Source: Candidatus Cryptobacteroides merdigallinarum (GTDB lineage Bacteria > Bacteroidota > Bacteroidia > Bacteroidales > UBA932). From it: a stretch of DNA of 55,285 bases. Made by a program: the position numbers and the translations under genes. Location of the stretch: the NCBI GenBank assembly GCA_017694655.1, contig JADIMQ010000088.1:1-55285 (forward strand), in the 5' to 3' direction. Positions 1-55,285 of this stretch are shown here, one piece after another; the first letter of the stretch is position 1; each line of letters begins with the position of its first letter. The notes below the pieces were generated by a model. It worked only from the letters and a program-made list of their open reading frames with translations. It was not told where the DNA came from and made no database searches.

Positions 1-160
1 GGGCCCCCAGCGAGGGGGCACATGGGGGTGGCGCCCCTTGAAAAGGGGCTGTCGCCACAGCGACTGGGGTTTAAGATAATTGGATTTCGAAGAAATCCTT
101 AACGACTGTTCGACGAATTCCTTAGTCCTGAGCAACATAAATTCGTCGAACTGACGTTAA
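1..160. repeat. Hairpin-chain element A, copy 1 (left end cut off by window edge)
   Basis: Near-identical to 12695-12849: same GCCCC(C)-AGCGA-(G)GGGGC, GTCGC-NACA-GCGAC, GGATTTC-GAA-GAAATCC hairpins and terminal TTAACG..GTTCGACGAATT..AATTCGTCGAAC..CGTTAA palindrome. Confidence 0.9.
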
Positions 161-202
161 ATTTGTACGTGAATAACCGCATAACGATAATAACACTGGA
201 AA

Positions 203-1336
203 ATGAGCACTGATTCTGCGGCACAGCAGCTTTCCCGTACCGGACGGGTCGTATTCATAGATTATCTGCGTTTCATCGCCTGTTTCATGGTAATCCTGGT
301 ACATTGCATAGAGCCTTTCTATCTCGGGGGAAGCGGTACATTCATCCGCAATGCCACGGACGCCGCCTGGGTCACTCTCCTGGATTCCGCGTTGAGGGCC
401 GCTGTCCCGCTCTTCGTCCTGGCGTCGAGCTATCTGCTCCTCCCGCTGAAGTATGACACGTCCACATTTTTCCGGAAACGTTTTGTACGGGTCTGCATCC
501 CTCTGCTTATATGGTCTGTCCTGTACGCCCTCTTCCCGTACTGGGGTTCGGCGGAAGGCTTCGACCGTGGAGCCAACCTGCAGCGGCTGCTCCTGAACTT
601 CAATCCGCATTCCGGCCACCTGTGGTTCCTGTATATGCTGCTCGGCCTTTACCTCATCATGCCTGCGCTTTCCCCGTGGCTCTCCAAGGTGTCCAGAAAA
701 GGGGAGGAAGCCTTCCTCTGGGTCTGGGGCTTCACGACCCTCATCCCGTTCCTGAGGCAGGCGGCCCTGTCCCTGACGGGCAGTCCTGAACTCTGGGGGG
801 AGGCGAGCTGGAATGAATACGGTGTCTTCCAGTATGTAAGCGGCTTCATAGGCTATATAGTCCTCGGCCATTATTTCCGTACCTATGTTCCGGACCTCTC
901 CTGGAAAAAGACCCTTCTTGCAGCCGTCCCAATGTGGCTTGCCGGCTATGCCGTTACGGCAGGGTGGTTCTGGCTGAAGATGCCCAAGGAGTTCCCTGTG
1001 GACGGGCCGGTGGATATCGCCGTATATCTGGAGACAAGCTGGCAGTTCTGCGCCACCGGAGTCGTCCTCACTTCCATAGCATATTTTATGGTGATACGCA
1101 AGATTGTCAGCGACGGGGCCTTTTACCGCCGTGTCATACTTCCGGTGTCGAAGGTCAGCTACGGGATGTACCTCATGCACATGTTCATCCTCGTCTTCTT
1201 CAACCAGCTCGTGGCGCAGTGGAATATGGCGACCCTGCCTCATATCCTGGTGACCGCCCTCCTGACGTTCACGGTCTGCGCTGTCGTCTCCAGGCTTCTC
1301 TCCTTCATCCCGGGGAGCAAATATGTCCTGGGCTGA
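203..1336 (+). CDS. Acyltransferase 3 family membrane protein
   Basis: 377 aa, multi-TM, N-terminal 'VFIDYLRFIACFMVILVHC' typical of acyltransferase 3 family. Confidence 0.85.
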   Translation: MSTDSAAQQLSRTGRVVFIDYLRFIACFMVILVHCIEPFYLGGSGTFIRNATDAAWVTLLDSALRAAVPLFVLASSYLLLPLKYDTSTFFRKRFVRVCIPLLIWSVLYALFPYWGSAEGFDRGANLQRLLLNFNPHSGHLWFLYMLLGLYLIMPALSPWLSKVSRKGEEAFLWVWGFTTLIPFLRQAALSLTGSPELWGEASWNEYGVFQYVSGFIGYIVLGHYFRTYVPDLSWKKTLLAAVPMWLAGYAVTAGWFWLKMPKEFPVDGPVDIAVYLETSWQFCATGVVLTSIAYFMVIRKIVSDGAFYRRVILPVSKVSYGMYLMHMFILVFFNQLVAQWNMATLPHILVTALLTFTVCAVVSRLLSFIPGSKYVLG

Positions 1337-1416
1337 CCCTGGAAGAGGCAGCTTCCGCGGACAAGCCCTGGAGGCATAGCAATATTTGGGGATTGACCTG
1401 AATGCTTCCGGCTCCT

Positions 1417-1424
1417 TACCTTTG
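1417..1424 (+). promoter_or_regulatory. Bacteroidota-type -7 box TACCTTTG upstream of TonB-dependent receptor
   Basis: TAnnTTTG match, TTG ~21 nt upstream, 18 nt before ATG at 1442. Confidence 0.55.
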
Positions 1425-1441
1425 CATCCTGCAAAAAAGGT

Positions 1442-4006
1442 ATGCAAATGAAGGTTTACACGCCACTATATAGATTTCTTCTACAAACCTGTATCCTTGC
1501 CGGCCTCCTGCCGGTCCCGGCCGCCGGGACCGCAGCACAGGAAAAGGCCACTGTCTCGGGCACGGTCTCGTGCCGGGCAGAGGACGGGAACATAAATTTC
1601 GCGACAGTATATTTCAAGGGAACCCACTTCGGGGCACAGACGGACGAGAATGGCTTCTGGAGCGTCACGGCCCCGGAGGGGAGCTATACGCTCGTGGTCT
1701 CGGCAGTCGGCTACAGGACAGTGGAAAAGCGCATAATGCTTTCGGCCGGAAGCGTCTCGGGACCGGACACCCTCCTTGTGGCGGGCTCTTCGCACAGGGG
1801 GAGGCGGAACCCCGGAGACAGCCTTTCCCGCGGGGATGCACGCCGTCACGGCCCTTACGGCGGACCGGAGGCCATGCCTGTCCGCAACGGCTCCTTCCTC
1901 ATGGTGGACCTTGTCCCTGACAGCGAATCCCTCGACGAGGCGGTAGTCACTGCCGCAGGAGGTGTCGGCCGGGTGAAGCGTTCCGCCTTCAACGCAGTGG
2001 CCGTGGATACAAAGCTGCTGCAGAATTCGGCCAGGAACCTCAGCGATGCCCTTACCAGGCTCCCTGGCATGAAGCTCCGGGAATCCGGCGGGGTGGGCTC
2101 CGACATGCAGCTGATGCTGGACGGCTTCAGCGGCAAGCACATAAAGGTATTCATAGACGGGGTGCCCCAGGAAGGGGTGGGCAGCTCCTTCAGCCTCAAC
2201 AACATACCGGTGAATTTCGCCGAACGTATCGAGGTCTACAAGGGTGTGGTCCCTGTCGGGTTCGGTACGGACGCTCTCGGAGGGGTCATAAACATAGTCA
2301 CGGACAAGTCCCGCAGGGGATGGTTCCTGGATGCTTCCTACTCCTACGGCTCGTTCAACACCCACCGTTCCCACATCAACTTCGGGCAGACCTTTTCCGG
2401 AGGGTTCATGTATGAGATAAATGTCTTCCAGAACTATTCGGACAACAGCTATTGGGTGGACACTCCTGTCGAGCACTTCAACGAGGACGGCACCACCGTG
2501 ACCGACGAGTCCGTGACCGAGCATGTCCGCCGCTTCAACGACACTTACCACAACGAGGCCATTATCGGCAAGATAGGTTTCGTGGACAAGAAGTTCGCGG
2601 ACAGGATGCTGCTGAACTTCACATATTCCCGCTTCTACAAGGAGATACAGACAGGTGTGCGCCAGGAGGTTGTCTTTGGGCGGAAGCACAGGCGCGGATG
2701 GTCCCTGATGCCTTCCTTTGAGTACAGCAAGCGCAACCTTTTCACAAAGGGCCTCGACGTAATGCTCACTGCCGGCTTCAACGACAATATAACAAGGAAT
2801 GTGGATACCTCCGCCTTCCGCTACAACTGGCTCGCCGAGACCCTGTACACCGGTTCTGCAGGGGAGCAGAGCTACCAGGACTCGGAGTTCCAGAACCTCA
2901 ACTGGAATGTCACCTTCAACGCAGAATACCGGCTGCACGAGGCCCATGTCTTCACCCTTAACCACCAGATGAGCCGTTTTTCCCGCAACAGCCGCAACGA
3001 TATAACTTCCTCCATATCGGACTATACCGACCCGAAGAGGAACACCAAGAACATCACCGGCCTGTCCTACCGGCTCTCCGTCTCCCCGAAATGGAACCTG
3101 TCGGTCTTCGGGAAATATTACAACCAGTATTATTCCGGCCCGGTCTCGACCTCCTCTGACGGCCTCGGCAACTATGTCTACACCTCTACCGATGTCAGCT
3201 CCTTCGGCTACGGTGCGGCAGGCACCTGGTTCATAATCAGGGATTTGCAGGCGAAGGTTTCCTACGAGAGGGCATACAGGCTCCCTACCATCGACGAGCT
3301 TTTCGGTGACGAGGACCTCGAGATGGGCTCCATTGACCTCCGCCCGGAGAACAGCGACAATTTCAACCTCAACATAAACTACGGGGTGCGGCTGGGACGT
3401 CACCGTCTGTATGCCGAAGGCAGCCTCATCTACAGGAACACCAAGGACTACATCATGCGCCGTACCGACACACAGAACGGGGGCAAGAGATACGCGTCGT
3501 ACGAGAATCACGGCAGGGTGGTGACCAGGGGCTTCAATGTCTCCCTGCGTTACAGCTGGTCGCACTGGATAAGTGTGGGAGGCACCTTCAGCAACCTGGA
3601 TGTCCGGAACCGGGAACGTTACGTGGCCGGAGGCACCAGTCAGGAGAGTGCCACATACGGGGTCCGCATCCCCAACCAGCCCTATCTCTTTTCCAACGCC
3701 GACGCCACTTTCACCTGGAGGGACTGCATCTGGAAGGGGAACGACCTTTCTCTGACTTACGATAATTCATACGTCCACAGTTTCCCCCTCTACTGGGAAA
3801 ACATAGGGAGCGCGTCGACCAAAAGGCAGGTGCCGGAACAGTTCTCCCACAACCTGTCCCTGACCTATACCCTGAAGGAAGGGATGTTCAGCATCTCGTT
3901 CGAATGCAGGAACCTCACTGACGCCAGGCTGTACGACAACTTCAGCCTGCAGAAGGCCGGCCGCGCATTCTACGGTAAATTGAGAGTATATTTAAAATCC
4001 AGATAA
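1442..4006 (+). CDS. TonB-dependent receptor with N-terminal carboxypeptidase-like regulatory domain
   Basis: 854 aa; CarboxypepD_reg-like N-terminus, plug 'ARNLSDALTRLPGMKLRESGGVGS', 'ERIEVYKGVVPVGFGTDALGGVINIVT'. Confidence 0.93.
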   Translation: MQMKVYTPLYRFLLQTCILAGLLPVPAAGTAAQEKATVSGTVSCRAEDGNINFATVYFKGTHFGAQTDENGFWSVTAPEGSYTLVVSAVGYRTVEKRIMLSAGSVSGPDTLLVAGSSHRGRRNPGDSLSRGDARRHGPYGGPEAMPVRNGSFLMVDLVPDSESLDEAVVTAAGGVGRVKRSAFNAVAVDTKLLQNSARNLSDALTRLPGMKLRESGGVGSDMQLMLDGFSGKHIKVFIDGVPQEGVGSSFSLNNIPVNFAERIEVYKGVVPVGFGTDALGGVINIVTDKSRRGWFLDASYSYGSFNTHRSHINFGQTFSGGFMYEINVFQNYSDNSYWVDTPVEHFNEDGTTVTDESVTEHVRRFNDTYHNEAIIGKIGFVDKKFADRMLLNFTYSRFYKEIQTGVRQEVVFGRKHRRGWSLMPSFEYSKRNLFTKGLDVMLTAGFNDNITRNVDTSAFRYNWLAETLYTGSAGEQSYQDSEFQNLNWNVTFNAEYRLHEAHVFTLNHQMSRFSRNSRNDITSSISDYTDPKRNTKNITGLSYRLSVSPKWNLSVFGKYYNQYYSGPVSTSSDGLGNYVYTSTDVSSFGYGAAGTWFIIRDLQAKVSYERAYRLPTIDELFGDEDLEMGSIDLRPENSDNFNLNINYGVRLGRHRLYAEGSLIYRNTKDYIMRRTDTQNGGKRYASYENHGRVVTRGFNVSLRYSWSHWISVGGTFSNLDVRNRERYVAGGTSQESATYGVRIPNQPYLFSNADATFTWRDCIWKGNDLSLTYDNSYVHSFPLYWENIGSASTKRQVPEQFSHNLSLTYTLKEGMFSISFECRNLTDARLYDNFSLQKAGRAFYGKLRVYLKSR

Positions 4007-4007
4007 C

Positions 4008-5390
4008 ATGAAGAATACAACATTTCTTGCAGCGGCTCTCTGCGCCGCGGCCTGCCTTTCCACGGCATGCGAAGACAACCACGGCCCGGACACGTCCGGG
4101 GCCTCCGGGAGCGGGAACTATGTCATATCGGCGTCGGTCGACGATGTGAACTCCCTGCTCCAGTCGGAAACCCTCGATTCCGGGGAACTTACCACCGTGA
4201 ACACCGGCCTTGAGACAGATGCCGGCACCGCCTGGGTCTTCTACGGCGACAAGTACCTCTACCGGCTCCAGTACAACGACGGGAATGCAGGTGTCACCAC
4301 CTCGTTCATAATGAACTCCTCCGGTTCGCTGGAGCAGAGGTCGAAGACATACAGTATTTCCAGGTTCACCACTTACGGCCCGGTGGGCAGCAATATCGTC
4401 ACTGTCTCGGCAGGGGATATGTCTGTCACGGATGCGGACAACAATCCGGCGCAGGGTCTTCTCTTCAATTACCTCAACGTCTCGGAGCAGACCAACAGGA
4501 CAGAATCCATCCCCTGCGAGAACTACCTCGGCAACGGCGAATATGTCACCTTCTCCGGTTTCCTCGAGACAGGAGGGAAAATCTATACCTCCGTGGTCCC
4601 TATGGGCATGAGCAAATACGGCGTGGCCTATGACGGCGGGAGCCTGGTAAGGTATCCTGACATGGTGGCCCGGGAGTCCGGCGGACAGGGTTCCGGCTCC
4701 TATGACGCCGGGGAAATACCTACCACCCAGTTCCCTGACTCGGCATACGTGGCAATATTCAATGACGACACCTTTACGGACCCGGTAATCCTGCGGACAG
4801 ACAAGATAGGTTTCGCTTCAGGCCGCAGCCGCTCCCAGTATTACCAGACAGTCTGGGCTGATGACAGCGGAGACATCTATGTCTTCTCCCCGGGCTACGG
4901 CAGGAACCATTCCACCCCTTACAGCATAAAGGGGCAGCTGCCTTCCGGCGTGGTGCGGATAAAGTCCGGCGCAGAGGAGTTCGACTCTGCCTACTACTAT
5001 AACATAGAACAGCTTTCCGGAGGATACGCCATGTTCAGGTGCTGGCACATTACCGGAGACTATTTCCTCCTTCAGATGTACACCGGAGGCACCGAGGCAC
5101 AGAATGCCATAGGCGGTATAGGGGGCGGTACCAATGCCGTGGCTGTGTTCAGGGGCTCCACAGGGGAATTCCGGTATGTGACGGAAGGCCTTCCCGCCAG
5201 GGACAACATCTCTTCCATAGGGAGCACCTCGTACTGCGAGAACGGCGATATCTACATCTCCATAGTTACCAATGACGGGTCCAACCCGGCCATCTACAGG
5301 ATTGATCCGGAAACTGCGGTTGCCTCAAAGGGGATTTCAGTATTCTGCGATGCTGTAAGCGCGGTCGGAAAGCTCGTCCCGGCAATATGA
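4008..5390 (+). CDS. DUF4374-like lipoprotein
   Basis: Lipobox 'LSTACED'; TBDT-DUF4374-PepSY gene order typical of Bacteroidota. Confidence 0.75.
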   Translation: MKNTTFLAAALCAAACLSTACEDNHGPDTSGASGSGNYVISASVDDVNSLLQSETLDSGELTTVNTGLETDAGTAWVFYGDKYLYRLQYNDGNAGVTTSFIMNSSGSLEQRSKTYSISRFTTYGPVGSNIVTVSAGDMSVTDADNNPAQGLLFNYLNVSEQTNRTESIPCENYLGNGEYVTFSGFLETGGKIYTSVVPMGMSKYGVAYDGGSLVRYPDMVARESGGQGSGSYDAGEIPTTQFPDSAYVAIFNDDTFTDPVILRTDKIGFASGRSRSQYYQTVWADDSGDIYVFSPGYGRNHSTPYSIKGQLPSGVVRIKSGAEEFDSAYYYNIEQLSGGYAMFRCWHITGDYFLLQMYTGGTEAQNAIGGIGGGTNAVAVFRGSTGEFRYVTEGLPARDNISSIGSTSYCENGDIYISIVTNDGSNPAIYRIDPETAVASKGISVFCDAVSAVGKLVPAI

Positions 5391-6526
5391 TGAGAAAGGT
5401 ATTTTCTATTGTCCATCTGTGGTTGTCAGTCCCTTTCGGGCTGATAATCACTTTGGTATGTTTTTCCGGTGCCATGCTTGTCTTCGAGAAGGAACTGACG
5501 GAGCTGACGCACCGGGACTTCTATTTTACCGATGTCCCGGAAGGGACCGGGCCCTTGCCTGCTGACAGCGTGGCGGCCATTGTGGCTGCGGCCCTCCCCG
5601 AAGGCGTGGAGGTGACCGGTGTAAGCATCTTCCCCGACCCGGAGCGCACCTGGAAGGTAAGCCTTTCCGAGCCGCGCCGGGCCTCTGTCCATGTCGACCA
5701 GTTTACCGGGGAGATCCTGGGCCGGGAAGAAAGGGGGGCTTTCTTCACCTTCATGTTCAGGATGCACCGCTGGCTCCTTGACAGCATGAAGCCGGGCGAG
5801 ACTGTCTTCTGGGGCAAGATAATCGTAGGGACGTCTACCCTTATGTTCGTGCCGGTCCTGCTTTCCGGACTCGTGATGTGGTGGCCGCGTACGGCCAGGG
5901 CCCTGAAATCCAGGCTGAAGATATCCGTGAGGAAGGGCTGGACCCGCTTCTGGCACGACCTGCACGTGGCAGGAGGCCTGTATGCCTGCATCTTCCTGCT
6001 TGCAATGGCACTGACAGGGCTGACATGGTCCTTCAAGTGGTACAGGACCGGTTTCTACAAGGTCTTCGGGGCCGGGGCTCCCGCCGCCGGCGGGCATTCC
6101 CTGCGGCAGTCTTCCCCTGCACATTCAGGAGATTCCACACTGCCTGCCGCAGTCTGGCAGAAGGTATATGAACGGCTTGCATCAGAAAACCCGGACTATG
6201 CCAGGATAACGGTCTCTGACGGAGAAGCTTCCGTCCAGCATTCCGGTCCGGGCAACAGCCGGGCTTCCGACACATACCGTTTCAACAGGGAGGACGGTTC
6301 CATAACCTCCGTTTCCCTGTACCGGGATGCCTCCTCCTCCGCGAAACTCCGTGGATGGATATACTCTGTACATACCGGCTCCTGGGGCGGCCTCGTAACT
6401 CGTGTCCTTTCCTTCCTTGCCGCCCTCACAGGAGCCTTCCTGCCGCTGACGGGTTACTGGCTGTGGCTGCGCAGAATCCTGCGCAGGCGTCAGGGGCCTG
6501 TCAGAAGTCTTTCAGGAACGGCTTGA
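5387..6526 (+). CDS. PepSY-associated TM helix protein
   Basis: 'FSIVHLWLSVPFGLIITLVCFSGAMLVFEKEL', 'MFRMHRWLLD', four TM segments. Confidence 0.88.
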   Translation: MMRKVFSIVHLWLSVPFGLIITLVCFSGAMLVFEKELTELTHRDFYFTDVPEGTGPLPADSVAAIVAAALPEGVEVTGVSIFPDPERTWKVSLSEPRRASVHVDQFTGEILGREERGAFFTFMFRMHRWLLDSMKPGETVFWGKIIVGTSTLMFVPVLLSGLVMWWPRTARALKSRLKISVRKGWTRFWHDLHVAGGLYACIFLLAMALTGLTWSFKWYRTGFYKVFGAGAPAAGGHSLRQSSPAHSGDSTLPAAVWQKVYERLASENPDYARITVSDGEASVQHSGPGNSRASDTYRFNREDGSITSVSLYRDASSSAKLRGWIYSVHTGSWGGLVTRVLSFLAALTGAFLPLTGYWLWLRRILRRRQGPVRSLSGTA

Positions 6527-7745
6527 CTACCCCGAACAGGAGATAGGCCACTCCGAGTGTGACGATAATGTTGAAGGTCTGGGCCAGCAGGAATACCCCG
6601 AGCGGCTTCCTGTTTTCCTTCCCGAAGATTTCCTTGAACCTCGTCTCAAGCCCTATGCACACGAAGGCAATGCTGAACAGTGTGTTCTGGAAGCCTTTCG
6701 TCACCTTTCCCACGGCTTTTGCCGCTTCAGGTTCGAAGCAGAAGCTGAACACCAGCGAGGCAAGCACGAACCCGACCACGAACTTCGGGAACCTGTCCCA
6801 TATGACCGAGGCCGACGGCTTCTCGCTGTGGTTCTTGCCCTGGTAGGACCACATTATCGAGATTATGAAGGCTGCTATCCCGAGCAGCACGTTCTGGGAC
6901 GACTTCACTATGATTGCGGTGTTCGCGGCTTCTTCCCCGACAAGGGCTCCCGAGGCCGCCACCGCACCTGTGGTGTCTATTGTCCCTCCGAGCCAGGCCC
7001 CAGTCACGTCCTGCGGCAGGTTCATCAGGTCCGCGAGCCACGGCAGGAGATACATCATCGGGATTGCGATTATCAGTACCAGGGAGACCACGTACGAAAG
7101 TTTCTTCTTGTCCCCGTTTATGACCCCTGATGTCGCTATCGCGGCCGATACCCCGCAGATGGAGACGGCGCTCGCCAGCATTGTGTTCATCTCCGGGTCC
7201 ACCTTCATCTTCTTTCCTGTCCAGAAGGCCATGTACCACACCGTGAACACTACTATGAGCGACTGGGCCAGGCCATAGGCCCCGGATTTCAGGACTTCCC
7301 CGAAAAGGATGGTCGACCCGAGGCAGATTATACCTATCTTTATATAGAACTCGCTCTGTACCGCGGACTTGAGCCACTCCGGGAGCTTGAAGCAGTTGCT
7401 GAGCAGAAGTCCGAGTATCACGGCGAAGAACACCGGCTCGAACCCGTATTCCTTTACCACAGGTATGGATGCTATCAGCTGCGAGGCGAGCGTGAGCGCG
7501 AAGATCACGAGCAGCGAGGGAAGTATCCATTTCAGGGGCTTCCCGAGTGCCGCGGAGGTGACATAAGTGAGAATCAGTACAAAAAGGAACATATAGCCTG
7601 CGGACAGCCAGTCCGACAGGGTGGTGAGCGACTGCGGCATTGCCGGCATCGAGTCCGGGAAGACAGCTGCAAGAGCCAGGATCACCGCCCCGGCGAACAC
7701 TATTATCCAGTCTTCCGATGTAAATTGTTTAAGCCATTTTTTCAT
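6501..7745 (-). CDS. YeiH family putative sulfate exporter (UPF0324)
   Basis: 414 aa; 'ICGVSAAIATSGVI', 'GAWLGGTIDTTGAVAASGALVGE'. Confidence 0.88.
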   Translation of the reverse strand: MKKWLKQFTSEDWIIVFAGAVILALAAVFPDSMPAMPQSLTTLSDWLSAGYMFLFVLILTYVTSAALGKPLKWILPSLLVIFALTLASQLIASIPVVKEYGFEPVFFAVILGLLLSNCFKLPEWLKSAVQSEFYIKIGIICLGSTILFGEVLKSGAYGLAQSLIVVFTVWYMAFWTGKKMKVDPEMNTMLASAVSICGVSAAIATSGVINGDKKKLSYVVSLVLIIAIPMMYLLPWLADLMNLPQDVTGAWLGGTIDTTGAVAASGALVGEEAANTAIIVKSSQNVLLGIAAFIISIMWSYQGKNHSEKPSASVIWDRFPKFVVGFVLASLVFSFCFEPEAAKAVGKVTKGFQNTLFSIAFVCIGLETRFKEIFGKENRKPLGVFLLAQTFNIIVTLGVAYLLFGVVKPFLKDF

Positions 7746-7768
7746 ATCTGAAATTTCTTTGGAAGCGG

Positions 7769-7776
7769 CAAAGATA
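7769..7776 (-). promoter_or_regulatory. -7 box TATCTTTG for yeiH-like gene
   Basis: CAAAGATA on + strand, upstream of 7745. Confidence 0.5.
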
Positions 7777-7960
7777 ATAGAATCTGTTTAAAATTTTTCA
7801 AAATTGATTGTCCCGGGGAGAGTTTTGCCTTTTGTACACAAGAATCCCCGGTTTGTCTTGTTTAATTGTAAGCCCCGCACAATCTGCATACTTTTGGTCC
7901 TGTAACGACATCCTGAACAGTTTTTGCGAGGACAGTGTTCCATTTTCAAAAAAAATTTCA

Positions 7961-7968
7961 TAGCTTTG
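7961..7968 (+). promoter_or_regulatory. -7 box TAGCTTTG for his leader/operon
   Basis: TAnnTTTG match 18 nt before leader-peptide ATG. Confidence 0.55.
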
Positions 7969-7985
7969 TAGGGAACGATACAAAC

Positions 7986-8042
7986 ATGACAGCAGCCCTT
8001 TCATACAGCATCCGCCACCACCATCATATAGGCAGTATATGA
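7986..8042 (+). CDS. hisL: Histidine operon leader peptide MTAALSYSIRHHHHIGSI
   Basis: 18-codon ORF with four consecutive His codons (8016-8027: CAC CAC CAT CAT), between a -7 box and an intrinsic terminator, upstream of hisG. Confidence 0.85.
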   Translation: MTAALSYSIRHHHHIGSI

Positions 8043-8082
8043 CGGCAGTCCGGATCTTGTATGAGGGATACAGATAATTTTG

Positions 8083-8113
8083 GAGCTTGCCGTGCCTGCG
8101 GCAGGCTCTTTTT
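8083..8113 (+). terminator. Attenuator terminator of the his operon
   Basis: GAGCTTGCCG (8083-8092) / CGGCAGGCTC (8099-8108), 10-bp stem with one G-U, loop TGCCTG, followed by TTTTT. Confidence 0.85.
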
Positions 8114-8159
8114 CGTCTGGCTGGCTACCTGAAATTTTTTTACTGTAAAACGGACTTTT

Positions 8160-9011
8160 ATGTTGAGAATCGCCCTGCAGTCCAAAGGAAGACTGAATGA
8201 AAAGAGCGTGGAACTTCTGCGCGAAGCCGGCATCAGCATCGGGGAAAACAACCGGCGCCTCCTTTCCCGTTCCCCCAATTTCCCTGTCGAGGTACTCTAC
8301 CTCAGGGACGACGACATTCCCCAGACCGTGTCCTGCGGCATCGCGGACCTCGGTATCGTCGGGCTCAACGAGGTGGAGGAGAGAGGCCATCCTGTGGATA
8401 TACTCCAGCATCTCGGGTTCGGGAAGTGCAGGCTCTCCCTCGCAATCCCGGCCTATATCGGATACACCGGTCCTGGCTTTTTCGAGGGACGGAAGGTCGC
8501 CACGTCCTATCCACGCATCCTGAAGGCATATTTCGAGGAAAAGAATATAAGGTGCGAGATACGTGAGATTGCCGGCAGCGTGGAGATTTCCCCATCCATA
8601 GGCCTGGCCGACGGCATTTTCGACATTGTGAGCAGCGGGGGGACCCTTGTCCAGAACGGGCTTGCGGAGGTGGAGAAGGTGATGGATTCCGATGCCGTCC
8701 TCATAGGTACTCCGGGCCTTGACGGGGAGAAGATGCAGACCGTCCGTACCCTGATGTCGCGCTTTACCTCCGTGCTTCGGAGCCGAGGCAAGAAATACAT
8801 GCTTGTGAATGTGCCTAATGACAGGATAGACGAGGCCCTGGAGATAATCCCGTCCATGAAGAGCCCCACCCTTCTCCCGCTTGCCGACAAGGGCTGGAGC
8901 GCCATCCATGCCGTCATCGATGAGTCCGAGGTCTGGGACATGGCGGACCGCCTGAAGGCCATAGGCGCAGAAGACATACTTGTTCTCTCAATGGAAAAAC
9001 TCATAATATGA
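8160..9011 (+). CDS. hisG: ATP phosphoribosyltransferase (long form)
   Basis: 283 aa; 'MLRIALQSKGRLNEKSVELL', 'GLADGIFDIVSSGGTLVQNGL'. Confidence 0.97.
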   Translation: MLRIALQSKGRLNEKSVELLREAGISIGENNRRLLSRSPNFPVEVLYLRDDDIPQTVSCGIADLGIVGLNEVEERGHPVDILQHLGFGKCRLSLAIPAYIGYTGPGFFEGRKVATSYPRILKAYFEEKNIRCEIREIAGSVEISPSIGLADGIFDIVSSGGTLVQNGLAEVEKVMDSDAVLIGTPGLDGEKMQTVRTLMSRFTSVLRSRGKKYMLVNVPNDRIDEALEIIPSMKSPTLLPLADKGWSAIHAVIDESEVWDMADRLKAIGAEDILVLSMEKLII

Positions 9012-10297
9012 AAATATACAGATATCCCCAGGAAAAAGACTGGAGCCTCATTGCCGGGCGCACCAGGGCAGGTGCTCCGGAGCAGGTGAAGTCCACAGTC
9101 TCGGCCATTGTTTCCGGAGTCCGGGCCGGAGGGGACAGGGAAGTCCTCAGGTACGTCAGGGAGCTTGACGGTTTCGCGGCGGACTCTGTCACGGGGCTTA
9201 TGGTCCCTCAAGCCGAGATAGAGGCCTCGGAGTCGCTGCTGCCGGAGTCCCTCAAGTCCGCAATACGTACGGCTGCCTCGAATATCCGGAAGTTCCATGA
9301 AGCGCAGAAGACGGAGGAGATAGTCGTGGAGACCATGCCGGGAGTGATATGCCGGCAGAGAAGTGTCCCTGTCCGGGATGTAGGCCTTTATGTGCCCGGG
9401 GGTACGGCCCCGCTTTTCTCCACTGTGCTGATGCTCGCTGTCCCGGCCCGGATAGCAGGGTGCGGCAGGGTCATCCTCTGCACACCTGCGGGAAAGGACG
9501 GGAGAGTGTCCCCTGCCATCCTGTACTCTGCTAAGATATGCGGTGTCACGGAAATATACAGGATAGGAGGTGCGGTTGCCATAGCCGCCATGGCCTACGG
9601 GACAGAGACTCTCCGGAGGGTCGACAAGATATTCGGACCCGGGAATGCCTATGTCACGGAAGCCAAGCAGCAGGTTTCCCAGGACTGTGCCATAGATATG
9701 CCGGCAGGCCCTTCGGAGGTCATGATAATTGCCGACTCCAGCGCGAGGCCGGAATTTGTCGGGGCGGACTTCCTCTCCCAGCTTGAACACGGGCGGGACA
9801 GCCAGGCAATCCTCCTGACAACCTCTCCGGAGCTTGCCGGGGAGGTGGAAAGGCAGGTGGAACTGCAGGTGCAGAACCTCCCGAGGAAGGATATCATTGC
9901 GGATTCCATGCAGAAGAGCGTGGCTGTCGTCCTGGGCTCCGAGGAAGAGATGGTGAAGTTCTCGAACATGTACGCCCCGGAGCACCTTATCATAGCCACT
10001 TCCTGCAGCCTCGCCACGGCGGAAGGCATCTGCAATGCGGGGAGCGTGTTCCTCGGGAACTATTCCACGGAGAGTGCAGGAGACTATGCCTCGGGCACTA
10101 ACCATACCCTGCCCACGGGAGGCTGGGCAGTCTCCTGCTCCGGAGTCAACCTGTCGACATTCATGAAGAAGATCACCCTGCAGGAAATCACCCCGGACGG
10201 CCTCAGGAGGCTCGGTCCGGTGATAGAAAGCATGGCTCTGGCCGAAGGCCTCGACGCTCATGCCAATGCAGTGAAAATAAGGATGAAGCAGCTATGA
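9008..10297 (+). CDS. hisD: Histidinol dehydrogenase
   Basis: 429 aa; 'VGLYVPGGTAPLFSTVLM', 'DKIFGPGNAYVTEAKQQV', 'GPSEVMIIAD'; 4-nt overlap with hisG. Confidence 0.97.
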   Translation: MKIYRYPQEKDWSLIAGRTRAGAPEQVKSTVSAIVSGVRAGGDREVLRYVRELDGFAADSVTGLMVPQAEIEASESLLPESLKSAIRTAASNIRKFHEAQKTEEIVVETMPGVICRQRSVPVRDVGLYVPGGTAPLFSTVLMLAVPARIAGCGRVILCTPAGKDGRVSPAILYSAKICGVTEIYRIGGAVAIAAMAYGTETLRRVDKIFGPGNAYVTEAKQQVSQDCAIDMPAGPSEVMIIADSSARPEFVGADFLSQLEHGRDSQAILLTTSPELAGEVERQVELQVQNLPRKDIIADSMQKSVAVVLGSEEEMVKFSNMYAPEHLIIATSCSLATAEGICNAGSVFLGNYSTESAGDYASGTNHTLPTGGWAVSCSGVNLSTFMKKITLQEITPDGLRRLGPVIESMALAEGLDAHANAVKIRMKQL

Positions 10298-11955
10298 CAA
10301 GGAAAGATACATCCTCCATCTCCGAAATCCGGCCCCTGCTCAGGGAGAATATCCGGAATATCGTGCCCTATTCCACGGCCAGGGACGACTGCAAGGCGAA
10401 GATGGACATCTACCTCGACGCCAACGAAAACCCTTTCGGTACAGTAGTCAACCGTTATCCTTCGCCGCACCAGCCCGGGCTGAAGAAGATGCTTTCGGCC
10501 TTGAAGAAAGTGCCGGAGGCCAATATTTTCCTCGGCAACGGTAGCGACGAGCCCATAGACCTGATATTCCGGCTTTTCTGTCCTCCTGGGAAGAGCAGTA
10601 TGGTACAGGCCGTCCCGACTTACGGGATGTATTCGGTAGCAGCCGCCATAAACGATGTCAGGGTCATAGATTCACCTCTCGACAGTGATTTCGGGCTTGA
10701 TGCCGGTGCCTTGCTTTCAAGGGTTGAGCCGGATACCAGGGTGATATTCCTGTGTTCCCCGAACAACCCTTCCGGGAACCTTCTTTCCCGGGGCGAGATT
10801 ATGAGGATACTGGAGGGTTTCAGCGGTATTGTGGTCGTGGACGAGGCGTACATTGACTTTGCCGATGCCGAAAGTTTTTCCGGACTCGCGGGCAGCTGTC
10901 CACGCCTTGTTGTCCTGCAGACCTTGTCCAAGGCCTGGGGCATGGCCGGGTTGAGGATAGGGCTCGCCATAGCCGACGAATATGTCGTAAGGGTGATGTC
11001 CGGGGTGAAATATCCCTACAACATAAGTGTAGCGGACCAGGACCGGGCCGCGGAGCTGCTCATGGACCCGCTGAAGGTCATGGACAACGTCTCGGTACTG
11101 GTGCGGGAGCGCGGACGGCTCGCTTCCGCCCTTTCCTCCCTGCCGCAGGTGGAGAAGGTCTATCCGTCGGACGCCAATTTCCTTCTTGTCAGGTTCAGTG
11201 ACAAGGACAAGGCCTTCGCCGACCTGTTCAGGAACGGGATAATAGTCCGGGACAGGTCTTCAGCCCCGGGTTGTGCAGGCTGCCTGAGGATCACTGTAGG
11301 CACTCCGGAGGAGAATGACAGGGTTCTCGGGGTCCTGGGCTGGAGCGGCGCTCCCGGTACAGGACCCTCCGTCCAGGGCGGGAGGACGGCCTCGGTGTTC
11401 AGGAAAACGAGGGAGACGGCCTTATGTGTCCGCCTGGACCTTGACTCCTTCCGTCCCCCGAGGGTGGCCACGGGTGTGGAGTTCTTCAACCACATGCTGG
11501 AACAGATAGGCTACCATGCCGGCATTGCCCTCGATGTTATCTGCTACGGGGACACCGGGACGGATGACCATCATACCGTAGAGGATGTGGCCATAGGCCT
11601 TGGGGACTGCCTCAGGTCTGCCCTCGGGGACAAGTCCGGGATAGGGCGCTACGGCTTCTCGCTCCCGATGGACGAGGCCGAGGCGACGGTGCTCATGGAT
11701 ATCGGGGGCCGGATTGATTTCCTCTGGGACGTGGACCTGAAGTGTGACAGGGTGGGGGACATGTCGGCGCAGATGTTCCCGCATTTCTTCAAGTCCCTCG
11801 CGGAACATCTCCAGTGCAATCTCCATATAAGGGCTGCAGGGGAGAATGACCACCATGTCGCCGAAGGGGTGTTCAAGGCTTTTGCCAGGGCCCTGAAGCA
11901 GGCCGTGGAGAAGGGGCCGGGGACCTCTGTCCCGAGCAGCAAGGGGATGCTTTGA
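10294..11955 (+). CDS. hisC-hisB: Fusion: histidinol-phosphate aminotransferase (HisC) + imidazoleglycerol-phosphate dehydratase (IGPD, HisB C-terminal type)
   Basis: N-terminal ~345 aa HisC ('YLDANENPFG', 'LQTLSKAWGMAGLRIG'); C-terminal ~190 aa IGPD ('GVEFFNHMLEQIGYHAG', 'DDHHTVEDVAIGLG', 'DHHVAEGVFKAFARAL'); single frame. Confidence 0.92.
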   Translation: MTRKDTSSISEIRPLLRENIRNIVPYSTARDDCKAKMDIYLDANENPFGTVVNRYPSPHQPGLKKMLSALKKVPEANIFLGNGSDEPIDLIFRLFCPPGKSSMVQAVPTYGMYSVAAAINDVRVIDSPLDSDFGLDAGALLSRVEPDTRVIFLCSPNNPSGNLLSRGEIMRILEGFSGIVVVDEAYIDFADAESFSGLAGSCPRLVVLQTLSKAWGMAGLRIGLAIADEYVVRVMSGVKYPYNISVADQDRAAELLMDPLKVMDNVSVLVRERGRLASALSSLPQVEKVYPSDANFLLVRFSDKDKAFADLFRNGIIVRDRSSAPGCAGCLRITVGTPEENDRVLGVLGWSGAPGTGPSVQGGRTASVFRKTRETALCVRLDLDSFRPPRVATGVEFFNHMLEQIGYHAGIALDVICYGDTGTDDHHTVEDVAIGLGDCLRSALGDKSGIGRYGFSLPMDEAEATVLMDIGGRIDFLWDVDLKCDRVGDMSAQMFPHFFKSLAEHLQCNLHIRAAGENDHHVAEGVFKAFARALKQAVEKGPGTSVPSSKGML

Positions 11956-12013
11956 CTTCAAGACGGCTGAACGGTCAGGTGCCGCAGGCCTCATCATTGT
12001 AGACAACAAGGAT

Positions 12014-12613
12014 ATGACAGGAATAATAGACTATGAAGCCGGCAACATCCGTTCGGTGGAGAATTCCCTCTGCCGGCTGGGGGCGGAATATGTGCTTTCT
12101 TCCGACATCGCGGTGCTGTCCGCCTGCGACCGGCTTATTCTCCCCGGGGTGGGCGAGGCCGGCTGGGCGATGGAGAGGCTCAGGGAAAAGGGCCTGGACG
12201 GATTCATCCGCGGCACCTGCAGGCCGCTTCTCGGGATATGCCTCGGGATGCAGCTGCTCTGCTCCTGGTCCGAGGAGGGTGACACGGAGTGTCTCGGCAT
12301 ATTCGGCAGCAGGGTGACAAGGTTCCGGCCTTCTTCTTCCCCGGGCCCGAAGCTGAAGATCCCGCATACGGGCTGGAACAGCATAACCTCCCTGCGGACC
12401 GGGCTTTTCGACGGTGTCCCGGAGGGCTCGTTCATGTATTTCGTCCATTCGTACCGTGCCGGGACCGGCGAGGATACGGTTGCGGTGACGGAATACGGGG
12501 AGCCTTTCAGTTCAGCCTTGCGGAAGGGGAATTTCATGGGCTGCCAGTTCCATCCCGAGAAAAGCGGGGACGAGGGGGAGAGGATAATCTCCAATTTCCT
12601 GAAAATGGTTTAA
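12014..12613 (+). CDS. hisH: Imidazole glycerol phosphate synthase glutamine amidotransferase subunit
   Basis: 199 aa; 'GIIDYEAGNIRSVENSL', 'LLGICLGMQLL', 'GCQFHPEKSGDEG'. Confidence 0.96.
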   Translation: MTGIIDYEAGNIRSVENSLCRLGAEYVLSSDIAVLSACDRLILPGVGEAGWAMERLREKGLDGFIRGTCRPLLGICLGMQLLCSWSEEGDTECLGIFGSRVTRFRPSSSPGPKLKIPHTGWNSITSLRTGLFDGVPEGSFMYFVHSYRAGTGEDTVAVTEYGEPFSSALRKGNFMGCQFHPEKSGDEGERIISNFLKMV

Positions 12614-12615
12614 AG

Positions 12616-12849
12616 TAACGTGAGTTCGATGAATTTTAATTTATTGAAACTCATCGAACTTCCGTTAAGGAGCAGGACGAAAGTCCTGCGACGAGCCCCA
12701 GCGAGGGGCAAATGGGGTGGCGCCCCTAGAAAAGGGGCTGTCGCTACAGCGACTGGGGTTTAAGATAATTGGATTTCGAAGAAATCCTTAACGACTGTTC
12801 GACGAATTCTTTAGTCCTGAGCAACATTAATTCGTCGAACTGACGTTAA
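12616..12849. repeat. Hairpin-chain element A, copy 2 (complete, ~234 bp)
   Basis: Seven hairpins in series bounded by TAACGTGAGTTCGATGAATT / AATTCGTCGAACTGACGTTA inverted termini (18/20); near-identical to 1-160 over the shared part. Confidence 0.93.
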
Positions 12850-12889
12850 AAATGGATTTCACCTCTTCCGCAGGAGGGCCGGCACTGGA

Positions 12890-14152
12890 CTACAGCAGCA
12901 GCATCACAGCGAAAGAGTAGAGGAGAAAGGCCTGAAAAGAAAGATTTCCGACTGTTCCGTAAGATAAAAGCGGTTCAGTCGGATCTTCTGTTCCCAGCTC
13001 CACAAGTCTCTCCCTGCCCGGCAAAGCCTTGAATGCCCATTTCCTTACGAGGAAGCCCTCGGAAAAGTAGGTGGCACCGCCGTTCGAACGGTTGAGGGAT
13101 ATCAGAGCCTTGTAATCTGAATAATAGAACACCGAACGAAGGAAGTCCATATCCGCAGTCCCCTCCTTCCCTATCCTGTCCAGTATCTCCCTTCCGCTCT
13201 CCGGGGAAGCGGCGACAAGGAGAAGCGGCCTGAAGCCGCCGGCGGACGCATCCTCAAGATATGCGGAGAGCGCTGCCCATTTCCTCAACGGCAGGGACTC
13301 CGGAGCATATACGCTCACGACCATCACCTTCTCACCTGCAGCAAGCTCGTCATGATACTTTCCTTCCCCGTCTATCACCGGCAGGGAAATGCTCGCCTCA
13401 TCCAGGCCAGGACGCTCTTTCTTCACAGTCTCGGTGGAGACAAAGTTCCAGGTCGAGTCCGGAAGATTCTCCAGGGTGAACTCCTCTACCCTGCCGTCCT
13501 TCTCGTAGATGAAGATGGCCTCATATTCGTCCTCCGAGTCCATGGCCCTGGCAATATGACGTTCGGACGCCTCCAGCCTCGCCGACACGGAATAGTCGGT
13601 GAAATTGAGCAGGGGGATGTACACCAGGGAATACACGGTGAAGACCGCAAGCCCTGCAGTGACCATCGAAAAGGCGACGTATTTCCTCTTCCTCGGCCGG
13701 CCGAGCGCGGAGAAAGGGAAAAAGGAGGCGCAGCAGAGTGCGTCCAGGACAAGGTTCTTGACAAATGTCTGGAAATGTGTAAGATGCACAGCCTCCCCGA
13801 AACACCCGCAGTCCATCACCGGGTTGAATACCAGAAGGGCCACCGAGACCAGGGTGAAAAAGCCCATGAACAGCAGGACGGCTACCGCTATGACCTTCCT
13901 CCACAGGCCGGTTATGAGGGCCGCCCCCAGGAGGGATTCCGTCAGGGCGAGCATGACCGCCACCGGCTTTGCCGAGAATGAGAGGAAGCCCAGATGGAGG
14001 AACTTGTAGTATTCCTCCACTATCAGCCCGGTCCCCACCGGGTCGAGGAGCTTCAGCACTCCCGAAACGAAAAACACAATCCCGACTATATATCCGCAGA
14101 ATCTTTTTGTACGCTCTATTATTATATTCATGTCATCCCGTTGTTTCATCAT
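12890..14152 (-). CDS. BT_3928-like DoxX/MauE-type membrane protein
   Basis: 420 aa; N-terminal four-TM DoxX-like 'VSGVLKLLDPVGTGLIVEEY', 'NPVMDCGCFGEAV'; start may be at 14131. Confidence 0.72.
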   Translation of the reverse strand: MMKQRDDMNIIIERTKRFCGYIVGIVFFVSGVLKLLDPVGTGLIVEEYYKFLHLGFLSFSAKPVAVMLALTESLLGAALITGLWRKVIAVAVLLFMGFFTLVSVALLVFNPVMDCGCFGEAVHLTHFQTFVKNLVLDALCCASFFPFSALGRPRKRKYVAFSMVTAGLAVFTVYSLVYIPLLNFTDYSVSARLEASERHIARAMDSEDEYEAIFIYEKDGRVEEFTLENLPDSTWNFVSTETVKKERPGLDEASISLPVIDGEGKYHDELAAGEKVMVVSVYAPESLPLRKWAALSAYLEDASAGGFRPLLLVAASPESGREILDRIGKEGTADMDFLRSVFYYSDYKALISLNRSNGGATYFSEGFLVRKWAFKALPGRERLVELGTEDPTEPLLSYGTVGNLSFQAFLLYSFAVMLLL

Positions 14153-14181
14153 CCGACATCACCGTCCTCCTGCAGGACTTG

Positions 14182-14868
14182 TCAACCCTTTCCCGTCACG
14201 GCATCGGTGACAGCCCGTATCTTCCGGAATATGGCATCCGGCGCCAGCATGCTCCCGTCCTCCGCGGCACAGTCCACCCTCACGAAACGGCTGTCTCTTG
14301 CACACTGGTCCAGGTACATGTCACGGACTTCCTTCTGGAACCTGATGTCCGACTCATGGATGTCCCTGCCGCCTCCGAGGTATTCCCTGTCCCTTCCCTG
14401 CCGGCCGGCGGAGAGCTTCTCCTCCACAAAGCCGATGGGGACGTCCAGGAAAATGTTCAGGTCCGGGACAGGCAGTCCGAAACTGCCGTACTCCGTGGAA
14501 AGTATCCACTCCCGGAGCCTCTCCCTCTCCTGTCCGTCGCTGAGCTTGGCGCACTGGTAGGCAATATTGGAATATACATACCTGTCCAGGAGGACAGTCC
14601 TCCCGGCCTCGAGGGCCTGCTTCATGCCCGGGGCAGCCTGATGCCTGTCTTCCGCGAACAGAAGGGCCACGAGCTGGGGATGTACGGAGCCGTTGTCCCC
14701 GAAATCCCCACGCAGGAAACGGCTTATCAGATCCCCGTAGACCGGGGCACCGTATCTCGGGAAATGTATGTAGTCCACCGCCGGGCAGCATGATTCAAGA
14801 TATTCCCGGAGTTTCCTTACCTGGGTAGACTTTCCGGCCCCGTCGAGGCCTTCCAACACTACAAGCAT
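14182..14868 (-). CDS. tmk: Thymidylate kinase
   Basis: P-loop 'LEGLDGAGKSTQ', 'DRYVYSNIAYQCAK'. Confidence 0.92.
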   Translation of the reverse strand: MLVVLEGLDGAGKSTQVRKLREYLESCCPAVDYIHFPRYGAPVYGDLISRFLRGDFGDNGSVHPQLVALLFAEDRHQAAPGMKQALEAGRTVLLDRYVYSNIAYQCAKLSDGQERERLREWILSTEYGSFGLPVPDLNIFLDVPIGFVEEKLSAGRQGRDREYLGGGRDIHESDIRFQKEVRDMYLDQCARDSRFVRVDCAAEDGSMLAPDAIFRKIRAVTDAVTGKG

Positions 14869-14968
14869 AGCATGAGATTTTTATGAAGCCGTAAAGATAG
14901 GGCATAATCCTGATTTATGCGAAAAAATAGAACTATATTTGGCACCTGTAAAAATTTCGGGAAAGGAT

Positions 14969-15805
14969 ATGGAAAAGAGAAAATTTTCCGTAAAAAAGAG
15001 AAAAATCGACATAATGGGGATAGTCAACCTTACCTCCGATTCCTATTATGCGGAGAGCAGATGCCTCGGGGAGGACGGGAAACCCGACATCGGGAAGGTC
15101 GTGGAACGTATCGGCAGGATGCTCGAGGAAGGGGCCACAATCATAGACATAGGAGCATGCTCCACCCGCCCGGGCTCGAAGCCGGTAGGGGCTGACGAGG
15201 AATGGAGACGCCTCTCCGCAGTACTGCCGGAAATAATGAAGGCCTTCCCGGGTCTGTCATTCTCTGTAGACACATACTGGAGTTCCGTTGTGGAGAAGGT
15301 GTTCGACCTTGCCGGTCCGTTCATAGTCAACGACATTTCCTCGGGGGAGGACGACCCGGGAATGCTCCCGGCCGCAGGCAGGCTCGGCCTGACGTACATC
15401 GCCATGCACAAGAGGGGCACCCCGGCCACGATGCAGAGCCTCTGCGACTACAGGGATGTGACGTCGGAGGTGCTGGAATATTTCCGTGCCTTCGGCAGGA
15501 GAGCGGAGCAGGAGGGGATAAAGGACTGGATACTCGACCCGGGCTTCGGTTTCGCCAAGACCGTGGAACAGAACTACGAACTGATGAGAAATCTGGAAAA
15601 CCTGACATCAGCCGGCCGCCGCATACTGGTAGGGGTATCGCGCAAGAGCATGATATACCGCAAGTTCGGGATTACTCCCGAGGAAGCCCTGCCGCAGACG
15701 CAGGTCCTGCATTTCGCCGCCCTGCAGAAAGGGGCGGACATCCTCAGGGTCCACGACGTGGCCGAGGCCGCCCGTACGGCAGCAGTGTTCATGGAACTTG
15801 AATGA
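14969..15805 (+). CDS. folP: Dihydropteroate synthase
   Basis: 'IMGIVNLTSDSYY', 'IIDIGACSTRPGSKPV', 'WILDPGFGFAKT'; ATG at 14969 preferred to the upstream TTG. Confidence 0.93.
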   Translation: MEKRKFSVKKRKIDIMGIVNLTSDSYYAESRCLGEDGKPDIGKVVERIGRMLEEGATIIDIGACSTRPGSKPVGADEEWRRLSAVLPEIMKAFPGLSFSVDTYWSSVVEKVFDLAGPFIVNDISSGEDDPGMLPAAGRLGLTYIAMHKRGTPATMQSLCDYRDVTSEVLEYFRAFGRRAEQEGIKDWILDPGFGFAKTVEQNYELMRNLENLTSAGRRILVGVSRKSMIYRKFGITPEEALPQTQVLHFAALQKGADILRVHDVAEAARTAAVFMELE

Positions 15806-15850
15806 AGGGAACTTGGGCCCGGGCCTTTTGGATTTGAAGATTGCTGATAT

Positions 15851-15858
15851 TATCTTTG
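15851..15858 (+). promoter_or_regulatory. -7 box TATCTTTG for purB
   Basis: TAnnTTTG with TTTG ~20 nt upstream. Confidence 0.6.
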
Positions 15859-15889
15859 CACTTTACCGACATCCTTAATTGTTATCATA

Positions 15890-17230
15890 ATGAGCACCAG
15901 TTCACTTTTGGCTGTCTCCCCTGTCGACGGACGGTATTCGCGCCAGACAGAGCCTCTGAGGGAGTATTTCAGCGAATTTGCCCTGATACGTTACCGCATA
16001 AGGGTAGAAATAGAGTATTTCATCGCGTTGTGCGAGATTCCGCTGCCCCAGCTTGCGGATTTTGACAAGGGCCGTTTTGAAAGCCTCAGGGACATCTACC
16101 GGAACTTCACCCCGGAGGAAGCCGGAAGGGTGAAGGAGATAGAGAAGACCACCAACCACGACGTCAAGGCAGTGGAGTATTTCATAAAGGAGAAATTCAG
16201 GGAGATGGACATCCTTAAATGGGGTGAGTTCGTGCATTTTGGCCTGACATCCCAGGATATAAACAACACTTCCGTGCCCCTCTCCATCAAGGAAGCCGTG
16301 GAAGGGTGCTGGCTCCCCCTCGTGAATGAAGTGCTGGACATGGTCCGCGGCATGGCTGAAGAATGGAAGGACGTCCCGATGCTCGCAAAGACGCACGGGC
16401 AGCCGGCCTCCCCGACCAAGGTGGGAAAGGAGTTCCGGGTCTTCCAGGTCCGTATCGAGGAGCAGCTCCGGCAGTTCTCCCTGCTGGCATACCCGGCTAA
16501 ATTCGGCGGGGCCACAGGGAACATGAACGCGCACAAGGTTGCATACCCAGGCATCGACTGGATCAGTTTCGGGGACACGTTCGTAAGCTCCCTGGGACTG
16601 AAGAGGTCCTTCCCGACCACCCAGATAGAGCATTATGACAATCTCGCGGCGATTTTCGACAATATGCGCAGGATAAACACCATCCTCATAGACATGGCCC
16701 GCGACATCTGGACCTACATCTCGATGGAGTATTTCAAGCAGAAGGTGAACAAGAACGAGGTCGGTTCCTCTGCCATGCCGCACAAGGTGAACCCGATAGA
16801 CTTCGAGAACGCGGAGGGCAACCTCGGGATGGCGGACGCGGTGCTGACCTTCCTCTCCATGAAGCTGCCTGTATCGAGGCTCCAGAGGGACCTTACGGAC
16901 TCGACAGTGCTCCGGAACGTGGGTGTGCCTGTAGCCCACCAGGTCATAGCCCTGAACTCCCTGAAGAAAGGTCTCGGGAAACTCATCCTGAACGAGACTG
17001 CGATAGAGGCGGACCTGGAAAGGAACTGGGCCGTCGTTGCGGAGGGAATCCAGACCATCCTCAGGCGGGAGAACTACCCTAACCCTTACGAGACCCTGAA
17101 ATCCCTGACCCGCACAGGTTCAGTCATCGACCACAAGACCATCTCGGACTTCATAGACGGGCTCGAAGTAAGCGAAGCGGTCAAGGAAGAGCTGCGGGCC
17201 ATAACCCCGATGACATACACCGGGTTCTGA
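15890..17230 (+). CDS. purB: Adenylosuccinate lyase
   Basis: 446 aa; 'LLAVSPVDGRYSRQTEPL', 'GSSAMPHKVNPIDFENAEGN'. Confidence 0.97.
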   Translation: MSTSSLLAVSPVDGRYSRQTEPLREYFSEFALIRYRIRVEIEYFIALCEIPLPQLADFDKGRFESLRDIYRNFTPEEAGRVKEIEKTTNHDVKAVEYFIKEKFREMDILKWGEFVHFGLTSQDINNTSVPLSIKEAVEGCWLPLVNEVLDMVRGMAEEWKDVPMLAKTHGQPASPTKVGKEFRVFQVRIEEQLRQFSLLAYPAKFGGATGNMNAHKVAYPGIDWISFGDTFVSSLGLKRSFPTTQIEHYDNLAAIFDNMRRINTILIDMARDIWTYISMEYFKQKVNKNEVGSSAMPHKVNPIDFENAEGNLGMADAVLTFLSMKLPVSRLQRDLTDSTVLRNVGVPVAHQVIALNSLKKGLGKLILNETAIEADLERNWAVVAEGIQTILRRENYPNPYETLKSLTRTGSVIDHKTISDFIDGLEVSEAVKEELRAITPMTYTGF

Positions 17231-17243
17231 CGCCGGAGGCCTG

Positions 17244-17549
17244 TTATTCTTCAAGGATGAAGACATCCTCGCCCGGGGCAGCCAGATGGAATTTCTCCCG
17301 GGCGAACTTTTCCAGGGTGTCCCTGTCGGAGGTCAGGAGGTCGATCCTCGCGTCGAGTTCCTCAAGTTCCTTCCCGTATTCCCGGATCAGCTTCTCCTGC
17401 CGCGAAATCTCCCGGCGGGCGTCCAGCCAGTTGAATATGTTGCTGCCGGGCTTGAAGAGGATGAAAAGCAGGAAAAGGAAAGTCGCGGCCAGGGCATAGT
17501 GCATGAAGTTACCGTGCCCCCCTTTCAGTATTTTCTTGATATTCTTCAT
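17244..17549 (-). CDS. FtsB/DivIC-like septum formation initiator
   Basis: 101 aa; one TM then coiled coil, 'ARREISRQEKLIREYGKELEELDARIDLL', 'KFAREKFHLAAPGEDVFILEE'. Confidence 0.85.
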   Translation of the reverse strand: MKNIKKILKGGHGNFMHYALAATFLFLLFILFKPGSNIFNWLDARREISRQEKLIREYGKELEELDARIDLLTSDRDTLEKFAREKFHLAAPGEDVFILEE

Positions 17550-17642
17550 AATCCTGTGTTTAACTGGAAAGTTTCCCTTCTTCCGGCAAGGAAGCTCCTG
17601 AAAATTTTGAAACAGTTCCTGACAATGTTCGGCAAAAATAGC

Positions 17643-17650
17643 TAAATTTG
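17643..17650 (+). promoter_or_regulatory. -7 box TAAATTTG upstream of nucleotidyltransferase
   Basis: TAnnTTTG consensus match. Confidence 0.5.
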
Positions 17651-17714
17651 GGGAATATTGTCATCCCGGCTCCTGGAAGCTGATTAAAAACATATTATAT
17701 CATAATAAAGAGAT

Positions 17715-18644
17715 ATGAAACCAACACTATTAGTTCTTGCTGCCGGCATGGGCAGCCGCTACGGAGGTCTCAAGCAGATGGACGGCCTCGGCCCTAACGG
17801 GGAAACCATCATCGACTATTCCATCTACGATGCCGTGAACGCAGGTTTCGGCAAGGTGGTGTACATTGTCCGCGAATATTTCCTTGAGGATTTCAGGAAA
17901 ATGGTGGCGGAAAGGTACAGGCACGTGACCTGCCCTGACGGACAGCCGATTGAGTTCGACTTCGTGATACAGGAGCTGAACAAGATACCTGAAGGGTTCA
18001 CCCTGAATCCGGACAGGGAGAAGCCGTGGGGTACGGCACATGCGGTGCTCATGGCCAAGGATGTGATAAAGGAACCGTTCGCCGTCATCAACGGGGATGA
18101 CTACTACGGCCGGGATTCCTTCAAGATCATAGCAGACTGGCTCATGGCGCACAGCGGGACAGAGGGGGAATACTGCCTTGTCGGGTTCAAGCTCGAGAAC
18201 ACCCTCTCCGAGTCTGGCGGAGTGTCCAGGGGAATCTGCACCGCCGATGCTGCCCACTATCTTACACACGTTGAGGAACACCACAACGTCGAGAAGGCGG
18301 AAGACGGGAAGGTCTATGCCGACAACAGCAAGGGCGAAAGGGTAGAAGTGGACGGAGAAGCCCTCTGCTCGATGAACATGTGGGGCTTCACACCGGACTA
18401 TTTCGAAAAGAGCTACGCAATCTTCGGGGACTTCCTGAAAGAGAACATCAACGAGCTCAAGAAGGAATTCTATATCCCTTCCGCAATAGACGCAATGATA
18501 AAGGGGAATTCAGCCAAGGTGGAACTTCTTTCCACACCGTCCCGCTGGTTCGGCGTAACGTTCAAGCAGGACAGGCCGGGAGTAGTCGCCAAGTTCCAGG
18601 AATTCGCCGACAAGGGCGTGTACCCTACCCCTCTGTACAAATAG
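17715..18644 (+). CDS. Sugar-phosphate nucleotidyltransferase family protein
   Basis: 'LLVLAAGMGSRYGGLKQMDGLGPNGETIIDYSIYDA'. Confidence 0.88.
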   Translation: MKPTLLVLAAGMGSRYGGLKQMDGLGPNGETIIDYSIYDAVNAGFGKVVYIVREYFLEDFRKMVAERYRHVTCPDGQPIEFDFVIQELNKIPEGFTLNPDREKPWGTAHAVLMAKDVIKEPFAVINGDDYYGRDSFKIIADWLMAHSGTEGEYCLVGFKLENTLSESGGVSRGICTADAAHYLTHVEEHHNVEKAEDGKVYADNSKGERVEVDGEALCSMNMWGFTPDYFEKSYAIFGDFLKENINELKKEFYIPSAIDAMIKGNSAKVELLSTPSRWFGVTFKQDRPGVVAKFQEFADKGVYPTPLYK

Positions 18645-18660
18645 GAAACACTGAATATAT

Positions 18661-19554
18661 ATGAGCATGCTGTCGCCCCGGAGAAAAATAAGAAGGTCTT
18701 TCGACCTGATGTCGGACTTCGAATACTACTTGCCTGACATCAAGGGTGTTTTCATCCTCCTGGCCTTCCTGTTCGCAGGTGCATTGCTGGGCAATGCGGT
18801 GACCTTCCTGTTCATGATGATACCCGGGACGGAAGGTCTCGGGGCGTACTCCATGCTCATATCCTATCCTGTAATGTTCATTCCGGCAATGATCTACGCA
18901 TCTGGCCGGAGCAGGTTCAACGAAGCGTTCGAAGCCGGGGAGGGAATACCCCTGGACCGGTCGGAGTTCGGGAGGCTCGGGTTCTGGCCTCTGGCCCTGA
19001 TGACAGTCATCGTCACCCTTTCAGCCAGTTTCCTCACCGACCCTCTCATGAAGATCCTGCCACCGACACCGGAATGGTTCGACAGGCTCACGGAGCAGAT
19101 GCTCGTCGGCACACCGCTCTGGGCCACTCTGCTCTCCGTGTCGGTATTCGCCCCCCTGTTCGAGGAATGGCTGTGCAGGGGCATAATCCTGCGGGGGCTG
19201 CTCACCCGCATGAAACCGGGGTGGGCAATGGTGATATCCTCGCTTTTCTTCGCACTTATACACATGAACCCGTGGCAGGCGCTCCCTGCTTTCCTTCTCG
19301 GGATGCTGTTCGCATACGTATATTACAAGACCGGCTCGCTGAAACTCACGATGCTCATGCACTGCACCAACAACACGTTCGCCGCCCTGATCGGGCAGGA
19401 CGAGACGCTGCGCGGGATGGAATCCTATACGGAGCTCTTCCCGGCATGGCAGTATGTCACGTTACTGGCGGCCAGCCTGTTCATCATCGCCTTATTCATC
19501 CGGATACTGAAGAGAAACGTCTCCGCAGCGCATAAGGAAATCCCCGGCGACTGA
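18661..19554 (+). CDS. CPBP family intramembrane glutamic endopeptidase
   Basis: Multi-TM; 'APLFEEWLCRGIILRGLL', 'SSLFFALIHMNPWQALPAFLLGMLFAYVYYKTGSL'. Confidence 0.92.
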   Translation: MSMLSPRRKIRRSFDLMSDFEYYLPDIKGVFILLAFLFAGALLGNAVTFLFMMIPGTEGLGAYSMLISYPVMFIPAMIYASGRSRFNEAFEAGEGIPLDRSEFGRLGFWPLALMTVIVTLSASFLTDPLMKILPPTPEWFDRLTEQMLVGTPLWATLLSVSVFAPLFEEWLCRGIILRGLLTRMKPGWAMVISSLFFALIHMNPWQALPAFLLGMLFAYVYYKTGSLKLTMLMHCTNNTFAALIGQDETLRGMESYTELFPAWQYVTLLAASLFIIALFIRILKRNVSAAHKEIPGD

Positions 19555-20262
19555 CAGGGACTCCGGCTTCCCCACGTCGATGAGCCCGAGCCCCGGCTGC
19601 ACGGCCCCGTAGACGGGATAGTCCGCAGCAGCCCGGAGATAGAAGTCGACAATGGAGAACCTTTCGCCGAAACCGAGCTTCCCGAACAGGCTGAAAACCT
19701 TGTGGGAAAGTATATGTATGCCGGCAAAGGCAAATTTCCTGCATGAATCCGGGTCCAGTCCGGAGTAGGGGCTGCGGACCTCGCCCGTGGAAGCATTCAT
19801 CCATCCCGCCAGCCGCATGTCGCCGTCGAAAAGCAGGTACCGGGAAGTCTTTCTCCGGCTCACCGCAAGGGTTGCGAGGGCATCCTCCCTGACAGAGGAC
19901 CTGAAAGCCGCCAGGTCAAGGTCCGAGATTATATCCACATTGTGGACAAGGAAGCTGCCGTCCCCGAGCAAAGGTTCGGCATACCTTATCCCTCCCCCGG
20001 TATCGCGCAGCATGTCCGTCTCGTCGGAAATGCTTATCCTCGCCCCCGGCCAGTCCCTGCCGGAGAGGAAATCCCTTATCTGCCCTGCAAAATGATGTAC
20101 ATTCACCACAATGTCGTCATATCCGCCGGAGAGAAGTTTCTCAATGGTTATCTGAAGCAGCGGTTTCCCGCATACCGGCACAAGTGCCTTGGGCATACTG
20201 TCCGTGAGCGGCCTCAGCCTCGTGCCGAGCCCCGCGGCGAAAATCATGGCTTTACCTGGCAT
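19492..20262 (-). CDS. NDP-sugar nucleotidyltransferase, MurU-like
   Basis: 'KAMIFAAGLGTRLRPLTDSMPKALVPVCGKPLL'; next to an AmgK-like kinase. Confidence 0.8.
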   Translation of the reverse strand: MPGKAMIFAAGLGTRLRPLTDSMPKALVPVCGKPLLQITIEKLLSGGYDDIVVNVHHFAGQIRDFLSGRDWPGARISISDETDMLRDTGGGIRYAEPLLGDGSFLVHNVDIISDLDLAAFRSSVREDALATLAVSRRKTSRYLLFDGDMRLAGWMNASTGEVRSPYSGLDPDSCRKFAFAGIHILSHKVFSLFGKLGFGERFSIVDFYLRAAADYPVYGAVQPGLGLIDVGKPESLSVAGDFLMRCGDVSLQYPDE

Positions 20263-21697
20263 GGATATCTTTCTTGCAGCCCTGCTCCCTGTGGACGAGG
20301 GCTATTTCTATACCGTATCTTGAACTCAGGTGGGAGGCGAGGGCCTCGGCACAGTAGACAGAGCGGTGCTGTCCGCCAGTGCAGCCGAAAGAGAACATGA
20401 GGTCGGTGAATCCCCTCCTGAGGTATTTCTCGACATGGGCGTCGGCGAGGGCGTAGACATTCCCGAGGAAAGGGGCTACCTCTCCCCTGCTCTCCAGGAA
20501 ATCCTTCACCTCCTTGTCCATGCCTGTCATGTCCTTGAACTCCTCGTATTTCCCTGGGTTATGCAGGGCGCGGCAGTCGAAGACATAGCCGCCTCCGTTC
20601 CCGGAGACATCCTCCGGAATACCCTTCCTATAGGAAAAGCTGAAGATACGCACCTTCAGCCGTGACTGCCCGGAGCCCCCGGTGTCCTGTACGCCACCAC
20701 TGAAACGCGGAAGGGAGGCAAGCCGGAGGGAGAGCCCCGCGAGATAAGGGCAGTACCTCTCCATGGCACCCGCGGATTCGGCGAGGTTCGCGACAGCATA
20801 GGGTATGCTCTCCAGGAAATGGCGCTTCTTCTCGAAGTATCCGCGGAACCCGTATGCACCGAGCACCTGAAGTGTCCTGAAGAACACAAAGATCCGCAGC
20901 CTTTCCCTGAAGTCCCCGGCATCAATGGCACGGTACTTTCCAAGGGCCGAGAGGTATTCCGACACAAGTTCCTCCTTCAGGCCTGCCGGGAAAGCAGACC
21001 TCGCCTGCCAGACGAATGACGCCACGTCATAGTACACTGGCCCCTTGCGGCCTCCCTGGAAATCAATAAAATATGGCTCACCGTCCTTAATCATCACATT
21101 ACGGGACTGGAAATCCCTGTACATGAATGAGTCCCCGCCGGACTCCAGGAGTATCCCGGCCAGGGCAGAGAAATCGTCCTCGAGCCTTTCCTCGTTGAAC
21201 TCCAGGCCGGATGTCTTCAGGAAACAGTATTTGAAATAGTTCAGGTCGAACATTATGGATCTGCGGTTGAAGGAGGTGCTGTGGAAGCACCGGGAGAAAT
21301 CCCAGCCTTCGGCCCCCTTTATCTGGATGTCCGGCAGTTTCGAGATGGTCTTCTTCAGCAGGGAGACCTCCTCCGCGGAATAGTTCCCGCCCAGGCGTCC
21401 CGCGGAAATCCTGTCGAAGAGGCTCTCCCGCCCCAGGTCCTCCTGCAGGTAGCACATCCCGTCGGGGCTCACCGCATATACTTCGGGAACATTTATTCCC
21501 TTGGACGCGAAATGGGAGGCAAGGGCGCAGAATGTCCTGTTCTCCTCGGCCACCGTGCCTTCCACACCTACACAGGAACAGGCCCCGGCCGTCAACCTGA
21601 AATATGTACGGTTGCTTCCGGAAGAAGAAAGAGTCTCAATCTTGTCCGGGATTTTCCCTGTATAATTCATGAACAGGGTCTCAAGCTCTTTTTTCAT
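20252..21697 (-). CDS. Phosphotransferase (APH/AmgK-like) fused to RapZ C-terminal-like domain
   Basis: N-terminal kinase with 'DSFMYRDFQSRNVMIKDGEPYFIDFQGGRKGPVYYDVASF'; C-terminal ~130 aa 'FSYRKGIPE...VFDCRALHNPGKYEEFKDMTGMDKEV...FSFGCTGGQHRSVYCAEALA'. Confidence 0.87.
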   Translation of the reverse strand: MKKELETLFMNYTGKIPDKIETLSSSGSNRTYFRLTAGACSCVGVEGTVAEENRTFCALASHFASKGINVPEVYAVSPDGMCYLQEDLGRESLFDRISAGRLGGNYSAEEVSLLKKTISKLPDIQIKGAEGWDFSRCFHSTSFNRRSIMFDLNYFKYCFLKTSGLEFNEERLEDDFSALAGILLESGGDSFMYRDFQSRNVMIKDGEPYFIDFQGGRKGPVYYDVASFVWQARSAFPAGLKEELVSEYLSALGKYRAIDAGDFRERLRIFVFFRTLQVLGAYGFRGYFEKKRHFLESIPYAVANLAESAGAMERYCPYLAGLSLRLASLPRFSGGVQDTGGSGQSRLKVRIFSFSYRKGIPEDVSGNGGGYVFDCRALHNPGKYEEFKDMTGMDKEVKDFLESRGEVAPFLGNVYALADAHVEKYLRRGFTDLMFSFGCTGGQHRSVYCAEALASHLSSRYGIEIALVHREQGCKKDIHAR

Positions 21698-21758
21698 TAA
21701 TATTTCGGATATTTTTCAAAAATAGTTGATAAAATCAACAATCACAAAAAAGAAAGAC

Positions 21759-21766
21759 TACATTTG
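21759..21766 (+). promoter_or_regulatory. -7 box TACATTTG for pncB
   Basis: TAnnTTTG match 18 nt before ATG. Confidence 0.55.
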
Positions 21767-21783
21767 CAGCAAATATCCCGATT

Positions 21784-23268
21784 ATGACCAACAATGCATA
21801 TTGTTCCGACAAGTACCAGTACACAATGGGAAAGTCTTTCTATGACAACGGTTTCGCGGACAAGACCGCCATATTCAACCTGTTCTACCGGAAAGCTCCT
21901 GAAAACAACAACTGGGCAGTGGTGAGCGGGGTCGAGGAAGTCCTCGAGATGGTGGGCGGCCTGGGGAACATGCCGGAAGACTTCTTCGCCAGGTTCCTGC
22001 CGGGGGATGAATATGCCGGATTCAGGAAATACCTCGCGGGGATGAGGTTTACCGGGAACATATATGCGATGCGGGAAGGAGAGATCGCCTTCCCGAACCA
22101 GCCGGTGATAATAGTGGAAGGCCCGATGATAGAGGCCCAGGTCCTGGAGACACCGATGCTCTGCATAATGAACCACCAGATGGCGGTAGCCACCAAGGCC
22201 TCAAGGGTATGCAGGGCCACCAACAAGCCGGTGAGCGAATTCGGCTCGAGGCGGGCGCACGGGCCCTGGGCAGCCGTCTACGGGGCCAAGGCAGCCATAA
22301 TCGCAGGATGCGCCAACACCTCCAACATCCTCACCGGGGCCATGTTCGGATGCGGGTCCACAGGGACAATGGCGCACAGCTACGTTACCTCGTTCGGATG
22401 TTCCGTTGCAGGAGAGTACAAGGCCTTCGACAGCTACATAAAAAGTCACCTGGGTGAACCCCTGATACTCCTTGTGGACACCTACGACACCCTGAGGTGC
22501 GGTGTCCTGAACGCCATAAGGGCCTACAGGGACAACGGGATAGACGACAGCTACCCGCAGATGTACGGGATAAGGCTGGACAGCGGGGACCTTGCCTACC
22601 TTTCCACGGAGTGCCGCCGCATACTGGACGAGCACGGGCTGGAGGAGTGCAGGATATTCGCGACAAACTCCCTCGACGAATACATTATTTCCGACCTCGA
22701 GAGGCAGGGGGCCTGCATAGACTCATACGGGGTGGGCGACGCCATCGCCACGAGCAAGGCCAGCCCATGCTTCGGGAACGTCTACAAGCTGGTGCAGGTG
22801 GACGGGGAGGCCGTGCTGAAAAGGTCGGAGGACAAGGCGAAGCTCATAAACCCGGGTTTCCAGATAACTTACAGGATAACCAAGGTGGACGAGGAGTCCG
22901 GGGAGATATTCAAGGCCGATGTCACCTGCCTGAGAGGGGACGCGCTCTCGAGGAAAATCACCGCCGGGGAGACCTTCACCATCTACGACGAATACGACAG
23001 GTACAAGTCCAAGACTTTCATGAGCGGTACCTACACGGCGTCCGCCCTGCAGCACAAGGTCATGGAGAACGGCAGGAGATGCTGCGACAGGCATACCCTC
23101 GACGAGAAGAAGGCATACTACAAGAAGACCCTGGCGCATTTCAGCCCTAGTGAAAGGAGACTCATCAACCCTCATTACTACAAGGTGGACATATCCGACT
23201 CCCTGTACGACCTGAAAATGAGCATTATAAACAGATTATCGAAAGAAATAGATGAATTCCGCTTCTGA
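21784..23268 (+). CDS. pncB: Nicotinate phosphoribosyltransferase
   Basis: 494 aa; 'YQYTMGKSFYDNGF', 'EFGSRRAHGPWAAVYGAKAAIIAG', 'GIRLDSGDLAYLS'. Confidence 0.93.
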   Translation: MTNNAYCSDKYQYTMGKSFYDNGFADKTAIFNLFYRKAPENNNWAVVSGVEEVLEMVGGLGNMPEDFFARFLPGDEYAGFRKYLAGMRFTGNIYAMREGEIAFPNQPVIIVEGPMIEAQVLETPMLCIMNHQMAVATKASRVCRATNKPVSEFGSRRAHGPWAAVYGAKAAIIAGCANTSNILTGAMFGCGSTGTMAHSYVTSFGCSVAGEYKAFDSYIKSHLGEPLILLVDTYDTLRCGVLNAIRAYRDNGIDDSYPQMYGIRLDSGDLAYLSTECRRILDEHGLEECRIFATNSLDEYIISDLERQGACIDSYGVGDAIATSKASPCFGNVYKLVQVDGEAVLKRSEDKAKLINPGFQITYRITKVDEESGEIFKADVTCLRGDALSRKITAGETFTIYDEYDRYKSKTFMSGTYTASALQHKVMENGRRCCDRHTLDEKKAYYKKTLAHFSPSERRLINPHYYKVDISDSLYDLKMSIINRLSKEIDEFRF

Positions 23269-23869
23269 ATCCCCCGAGACAAGGGAATGTTCGGCCCTCG
23301 TGGTCGTGGACATGCTTAACGACTTCATTGACGGCTCCATGGCCTGCACCGGAGCAAAAGAGGCGGTCAGGCATGCCGCCGCCTTCATAGACAGCCTCAC
23401 CTCCTCCGAGGAAGCCGACGAGAACGGCATCTTCGGGCAGTATCCCATACTTTTCGTCTGCGACCACCACCCTTCCGGGCACTGCTCCTTCCTCCAGAAC
23501 GGAGGGCAGTGGCCGGCACACTGCGTGGAAGGGACAAGGGGAAGCGCCATACACGACATCCTGACCCCGTACATTTCGGAAGAACTCGTGTTCTACAAGG
23601 GCTGCGACTGCGGTAAGGAGCAGTATTCCGGGTTCGAGGGCCTGAACAGGGCCGGGCAGAGCGTCGGGGAAATCCTGGACATACTGGACATCGGCACGGT
23701 GTACCTGTGCGGGATAGCCACGGAGTTCTGCGTGAAAGCCACAGCCATGGATCTTGCGGCTGCAGGCAAAGAAGTGAGGCTGCGTGTGGATTCCCTCGCC
23801 TACGTCAGCGAGGAAGGGCACAGGAAAGCCCTCGGGGAAATGCAGGCAGCCGGGATCCTGCTCTGCTGA
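23252..23869 (+). CDS. pncA: Isochorismatase-fold nicotinamidase
   Basis: 205 aa; 'ALVVVDMLNDFIDGSM', 'VYLCGIATEFCVKATAMDLA'; overlaps pncB by 17 nt. Confidence 0.85.
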   Translation: MNSASESPETRECSALVVVDMLNDFIDGSMACTGAKEAVRHAAAFIDSLTSSEEADENGIFGQYPILFVCDHHPSGHCSFLQNGGQWPAHCVEGTRGSAIHDILTPYISEELVFYKGCDCGKEQYSGFEGLNRAGQSVGEILDILDIGTVYLCGIATEFCVKATAMDLAAAGKEVRLRVDSLAYVSEEGHRKALGEMQAAGILLC

Positions 23870-23957
23870 CTCCATTCTGCGACACCGGGACGGTCATGCA
23901 AAAGGCTGAGAGCCAAAGGTCTGATTTCACAAATTTTGTTATTTTAAAAAATATGAC

Positions 23958-23965
23958 TACCTTTG
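23958..23965 (+). promoter_or_regulatory. -7 box TACCTTTG for putative porin gene
   Basis: TAnnTTTG, TTTG ~19 nt upstream. Confidence 0.55.
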
Positions 23966-23975
23966 CCGGCTCGAT

Positions 23976-26726
23976 ATGAAGAACCTGGTATCAAAAATAT
24001 GGTTCCCGATAGTGCTCACCGGCCTTGCGGCCGTACAGTCTTTCGGAATAGATGCAGGGCGGTACGGATACATGATGCACCGGCAGGACAGGGCTGCACT
24101 TGCAGAGGAAGCCGACAGTATCCATACGGCTGACAGCGCGGTACCGGCGGCATCCGGCCCGGCGGCCGGTGCAGATACTCTGCAGATCCAGGATTCCACG
24201 GACATCGGGGACACGGGACGGGTCCAGGCCGCTGACTCCCTGCAGGCACCGGACAGCACCGGGTCGCGGGATTCCATTCCGGCAGAAACCGTCCAGCCAA
24301 GGGACACCATCGTGGTCCCGGATTCCTTGAAGTATACCGACAGCCTTAAGTTCAAATACTACATAGCACTGAAAGACAGCCTCACAAGGGCCGAGGTCAG
24401 GGATTCCCTGAGGGCCGCCGGGGACAGCCTCGAACTCCACAGGCTCGACTCCCTCGTCTACAAGGACTCCACCGAGACAGTGGCCCGGGATTCAATAGCA
24501 AGGTTCAACGCCCTCTCGAAGCGGGACAAGAAAAAGTACCTTGCCGAGCTCGAGACCGCAAGGAAACTTGTAGAGCTGGACAGCATCATGCATGTCAAGG
24601 ACAGCATAAGGGCAGTGAAGGACAGTATAATAGAGAACACCCCGCGTATCCTCAGCACATACGTCCTGCCGGACTCCATGCAGTACAAGAGGATAGTGAT
24701 GTGGAACCATGACAGATATTTCAACAATATCGAGCTCAAGGAGATAGACACCACCTACAACTACTGGTACACCGAATACCCGTTCCTCCGGAACGACGTG
24801 AACGCCACATACCTCGGCGTGATAGGCTCCCCTACTGAAAGCTACAACTTCTTCCAGAGGGAGGAGGCGGAAAATGCAGTGTTCTACACCCCGTACATGA
24901 TGTACAACTACAGCCCGGAGACACTTCCGATGTACAACACCAAGACCCCGTACACCGAACTCGCCTACTGGGGCACCCTGTTCGCCAATACCGAGAAGGA
25001 GGAGAGCAATGTAAGGGTGATGACGACCCAGAACATAATCCCGGAGCTGAACATCACTCTCGAATACGACAGGTTCGGCGGGAACGGGCTCCTGCAGAAC
25101 GAGGACACGGACAACAGGACCTTCGTGGCCGCCACGAACTACCTCGGGAAGAGATACTTCATGAATGCCGGCTACATATACAACCGTATACGCAAAAGCG
25201 AGAACGGCGGTGTCGTTGACAACTTCTGGATAAGGGACACGACAGTGGACTCGAGGGAGATAGCCGTCCGGCTCTCGGATGCAAGCAACACGATAAAGAA
25301 GAACACCATCTTCCTCGACCAGTCCTACAGGATACCTTTCACATTCCTGTCAAAGGGCGCGAGGGAAGAGAAGAAGGCCAGGAAAGCGGAAAAGGCATAC
25401 CGGGACAGCATAATGGCCAGCGGGGACAGCGCCGCCATCCGGCAGTACCTCCTCGAGGAGGCTGAAAAGGAGCAGGTGCAGGAAACAAGCGCGGACACCA
25501 TAGACAACAACATCACCACGGCATTCATCGGGCATGCGTCGGAGTACACCGTGTACTCCAAAGTGTACACCGACAACATTTCCGCGGACGACACAGAGGG
25601 CAGGGACTTCTACAACAACAACTTCTACATCAACCCTACCACCAGCAGCGACTCCATGCGAGTGATGAAGTTCGACAACAGGATATTCCTCCGGCTGCAG
25701 CCATGGTCAAGCGAAGGGATTGTCTCCAAGCTCGATGTAGGGATAGGCGACAAGCTCCTGAACTACCATGAGTTCAACAGGCTGAGCTACCTGCAGCAGC
25801 CCAAGCCGGTGGTCCGTAACTCCATGTACCTGTACGCCGGGGCCCAGGGGCAGCTGAAGAAATACATACACTGGGATGCCACCGGAAGATACACCTTCCT
25901 CGGGAGCGAGCTGAACGACTTCGCCATAAAAGCCAACCTGTCACTGAACTTCTACCCGTTCAGGCGTGCCAGGAACAGTCCGCTGAACCTTAACCTTCAC
26001 TTCGAGACAAGCCTGAAGGAACCAGACTATTACCAGCAGCATCTGCATACCAACCATTACTGGTGGGACAACAGTTTCGGGAAAATATCCACCACGAAAG
26101 CCGAGGCTTCCCTGGACATTCCGGTATGGAATTTGAGGGCTTTCTTCGGGTATGCGTTGCTCAGCAACAACATATATTACGATAACCACGGATCAATACA
26201 GCAAAACGAAGTACCGATGAGCGTCATGACAGCATCTGTCATGAAAAATTTCAGGCTCTGGAATTTCCATTTTGACCATCAGGCGCTTTTCCAGCTCTCC
26301 TCGAACGAGAGCGTGCTGCGTCTGCCCCTGCTCGCACTGAACTTCAGGTATTATTTCCAGTTCAATGTGGTCAAGGACGTGATGCAGATGCAGGTCGGGG
26401 CCAACGCCACCTACAACACCAGGTGGTATGCCCCTGCCTACAACCCGGTACTGGGAGTGTTCCGCAACCAGGACGAGGAACTGTACGGCAACTGCCCGTA
26501 CATCGACGTCTTCGTGAACATCCAGTGGAAGAGGGCCTGCATTTTCATAAAGGCTGTGAACCTTGGGATGGGCTGGCCGAACAAATCTGCCGACTATTTC
26601 AGTGCACACCATTACATAAGGCCCCAGCAGGCCTTCAAAGTGGGAATTTTCTGGCCATTTTATGTACAACCTAAAAGGGTCTCCAATTTCGGGGACCAGA
26701 ATGAGCTGAGAAGCTCGCAAGAATAG
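23976..26726 (+). CDS. Putative porin (Porin_10/PF14121-like) with DS-rich N-terminal region
   Basis: 916 aa; C-terminal beta-strand-rich 'YFQFNVVKDVMQMQVGANATYNTRWYAPAYNPVLGVFRNQDEE...GNCPYIDVFVNIQWKRACIFIKAVNLG'. Confidence 0.8.
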   Translation: MKNLVSKIWFPIVLTGLAAVQSFGIDAGRYGYMMHRQDRAALAEEADSIHTADSAVPAASGPAAGADTLQIQDSTDIGDTGRVQAADSLQAPDSTGSRDSIPAETVQPRDTIVVPDSLKYTDSLKFKYYIALKDSLTRAEVRDSLRAAGDSLELHRLDSLVYKDSTETVARDSIARFNALSKRDKKKYLAELETARKLVELDSIMHVKDSIRAVKDSIIENTPRILSTYVLPDSMQYKRIVMWNHDRYFNNIELKEIDTTYNYWYTEYPFLRNDVNATYLGVIGSPTESYNFFQREEAENAVFYTPYMMYNYSPETLPMYNTKTPYTELAYWGTLFANTEKEESNVRVMTTQNIIPELNITLEYDRFGGNGLLQNEDTDNRTFVAATNYLGKRYFMNAGYIYNRIRKSENGGVVDNFWIRDTTVDSREIAVRLSDASNTIKKNTIFLDQSYRIPFTFLSKGAREEKKARKAEKAYRDSIMASGDSAAIRQYLLEEAEKEQVQETSADTIDNNITTAFIGHASEYTVYSKVYTDNISADDTEGRDFYNNNFYINPTTSSDSMRVMKFDNRIFLRLQPWSSEGIVSKLDVGIGDKLLNYHEFNRLSYLQQPKPVVRNSMYLYAGAQGQLKKYIHWDATGRYTFLGSELNDFAIKANLSLNFYPFRRARNSPLNLNLHFETSLKEPDYYQQHLHTNHYWWDNSFGKISTTKAEASLDIPVWNLRAFFGYALLSNNIYYDNHGSIQQNEVPMSVMTASVMKNFRLWNFHFDHQALFQLSSNESVLRLPLLALNFRYYFQFNVVKDVMQMQVGANATYNTRWYAPAYNPVLGVFRNQDEELYGNCPYIDVFVNIQWKRACIFIKAVNLGMGWPNKSADYFSAHHYIRPQQAFKVGIFWPFYVQPKRVSNFGDQNELRSSQE

Positions 26727-26736
26727 GAGGTAAATT

Positions 26737-27807
26737 ATGAGATTTACAGGTAAAATGCGCTCAATCATGAGGTATTGTGCCGTTTCCGCACTGATCTTCG
26801 GGTCAGTTTCAATCGGGGAACGGTCCGAGGCAGTGGGAGGTATCAGCCCTTACGGGACATTCGGGGGAGATACCTTGAAGTGTGTCATAAACACCGGGGA
26901 CGAGAACTATGGAAGAAACGGATTCAGGACAGGGTTCAACTATGAGCTGCTACGTGAATTCGGCAGACATGTCGGCGCCAAGGTGGAGATAACACTTGCC
27001 GAGAACCACTGCGACTACGTCGACTCCCTTCAGTCAGGGGTCGTCGACATCATGGTCCTTCCGGACACATGCGGACACTTCGGTCTGGAACTCATACTTT
27101 CGAGAAAGGTTGACCGCGCCGTCTGGGCCGTCAACAGCGAGGATATCTCGAAGATAAAGGAAGTGAACACGTGGATAGCCACCTTCACCGAATCAGACGA
27201 GTACAAGGAAATCTGGATGAAGTACAACAGGTCCATAAATCCTCTCACCAGGTTCGACAGGAACATGATTTCATCCAAGATAAGCCCTTACGACAAGCTG
27301 ATTAAGGAATATGCCGGGAAACTGGGCTGGGACTGGAGGATGCTGGCGGCCGTCATCTACCAGGAATCGAAGTTCTCGATAAACACCGTCTCCCACAGGG
27401 GGGCGACAGGGCTGATGCAGGTAATGCCGTCTACTGCCGAATATTACGGCATCTCCGACCTTCTTGACCCGGAGGAGAACATAAAGGCCGGCACCATGCA
27501 CCTGGCCCGTCTGCAGAAGATGTACAGCGACGAGGGCATGACAGATATGGAAAGGTTCAAGTTCGTGCTGGCGTCCTACAACGCAGGCGAAGGGAGGATT
27601 GCAGACTGCCGGAACCTCGCGGCCGCAAGGAACCTCGACAACACCAGATGGGACGACATACTGAAAGTCATCCCGTCCATGAGGGAGGAGTCCACCCTGC
27701 AGGAGATATCCCTGAAATTCGGCAAGTTCAACGGCACGGAGACGATGAACTACGTGGAGAATATCCTGAACATCTATTCCGCATTCTGCGAAATATGCCC
27801 GGCATAG
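26737..27807 (+). CDS. MltF-like membrane-bound lytic transglycosylase
   Basis: SLT domain 'WRMLAAVIYQESKFSINTVSHRGATGLMQVMPSTAEYYG', 'LASYNAGEGRIADC'; N-terminal short SBP_bac_3-like segment. Confidence 0.88.
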   Translation: MRFTGKMRSIMRYCAVSALIFGSVSIGERSEAVGGISPYGTFGGDTLKCVINTGDENYGRNGFRTGFNYELLREFGRHVGAKVEITLAENHCDYVDSLQSGVVDIMVLPDTCGHFGLELILSRKVDRAVWAVNSEDISKIKEVNTWIATFTESDEYKEIWMKYNRSINPLTRFDRNMISSKISPYDKLIKEYAGKLGWDWRMLAAVIYQESKFSINTVSHRGATGLMQVMPSTAEYYGISDLLDPEENIKAGTMHLARLQKMYSDEGMTDMERFKFVLASYNAGEGRIADCRNLAAARNLDNTRWDDILKVIPSMREESTLQEISLKFGKFNGTETMNYVENILNIYSAFCEICPA

Positions 27808-27837
27808 CCCGGCAGCGGAGATACGGACGGTCCGGGT

Positions 27838-29010
27838 TCAGCTCATCCTGACGGTACGGGCCGGGTCCACACGGGAAATGAACATTGATGGCAGCAGGAG
27901 CAGCAGCATTATCAGCAGGTATGCGGCTGCGTCTGCTGCCAGTATTTTCATTATCTCAAGATGTACAGGGACATAGGAGATGAAGTAGTTGGCCGGGTCG
28001 AGAGTTATGAAACGGGTGGAGGCCTGGACGGCACAGAAGACCAGGGCCAGGACATTGCCGGCCAGCATGCCCTTCAGCACGAGGGAAGAGGAGGACCTCA
28101 GGAAAACCTTGACGATGGCGCGGTCCGTCATGCCGAGGGACTTCAGTATCCCGATAGTTGAAATGTTCTCGAACAGGAGTATCAGCAGTCCGGAGACCAT
28201 GTTGAAGCCGGCCACTACAGTCATCAGGGCAAGGATGAATATCACATTGAAATCTATGAGTGCCAGCCAGTCGAAGAGCTGGGGGTTCTCGTCGGCGGAG
28301 GAGACGGCCACGACCGACTCGTCATCTTCCGAGGCGTACAGGAGGGATGCAGCCCCTATTTCACGGGTCATCAGCTCCATCCCGGATTCAGAGCGGAAGT
28401 CCTCCAGCAGGGATATCTCGAAGGCCGAGACCCTGGTGCTGTCCCAGCCGTTCACCCTCTGCATATCTTCAAGGCGGCCATATACGACGAGCCTGTCGTC
28501 GGCCTCGGCTATGTCGTCATACAGGGAAACGATATTGAACTTCCTGACCCTCACCTTCTCTCCCACGAAATATGCCTGCAGTACATCCCCGGGGGCGACG
28601 GACAGTATTGCCGCCAGCCGGGAAGGGATGCTCACGGCAAGGGAGACCGAATCAGCCGCACCGAAATCCTCCACGCCCTTGAAGAGGACACCGTGCACGA
28701 CATCCCGGTTCTTCACTATCCCGGCACGGTAGACTACGGGAGACACCTTGCTGACCCCGTATATTGAATCTATGTAAGGAAGATAAGAGGGGGTGGCGCC
28801 TACCGGTGAGGAACCGGAAAGCCAGTCCAGGTCCGACGGCAGCAGGCGGACGTCCCCCGAGGCAGAGGAAAGCGCGTCCCGGATCTCTTTCCTGAAACCC
28901 GAGGACACGGACACGGAGACTATCATGACAAGGAAGCTGAGCGCAATGGATATTACCACAATCCTCCTGCGGAAACGCAGCTTCCCCGAAATGAACCCCG
29001 TGATCCCCAT
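27838..29010 (-). CDS. ABC transporter permease, FtsX/LolC-E-like
   Basis: 390 aa; 'GFISGKLRFRRRIVVISIALSFLVMIVSVSVSSGFRKEI', C-terminal three TM. Confidence 0.85.
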   Translation of the reverse strand: MGITGFISGKLRFRRRIVVISIALSFLVMIVSVSVSSGFRKEIRDALSSASGDVRLLPSDLDWLSGSSPVGATPSYLPYIDSIYGVSKVSPVVYRAGIVKNRDVVHGVLFKGVEDFGAADSVSLAVSIPSRLAAILSVAPGDVLQAYFVGEKVRVRKFNIVSLYDDIAEADDRLVVYGRLEDMQRVNGWDSTRVSAFEISLLEDFRSESGMELMTREIGAASLLYASEDDESVVAVSSADENPQLFDWLALIDFNVIFILALMTVVAGFNMVSGLLILLFENISTIGILKSLGMTDRAIVKVFLRSSSSLVLKGMLAGNVLALVFCAVQASTRFITLDPANYFISYVPVHLEIMKILAADAAAYLLIMLLLLLPSMFISRVDPARTVRMS

Positions 29011-29020
29011 GAACGGAAAA

Positions 29021-31033
29021 CTACCAGATTACTACCCTTTCCTCCTCCGGACGGTACATCTTGTCGCCTTCCTTGATACCGAAGGCATCGAAGAAGGTCT
29101 GGAGATTCCTGAGTGTGACATTGACCCTGTTTTCCCCGAGGGAATGCACATCCAGCTTGGTGAGCCTTGCCTTCTCCTCGTCCCTGATGTTCATCGCCCA
29201 TACGGTGGCGTATGAGAGATAGAACCTCTGCTCGGCCGTGAAGCCGTCTATGTCGGCAGGGCGGTTGCCGGCGAAAGAATTCTGGAGTGCGGTGTAAGCT
29301 ACACGCAGGCCGCCCTGGTCAGCGATATTCTCGCCGAGGCACAGGGCACCGTTGGCCCTGAGGCCAGGGAGGACATACACGGAGTCGAACTGTGCCACAA
29401 GCACGTCTGTCAGCTTCCGGAACGTCTCCTCGTCTTCAGGCTTCCACCAGTCGGTCATGTTCCCGTCCTTGTCGAAGTGGCGTCCCTGGTCGTCGAACCC
29501 GTGGGTCATCTCATGGCTTATTACCACACCGATGGCCCCGTAATTCACGGCGTCATCGGCCTCCGGATTGAAGAACGGAGGCTGGAGTATGGCCGCAGGG
29601 AAGCAGATCTCGTTGGTGGTAGGATTATAGTAGGCGTTGACAGTCTGCGGACTCATAAGCCACTCTGTCTTGTCTACAGGCTTTTCGAGCCTTGAGAAGT
29701 TGTCCGCCATATCCCATTTCCTTATATTGCGGACATTTTCCATATAGCTGAGGGTAGGGTTGACTATGAGGGAGGAATAGTCCTTCCATTTGTCCGGATA
29801 ACCCACCTTCACCACAATGGCCTCCAGCTTTTCCTTCGCCACCATCTTGGTGGAGTCGGACATCCAGGCGAGGGAGTCGATATGTTCCCCGAGGGCTGTC
29901 CGTATGTCAGCTATCATCTTCAGCATGGCATCCTTGGACTCCTGCGGGAAATAGGACTGCACGTAGAGCTTGCCCACGGCCTCCGGGAGCATGCTGCTCG
30001 CCACGTCAAGGGAGCGTTTCCATCTCGGCTGCTTTTCCTTCACCCCGGCCATCTGCTTCTTGAAGAAGTCGAAGTCGGCATCATAGAAGTCCTCCCCCAA
30101 CAGGGTGCTGTATTCAGATATGAAGCGGGCCGCAAGGTATTTCTTCAGGATTCCCGTATCCGTGCTGCCGAGGAGGGAGTCCAGGCCGGCAAGGTAGGAC
30201 GGCTGCTCCACAATCAGCTTGTCGGGTTCCTGCATCCCGAGCTCCCTGAACCATGCCCCGAAATCGAAGTTGCGGCAGGAACTCTTCAGGTCCTTCGCCG
30301 ACACGGGGTTATATGCCTTCAGCACGTCCCTCCTCTCCACGCTGGACCATGAGATCTTTGCCATGGCGTCCTCCAGGGCAAGGACTTCCGTCGCGGCAGT
30401 GTCCGGGTTCTCGATACCCGCAAGGGAGAATATCCTGGAAAGATACTGCCGGTACCCTTCCTTCAGTGCTGAATTCGATTCCTCTATATAATAGTCCCTG
30501 TCTCCCATCCCGAGCCCGGACTGGGAAATGTACAGGACATTCACATCACTGTCCGTCATGTCGGCGCCCACATAGGCTGTGAAGAACGGGGATTCCGCAG
30601 ACGCGTGCATCCTGGCCACCGTCTCCGCGAAGGAACGGCTGTCACTTATGGCGTCAATCTCCGCCAGTACGCGCTCCAGAGGTGCCGCACCCTCCGAGGC
30701 AAGCCTTACGGAGTCGAGTCCCATCTTGTACAGGTCGTCTATCTTCTGCGCTTCGCTTCCGGGTACAGGGCTGCTCTTGCCGAGATTCTCGAAAAGTGTC
30801 CTCAACCTGTTCTCGTTGTTTTCCATCAGTTCGTTGAAAGTCCCGAAGCGGGCATACTCCGGCTTCAGGGGATGCGACGCCATCCAGCCGCCGGTAGCAT
30901 ATCTGTAGAAATCCTCGCCCGGCGATACAGTCGGATCGAGGTTGGAAAGATCCAGGGCTTGTTCAGTATCCTCCGGTTGCTTGCAGGAAACCACAGCTGC
31001 CAGTGCCAGCATTAGACATAATACCTTATTCAT
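29021..31033 (-). CDS. pepO: M13 family metallopeptidase (PepO-like lipoprotein)
   Basis: 670 aa; 'VVISHEMTHGFDDQGRHFDKDGNMTDWW', 'GENIADQGGLRVAY'. Confidence 0.95.
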   Translation of the reverse strand: MNKVLCLMLALAAVVSCKQPEDTEQALDLSNLDPTVSPGEDFYRYATGGWMASHPLKPEYARFGTFNELMENNENRLRTLFENLGKSSPVPGSEAQKIDDLYKMGLDSVRLASEGAAPLERVLAEIDAISDSRSFAETVARMHASAESPFFTAYVGADMTDSDVNVLYISQSGLGMGDRDYYIEESNSALKEGYRQYLSRIFSLAGIENPDTAATEVLALEDAMAKISWSSVERRDVLKAYNPVSAKDLKSSCRNFDFGAWFRELGMQEPDKLIVEQPSYLAGLDSLLGSTDTGILKKYLAARFISEYSTLLGEDFYDADFDFFKKQMAGVKEKQPRWKRSLDVASSMLPEAVGKLYVQSYFPQESKDAMLKMIADIRTALGEHIDSLAWMSDSTKMVAKEKLEAIVVKVGYPDKWKDYSSLIVNPTLSYMENVRNIRKWDMADNFSRLEKPVDKTEWLMSPQTVNAYYNPTTNEICFPAAILQPPFFNPEADDAVNYGAIGVVISHEMTHGFDDQGRHFDKDGNMTDWWKPEDEETFRKLTDVLVAQFDSVYVLPGLRANGALCLGENIADQGGLRVAYTALQNSFAGNRPADIDGFTAEQRFYLSYATVWAMNIRDEEKARLTKLDVHSLGENRVNVTLRNLQTFFDAFGIKEGDKMYRPEEERVVIW

Positions 31034-31056
31034 AATCCTAAATTTGTTAAATCATA

Positions 31057-31064
31057 CAAAGATA
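31057..31064 (-). promoter_or_regulatory. -7 box TATCTTTG for M13 peptidase
   Basis: CAAAGATA on + strand upstream of 31033. Confidence 0.55.
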
Positions 31065-31205
31065 GGCATAATTTAGAAACAGTTTTAAAAATTTCCGATA
31101 TAAATTTTGCGGAGCCCGGCCGGCGTCAGCTTCCGCCTGGATTCCGGAAATGGACAGGCAAGAAAGGAAGTCAAGATAATCCTTGAAATATTCCACGGGA
31201 GAACC

Positions 31206-31213
31206 TAAATTTG
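31206..31213 (+). promoter_or_regulatory. -7 box TAAATTTG for SBF-like transporter
   Basis: TAnnTTTG, TTG ~20 nt upstream. Confidence 0.55.
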
Positions 31214-31240
31214 CACCCGCGGAACGAAAAAGGATACACC

Positions 31241-32197
31241 ATGCTTAACATCCTGAAAAACTGGACATTACCCCTGGCCATCGCCGCCGGAATCCTTGTA
31301 TACGTGATATATGACAGCATACCGGGCCTGGCACCGGCCGGACCTTTCCTCGTGAAAACCGCAGGCGTCCTGCAGCCGCTGCTGCTCTTCCTCATGCTCT
31401 TCCTGTCATTCTGTCATATAGAGCCCCAGGACCTGCGGCCGAGGAGATGGCACGTTTGGCTGCTGCTGTTCCAGTCCCTGTCATTCGTCTGCCTGGCCCT
31501 GGCCATGATGGTCCTGCCTGACTTCCACGGGAAAGTCCTGATAGAGGGAGCAATGCTCTGTCTCATCTGCCCGACAGCCACGGCAGCGGCGGTAGTCACG
31601 GGCAAGCTCGGAGGTGACATGCCGGGACTCACGGCCTATACCATAATAATAAACATGGCCACCGCCGTGCTCGTCCCTGTCTTCATCCCCTTCGTGCACC
31701 CTGCCGAAGGAATCTCGTTCCTTACTGCGTCGAGCATGATCCTGGCCAAGGTCTTCCCGCTGCTGATACTCCCCTGTCTTGCAGCCTTCCTTGTAAGGTA
31801 CCTGATGCCAAGGTTCCACGCCTGGCTGCTCCAGTTCAAGGACCTCGCCTTCTACCTGTGGAGCGTCTCGCTTATGCTCGCCATCGCCATGACCACGAGG
31901 TCCATAGTGCACAGCACCACCCCAGCCATCTACCTGGCAGGCCTGGGGGCTGTCTCCCTCCTGTGCTGCGCTGTCCAGTTCTGGGCCGGGAAGAGGATAG
32001 GGAAAAGGTACGGGGCATCCGTCACGGCAGGACAGGCCCTCGGACAGAAAAACACCGTCTTCGCAATATGGATGGGATATACTTTCATGACCCCGGTCAC
32101 GTCCATCGCAGGGGGCTTCTACTGTATCTGGCACAACCTGTTCAACTCCTGGCAGCTGTACCGCGCCAGGACTAATCCTGGCCGTCAAGATATTTGA
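31241..32197 (+). CDS. Bile acid:sodium symporter (BASS)-like transporter
   Basis: ~318 aa, ~9-10 TM; 'LCLICPTATAAAVVTGKLGGDMPGLTAYTIIINMATAVLVPVF'; ATG at 31241 follows promoter. Confidence 0.65.
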   Translation: MLNILKNWTLPLAIAAGILVYVIYDSIPGLAPAGPFLVKTAGVLQPLLLFLMLFLSFCHIEPQDLRPRRWHVWLLLFQSLSFVCLALAMMVLPDFHGKVLIEGAMLCLICPTATAAAVVTGKLGGDMPGLTAYTIIINMATAVLVPVFIPFVHPAEGISFLTASSMILAKVFPLLILPCLAAFLVRYLMPRFHAWLLQFKDLAFYLWSVSLMLAIAMTTRSIVHSTTPAIYLAGLGAVSLLCCAVQFWAGKRIGKRYGASVTAGQALGQKNTVFAIWMGYTFMTPVTSIAGGFYCIWHNLFNSWQLYRARTNPGRQDI

Positions 32198-33119
32198 GAC
32201 GGGCCTCGGCCGCCTGCCTTTCATTCTCCGGCGCCACCGCCGCGAACTTCTCGAGATACTTCTTCTCGAGCTTGTTGTCCTTCTGGCGGCGGGCCAGCAG
32301 GACACAGTTCTTCAGGGCCGAATAGTCATCCGGGGCTATCTTCAGGGCCTTCTTGTAATACTTCAGGGCCTTGGGGTAATCCTTGGCGACGATGAAGTCG
32401 TATGTCCCGAGGTTAGTGATGAAGACAGCGTCCTTCGGATATATCATGAGCATACGCTCGGAGAGGGTCCTGAAGGCCTCGTATGAGGAAGGCGTGCCGA
32501 TGGTATAGAAGGCCGCGCAGTATTCCTGCATGGACTGCTTGAAGAAGTCGTCCCCGATCTCGTACCCGGGGTAAACCCATACGCAGTCCTCCGACGCATC
32601 CTTGTCCACAAGCCGGAGCAGATAGGAGAGCGCCATGTCCGGACTGTCCTTCTCGTACGACATCAGTGCCGTGACCTTGGTAAAGCGCAGGTCTATCCTG
32701 AAAGGGTCAGCCTCTATAGCTTTGTCCAGATAGCGCATGGCATCGGAAAACAAGGCATCGTCATAGGAAACTTCCTGGTAATAATAGACATCCCTCCCGG
32801 TGGAGTCCTTCAGGGTGAGCACCGGGTCGGCCCCGAGATACTTTTTCTCCGGCTTCACGACCACGGAGCTGGACTGCGCCTTCGTGAAATAGTAGTTGAA
32901 CCTGGCTGTCAGCATTTTCACATTCGTCGAGTCCACCTGCTCCCACTGGTTCAATATGGTGTCCACTCCCACTCCGGCATAGCCGAGCTTGGAAACCACC
33001 AGGTCATACCTTCCGGAGTATGTCTCCGAGAGCTCTTCCCTTGTCTGGGCGGCTGCCGGAAGCAAGAATCCGGACAGGAGCACCGCCATTAGAATTTTCT
33101 TCAAGCGCATATCTCTCAT
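32172..33119 (-). CDS. Secreted tetratricopeptide repeat protein
   Basis: Signal peptide; C-terminal TPR 'LGTYDFIVAKDYPKALKYYKKALKIAPDDYSALKNCVLLARR'. Confidence 0.78.
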   Translation of the reverse strand: MRDMRLKKILMAVLLSGFLLPAAAQTREELSETYSGRYDLVVSKLGYAGVGVDTILNQWEQVDSTNVKMLTARFNYYFTKAQSSSVVVKPEKKYLGADPVLTLKDSTGRDVYYYQEVSYDDALFSDAMRYLDKAIEADPFRIDLRFTKVTALMSYEKDSPDMALSYLLRLVDKDASEDCVWVYPGYEIGDDFFKQSMQEYCAAFYTIGTPSSYEAFRTLSERMLMIYPKDAVFITNLGTYDFIVAKDYPKALKYYKKALKIAPDDYSALKNCVLLARRQKDNKLEKKYLEKFAAVAPENERQAAEARLKYLDGQD

Positions 33120-33126
33120 TTTATCA

Positions 33127-34491
33127 TCAGTCTATACTCATACGGATACGCCTTTCCATCGGGTGGAGGCTGTTGCATCTGTTCCCGAGGTTCTTGACGA
33201 ACCCGAGAGGAACCCCGCCGTGGCATATCAGGGCATATCCTTTTTCCCTGTCATCCAGCACAATGGCATCCCTGTGAAGGAAGGAGAGCGCAGTCCTCCG
33301 GTCCACATCCACCCTCCTGAACGCATCTTCCCTGAGACAGATGTCCAGGGCCAGGTCCGCGTCCGGAATGAAGTCCTTCCCCTTCAGGGTCCCTGCAGCA
33401 CATCCGGAAGATACCACCTTCACCTTCTCCGCGACAAAAGCCGTCTCGTCCGCTATATTCTCCGGCACGGCCTTCAGCAGGTCACCCCTGACGACAGGCC
33501 TTACGGGGATGCCGAAAAGTTCAGCCAGCAGTGAACCGTGGCCATCCTTCCGTCCAGGCCTTGTCCCTCCGGGGACCTTCCTTGCCTGCGGGGATGTCTT
33601 CCTCAAGACAGCACAGTACTGTCCCTCCCCCTCGACAAAGCCCGGCACAAGGCTGAAGCCGTATTCAGTAGGGATGACCCCTTCCGGAATCGTTTCCCTG
33701 CCGGGATAAAGGACTTCCGCCCCGAGGTTCCGGGCCGCCCAGGCCACGTTCCCGTCATTCTCGTATATATTGAAGGTGCAGGTGGAGTATATCAGCACAC
33801 CGCCGCCGGCCAGGGCCGGCCAGACATCGGACAGTATCCGCCTCTGCCTCGCCGCACAGTGCTCCACGTTAGCGGCAGACCACTGCGACACGGCATCAGC
33901 GTCCTTGCGGAACATACCCTCCCCCGAGCACGGGACATCAGCCAGTATCACGTCAAAGAAACCTTCCAGCCCGGCACCGAATTCCGCCGGGTCCGCATTT
34001 GTCACGGTCACGGCAGGATCCCCCCACAGGGCCGCATTCTCGGCAAGGGCCGGCACCCTGGACCTTATCACCTCGTTGGAGACAAGGATGAAATTTCCAC
34101 CGGAAGCCTCCCGGAGAGAGGCGGCGGCATCCGTCGTCTTCCCGCCAGGCGAGGCGCACAGGTCGAGCACCCTGACCGGGGATGCCGGGGCGAGGGTCTC
34201 CAGGACCTGCCTCAGCATATATCCTACAAACATGGATGAGGAATCCTGCACATAGTAGCACCCTCCATGGAAAAACGGGTCGAGGGTGAACACCGGCCTG
34301 CCGGCCAGCATCAGGCCGTAGCGCGACCACGGCACCGGCCTGCTACCCGGAAAGTCCGGATGCCTCTTGTACGGGTTCAGCCGCACCGACACGGAAGGGT
34401 CCCTGTCCAGCGCCCCAAGCACGGCAGGGACCCTCCCGGCACCGACGGCTTCGGCCAGGTATCGGACGAAGACGTCATTTGCCGAAACCAT
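33127..34491 (-). CDS. RsmF/NOL1-NOP2-Sun family rRNA m5C methyltransferase
   Basis: 'VLDLCASPGGKTTDAAASLR', 'DVILADVPCSGEGMFRKD', 'LIYSTCTFNIYENDGNVAW'. Confidence 0.92.
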   Translation of the reverse strand: MVSANDVFVRYLAEAVGAGRVPAVLGALDRDPSVSVRLNPYKRHPDFPGSRPVPWSRYGLMLAGRPVFTLDPFFHGGCYYVQDSSSMFVGYMLRQVLETLAPASPVRVLDLCASPGGKTTDAAASLREASGGNFILVSNEVIRSRVPALAENAALWGDPAVTVTNADPAEFGAGLEGFFDVILADVPCSGEGMFRKDADAVSQWSAANVEHCAARQRRILSDVWPALAGGGVLIYSTCTFNIYENDGNVAWAARNLGAEVLYPGRETIPEGVIPTEYGFSLVPGFVEGEGQYCAVLRKTSPQARKVPGGTRPGRKDGHGSLLAELFGIPVRPVVRGDLLKAVPENIADETAFVAEKVKVVSSGCAAGTLKGKDFIPDADLALDICLREDAFRRVDVDRRTALSFLHRDAIVLDDREKGYALICHGGVPLGFVKNLGNRCNSLHPMERRIRMSID

Positions 34492-34927
34492 ACATGGTCG
34501 GGTCAAAGCCTTCCGGCATCTTGCCGTTGGAGGCATCAGCCAAAGCCGTCACCATCTTGTCCAGGGCCTCCTGCAGCCTGGACCCGAGGAGCATCTTCAT
34601 CATGAAGTTCAGCTCCGCGGAGAACTCTATGTGGAAATCGGTCTTCCCGGCTTCCTTGTCCGGGTCGAAGAACATTGAGACGGAGAACTGGAAAGGCGCC
34701 CCGTCGTCCTTGAAGTCAATCCGCGAATAAGGGACCCTCCCGGCTACACGCACCCCGACATCGAACCCCTGTACAGTCCCCCTTATCGAGTCATAGTCGG
34801 CGGAAATGTCCTTCCTCTTGTCCTCCGGGAGGAACTGCAGGAAATTGCGCATGTCCACAAAGGCCATGTACAGCTCGTACGGCTGCTTCGACACAGTGGC
34901 GTGCCTGCTCTTGATCTCTGTAGCCAT
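34475..34927 (-). CDS. SRPBCC/START-like protein
   Basis: 150 aa; 'PYELYMAFVDMRNFLQFLPEDKRK', C-terminal amphipathic helix. Confidence 0.7.
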   Translation of the reverse strand: MATEIKSRHATVSKQPYELYMAFVDMRNFLQFLPEDKRKDISADYDSIRGTVQGFDVGVRVAGRVPYSRIDFKDDGAPFQFSVSMFFDPDKEAGKTDFHIEFSAELNFMMKMLLGSRLQEALDKMVTALADASNGKMPEGFDPTMYGFGK

Positions 34928-34929
34928 CG

Positions 34930-35574
34930 TCAGTCCTTTTTACCCCATGTCGCAGGGGAGAAGCGCCATTCCCTGAGGCATTCCAGGTCCGAATCCTTGA
35001 TATATCCGGTATCGCAGGCCACATCTATGAGGGCGTCGTAGTTGGTGAGCGTCGTCAGCTCCACGTCGGCGACCTCGAAGGCGCGTCTCGCCTGGTTGAA
35101 GTTATAGGAAAAGATGGCGACCATCCCGAGGACCTCGGCCGCAGCCTTGTTCAGGGCGTCCACCGCCGCGAGACTGCTCTTCCCGGTGGAGATAAGGTCC
35201 TCGACCACGACCACCTTGGCACCCTTCCCTACCATTCCTTCTATCTGGGAGCCTGTGCCGTGATCCTTTGGCTTCGGACGGACATACACGAAAGGCTTGC
35301 CGAGGAAATAGGCTATCAGCATGCCGTGGGCAATGGCCCCGGTGGCTACCCCGGCGATGACCTCCACCTGCGGGTACTTCTCCCTGATTATGTCCGCCAT
35401 GAGACGGCAGACGTTTTCACGGATATCGGGATAGGACAGGATCTTCCTGTTGTCGCAGTAGATAGGGGAAAGCCAGCCTGAAGCCCATGTGAACGGCTTC
35501 TCCGGGCTCAGGAGCACCGCCTTGATGTCAAGCAGGGACTTGGCCACGGATATTTCTTTTGATTCCATGTTCAT
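34930..35574 (-). CDS. pyrE: Orotate phosphoribosyltransferase
   Basis: 'VEVIAGVATGAIAHGMLIAYFLGKPFVYVRPKPKDHGTGSQIEG', 'VVVVEDLISTGKSSLAAV'. Confidence 0.95.
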   Translation of the reverse strand: MNMESKEISVAKSLLDIKAVLLSPEKPFTWASGWLSPIYCDNRKILSYPDIRENVCRLMADIIREKYPQVEVIAGVATGAIAHGMLIAYFLGKPFVYVRPKPKDHGTGSQIEGMVGKGAKVVVVEDLISTGKSSLAAVDALNKAAAEVLGMVAIFSYNFNQARRAFEVADVELTTLTNYDALIDVACDTGYIKDSDLECLREWRFSPATWGKKD

Positions 35575-35594
35575 TATATTTTGTTTCTATATCC

Positions 35595-35602
35595 TATATT
35601 TG
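35595..35602 (+). promoter_or_regulatory. -7 box TATATTTG for NUDIX gene
   Basis: TAnnTTTG; divergent from pyrE promoter. Confidence 0.5.
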
Positions 35603-35615
35603 CATACACATTCGA

Positions 35616-35623
35616 CAAAGATA
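35616..35623 (-). promoter_or_regulatory. -7 box TATCTTTG for pyrE operon
   Basis: CAAAGATA on + strand upstream of 35574. Confidence 0.55.
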
Positions 35624-35641
35624 GTAATTTTAGCGGAGAAA

Positions 35642-36253
35642 ATGCACAAGATATATTTCGAAAAGAGATGTATAATCATCTGTCCTCCTTACGAACAGGC
35701 CTTGACGGACCCCAACGCCATACAGTTCTGCCCGGGAGAAAGGATAGACATCCACAGCCTCGTCGGGATGTTCGAGATTTCGGACACCCTGGGCAGGATA
35801 TACATCCCGACCGGCGACCCGGAAAGCATGTACCGCAGGATCTGCGGCGAATTCAGGGAAGTCGACGCCGGAGGTGGCCTTGTCTCGAACAGGAGGGGCG
35901 ACTTCCTGCTCATAAACCGGAACGGGCTGTGGGACCTGCCGAAAGGCCACAGGGAGGAAGGAGAGGACATCAGGGTGACAGCCCTCCGGGAAGTGCAGGA
36001 AGAGACAGGGGTCCGGGAGCTCCGTATCGGGGACCTGATCTGCATCACCGACCACTGCTACAGGAGGAACGGGATATGGCACCTCAAGCACACCTGGTGG
36101 TTCGACATGCTGTACACCGCCCCTACCGAGCTCGTGCCGCAGAAGGAGGAGGACATCTCCAAGGCGGCATGGGTGGCGAAGTCGAGCCTGCCGAATTTCC
36201 TGAACAGGACATACCCCTCCATCCTCGAGGTCTTCAGGGAAAAAGGGGTCTGA
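35642..36253 (+). CDS. NUDIX hydrolase
   Basis: Nudix box 'GHREEGEDIRVTALREVQEETGV' matches GX5EX7REUXEEXGU; ATG at 35642. Confidence 0.93.
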   Translation: MHKIYFEKRCIIICPPYEQALTDPNAIQFCPGERIDIHSLVGMFEISDTLGRIYIPTGDPESMYRRICGEFREVDAGGGLVSNRRGDFLLINRNGLWDLPKGHREEGEDIRVTALREVQEETGVRELRIGDLICITDHCYRRNGIWHLKHTWWFDMLYTAPTELVPQKEEDISKAAWVAKSSLPNFLNRTYPSILEVFREKGV

Positions 36254-36490
36254 AGAAATTTTTCCGGGAGTTTCTGAAACAAATTCAGGAAAAAATCGTA
36301 TAAATAAATGTCGCGAGATTTTTAGTTAAATTTAAATTTTGTAAGAAACGGCCCCGGAACCCGCGGACATGGATCCATGGGACATATCCGGGACAGGATT
36401 CCCCGGAATACCGGAAAGGAGCGCGGCGCCGTCTGACAGGGGAATTCCAGGCCGGTTTCTGGACATAACAGGTTTTTTCGATATCAGGAA

Positions 36491-37540
36491 ATGAAACTCT
36501 CTCAATTTCAGTTCAACCTCCCAAAAGAAAAAATTGCGCAGGAGCCTCCGAGATGGAGGGACGAATGCAAGCTGATGGTACTGCACAGGAGCACAGGAGA
36601 AATCGAGCATAAGCTTTTCAAGAACATCATAGACTATTTCGGGAAAGGTGACACCTTCATACTGAACGACACGAAGGTATTCCCGGCAAGGCTCTACGGG
36701 AACAAGGAAAAGACAAAGGCGGAGATAGAGGTGTTCCTTCTCCGGGAACTGAACAGGGAGCAGCGCCTCTGGGATGTCATAGTGGACCCCGCAAGGAAGA
36801 TAAGGATAGGGAACAAGCTGTACTTCGGGGAGGACGAAAGCCTTGTCGCCGAAGTCATAGACAACACCACCTCCCGCGGCAGGACACTGCGCTTCCTGTA
36901 TGACGGGCCGTACGAGGACTTCAAGCAGACCCTCTACTCCCTCGGCGAGACTCCCCTCCCAAAGTTCGTGAGGGACAAGGTCCTCCCGGAAGACGCGGAG
37001 AACTACCAGACCATATTCGCCAGGAACGAGGGCGCGGTCGCAGCTCCGGCCGCCGGACTCCACTTCAGCCGCGAACTGTTCAACAGGATGATCCTGAAGG
37101 ACATCAACAAGGCTTTCATAACCCTGCACATGGGGATAGGACATTTCCGTTCGGTAGACGTCGAGGACCTTTCCAAGCACAAGATGGACTCGGAAAGGGT
37201 GATAATCTCGGACGAGACCGCCGAAATCATAAACCAGACCAAGAGGAACCGGAACAAGGTGCTCGCAGTAGGCGTGACAGTCATGAGGGCCCTGGAGACC
37301 TACGTCACCTCCTACGATGAGGTGAACCCGTTCGACGGATGGACCAACAAGTTCATCTTCCCGCCCTACAGGTTCTCCATCCCGGACGCAATAGTGTCCA
37401 ACTTCCACATCCCCGGCTCCACGATGCTCATGGCGGTGGCCGCATTCGGTGAATATGAGAATGTGATGAAAGCCTACAGCGTGGCGCTCAAGGAGGACTA
37501 CAAGTTCGGGCCGTACGGGGACGCCCTCCTCATAATATAG
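36491..37540 (+). CDS. queA: tRNA preQ1(34) S-adenosylmethionine ribosyltransferase-isomerase
   Basis: '[33 protein letters not shown]', '[10 protein letters not shown]', '[16 protein letters not shown]'. Confidence 0.96.
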
Positions 37541-37648
37541 AGGCAGGGGACATAAAAAAGAGCAAAAGCTTTGCAAATAAGAAAAAGACAGGAAGAATTT
37601 CTCTTTCTGTCTTTCTTTGTCTCCGGACAGAGGTATATTAGCGGAAAA

Positions 37649-38812
37649 ATGGAAAGCATCAACGAAGAGAAGATATGCCTCTGTGCACTGAACATGATTT
37701 TCGGGTACGAGCCGAGAATAGCCACGGCCCTGGTAGGGAACCTCGGTTCCGCCAGGTCGGTCTTCAGCCTCGGCAGGGAGGGACTCCGGGAGATACTCGG
37801 GCCCCATTCCAGGCACACCGGGGAAATTTGCGACGATGCCCTCGAGAAGGCCAGGAAGGAGCTGGAGGAGGCCCGGAGGGAGGGCATATTCTTCACGGGA
37901 CGGGGAGAACCTGGATATCCGGAGCTGCTGATGGAGTGCGAGGACGGACCTGCCGGCCTCTATATCAGGGGTGCTGCCCCGGAGGGATGCCTGTCCGGGA
38001 AACGGGACTTCGTGTCCATCGTCGGGACAAGGGAGATTTCAGGATACGGGAGGGAGTGGTGCACAAGAATAGTGGAAGCTCTCGCGCGGTCCGGCAGCCG
38101 GCCAGTGATAGTCAGCGGACTCGCGTACGGGACCGATATAACCGCCCATCTTGCCGCCCTCGGGAGCGGACTCGACACCATAGCGGTGATGGCGACCGGA
38201 GCTGACCTTGTTTACCCGGCCCCGCACAGGAGGCACGCGAAGGCCATTGCGGAGAAGCCAGGCTCGGCGCTGATATCGGACTATCCGCTCCACACCGGGG
38301 CCATACCTGTGAACTTCGTCCGGAGGAACAGGATAATAGCCGGGCTCTCCAAGGCCACGGTACTCATAGAATCGAGGCTGCGCGGAGGAGGGATGATAAC
38401 GGCAAGGCAGGCATTCTCCTACGACAGGGAGCTGTACGCCCTGCCGGGCAGGGCCGGAGACCCCGTGTCGGAAGGATGCAACTGGCTGCTCCGCTCCGGC
38501 ATGGCCACACCGGTAATCTCGGAAAAGGACCTTGTGGAAAGTCTCGGATATGTGTTCAGGCAGGAGGACAGGCATCCGGAAAAGGCAGCCGCGTCCCACT
38601 ACGGCAAGTCTCTCCCGGAAGGGAAGGTGGAGGAAATAGCCAGGGTACTCCTTATAATAAAGAGGCGGAGAAACATCTCCCTGCAGGAGATAACGGAAGA
38701 GACCGGCCTCGCCTACCGCACTGTCGCGGAAATCACGGGGCTGCTCGAAAATGACGGGTTCATACGCACGGACCTGATGCAGCGCTGTTCCATAGACCGG
38801 AGGACCATCTGA
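37649..38812 (+). CDS. dprA: DNA processing protein DprA/Smf
   Basis: 'VSIVGTREISGYGREWC', 'VSGLAYGTDITAHLAAL', 'FVRRNRIIAGLSKATVLIES'; C-terminal winged-helix-like domain. Confidence 0.95.
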   Translation: MESINEEKICLCALNMIFGYEPRIATALVGNLGSARSVFSLGREGLREILGPHSRHTGEICDDALEKARKELEEARREGIFFTGRGEPGYPELLMECEDGPAGLYIRGAAPEGCLSGKRDFVSIVGTREISGYGREWCTRIVEALARSGSRPVIVSGLAYGTDITAHLAALGSGLDTIAVMATGADLVYPAPHRRHAKAIAEKPGSALISDYPLHTGAIPVNFVRRNRIIAGLSKATVLIESRLRGGGMITARQAFSYDRELYALPGRAGDPVSEGCNWLLRSGMATPVISEKDLVESLGYVFRQEDRHPEKAAASHYGKSLPEGKVEEIARVLLIIKRRRNISLQEITEETGLAYRTVAEITGLLENDGFIRTDLMQRCSIDRRTI

Positions 38813-38950
38813 CCCCGGGACCTTCCAGGGAGGGCCGTCCTGGTTTTTCCGGACATGGACTGCACGGCAGGTCCGCCCGGGATTCCCGGGAGGGAACGGT
38901 CCGTAAAAGAATTTTTGGCAGAAATTGGGACGGTTCTCGAAACTGTTTCT

Positions 38951-38958
38951 TATTTTTG
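38951..38958 (+). promoter_or_regulatory. -7 box TATTTTTG for tatD-like gene
   Basis: TAnnTTTG, 20 nt before ATG 38978. Confidence 0.5.
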
Positions 38959-38977
38959 CGCAATACTTGATCCGGAC

Positions 38978-39751
38978 ATGTATTTTATCGACACCCATAC
39001 ACACCTTTACGACGAACAGTTCAGCGAGGACGCCGGGGCCGCAGTCGGAAGAGCGGCCGAGGCTGGGGTACGCAAGATGATCCTGCCGGACATCGACAGG
39101 AACTCTCGGGAGGCCATGTTCTCCCTTGCGGAGAAATTCAGCGGCACCCTCTTCCCTTGCCTCGGGCTGCATCCCACCTCCGTAGGCCCGGGCTGGGAGG
39201 AAGAACTGGAGGAGATTGAAGGTATGGCAATGGCCGGGAAGGGTATCCGGGCAATAGGCGAGACAGGTATGGACTGCTACTGGTCCAAGGAGTTCCTGAA
39301 GGAGCAGGAGGAGGCTTTCGAGAGGCAGATAAGGCTGGCCTGCAGGCTCGGGCTCCCGGTAATAGTCCACTGCAGGGAGGCCACGGAACCCATATTCAAC
39401 GTCCTCGGAAGGTGCAGGCACCTCTCCCCTGCCGGGGTGTTCCATGCATTCAGCGGCAGCATAGAGACATACAGGAGACTGGCCGGGTACGGGGACTGGT
39501 ACGTCGGCATAGGAGGGGTCGTGACATTCAGGAAGGCCTCAATAGCCGAGACCGTCAGGCAGATCCCCCTCGGACGCATCCTCCTGGAAACCGACTCGCC
39601 ATACCTCACCCCTGTACCGCACCGCGGAGAAAGGAACGAGAGCGCGTACATCCCGCTGATAGCCGAAAAGATCGCGGCCCAGAAGAATATTTCCATAGAA
39701 GAGGTTGCCGGCACCACCTCCCGCAACGCGGAAGAGCTGTTCGGAATCTGA
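38978..39751 (+). CDS. TatD family deoxyribonuclease/hydrolase
   Basis: 'MYFIDTHTHLYDEQF', 'AIGETGMDCYWSKE', 'LLETDSPYLTPVPHRGERNESAY'. Confidence 0.95.
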   Translation: MYFIDTHTHLYDEQFSEDAGAAVGRAAEAGVRKMILPDIDRNSREAMFSLAEKFSGTLFPCLGLHPTSVGPGWEEELEEIEGMAMAGKGIRAIGETGMDCYWSKEFLKEQEEAFERQIRLACRLGLPVIVHCREATEPIFNVLGRCRHLSPAGVFHAFSGSIETYRRLAGYGDWYVGIGGVVTFRKASIAETVRQIPLGRILLETDSPYLTPVPHRGERNESAYIPLIAEKIAAQKNISIEEVAGTTSRNAEELFGI

Positions 39752-39766
39752 AACAGTAATGCTCCA

Positions 39767-40825
39767 ATGAAATACATACCAGAACCGAATTCCAGAAAAT
39801 CATCCATACTACTGATCTATACAGGAGGCACCATCGGGATGAAGATAGACCCGGAGGACCAGACCCTGAAGCCGTTCGACTTCTCCCAGATACTCGAGGA
39901 AGTCCCGGAGCTCGGGAAATTCGCCTACCGAATAGACTCCTGCACGTTCGACCACATCATAGACTCCGCCGACGTGGAGCCAGGGCTCTGGCAGAAGCTC
40001 GTGGATGTCATCGAGGGGAACTACGACAAGTACGACGGGTTCGTCATCCTGCACGGCACGGACACAATGGCCTATTCAGCCTCGGCACTGAGCTTCATGA
40101 TAGAGGGACTCACCAAGCCGGTCATATTCACGGGGAGCCAGCTCCCGATAGGGGCGGCAAGGACAGACGGCAAGGAAAACCTCGTATCTTCCGTGGAGAT
40201 AGCCGCAGCCAGGGACGGGGAGGGCCACGCCATGGTACCGGAAGTCTGCATCTGCTTCGGGAACTCCCTCATGAGGGGCAACCGGGCCAGGAAGGTCAGT
40301 TCCGAGAACTTCCGGGCATTCAGGTCCGGGAACTTCCCGCACCTTGCGGAGGCAGGCATCAGGATATGGTACGACACGGCGAACATCCTCGTCCCCGGGG
40401 ACCGGGACAGGAGACCGGTCTTCCACAAGGCCCTGGACACCCGCGTGTCCATCCTGAAGATACACCCAGGCATAACGCCGCAGGTCGTCAGGAACATAAT
40501 CTGCGGACCGGAGACAAGGGCGGTGATAATAGAGACCTACGGCTCCGGGAACGCCCCGTCCCGGGAGTGGTTCATAGACCTCATAAAGGAAGGGATATCC
40601 ATGGGGAAGATCATCCTGAACGTGACCCAGTGCCTGGCCGGCTCGGTGGACATGGACCTTTACGCTACAGGCAAGAGGCTCAAGGAGGCAGGGGTGCTCG
40701 ACGGGTACGACTGCACGACGGAAAGCGCCCTCGCGAAGCTTTTCCACCTCATGGGGAGATACCCGGACAACGCCATTGTAAGGCGTGAACTCGACAAAAA
40801 CCTCAGGGGAGAAATAACAAAATAA
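39767..40825 (+). CDS. ansA: Type I asparaginase
   Basis: 'ILLIYTGGTIGMK', 'GFVILHGTDTMAYSASALSFM', 'TGSQLPIGAARTDGKENL'. Confidence 0.93.
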   Translation: MKYIPEPNSRKSSILLIYTGGTIGMKIDPEDQTLKPFDFSQILEEVPELGKFAYRIDSCTFDHIIDSADVEPGLWQKLVDVIEGNYDKYDGFVILHGTDTMAYSASALSFMIEGLTKPVIFTGSQLPIGAARTDGKENLVSSVEIAAARDGEGHAMVPEVCICFGNSLMRGNRARKVSSENFRAFRSGNFPHLAEAGIRIWYDTANILVPGDRDRRPVFHKALDTRVSILKIHPGITPQVVRNIICGPETRAVIIETYGSGNAPSREWFIDLIKEGISMGKIILNVTQCLAGSVDMDLYATGKRLKEAGVLDGYDCTTESALAKLFHLMGRYPDNAIVRRELDKNLRGEITK

Positions 40826-40948
40826 TTATTGCCATATAAAAATTATTTGCTAAATTGCACCGGATTTAAGTAGGCTGATTAGCACAAAATAAAGCTGAAT
40901 AAATTACAACAAACTGATACATTATTAATTAAACACACACAAACTATT

Positions 40949-41764
40949 ATGAAAAATTTTTTCATATTCCTTGCAACTATTGCAATGATGGCTTTTTCCG
41001 CCCAGTTCGTGGCAGCTCAGGACAATACGGCAGCTCCCGACTCTGCAGCAACCACGGACTCCGCGGTAACAGAGGAAGTGACTGCTTCCACTAACGCAAA
41101 CCCTTTTGCAGCAGGCGCAAACAGTGAAGTTCCGCTTCACCAGCAGCTCAAGACCAAGTTCATCGAAGGAGGTCCTGGCTTCATGGCGTCAATCATCCTC
41201 TGCCTTATCCTGGGACTTGCCATCTCCATCGAGAGGATCCTCTACCTGAGCTTCTCCAAGACCAACACCAAGAAGCTCCTCAGCAAGATTGACGCTGCCC
41301 TCAAGGAAGGCGGTGTAGAAGCAGCCAAGGAAGTATGCCGCAACACCCGCGGTCCTGTGGCAAGCATCTTCTACCAGGGATTCCTCCGTATGGACCAGGG
41401 CATCGAGGTTGTCGAGAAGACGGTGGTTTCCTACGGTTCAGTACAGATGAGCCTCATGGAGAACGGACTTACATGGATCGCGCTCTTCATCGCACTTTCC
41501 ACATCCCTCGGATTCCTCGGTACTGTGGTCGGTATGGTCCAGGCCTTCGATGCTATCCAGGCAGCCGGTGACATCTCGCCTAACGTCGTTGCAGGAGGTA
41601 TGAAAGTCGCCCTTATCACCACCGTCGGCGGTCTTATCGTTGCAATTATTCTCCAGATTTTCTACAACTATATCGTATCGAGGATCGACTCGCTTTCCAT
41701 CGATATGGAAGATGCATCCATCTCCCTTGTAGATATCCTGGTAAAATATGAGAATAAAAAATAA
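40949..41764 (+). CDS. exbB: MotA/TolQ/ExbB proton channel family protein
   Basis: 271 aa; 'LSTSLGFLGTVVGMVQAFDAI', 'GGMKVALITTVGGLIVAIILQIFYNY'. Confidence 0.93.
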   Translation: MKNFFIFLATIAMMAFSAQFVAAQDNTAAPDSAATTDSAVTEEVTASTNANPFAAGANSEVPLHQQLKTKFIEGGPGFMASIILCLILGLAISIERILYLSFSKTNTKKLLSKIDAALKEGGVEAAKEVCRNTRGPVASIFYQGFLRMDQGIEVVEKTVVSYGSVQMSLMENGLTWIALFIALSTSLGFLGTVVGMVQAFDAIQAAGDISPNVVAGGMKVALITTVGGLIVAIILQIFYNYIVSRIDSLSIDMEDASISLVDILVKYENKK

Positions 41765-41770
41765 CAAGCA

Positions 41771-42205
41771 ATGTCATCTAGCAGATTTGAAAAAATAGTA
41801 AAGATCCTGTTATGGGTGCTGATGATTGTCAGTGCAGGCATAACAGCATGGGGCTACGCAGTAGGTTTCAGCGATATATCTGTGGACACCCTCCTGTACT
41901 GGGCATACATACTGGCGATTGTCGGCATCGTTATAGCCATAGTATTCGGCATCACAATCAGCGCGATCAACAACCCGAAGAACCTTATCAAGATGGCGAT
42001 CGAGCTTGTGGCTGTCGTAATAGTGGTGGGGGCTGTCTATATGCTGTCATCCGGGGCACCGGCGATAGGATATGTGGGAGCTGAAGTCAGCGCGACTACG
42101 CTCAAGGTAACAGATACCCTGCTGAACCTCACCTACCTCCTCTGTGCATTGGCTATCATCGCCATCATCTATGGGGGAATACGTAATGCTATACACAACA
42201 AATAA
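41771..42205 (+). CDS. Small membrane protein of exb locus (unknown function)
   Basis: 144 aa, ~4 TM, tightly packed between exbB and exbD. Confidence 0.75.
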   Translation: MSSSRFEKIVKILLWVLMIVSAGITAWGYAVGFSDISVDTLLYWAYILAIVGIVIAIVFGITISAINNPKNLIKMAIELVAVVIVVGAVYMLSSGAPAIGYVGAEVSATTLKVTDTLLNLTYLLCALAIIAIIYGGIRNAIHNK

Positions 42206-42213
42206 AGAGAACC

Positions 42214-42789
42214 ATGTCTAAAAAGACTCCAGAATTAAATTCAGCATCGTCAGCGGACATCGCATTCCTGTTGCTTTCATACTTCCTGATGACAACTACA
42301 ATGAATCAGGACTCAGGACTGCAGCGCCGTCTCCCGCCTATCCCTGATGAGAACCAGGCGGTGGAAGACCAGAAGGTCAACCGGAGGAACATCATCATTG
42401 TGAGGATAAACTCCGCAGACAGGCTGTTCGCAGGTAATGAACCAATGGATGTCAGCTTCTTGAAAGACAAAGTAAAAGAGTTCCTTGTAAACCCGAACAA
42501 CGACCCGGATCTCCCGGAGAGGACTCCGAAGGAAATCGAGGGTTTCGGTACATATAATGTTTCAAAGGGTGTCATCTCCCTCCAGAACGACCGCGGTACA
42601 AGCTACAAGGCATATATTGAGGTGCAGAACGAGCTTGTAAAGGCTGTGAACGAGCTGAGGGATGAATTTGCCAAAGCTCACTTCGGGAAAGCTTACCTCA
42701 GCCTGAACGAAGACCAGCAGAGAATCGCAAGGGAAGCGATACCACAGAACATTTCCGAGGCAGAGCCGAAGGATGTATCGAAAAAATAA
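42214..42789 (+). CDS. exbD: ExbD/TolR family biopolymer transport protein
   Basis: 'ELNSASSADIAFLLLSYFLMTTTMNQDSGLQRRLPP'. Confidence 0.9.
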   Translation: MSKKTPELNSASSADIAFLLLSYFLMTTTMNQDSGLQRRLPPIPDENQAVEDQKVNRRNIIIVRINSADRLFAGNEPMDVSFLKDKVKEFLVNPNNDPDLPERTPKEIEGFGTYNVSKGVISLQNDRGTSYKAYIEVQNELVKAVNELRDEFAKAHFGKAYLSLNEDQQRIAREAIPQNISEAEPKDVSKK

Positions 42790-42807
42790 CAAGAAGGAGA
42801 ATAAGTT

Positions 42808-43278
42808 ATGGCAAAATTTGGAAATAGCGGCAGTAAGAAGGAAGTGCCGGGCTTGACCACGGCATCCATGTCCGATATTGTGTTCATGCTCCTGTTCTTC
42901 TTTATGGTGACGACAAGTATGCGTGAGACCGAGAACAAGGTCATGGTGAACCTCCCTGAAGCGAGTGAAGTCGCCAAGCTGGAACGCAAGGACCTGACCT
43001 CGTACATCAATATCGGATCACCTATTGCATCTCTCCAGAAGATGTACGGTACCGATGCACGTATACAGCTCAACGACTCTTTCAAGACAGTCGACGAAAT
43101 CCGCGACTTCATCGCAGCGGAACGTGACGCGATGAGTGAAGTGGACAGACAGTATATGACAGTATCCATAAGGGCTGATGCCGATGTCAGGATGGGTATC
43201 ATCACTGACGTGAAGCAGGAGCTCAGGAGGTGCTCTGCACTGAAGATAATGTATGCTGCAAGAAAACCGGCACAGTAG
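42808..43278 (+). CDS. exbD: ExbD/TolR family biopolymer transport protein (second)
   Basis: 'VPGLTTASMSDIVFMLLFFFMVTTSMRETENKVMVNLPEASE'. Confidence 0.92.
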   Translation: MAKFGNSGSKKEVPGLTTASMSDIVFMLLFFFMVTTSMRETENKVMVNLPEASEVAKLERKDLTSYINIGSPIASLQKMYGTDARIQLNDSFKTVDEIRDFIAAERDAMSEVDRQYMTVSIRADADVRMGIITDVKQELRRCSALKIMYAARKPAQ

Positions 43279-43291
43279 ATACTGACTAATG

Positions 43292-43467
43292 AAAAGATGA
43301 GGGTGACACAAAAGCCCCAAAAAAATCCCGTAGGGACCGCACCGGGTAGGTGCGAAATCCCCCTAACAGGGGGTGCAGGGGGTGCAGGGGGTTAGGATTG
43401 GTCCAGTCTTTCGAAGAAAGACGTTTGAGGGTGACACAAAATCTCTTTTGTGTCACCCTCATCTTTT
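43292..43467. repeat. Hairpin-chain element B, 176 bp with perfect 23-bp terminal inverted repeats
   Basis: AAAAGATGAGGGTGACACAAAAG (43292-43314) / CTTTTGTGTCACCCTCATCTTTT (43445-43467); internal hairpins at 43326-43336, 43338-43354, 43359-43373, 43406-43422, 43427-43460. Confidence 0.93.
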
Positions 43468-43486
43468 GTTTTTCGGAGGAAAATGC

Positions 43487-43494
43487 TAAATTTG
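43487..43494 (+). promoter_or_regulatory. -7 box TAAATTTG for alkaline phosphatase
   Basis: TAnnTTTG; candidate TTTG -33 at 43465-43468 overlaps the edge of element B. Confidence 0.5.
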
Positions 43495-43563
43495 AACCGC
43501 CGAAAAATAAGCCATGGAACGGCACAGCAACAAGAGGAAAATCATATTAAACATACTGAAGAC

Positions 43564-44781
43564 ATGTACAGAAATTTCTTTCTACTGACAATCCTCGCTG
43601 CGCTTTGCGCACTGACGGGATGCACTGACGGCAACAGGAACGAACCCGAAGGACAGGCCAAGTATATCTTCCTGTTCATAGGTGACGGAATGGGACAGGC
43701 ACAGGTTGCGGCAACCGAATCCTACCTGGCCTACCAGAACGGTGAGCTCGGCGGGATTGGAAGGCTCTCATTCACGAAGTTCCCTTACCTCGGGATGGCA
43801 ACCACCTTCTCCGCGAACAAGAACATCACCTGTTCCTCCGCAGCAGGCACAGCCCTGGCCACAGGGTCCAAGACCAACAACTCCATGCTCGGGGAAACAC
43901 CGGACGGAAAGGAGCTGGAGAGCTTCACATACAGGCTGAAGGACAAGGGCTACAGGATAGGTATCATAAGCAATGTCCCGGTCAACCACGCTACGCCGGC
44001 CTCCTTCTATGCCAATGCAAAGTCCCGCAAGGATTATTACGAGATAAGCCTGCAGGTTCCTGAAAGCGGCTTCGACTACTTCGCAGGCGACGGGTTCCTG
44101 GACTTCAACGGGAAAGACGGCAAGAAAGAGGACATCGACAGGATAATCGAGGGCAAGGGCTACACCATAAGCTACGGCATGGAGGAGTACAATGCCGAGA
44201 AGGGAGCGGAAAAGCTCATCCTCTGCCAGAAGGACAACAGGAAGTCCGACAGCGAGAACTACGTTGTAAAGCATACCGAGGAAGAGGAGATATCCCTGAA
44301 GGAAATGGTAGAGACCGCGATAGACCGCTTCTCCGCTGACGGGAAGCCGTTCTTCATAATGGCAGAGGGCGGTACCATCGACTGGGCAGGGCACAACAAC
44401 AGGACCATGCCGATGACCGAGAAGGTACTCGAGCTCGACGAGGCAGTGAAGGAAGCCTATGCCTTCTATCTCAAGCATCCGGACGAGACCCTCATCGTCG
44501 TGACAGCAGACCACGAGACAGGAGGACTCACCCTCGGCTGTGGCAAGGGGGAGAACATAAAGTGGGATATGCTGGAAAACGCATGGAAGGCCGCCGGAAA
44601 GAAGGACATCATTGGTGACGAGGAAAATGCAAAGCTCAACAAGTCAGCCAACATAGGCTGGAGCACCGGCGGGCATACCGGTATTCCTGTCCCTGTCTAT
44701 GCCGTAGGCCACGGCGCGGAAATGTTCTCCGGATGCTATGACAATACAGACATTCCAAAGAAGATAATGCGCGGGGAATAA
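43564..44781 (+). CDS. Alkaline phosphatase, lipoprotein
   Basis: Lipobox 'ALTGCTDG'; 'IFLFIGDGMGQAQVAATESYL', 'TCSSAAGTALATGSKTNNSMLG', 'VVTADHETGGLTLG'; ATG at 43564. Confidence 0.92.
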   Translation: MYRNFFLLTILAALCALTGCTDGNRNEPEGQAKYIFLFIGDGMGQAQVAATESYLAYQNGELGGIGRLSFTKFPYLGMATTFSANKNITCSSAAGTALATGSKTNNSMLGETPDGKELESFTYRLKDKGYRIGIISNVPVNHATPASFYANAKSRKDYYEISLQVPESGFDYFAGDGFLDFNGKDGKKEDIDRIIEGKGYTISYGMEEYNAEKGAEKLILCQKDNRKSDSENYVVKHTEEEEISLKEMVETAIDRFSADGKPFFIMAEGGTIDWAGHNNRTMPMTEKVLELDEAVKEAYAFYLKHPDETLIVVTADHETGGLTLGCGKGENIKWDMLENAWKAAGKKDIIGDEENAKLNKSANIGWSTGGHTGIPVPVYAVGHGAEMFSGCYDNTDIPKKIMRGE

Positions 44782-44876
44782 GCGGGAAGCACCCGCGCCC
44801 TGAACGCTTCGCCGGAAGATTGGAAAATACGGGGCAAGGCCCTGGATTCCTGCGGGAGAAGGGGAAGTATTTCTAT

Positions 44877-44893
44877 TATCTTTGCTATCTTTG
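44877..44893 (+). promoter_or_regulatory. Two tandem -7 boxes TATCTTTG upstream of asnS
   Basis: TATCTTTG at 44877-44884 and 44886-44893. Confidence 0.55.
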
Positions 44894-44918
44894 TTCGTTT
44901 TAACATAAAAGACATATC

Positions 44919-46303
44919 ATGATGAGGACCAAAGTCAAAGATCTGCTGAAAAGCGAGCCCGGCCAGGCCGTTGTAGCCAAAGGCTGGGTCAGAACGAAAA
45001 GAGGGAACAGGAATATAGCTTTCATAGCTTTGAATGACGGCTCCACGATAAATAACATACAGATAGTTGTTGAAACGGCTGCGTTCAGCGAGGACCTGCT
45101 GAAAAAGATAACCACCGGGGCGTGCATCTGCGTCAAGGGAGAGCTTGTGGAGTCTGTCGGAAGCGGCCAGTCCGTGGAGATACAGGCACGGGAGATTGAA
45201 CTGTACGGTGAAGCGAACCCGGACACCTACCCTCTGCAGAAGAAAGGGCATTCGATGGAGTTCCTGAGGACGATAGCCCACCTCAGGCCGAGGACCAATA
45301 CCTTCGGGGCCGTGCTCAGGATAAGGCACGCCATGGCGTTCGCCATTCACAAATACTTCAACGACAAGGGCTTCGTGTACCTCCATACCCCTATCATCAC
45401 GGCTTCAGACTGTGAAGGTGCAGGAGAGATGTTCCAGGTGACGACACTTGACCTCGGCAATCCGCCGAGGAAGGAAGGCGGGGAAATAGACTACAGCCAG
45501 GACTTTTTCGGGAAGCAGACAAGCCTACCGTGAGCGGGCAGCTCGAAGGCGAGCTCGGGGCGATGGCCCTCGGGGAGATATATACCTTCGGCCCTACCTT
45601 CAGGGCAGAGAACTCCAACACCCCGAGACATCTGGCCGAGTTCTGGATGATAGAGCCGGAGATGGCGTTCTATGACATAAACGACAACATGGACCTTGCG
45701 GAAGACTTCATCAAGTACCTTGTGAAGTATGCCCTCGAGAACTGCATGGATGACATCAGGTTTCTCAACGACATGTTCGACAAGGAGCTGATAGAAAGGC
45801 TCCGGAGCGTCATCGACACGGATTTTGTCCGCCTGACATACACTGAAGGCATAAGGATACTCGAAGCCTCCGGGGAGAAGTTCGAGTTCCCTGTGAGCTG
45901 GGGTGTGGACCTCCAGAGCGAACATGAAAGATATCTCGTGGAAAAGCACTTCAGGAAACCGGTCATAATGACAGACTACCCGAAGGACATAAAGGCCTTC
46001 TACATGAAGCAGAACGAGGACGGTAATACTGTCAGGGGAATGGACGTGCTCTTCCCGAAGATCGGAGAGATCATAGGAGGCTCGGAAAGGGAATCTTCCC
46101 TCGGGAAGCTCGAGGCGAGGATATCCGAGCTCGGCATGAGCCGGACCAACCTCGAATGGTACATCGACTCCCGCAGGTTCGGCACGGCTCCGCACAGCGG
46201 CTTCGGGCTCGGGTTCGAGAGGCTCCTGCTCTTCGTTACAGGAATGGGCAACATAAGGGACGTCATACCGTTCCCGAGGACACCAAAGAACGCGGAATAT
46301 TAA
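44919..46303 (+). CDS. asnS: Asparagine--tRNA ligase, interrupted by an apparent 1-nt deletion near 45524-45529
   Basis: 44919-45533 ends '...FFGKQTSLP*'; 45530-46303 continues in the other frame '[45 protein letters not shown]'; restoring one base gives 'KQTSLTVSGQL'. Confidence 0.93.
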
Positions 46304-46313
46304 TCTGAAAGTC

Positions 46314-46934
46314 ATGCTTGTCATAGGAATAGCCGGAGGTTCGGGGTCAGGGAAGACCACTGTCGTGAAAGCCATCACCGGACAGCTGAAGGAGAACGTA
46401 GTCATAATCCCGCAGGATTCGTACTACAAGGATTCCAGCCACCTGCCACTTGAGGAGAGGCAGAAAGTCAATTTCGACCATCCGGATTCCATAGACTTCC
46501 GGCTGCTGAACGAACAGTTGAAAATGCTGAAGAGCGGGCTGTCCATAGAGCAGCCGGTCTATTCCTATCTGACTTGCTCAAGATCGAAGACAGAAACCAT
46601 CACCGTCCGTCCAGCCGACGTCATAATCATAGAAGGCATACTCATATTCACCTGTGCCGAACTCAGGGACCAGATGGACATAAAGATATTTGTGGACGCC
46701 GACGATGACGACAGGCTCATGAGGGTGATGGCAAGGGACATACTTGAAAGGGGGAAGACTGTGGAGACGGTAATAGAAAGATACACGAAGACCGTGAAGC
46801 CCATGTATCTCCAGTTCATAGAGCCCAGCAAAAGGTACGCCGACATCATAATCCCGCAGGGAGGGCACAACAGGGTGGCTATCGACATAATATCAGCCAC
46901 CATAGAGAAGGCCCTGCACAAGAAAGCTGAATGA
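46314..46934 (+). CDS. udk: Uridine kinase
   Basis: 'VIGIAGGSGSGKTTVVKAI', 'QDSYYKDSSHLPLEER', 'NFDHPDSIDF'. Confidence 0.94.
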   Translation: MLVIGIAGGSGSGKTTVVKAITGQLKENVVIIPQDSYYKDSSHLPLEERQKVNFDHPDSIDFRLLNEQLKMLKSGLSIEQPVYSYLTCSRSKTETITVRPADVIIIEGILIFTCAELRDQMDIKIFVDADDDDRLMRVMARDILERGKTVETVIERYTKTVKPMYLQFIEPSKRYADIIIPQGGHNRVAIDIISATIEKALHKKAE

Positions 46935-46940
46935 CGGAAA

Positions 46941-47708
46941 GTGCGAGAGTTTTTCAGAAGCATAAGGATATCCAAGGAAGACAAGTCCGGACTGTACCTG
47001 ACCGTGATCGCCCATCTCACGGTCCTGATAGTCCTGCTCATATCCCAGATAAGCACGTCAGTGAAAGGTGAGACCTCCTATCTTCTTGACTTCTCGGACA
47101 TGGAACGGGAGGAAAGGGAGCGTCTGGAAGCCGAGTTCAAGGAAAGCATAAGCGACAGGCTGGACGACCTCATAGCGGCCGCCCCCCACAGCACTGTCCC
47201 CGGAAACGACGCCGGGGATATCAGGAACATCGCGGTAGACGCAGGCTCCTCCCTCCTGAAGGACGACAGGAACACGGATGTAGAAAAACTGTACGGTGAC
47301 GCGGAGAGGCTTGCCAGGGAGCTCCGCAGCGGGGCTTTCTCGGAAAAGGCGGAGGACTACGAAAACTACGCCGCCCCGGCCAAGGCCGTGGAAACCCCGG
47401 GAGACAACGGTTCCGCCACATATACCGGCCCGTCAGTGGTATCCTACTCCCTCGACGGAAGAAAGGCGGTCACACTGTCCGTCCCGGCCTACAGGTGTCT
47501 CGGAGGAGGCGACGTGACTGTACGGATTACCGTGGAGCAGTCCGGGACCGTATCGGACGTGCAGGTCGTGGAAGAGTTCTCCTCGGAGGACAGATGCCTC
47601 CGGGAATATGCGAAAAGAGCCGCGAGACTGTCCCGTTTCACGGCGTCATCGGCGGCTCCCAAGAGGCAGATGGGCGAAATCGTCTATCGCTTCATAGCCC
47701 AGCAGTGA
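46941..47708 (+). CDS. TonB C-terminal-like protein without an obvious proline-rich spacer
   Basis: 255 aa; one N-terminal TM, C-terminal 'VTVRITVEQSGTVSDVQVVEEFSSEDRCLREYAKRAARLSRF'. Confidence 0.6.
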   Translation: MREFFRSIRISKEDKSGLYLTVIAHLTVLIVLLISQISTSVKGETSYLLDFSDMEREERERLEAEFKESISDRLDDLIAAAPHSTVPGNDAGDIRNIAVDAGSSLLKDDRNTDVEKLYGDAERLARELRSGAFSEKAEDYENYAAPAKAVETPGDNGSATYTGPSVVSYSLDGRKAVTLSVPAYRCLGGGDVTVRITVEQSGTVSDVQVVEEFSSEDRCLREYAKRAARLSRFTASSAAPKRQMGEIVYRFIAQQ

Positions 47709-49275
47709 GATCCAGGGCTGTCCTGATGGTCTCGTCTATCTCCATATAGAACCGGTAGAAAGCCTCGTCCTCGAGCCTGGAGTAGCGTCCCACCAGCGCC
47801 TTCACCTGCGGCATCATGTAGGTATCGAAATCGGCCTCCTCGGAAGGCTTCAGCACCACACCTTCCCCGGCTGCATAATCAAGGAACTTGCCTTTCAGGT
47901 CTATCGCGTCGAGATACCTTTCCAGGGAACGGAAGTCGTCTATGGAGGAAAGGGTCTTGCGGTACCTGTCGAACATCGCGGAGGCGAAACGGACCTGCAG
48001 GGCCTTCTTGTTGGCCTGGATGAAGAAATTGCTTGCCCTGGTAGTGTCCATCGGCACGAACACATCCGGTATTATACCGCCTCCTCCGTACACTACCCTG
48101 CCGTCACGGGTGAAATATTCCCTGGACTTGTCGACCTTCATGCTGTCCGCGACAGTCATCTCCCCGTGGGCGTACCTTTCATAAATGTCATACGCATAGT
48201 CATCCGAATACGGTTTCTGGATGCAGCGTCCCGACGGTGTGTAGAAGCGGGAGACAGTAAGCCGGAGCCCGGAACCGTCAGTGAAGTTCACCGGTTCCTG
48301 GACAAGTCCCTTGCCGAAAGAACGGCGGCCGACAATCACTCCCCTGTCATTGTCCTGGATGGCTCCAGCGAAAATCTCGCTCGAGGACGCGGATGACTCA
48401 TTTATAAGGACCTCCAGCCTTATGTCCTTCAGTTTCCCGTTTCCGTCGGCCTTGAAGTCCTGCCGCGGCCTGTGGAGCCCCTCCATATAGACTATAGGGT
48501 CACCTTCCTCAAGGAACTCGTTGCAGACCAGGAAAGCCTGGTCGAAGTATCCCCCGGTATTGTCCCGGAGGTCGAAAAGGAGCCTTTTCATCCCCGACTC
48601 CATCAGCTTTCCGGCAGCGGAGGAGAACTCGAAGTAGGTAGTCCTCGTGAATTTGGAAAGACGGATATATCCCGTGGTGTCGTCCACCATGAAGGCGGCG
48701 TCCACGCAGTGGACCGGAATCTTCCCTCGGGTAATCTCAAATGGGATGTCCGTACCGTCACGCTTCACCGTAATGGTGACCTTGGACCCTGCAGGGCCCT
48801 TCATCCGGGTAACCATGCTGTCCTGCGGCGTCTTGTTCCCGGCTATGACGGCAGTGTCCACCTTCAGTATCCTGTCCCCCTGCATCAGGCCGGCCTTTTC
48901 CGAAGGCCCGCCCGGAATCACGCTCAGGACTATGGCCGTGTCGTTCGGCACGTTGAACTGGATGCCGATACCCTCGAAATTCCCTGCCAGTTCGGTCTCG
49001 GAGGCCTCGAGGGCCACCGGAGGCAGATACACGGTATGAGGGTCGAGCTCGGACAACGCAGCAACGACGGCAGCGTCCGTCATGGCCTTCATGTCTATGG
49101 TATCCACATAGTTCTTCTCCACTTCCTGGAGTATGAGGTTCAGCTTCCTCCAACGGTTGTAATCCCCGTCGAACTTTTTCCTGCTGTCGGTGACCCTGAC
49201 CACGACCAGCGTGGCAAGGACCCCGAGCACGACACCGAGCAGTGCCGTGACTGCAGTATAAGACCTGTTGTTCAT
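47692..49275 (-). CDS. S41 family C-terminal processing peptidase
   Basis: PDZ + S41: 'KAGLMQGDRILKVD', 'RLLFDLRDNTGGYFDQAF', 'INESSASSSEIFAGAIQDNDRGVIVGRRSFGKGLVQ'. Confidence 0.94.
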   Translation of the reverse strand: MNNRSYTAVTALLGVVLGVLATLVVVRVTDSRKKFDGDYNRWRKLNLILQEVEKNYVDTIDMKAMTDAAVVAALSELDPHTVYLPPVALEASETELAGNFEGIGIQFNVPNDTAIVLSVIPGGPSEKAGLMQGDRILKVDTAVIAGNKTPQDSMVTRMKGPAGSKVTITVKRDGTDIPFEITRGKIPVHCVDAAFMVDDTTGYIRLSKFTRTTYFEFSSAAGKLMESGMKRLLFDLRDNTGGYFDQAFLVCNEFLEEGDPIVYMEGLHRPRQDFKADGNGKLKDIRLEVLINESSASSSEIFAGAIQDNDRGVIVGRRSFGKGLVQEPVNFTDGSGLRLTVSRFYTPSGRCIQKPYSDDYAYDIYERYAHGEMTVADSMKVDKSREYFTRDGRVVYGGGGIIPDVFVPMDTTRASNFFIQANKKALQVRFASAMFDRYRKTLSSIDDFRSLERYLDAIDLKGKFLDYAAGEGVVLKPSEEADFDTYMMPQVKALVGRYSRLEDEAFYRFYMEIDETIRTALDLTAGL

Positions 49276-49276
49276 A

Positions 49277-49681
49277 TCAATCTACTTTTTCAACCTTGAT
49301 CCCGGCTTTCCGTAGCAGGTCAACCCCGTCGGTAAGCCTGTATTCATCCCTGTAGACCACCCTGGCGATGCCGGCCTGGATTATGAGCTTTGCACATTCA
49401 AGGCAGGGGGAAGCCGTCACATAGAGCGTGGACCCCTGGCTGCTGTTCCCGGACTTTGCAACCTTGGTTATCGCGTTGGCCTCGGCATGGAGGACGTACG
49501 GCTTGGTGACCCCGTTCTCGTCCTCGCATATATTCTCGAATCCGGACGGGGTACCGTTGTACCCGTCCGATATTATCATCCTGTCCTTCACTATCAGGGC
49601 GCCGACCTTGCGGCGCTTGCAATAGGAATTCTGGGCCCATATAGCGGCCATCTGCAGATAACTATGGTCGAACTTTTCCAT
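49277..49681 (-). CDS. Cytidine/deoxycytidylate deaminase family protein (dCMP deaminase-like)
   Basis: 134 aa; 'HAEANAITK', 'SPCLECAKLIIQAGI'. Confidence 0.92.
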   Translation of the reverse strand: MEKFDHSYLQMAAIWAQNSYCKRRKVGALIVKDRMIISDGYNGTPSGFENICEDENGVTKPYVLHAEANAITKVAKSGNSSQGSTLYVTASPCLECAKLIIQAGIARVVYRDEYRLTDGVDLLRKAGIKVEKVD

Positions 49682-49691
49682 CGTGTAAAGG

Positions 49692-51350
49692 CTATCTCTG
49701 GTACAGGTATCTCTTTATGCTCCGTTTAGGAGTCCTTTCAAAATCCTCCGGCATCACCTCCAACTTCGCAATGCGGGCATAGTTGGGGAGCTCCTTGTTG
49801 GTAACGGCGAGGGAGTTGTTAAGGTCGGCGATAAGATGCTCCTTGTCCAGCCCGTCGATCTCGGCCTGGTGGAAGTCCGGATAGATGAGCGCCGTAAGGC
49901 TGCCCTTGTCCTCGATGACGAGAGAGTCCACGACATAGTGCATGTTGTTCAGCACGCACTCTATCTCCTCCGGGTAGATGTTCTGTCCCGAAGGCCCGAG
50001 GATCATGCACTTGGAGCGGCCGCGCAGGTAAAGATACCCGTCCTTGTCCATCACACCCATATCCCCGGTGCGGAACCAGCCGTCTTCAGTGAATGCGGAC
50101 CTGGTAGCCTCCTCGTTCTTGTAATACCCGAGGAAGACGTTCATACCTCTCACGAGCACCTCCCCGGAAACAGTCTCCGGGTCAGGGGAATCTATCCTTA
50201 TCTCCATGTTCGGGGCAGCCTTCCCGCAGGAGAACTCCCGGTTTGTCTGCCAGTCGTCATACGTGATGATAGGGGCGCATTCCGTCATCCCGTACCCCAC
50301 GGTGAACGGGAAGCCAAGCTTCTTGAAGAAGGACTCCACCTCCTTGTTGAAGGCCGCGCCGCCGATTATGACCTCGTAGAAACGGCCCCCGAAGGCGGTG
50401 ACAAGCTCCGTACGTATCTTCTTCATGAGCATCTGGTCCAGTCCCGGGAGCTTCATCAGGAACTTTATGCCGCTCTTGTCAAGGATGGGCTTCAGCTTGG
50501 ACTTGTACACCTTCTCTATGATGAGAGGTACGGCTATCACGATATCCGGACGGACCTCGGCAAGGGCCTGCATGATGATCTTGGGACTCGGCACCCTTGT
50601 CAGGAAATGCACGTGGGTGCCGACGGTAAGCTCGAAAAGCACCTCGAACATCATCCCGTACATGTGCGCCGAAGGAAGCATGGCCACCACGTTGGACGTG
50701 TTGCCGAGCATCGGGAGCACCTTCTTGGCGAAGAAGATGTTGGAGTACAGGGCCCTGTACGGTATCATCACACCCTTGGAGAACCCGGAGGTGCCGGAGG
50801 TGTAGTTTATCAGCGCAAGCTCGTCCGCGGAATCCTCGTAGTAGTCTATGTCATCCGGTGTGAAGTTCATCGGGTACTTCTGCCCGAAATACTCGTTCAG
50901 GTGCTCCCTCACAACCTTGATTTCCTCTGTCTTGGTATAGAGGAAGGAGAAGGTGTTTATCTGGACCACGGCCAGGAGCGTCGGCATCTCTGTCTCTGTA
51001 AGGCCTTCCCATACCACGTCGTCCACAAAAAGGATCTTGGCCTCGGAATGGTTCACGAGATGGTGTATGTTCCCGGCCTTGAACTCGTGGAGGATAGGCA
51101 CGGGCACGGCCCCGTAGGTGAGGGCGGAAAGGAAGGACACGCCCCAGTTCGCCTGGTTCCTCGAGCATATCGCCACCTTGTCCCCTTTCTTGAGACCACA
51201 GCGTTCGTACATGATGTGCATCTTGGCTATCCGTCTGGCGACATCGCGGTAATGGAGCGTCACTCCCTGGTAGTTTGAAAGGGCCGGACGGTCCCAGTTC
51301 TCCCTGAAGCTTTCTTCGTAAAGCTTGTTTACAGATCTGAATTCAGTCAT
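49692..51350 (-). CDS. AMP-binding long-chain fatty acid--CoA ligase-like protein
   Basis: 552 aa; 'ALINYTSGTSGFSKGVMIPYRAL', 'YGMTECAPIITY', 'WFRTGDMGVMDKDGYLYLRGRSK'. Confidence 0.92.
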   Translation of the reverse strand: MTEFRSVNKLYEESFRENWDRPALSNYQGVTLHYRDVARRIAKMHIMYERCGLKKGDKVAICSRNQANWGVSFLSALTYGAVPVPILHEFKAGNIHHLVNHSEAKILFVDDVVWEGLTETEMPTLLAVVQINTFSFLYTKTEEIKVVREHLNEYFGQKYPMNFTPDDIDYYEDSADELALINYTSGTSGFSKGVMIPYRALYSNIFFAKKVLPMLGNTSNVVAMLPSAHMYGMMFEVLFELTVGTHVHFLTRVPSPKIIMQALAEVRPDIVIAVPLIIEKVYKSKLKPILDKSGIKFLMKLPGLDQMLMKKIRTELVTAFGGRFYEVIIGGAAFNKEVESFFKKLGFPFTVGYGMTECAPIITYDDWQTNREFSCGKAAPNMEIRIDSPDPETVSGEVLVRGMNVFLGYYKNEEATRSAFTEDGWFRTGDMGVMDKDGYLYLRGRSKCMILGPSGQNIYPEEIECVLNNMHYVVDSLVIEDKGSLTALIYPDFHQAEIDGLDKEHLIADLNNSLAVTNKELPNYARIAKLEVMPEDFERTPKRSIKRYLYQR

Positions 51351-51377
51351 TCTCGGTAACTTTTAATATGTGTGCAA

Positions 51378-53660
51378 CTATTCTGAAAGTCTTATCGTAT
51401 GGCGGCGTCCGTCATAGCATACGGCCTCCACCGCATTGTCCCCTGAAGGGGTTATCTCGCTGTCCGGCCTTATCATCCTGTCCCCGGTGAATCCGGTCAG
51501 GGTCTCACCCCCGTAGAAGCCGAATATGAGCGTCTGGATTGAGGTCCTCACGACCCAGTAGGACCGGCCCCCTACCCTGATGCGCTCCGGCAGCCCCTTG
51601 ATTGTCTCCGCAGCTGTGATGGTCTTCCACTGCGCCGGACGGCGTCCCTGCAGATTGTACATCTCGATGGTGTTGTCGTCATGCAGGACCATCACGTTGT
51701 ATTTCCTGTTGCCTGAAAAGTCGTAGACATCCGGGCCGAGGAGTATCTTCTTGCCGAGCTCCACAGGGAACGGAGGGGTGACAAAGCGGCCAAGGCGGTC
51801 TATAAGGTACAGTTTCGAGCCTGCTCCGAACAATATCTGCAGCTTGCCGTTGGCATAGTAGTCCACAGTCACTGCGCTGCCGCATATAGGCTCCTTGAAA
51901 GGCACGCCCCAGATTCCCTTGCCGTTTTCCTCCTGCAGGCAGAGGTAGAGGTTCTCCTGCTGGTAGAACAGGTTCATCCTCCCGGTACCGGAGTTCTTCA
52001 CCCGGAACGGGCCGTCCGGGACAGTGACCTCCGTATCTCTCTCGAATGTAGGGGCCTGGCTCTTCAGGACCACCGTCCTCTCCAGCCTGAAATTCATCTG
52101 CAGCCCGGACTTGCCCTCGGTAACCGAGAAGAAGACCGGCTCGTAGGAGATATCCTCGGCAGAGGCTTCCAGGGCAGGGAGCACGTCTCCGGAAAAGAGG
52201 GACCCGGTAAAGTTCCAGTCCTCCGCCAGCGAAAGATAGGAGACGAAATAAGAGTCCTTTACTGAAAGGCCGTCCTCTACAGCAGCGTCGGAGATATAGT
52301 CCTTCAGGGTATATTCCGTAGCCCGCCCGCTCGTGTATTCCGAAAGGGCCCCGGTGCTCCCGACGACCATCCAGTCACCGATAAGCAGGAAGTGGGACTC
52401 GTCTTCCGCAGAGAAGAGGTCCCCGAACAGGGCCGATAGATAGCCTTTGTAGACATAATCCAGGATTTTCCCCCTGCAGCCGGCTTCCGTCTCCCCGGCA
52501 TTGCCCTTGAGCAATACCGGAAGGGCATGCTTCCCTATATGCACGAGAAGGACCTTCTCCAGCCGGCCTCCGGCCTGGAAGGTTGCGGCTGCCACCTCCC
52601 TGATACCGAGTGCGGCAGCCCAGTCCTCCGGGGATATTCCTGTCCTTTTCCTCATGGTCCCGAAGGCTGACTTCATGTCCTTGGAGAGGGAGACAGTCTC
52701 GGCATAGGCAAGGTAGGCGGAGGTATATTCCGCAACATCCGCCACCGGTACGGCGGCTGCCGAGACAGTATAGGACGGCAGCACCGAAGCCACTTCCGAT
52801 ACTGAAGGGCTCACCTGCGGATAGACATTCATGAAGTCCCCCGGGCCGCCGTCCGAACTGGATTTCCCGGTCATGGATATGGAACCTGGGCTGTAGCTGT
52901 CTATGGAAAAGGCAGTGCAGTCGGCGAACCTGGAAAGGAAACTGAAGTACCGGCGGTGCGACCTCTGGAAAATCCCGGAGGCCACCTTCTCCACCCCGGA
53001 TCCCGGGACTATCACCATGTTGCCGCCTCTGAGCTGCTCCACGGATTCCGGAAGACCGTTCACATCCAGGACCGAAACCTCGGACCTGACATGGCGCAGG
53101 GATGACTGTACCAGTATATCCGAAGGAGAGACAAGCAGGAGAGACCTTTTCCGTAGAAGAGCCCCGGCAGGGGCGTAGTCAGAAGCGTCTGCATACTGCG
53201 CGGCCATCCCGTTCCTCAACGCAAGGGAGAGCAGCGAATCCACTCCGGCCGACGGTTCCCCGCCAGACCTGCCGGCATCAATGAGCAGCAGTGGGGCAAG
53301 TTCCCCGATATTGTGCACGGACAGCACGGCCGGGCAGGACATAAGGTCCTGGTACAGGGAAGAGGAAGATATTTCCCGCAGGAGTCCGGACATCTTCCCT
53401 GAAGCCGCCACTGAAGCAACGATATAGTGGGCCGGTGAATCCTCCGAGACCAGGCACTCCGTCATGGAGCGCAGGTCTGTGAACTTGAGCACCAGGGAGG
53501 CGTCCGAAGGGACGGCCGAAAAGAGCATGTACTCCCGGCTTTCGGACAGGGAGGTCTTCCTGTCCCCAGTGCCAGAGTATAAAAAGAACAGTGCGACGGC
53601 AACGGTCAGGATGAAGACACCGGTCACCGCCACACAGAGGATAATCGTCTTTCTGTTCAT
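51378..53660 (-). CDS. Large membrane-anchored protein of unknown function
   Basis: 760 aa; N-terminal single TM 'IILCVAVTGVFILTVAVALFFLY'; no motif recognised with confidence. Confidence 0.8.
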   Translation of the reverse strand: MNRKTIILCVAVTGVFILTVAVALFFLYSGTGDRKTSLSESREYMLFSAVPSDASLVLKFTDLRSMTECLVSEDSPAHYIVASVAASGKMSGLLREISSSSLYQDLMSCPAVLSVHNIGELAPLLLIDAGRSGGEPSAGVDSLLSLALRNGMAAQYADASDYAPAGALLRKRSLLLVSPSDILVQSSLRHVRSEVSVLDVNGLPESVEQLRGGNMVIVPGSGVEKVASGIFQRSHRRYFSFLSRFADCTAFSIDSYSPGSISMTGKSSSDGGPGDFMNVYPQVSPSVSEVASVLPSYTVSAAAVPVADVAEYTSAYLAYAETVSLSKDMKSAFGTMRKRTGISPEDWAAALGIREVAAATFQAGGRLEKVLLVHIGKHALPVLLKGNAGETEAGCRGKILDYVYKGYLSALFGDLFSAEDESHFLLIGDWMVVGSTGALSEYTSGRATEYTLKDYISDAAVEDGLSVKDSYFVSYLSLAEDWNFTGSLFSGDVLPALEASAEDISYEPVFFSVTEGKSGLQMNFRLERTVVLKSQAPTFERDTEVTVPDGPFRVKNSGTGRMNLFYQQENLYLCLQEENGKGIWGVPFKEPICGSAVTVDYYANGKLQILFGAGSKLYLIDRLGRFVTPPFPVELGKKILLGPDVYDFSGNRKYNVMVLHDDNTIEMYNLQGRRPAQWKTITAAETIKGLPERIRVGGRSYWVVRTSIQTLIFGFYGGETLTGFTGDRMIRPDSEITPSGDNAVEAVCYDGRRHTIRLSE

Positions 53661-53661
53661 T

Positions 53662-54036
53662 TCAGCGGACCGCTATGGCTTCGATCTCGACCTTGACACC
53701 CATCGGGAGAGCCGCTACCTGGTAGCAGGCCCTGGCAGGCTTCTCTGTCGTGAAAAATTCGGAATATACCGCATTCATCGCCGAGAAATCGGCTATATCA
53801 TTGAGCAGGACGGTGGTCTTCACTACGTTACTGTATGTCAGGCCCGCCTTTTCAAGGATGGCACCTATGTTCTTCAGGGACTGCCTTGTCTGTGCCTCGA
53901 TGCTTTCCGGGACCGAACCGTCCGCCGGCACCACGGGAATCTGGCCGGAGATATAGAGTGTTCCGTTGACTTCTACCGCCTGGGAGTACGGCCCGACCGC
54001 CTTGGGCGCGTTTTCCGTTGCTATAATCTGTTTCAT
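53662..54036 (-). CDS. ridA: RidA family reactive intermediate/imine deaminase
   Basis: 'MKQIIATENAPKAVGPYSQAVEVNGTLYISGQIPV', 'ARACYQVAALPMGVKVEIEAIA'; ATG at 54036. Confidence 0.94.
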   Translation of the reverse strand: MKQIIATENAPKAVGPYSQAVEVNGTLYISGQIPVVPADGSVPESIEAQTRQSLKNIGAILEKAGLTYSNVVKTTVLLNDIADFSAMNAVYSEFFTTEKPARACYQVAALPMGVKVEIEAIAVR

Positions 54037-54057
54037 GGTATATAACGCTTTATCCTG

Positions 54058-54065
54058 CAAAGATA
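54058..54065 (-). promoter_or_regulatory. -7 box TATCTTTG for ridA
   Basis: CAAAGATA on + strand. Confidence 0.55.
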
Positions 54066-54179
54066 CACAGAAACCGAGAGCATCGCAAATCAACAGGTAA
54101 AATAAGGCAGAAAAAATTGCTTAATAGGGGTCGTGAGCGGTTTATGAGAATGTCCGGTGGACATTCGAAAGCGAGCAGA

Positions 54180-54252
54180 GGGGTTAGGATGGGTCCAGTC
54201 TTTCGAAGAAAGACGTTTGAGGGTGACACAAAATCTCTTTTGTGTCACCCTC
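54180..54252. repeat. Partial copy of element B (right part)
   Basis: 72/73 identical to 43388-43460 (single T/G difference in GGATTGG/GGATGGG). Confidence 0.95.
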
Positions 54253-54263
54253 CCCCCTTGATG

Positions 54264-54335
54264 TAGTCCCGAGCAGAATCGAACTGCTATCTAAAGTTTA
54301 GGAAACTTCCATTCTATCCGTTGAACTACGGGACC
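54264..54335 (-). tRNA. tRNA-Arg (anticodon CCT)
   Basis: Minus strand GGTCCCG TA GTTC..; anticodon loop TTCCTAA; T-arm AGCAG TTCGATT CTGCT; acceptor CGGGACT + A. CCA not encoded. Confidence 0.92.
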
Positions 54336-54352
54336 ATTTTCAGAAGACCTGC

Positions 54353-54535
54353 CTACTCAGCGCTCTTCTGGATAATCTGACGACCCCTGTACCAGCCGCA
54401 CTCCGGGCAGACTCTATGATACATTACAGTCGCACCACAGTTCGAGCATGTAGCCAATGTAGGGGCTACAGCCTTGTCATGTGTTCTTCTTTTGTCACGT
54501 CTCTGTTTAGAGACCTTGTGTTTCGGATGTGCCAT
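54353..54535 (-). CDS. rpmF: 50S ribosomal protein L32
   Basis: 60 aa 'MAHPKHKVSKQRRDKRRTHDKAVAPTLATCSNCGATVMYHRVCPECGWYRGRQII'. Confidence 0.97.
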   Translation of the reverse strand: MAHPKHKVSKQRRDKRRTHDKAVAPTLATCSNCGATVMYHRVCPECGWYRGRQIIQKSAE

Positions 54536-54607
54536 CTTTATTTTTATTTTTTATGTTCTCATGTCAAACCGGCCCGGAGGCAACCCTGCGGCTGCCGGCA
54601 TGGCCTT

Positions 54608-55144
54608 TCAGTTCCTGAAAAAATCGCCGAGCGCTGCAAAAGGGCTCTCCCGGCGGCTTTCCCCGGAATCCGATACCGATATACCTGACTTGAGGTACCT
54701 CATGACCCCCTCGTTGCACTCCCCTTCGGGATGAACCCTCCTCGGAGGCAGCGAAAGGCATACATAGTCATATATGACCTGGGCCATGTCGAGTTCCGCC
54801 TCCGCCGACGGCACCCTGACTATCTCCCGTCCGGACGCCGGATCATCCACAGTCCCTGCATCTTCCCCCGCCACAGTCTTCACACTGAGCCTCGCCATGG
54901 TATCCACCGGAATCTCCACCGGGTCGAGACAACGGTCACAAGGGACCGACACCTTTCCGGAAATCCGGCAGTCGACACTTATGTTGCGTCCTGACTTTTC
55001 GACCGATGTCGAGACCTGCAGGTCCGCATCCAGTATCTCGGTATTCTCAAAACTTTCAAAAAACTCTTTTCCGACACTCCTGCCGGTCACAGACTTTCCT
55101 GCGGGCAATCCATTTAGCGGTATCAGAAATCCTGTATTGTCCAT
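54608..55144 (-). CDS. DUF177 (YceD-like) protein
   Basis: 'VDCRISGKVSVPCDRCLDPVEIPVD', upstream of rpmF as usual; ATG at 55144. Confidence 0.85.
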   Translation of the reverse strand: MDNTGFLIPLNGLPAGKSVTGRSVGKEFFESFENTEILDADLQVSTSVEKSGRNISVDCRISGKVSVPCDRCLDPVEIPVDTMARLSVKTVAGEDAGTVDDPASGREIVRVPSAEAELDMAQVIYDYVCLSLPPRRVHPEGECNEGVMRYLKSGISVSDSGESRRESPFAALGDFFRN

Positions 55145-55194
55145 ATCCCGTAAATAGATTTGAGCGTGCAAAGTTATAAAAAAAATTTATATTG

Positions 55195-55285
55195 TCAATC
55201 TAAATTTCCACTTTTTCTCTTCCTTTCTGTCTCATCAAGAATTATCTTCCTGATTCTCATGGATTTAGGAGTAACCTCAACAAGT
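55195..55285 (-). CDS. typA: TypA/BipA translational GTPase, C-terminal end (partial)
   Basis: Reverse-strand translation LVEVTPKSMRIRKIILDETERKRKSGNLD* resembles the TypA C-terminus. Confidence 0.8.
   Translation of the reverse strand, partial: LVEVTPKSMRIRKIILDETERKRKSGNLD

Follow-up and report, generated by a model that had tools for sequence, protein, structure and literature searches.

Results

The his operon and its leader region

The window, by which we mean the whole stretch of 55,285 nt analysed here, carries on its plus strand a run of histidine biosynthesis genes that begins with hisG (Table 1). The hisC and hisB parts are fused in a single reading frame, and three genomes of the same genus each match it in one stretch; the fusion (10294–11955) has no histidinol-phosphatase domain. 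The nearest upstream gene (6501–7745) lies on the minus strand, so a terminator on the plus strand cannot be the end of that gene. Following hisH, a repeat was found (12613–12860) whose arms, TTCGACGAATT / AATTCGTCGAA, are inverted; a copy of it occurs at the start of the window (5–161). The same repeat begins contig C8, which is 3.3 kb long and carries hisA-hisF-hisI; this contig starts 79 nt upstream of hisA, within the repeat, and in this short stretch no second His leader was found. As hisH runs straight into hisA in relatives, the operon is either split by the repeat in this organism, or broken or misjoined in the assembly.

For the region upstream of hisG, the initial annotation had claimed a leader ORF with a His run, two auxiliary hairpins, the two strands of an antiterminator and a 10-bp terminator followed by TTTTT. 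All of these elements are present in the window base for base. The ORF runs from an ATG at 7986 to a TGA stop codon at 8040–8042. Only the terminator had to be extended slightly: its full stem comprises 12 bp including G-U pairs at the end, with a loop of 4 nt, and contains the 10 bp described before.

Table 1. The his operon of the window and the elements of its leader region.
Feature	Position	Strand	Basis
TAnnTTTG −7 box TAGCTTTG, putative primary sigma promoter	7961–7968	+	sequence
Predicted His leader peptide ORF MTAALSYSIRHHHHIGSI*, 18 codons	7986–8042	+	sequence and homologous His-run ORFs
Four consecutive His codons CAC CAC CAT CAT (CACCACCATCAT), sensor codons	8016–8027	+	sequence
Hairpin CATATA-GGCAG-TATATG, reaching from the last His codon to the stop codon	8025–8041	+	MFE fold
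Antiterminator 5′ strand (segment 2) ACGGCAG, sharing the last base of the stop codon	8042–8048	+	complementary to the left arm of the terminator, with conservation and covariation
Spacer hairpin ATCTTGTAT / ATACAGAT, separating segment 2 from the terminator	8054–8075 (arms 8054–8062 / 8068–8075)	+	sequence
Antiterminator 3′ strand (segment 3) TTGCCGT, inside the terminator left arm	8087–8093	+	sequence and conserved pairing
Intrinsic terminator hairpin GGAGCTTGCCGT-GCCT-GCGGCAGGCTCT	8082–8109	+	MFE fold, −20.6 kcal/mol
Terminator U tract TTTTT	8109–8113	+	sequence
hisG, ATP phosphoribosyltransferase (long form), first gene of the operon	8160–9011	+	Pfam HisG, HisG_C
hisD, histidinol dehydrogenase	9008–10297	+	Pfam PF00815
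hisC-hisB fusion, aminotransferase and IGP dehydratase	10294–11955	+	Pfam PF00155 and PF00475 in one ORF
hisH-type glutamine amidotransferase subunit	12014–12613	+	Pfam GATase; homologues between hisCB and hisA in relatives

The folded leader region is much more stable than its dinucleotide shuffles: for its 146 nt we computed −55.5 kcal/mol (z −5.3), and none of 200 shuffles was as stable. The hairpin that begins in the last His codon presumably serves as a pause or protector-type hairpin. Its stem is kept with changed sequence in the two closest relatives, as CATAT/ATATG in L002 and CAGA/TCTG in L003. At the position equivalent to the spacer hairpin both relatives have unrelated stems, and this hairpin may act as a compaction helper.

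When the window's hisG upstream region was shuffled, 6 of the 5000 resulting sequences contained a His cluster (at least four His in seven residues). The genome contains 26 sites with four consecutive His codons. Twenty of them were read and assessed visually for the length of the frame and its context; the sole His leader among these is the one in the window.

His leaders upstream of hisG in Bacteroidales

Homologous leaders in related Bacteroidales, to which the initial annotation had pointed as a check, proved to be widespread. The hisG gene was found in 80 of 150 searched genomes, and 79 hisG upstream regions, including that of the window, were read. As a leader we accepted an ORF of 6–50 amino acids that starts with ATG within 330 nt upstream of hisG and has at least three (or, more stringently, at least four) His in seven residues. 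With the lower threshold, leaders were present at 67 of the 79 loci (shuffle expectation 1.1; reverse strands 3); with the higher one, at 62 (shuffle expectation 0.07; reverse strands 0). A terminator with a U tract was detected after the leader at 62 of the 67 loci, in the same order as in the window and usually 20–50 nt past the leader stop codon. Among the five loci missed by the detector, at least two (L016 and L059) show a terminator by eye at the equivalent place.

The leader peptides have little in common besides the His run, and their lengths and flanking sequences vary freely, as is expected of sensors. About 15% of the examined hisG loci have no His leader, which counts against the attenuator model; at these, hisG either lies behind another gene or has no visible leader.

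A perfect TAnnTTTG box is located no more than 60 nt from the leader ATG at 38 of 62 loci, compared with 2.7 expected from shuffles. The distance from the end of the box to the ATG has a bimodal distribution among the 62 Bacteroidales his leaders, being either 4–9 nt or 16–23 nt; in the window it is 17 nt. In the short class, transcription would begin on the ATG or directly beside it, which would make the leader peptide itself leaderless.

Three loci, L018 (G102), L052 (G129) and L067 (G121), carry two complete units of His leader and terminator before hisG. At L052 the tandem leaders are MRTIKAHTALHHHHHHLNGMEK and MKNMKLHTVHHLHHHHWAGIPLWKCCSMP, and each has a terminator of its own behind it. 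For mgtCBR of Salmonella, tandem attenuators have been reported (PMC3641672).

Pairing of the leader stop region with the terminator

The relatives have a G-rich strand located at the stop codon of the leader; it pairs with the left arm of the terminator, and its centre lies at a median of 1.5 nt past the stop. Covariation of the stems had been named as a further check, and the antiterminator helix shows it. We analysed 28 relatives which could be anchored by the motifs GGYRRG and CTTRCC; the window, having GGCAGT, falls outside the strict motif. Every one of the 28 anchored relatives has the seven core positions paired, and covariation is seen in the two flanking pairs. The pair at offset −1 is formed in 26 of 28, using C-G, T-A, G-C and A-T (permutation mean 15.9, P < 0.0005), and that at offset −2 in 20 of 28 (P = 0.0015), both by a permutation that ignores shared ancestry. 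The variable spacers align poorly.

A separate, independent test points the same way. When leaders and terminators were exchanged between genomes in the fold model, antitermination was 0.77 for cognate pairs, 0.60 for swapped pairs (Wilcoxon P = 5e-11 for cognate versus swapped) and 0.51 for shuffled ones. Two properties of the window itself count against the model: its own antiterminator of 7 bp is shorter than that of most relatives, and this helix alone is not significant, being equalled by 7% of shuffles, or 5% in the fold model.

Predicted effect of ribosome position on folding

The RNA covered by a ribosome was masked and the transcript was folded at the stage before the right arm of the terminator is made; the width of the mask is an assumption. 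Over 62 leaders the mean antiterminator probability was 0.78 for a ribosome placed on an early His codon, compared with 0.32 for one at the stop codon. With four mask sizes, this order was never reversed by more than 0.25 in any of the 62 leaders.

In the window, each of the four His codons gave an antiterminator probability of 0.81–0.82, compared with 0.26 for the stop codon and 0.16 for codon 1. Moving the ribosome along the ORF gave values of about 0.8 for codons 3–15, followed by a fall to 0.65 (codon 16), 0.28 (codon 17) and 0.21 (codon 18). In the model, the leader would thus behave as a classical three-state switch, with read-through when the ribosome is stalled at His codons and termination when it has finished or is still at the start. 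Some results count against so simple a scheme. With a downstream mask of 15 nt, the state at the stop codon is ambiguous in the window (0.52). Termination is not consistently favoured in leaders that are left untranslated (mean antiterminator probability 0.54 for the 62 leaders), and the window leader gave an antiterminator probability of 0.65 when left entirely free from the ATG onwards.

Leaders in other Bacteroidota and for other amino acids

We read 69 further hisG loci from a wider set of Bacteroidota, one of which had already been seen. His-run leaders were again common, and a leader together with a strong terminator was present at 36. Here too the arms fit better within genomes than between them (helix score 14.9 for cognate and 12.2 for swapped arms). 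Eight loci (L107–L109, L130, L140, L141, L143 and L144) have clear His leaders before hisG and no strong intrinsic terminator. Control at such loci may be translational or Rho-dependent, and as the leader is kept where the intrinsic terminator is absent, the output may differ in these lineages.

Since other modes of output thus seem to exist in the phylum, translational or Rho-dependent control has to be considered for the window as well, with the terminator hairpin being incidental. We regard this as very improbable. A strong hairpin with a U tract is present in the window and at the other Bacteroidales loci, its left arm co-evolves with the leader stop region, and the start of hisG is about 46 nt beyond the hairpin and outside it.

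Leaders of this type are not restricted to histidine. The leuA gene of this genome (G000, contig C55, locus L180) is preceded by the leader MRNYASILRLSLLQNFAG* and a terminator, and relatives have Leu/Ile-rich leaders with terminators before leuA (L182–L184). In one relative (L209), a leader with a Trp run, MKTLMNNIWWWHSNSFQTRM*, precedes a chorismate-binding (TrpE-type) gene. Attenuation seems to be general for amino-acid operons in this group. A chorismate-binding gene of the TrpE/PabB type was not found in the genome of the window (G000) or in three same-genus genomes (G041, G052 and G073), which suggests that tryptophan synthesis has been lost and histidine synthesis kept in these four.

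Comparison with known RNA and protein families

The comparison with the Rfam family His_leader (RF00514), likewise recommended with the initial annotation, yielded no family match for this leader: none at the gathering score in the window and none at E values up to 10 within 7900–8200. Nothing relevant, RF00514 included, was found by Rfam in 20 related loci. The likeness to the enterobacterial leader is therefore functional and does not amount to membership of that Rfam family. Weak Rfam matches to DnaX, PVT1_3 and mir-4922 were far under the gathering scores and were judged to be due to chance. Four longer relatives of the leader peptide had no match in Pfam.

These searches also bear on the proposal that the ORF is not translated at all and that the His codons are coincidental, the RNA being a riboswitch that binds a ligand or a tRNA (a T-box or an aptamer of an unknown kind) and acts through the terminator. 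The stable, extended fold would suit such an RNA. However, the covariance model of the T-box had no match in the window or in the relaxed scan of the leader, no other Rfam family reached its gathering score, and the relaxed matches are weak and unrelated. Moreover, what is conserved is a His run in an open frame and not an RNA core, and the Leu-rich and Trp-rich leaders of the same group precede leu and trp genes. We consider a riboswitch even less probable than an incidental terminator. Least probable of all is a chance association of a His-rich ORF with an ordinary terminator: taken alone, a four-His ORF is expected about once in 800 cases and the 7-bp helix about once in 14–20, but the independent recurrence of both order and spacing in dozens of genomes already refutes a chance origin.

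Discussion

We interpret the element upstream of hisG, whose anatomy, conservation and antiterminator covariation are shown above, as a ribosome-mediated attenuator acting on transcription of the his operon, and assign to this reading a probability of about 0.93. It has what characterizes a his leader-peptide attenuator: an ORF with His codons, an intrinsic terminator and an antiterminator that excludes it, the latter as computed. That the leader is translated, and that it responds to histidine, is inferred.

The proposed mechanism is as follows. RNA polymerase would start shortly 3′ of the TAGCTTTG box, and a ribosome would begin the leader peptide. With little His-tRNA available, this ribosome should stall on the four His codons; segment 2 (8042–8048) would then be free to pair with segment 3 (8087–8093), the terminator would be blocked, and hisGD(CB)H would be transcribed. 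When His-tRNA is plentiful, the ribosome would reach the stop codon and cover segment 2, so that the terminator (8082–8113) could form and transcription would stop before hisG. In an untranslated leader, upstream pairings are predicted to occupy segment 2, and termination would be favoured again.

For Bacteroidales, a major order of the gut, this provides a concrete and testable candidate for an amino-acid sensor of a core biosynthetic operon. Leader-peptide attenuation of his genes appears to be common across the phylum, though Rfam has no family for it, and the set of leaders should be useful as a new RNA family and as a reporter of histidine limitation. Bacteroidota largely do without Shine-Dalgarno sites. 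We see an even chance that the phylum has its own ancestral class of compact His attenuators, unrelated in sequence to the proteobacterial His_leader, which operates in hosts largely free of Shine-Dalgarno sites, is apparently leaderless or nearly so in many lineages, and sometimes occurs as two in series.

Ribosome-mediated attenuation is a textbook mechanism. The hisL leader of E. coli has seven His in its run; with four, the run in the window is shorter. The initial annotation was right in calling such attenuation classical in Enterobacteria; the leader in the window is, however, no isolated oddity, as His leaders are common in Bacteroidota. The kind of element is already known, while its occurrence in Bacteroidota is poorly catalogued, with flavobacterial hints published in 2021. 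A comparative survey of attenuators (Vitreschak et al., 2004) is said to mention candidates in Bacteroidetes/Chlorobi in its abstract.

A published case from Bacteroidota is the 2021 transcriptome of Flavobacterium psychrophilum, which, in the passages considered here, describes strong indications that amino-acid operons are attenuated through leader peptides, as well as a structured 5′ element of hisG that is conserved in Flavobacteriaceae and has no Rfam hit (PMC9723704). This element belongs to the same phylum as that of the window and is likewise without an Rfam match; the same passages give neither its sequence nor its mechanism (PMC9723704). The window belongs to a different order, Bacteroidales, and the covariation and the analysis across the phylum are additional here. 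A map of Bacteroides thetaiotaomicron refers in general terms to small ORFs resembling leader peptides in long 5′ UTRs (PMC7366714), and in a survey covering the his genes of this superphylum, attenuation comes up for enterics only (PMC8305728).

The same layout as in the window occurs in another phylum. Some His-leader attenuators of Firmicutes consist of a short ORF containing 3–5 His codons, with a terminator and an antiterminator behind it (PMC9413887; for hisS/hisZ, PMC2965389); Bacteroidota are not mentioned in the main text of either article. In E. coli, Salmonella and other gammaproteobacteria, hisL is, like the leader in the window, an ORF with consecutive His codons, a terminator before hisG and a competing antiterminator (PMC9413887, PMC1183508). 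The window leader matches the gammaproteobacterial hisL (RF00514) neither in sequence nor by covariance model. Compared with hisL, the RNA of the window is more compact, its antiterminator strand being located at the stop codon of the leader and pairing directly with the left arm of the terminator, and this RNA is preceded by a −7 promoter box of the Bacteroidota type.
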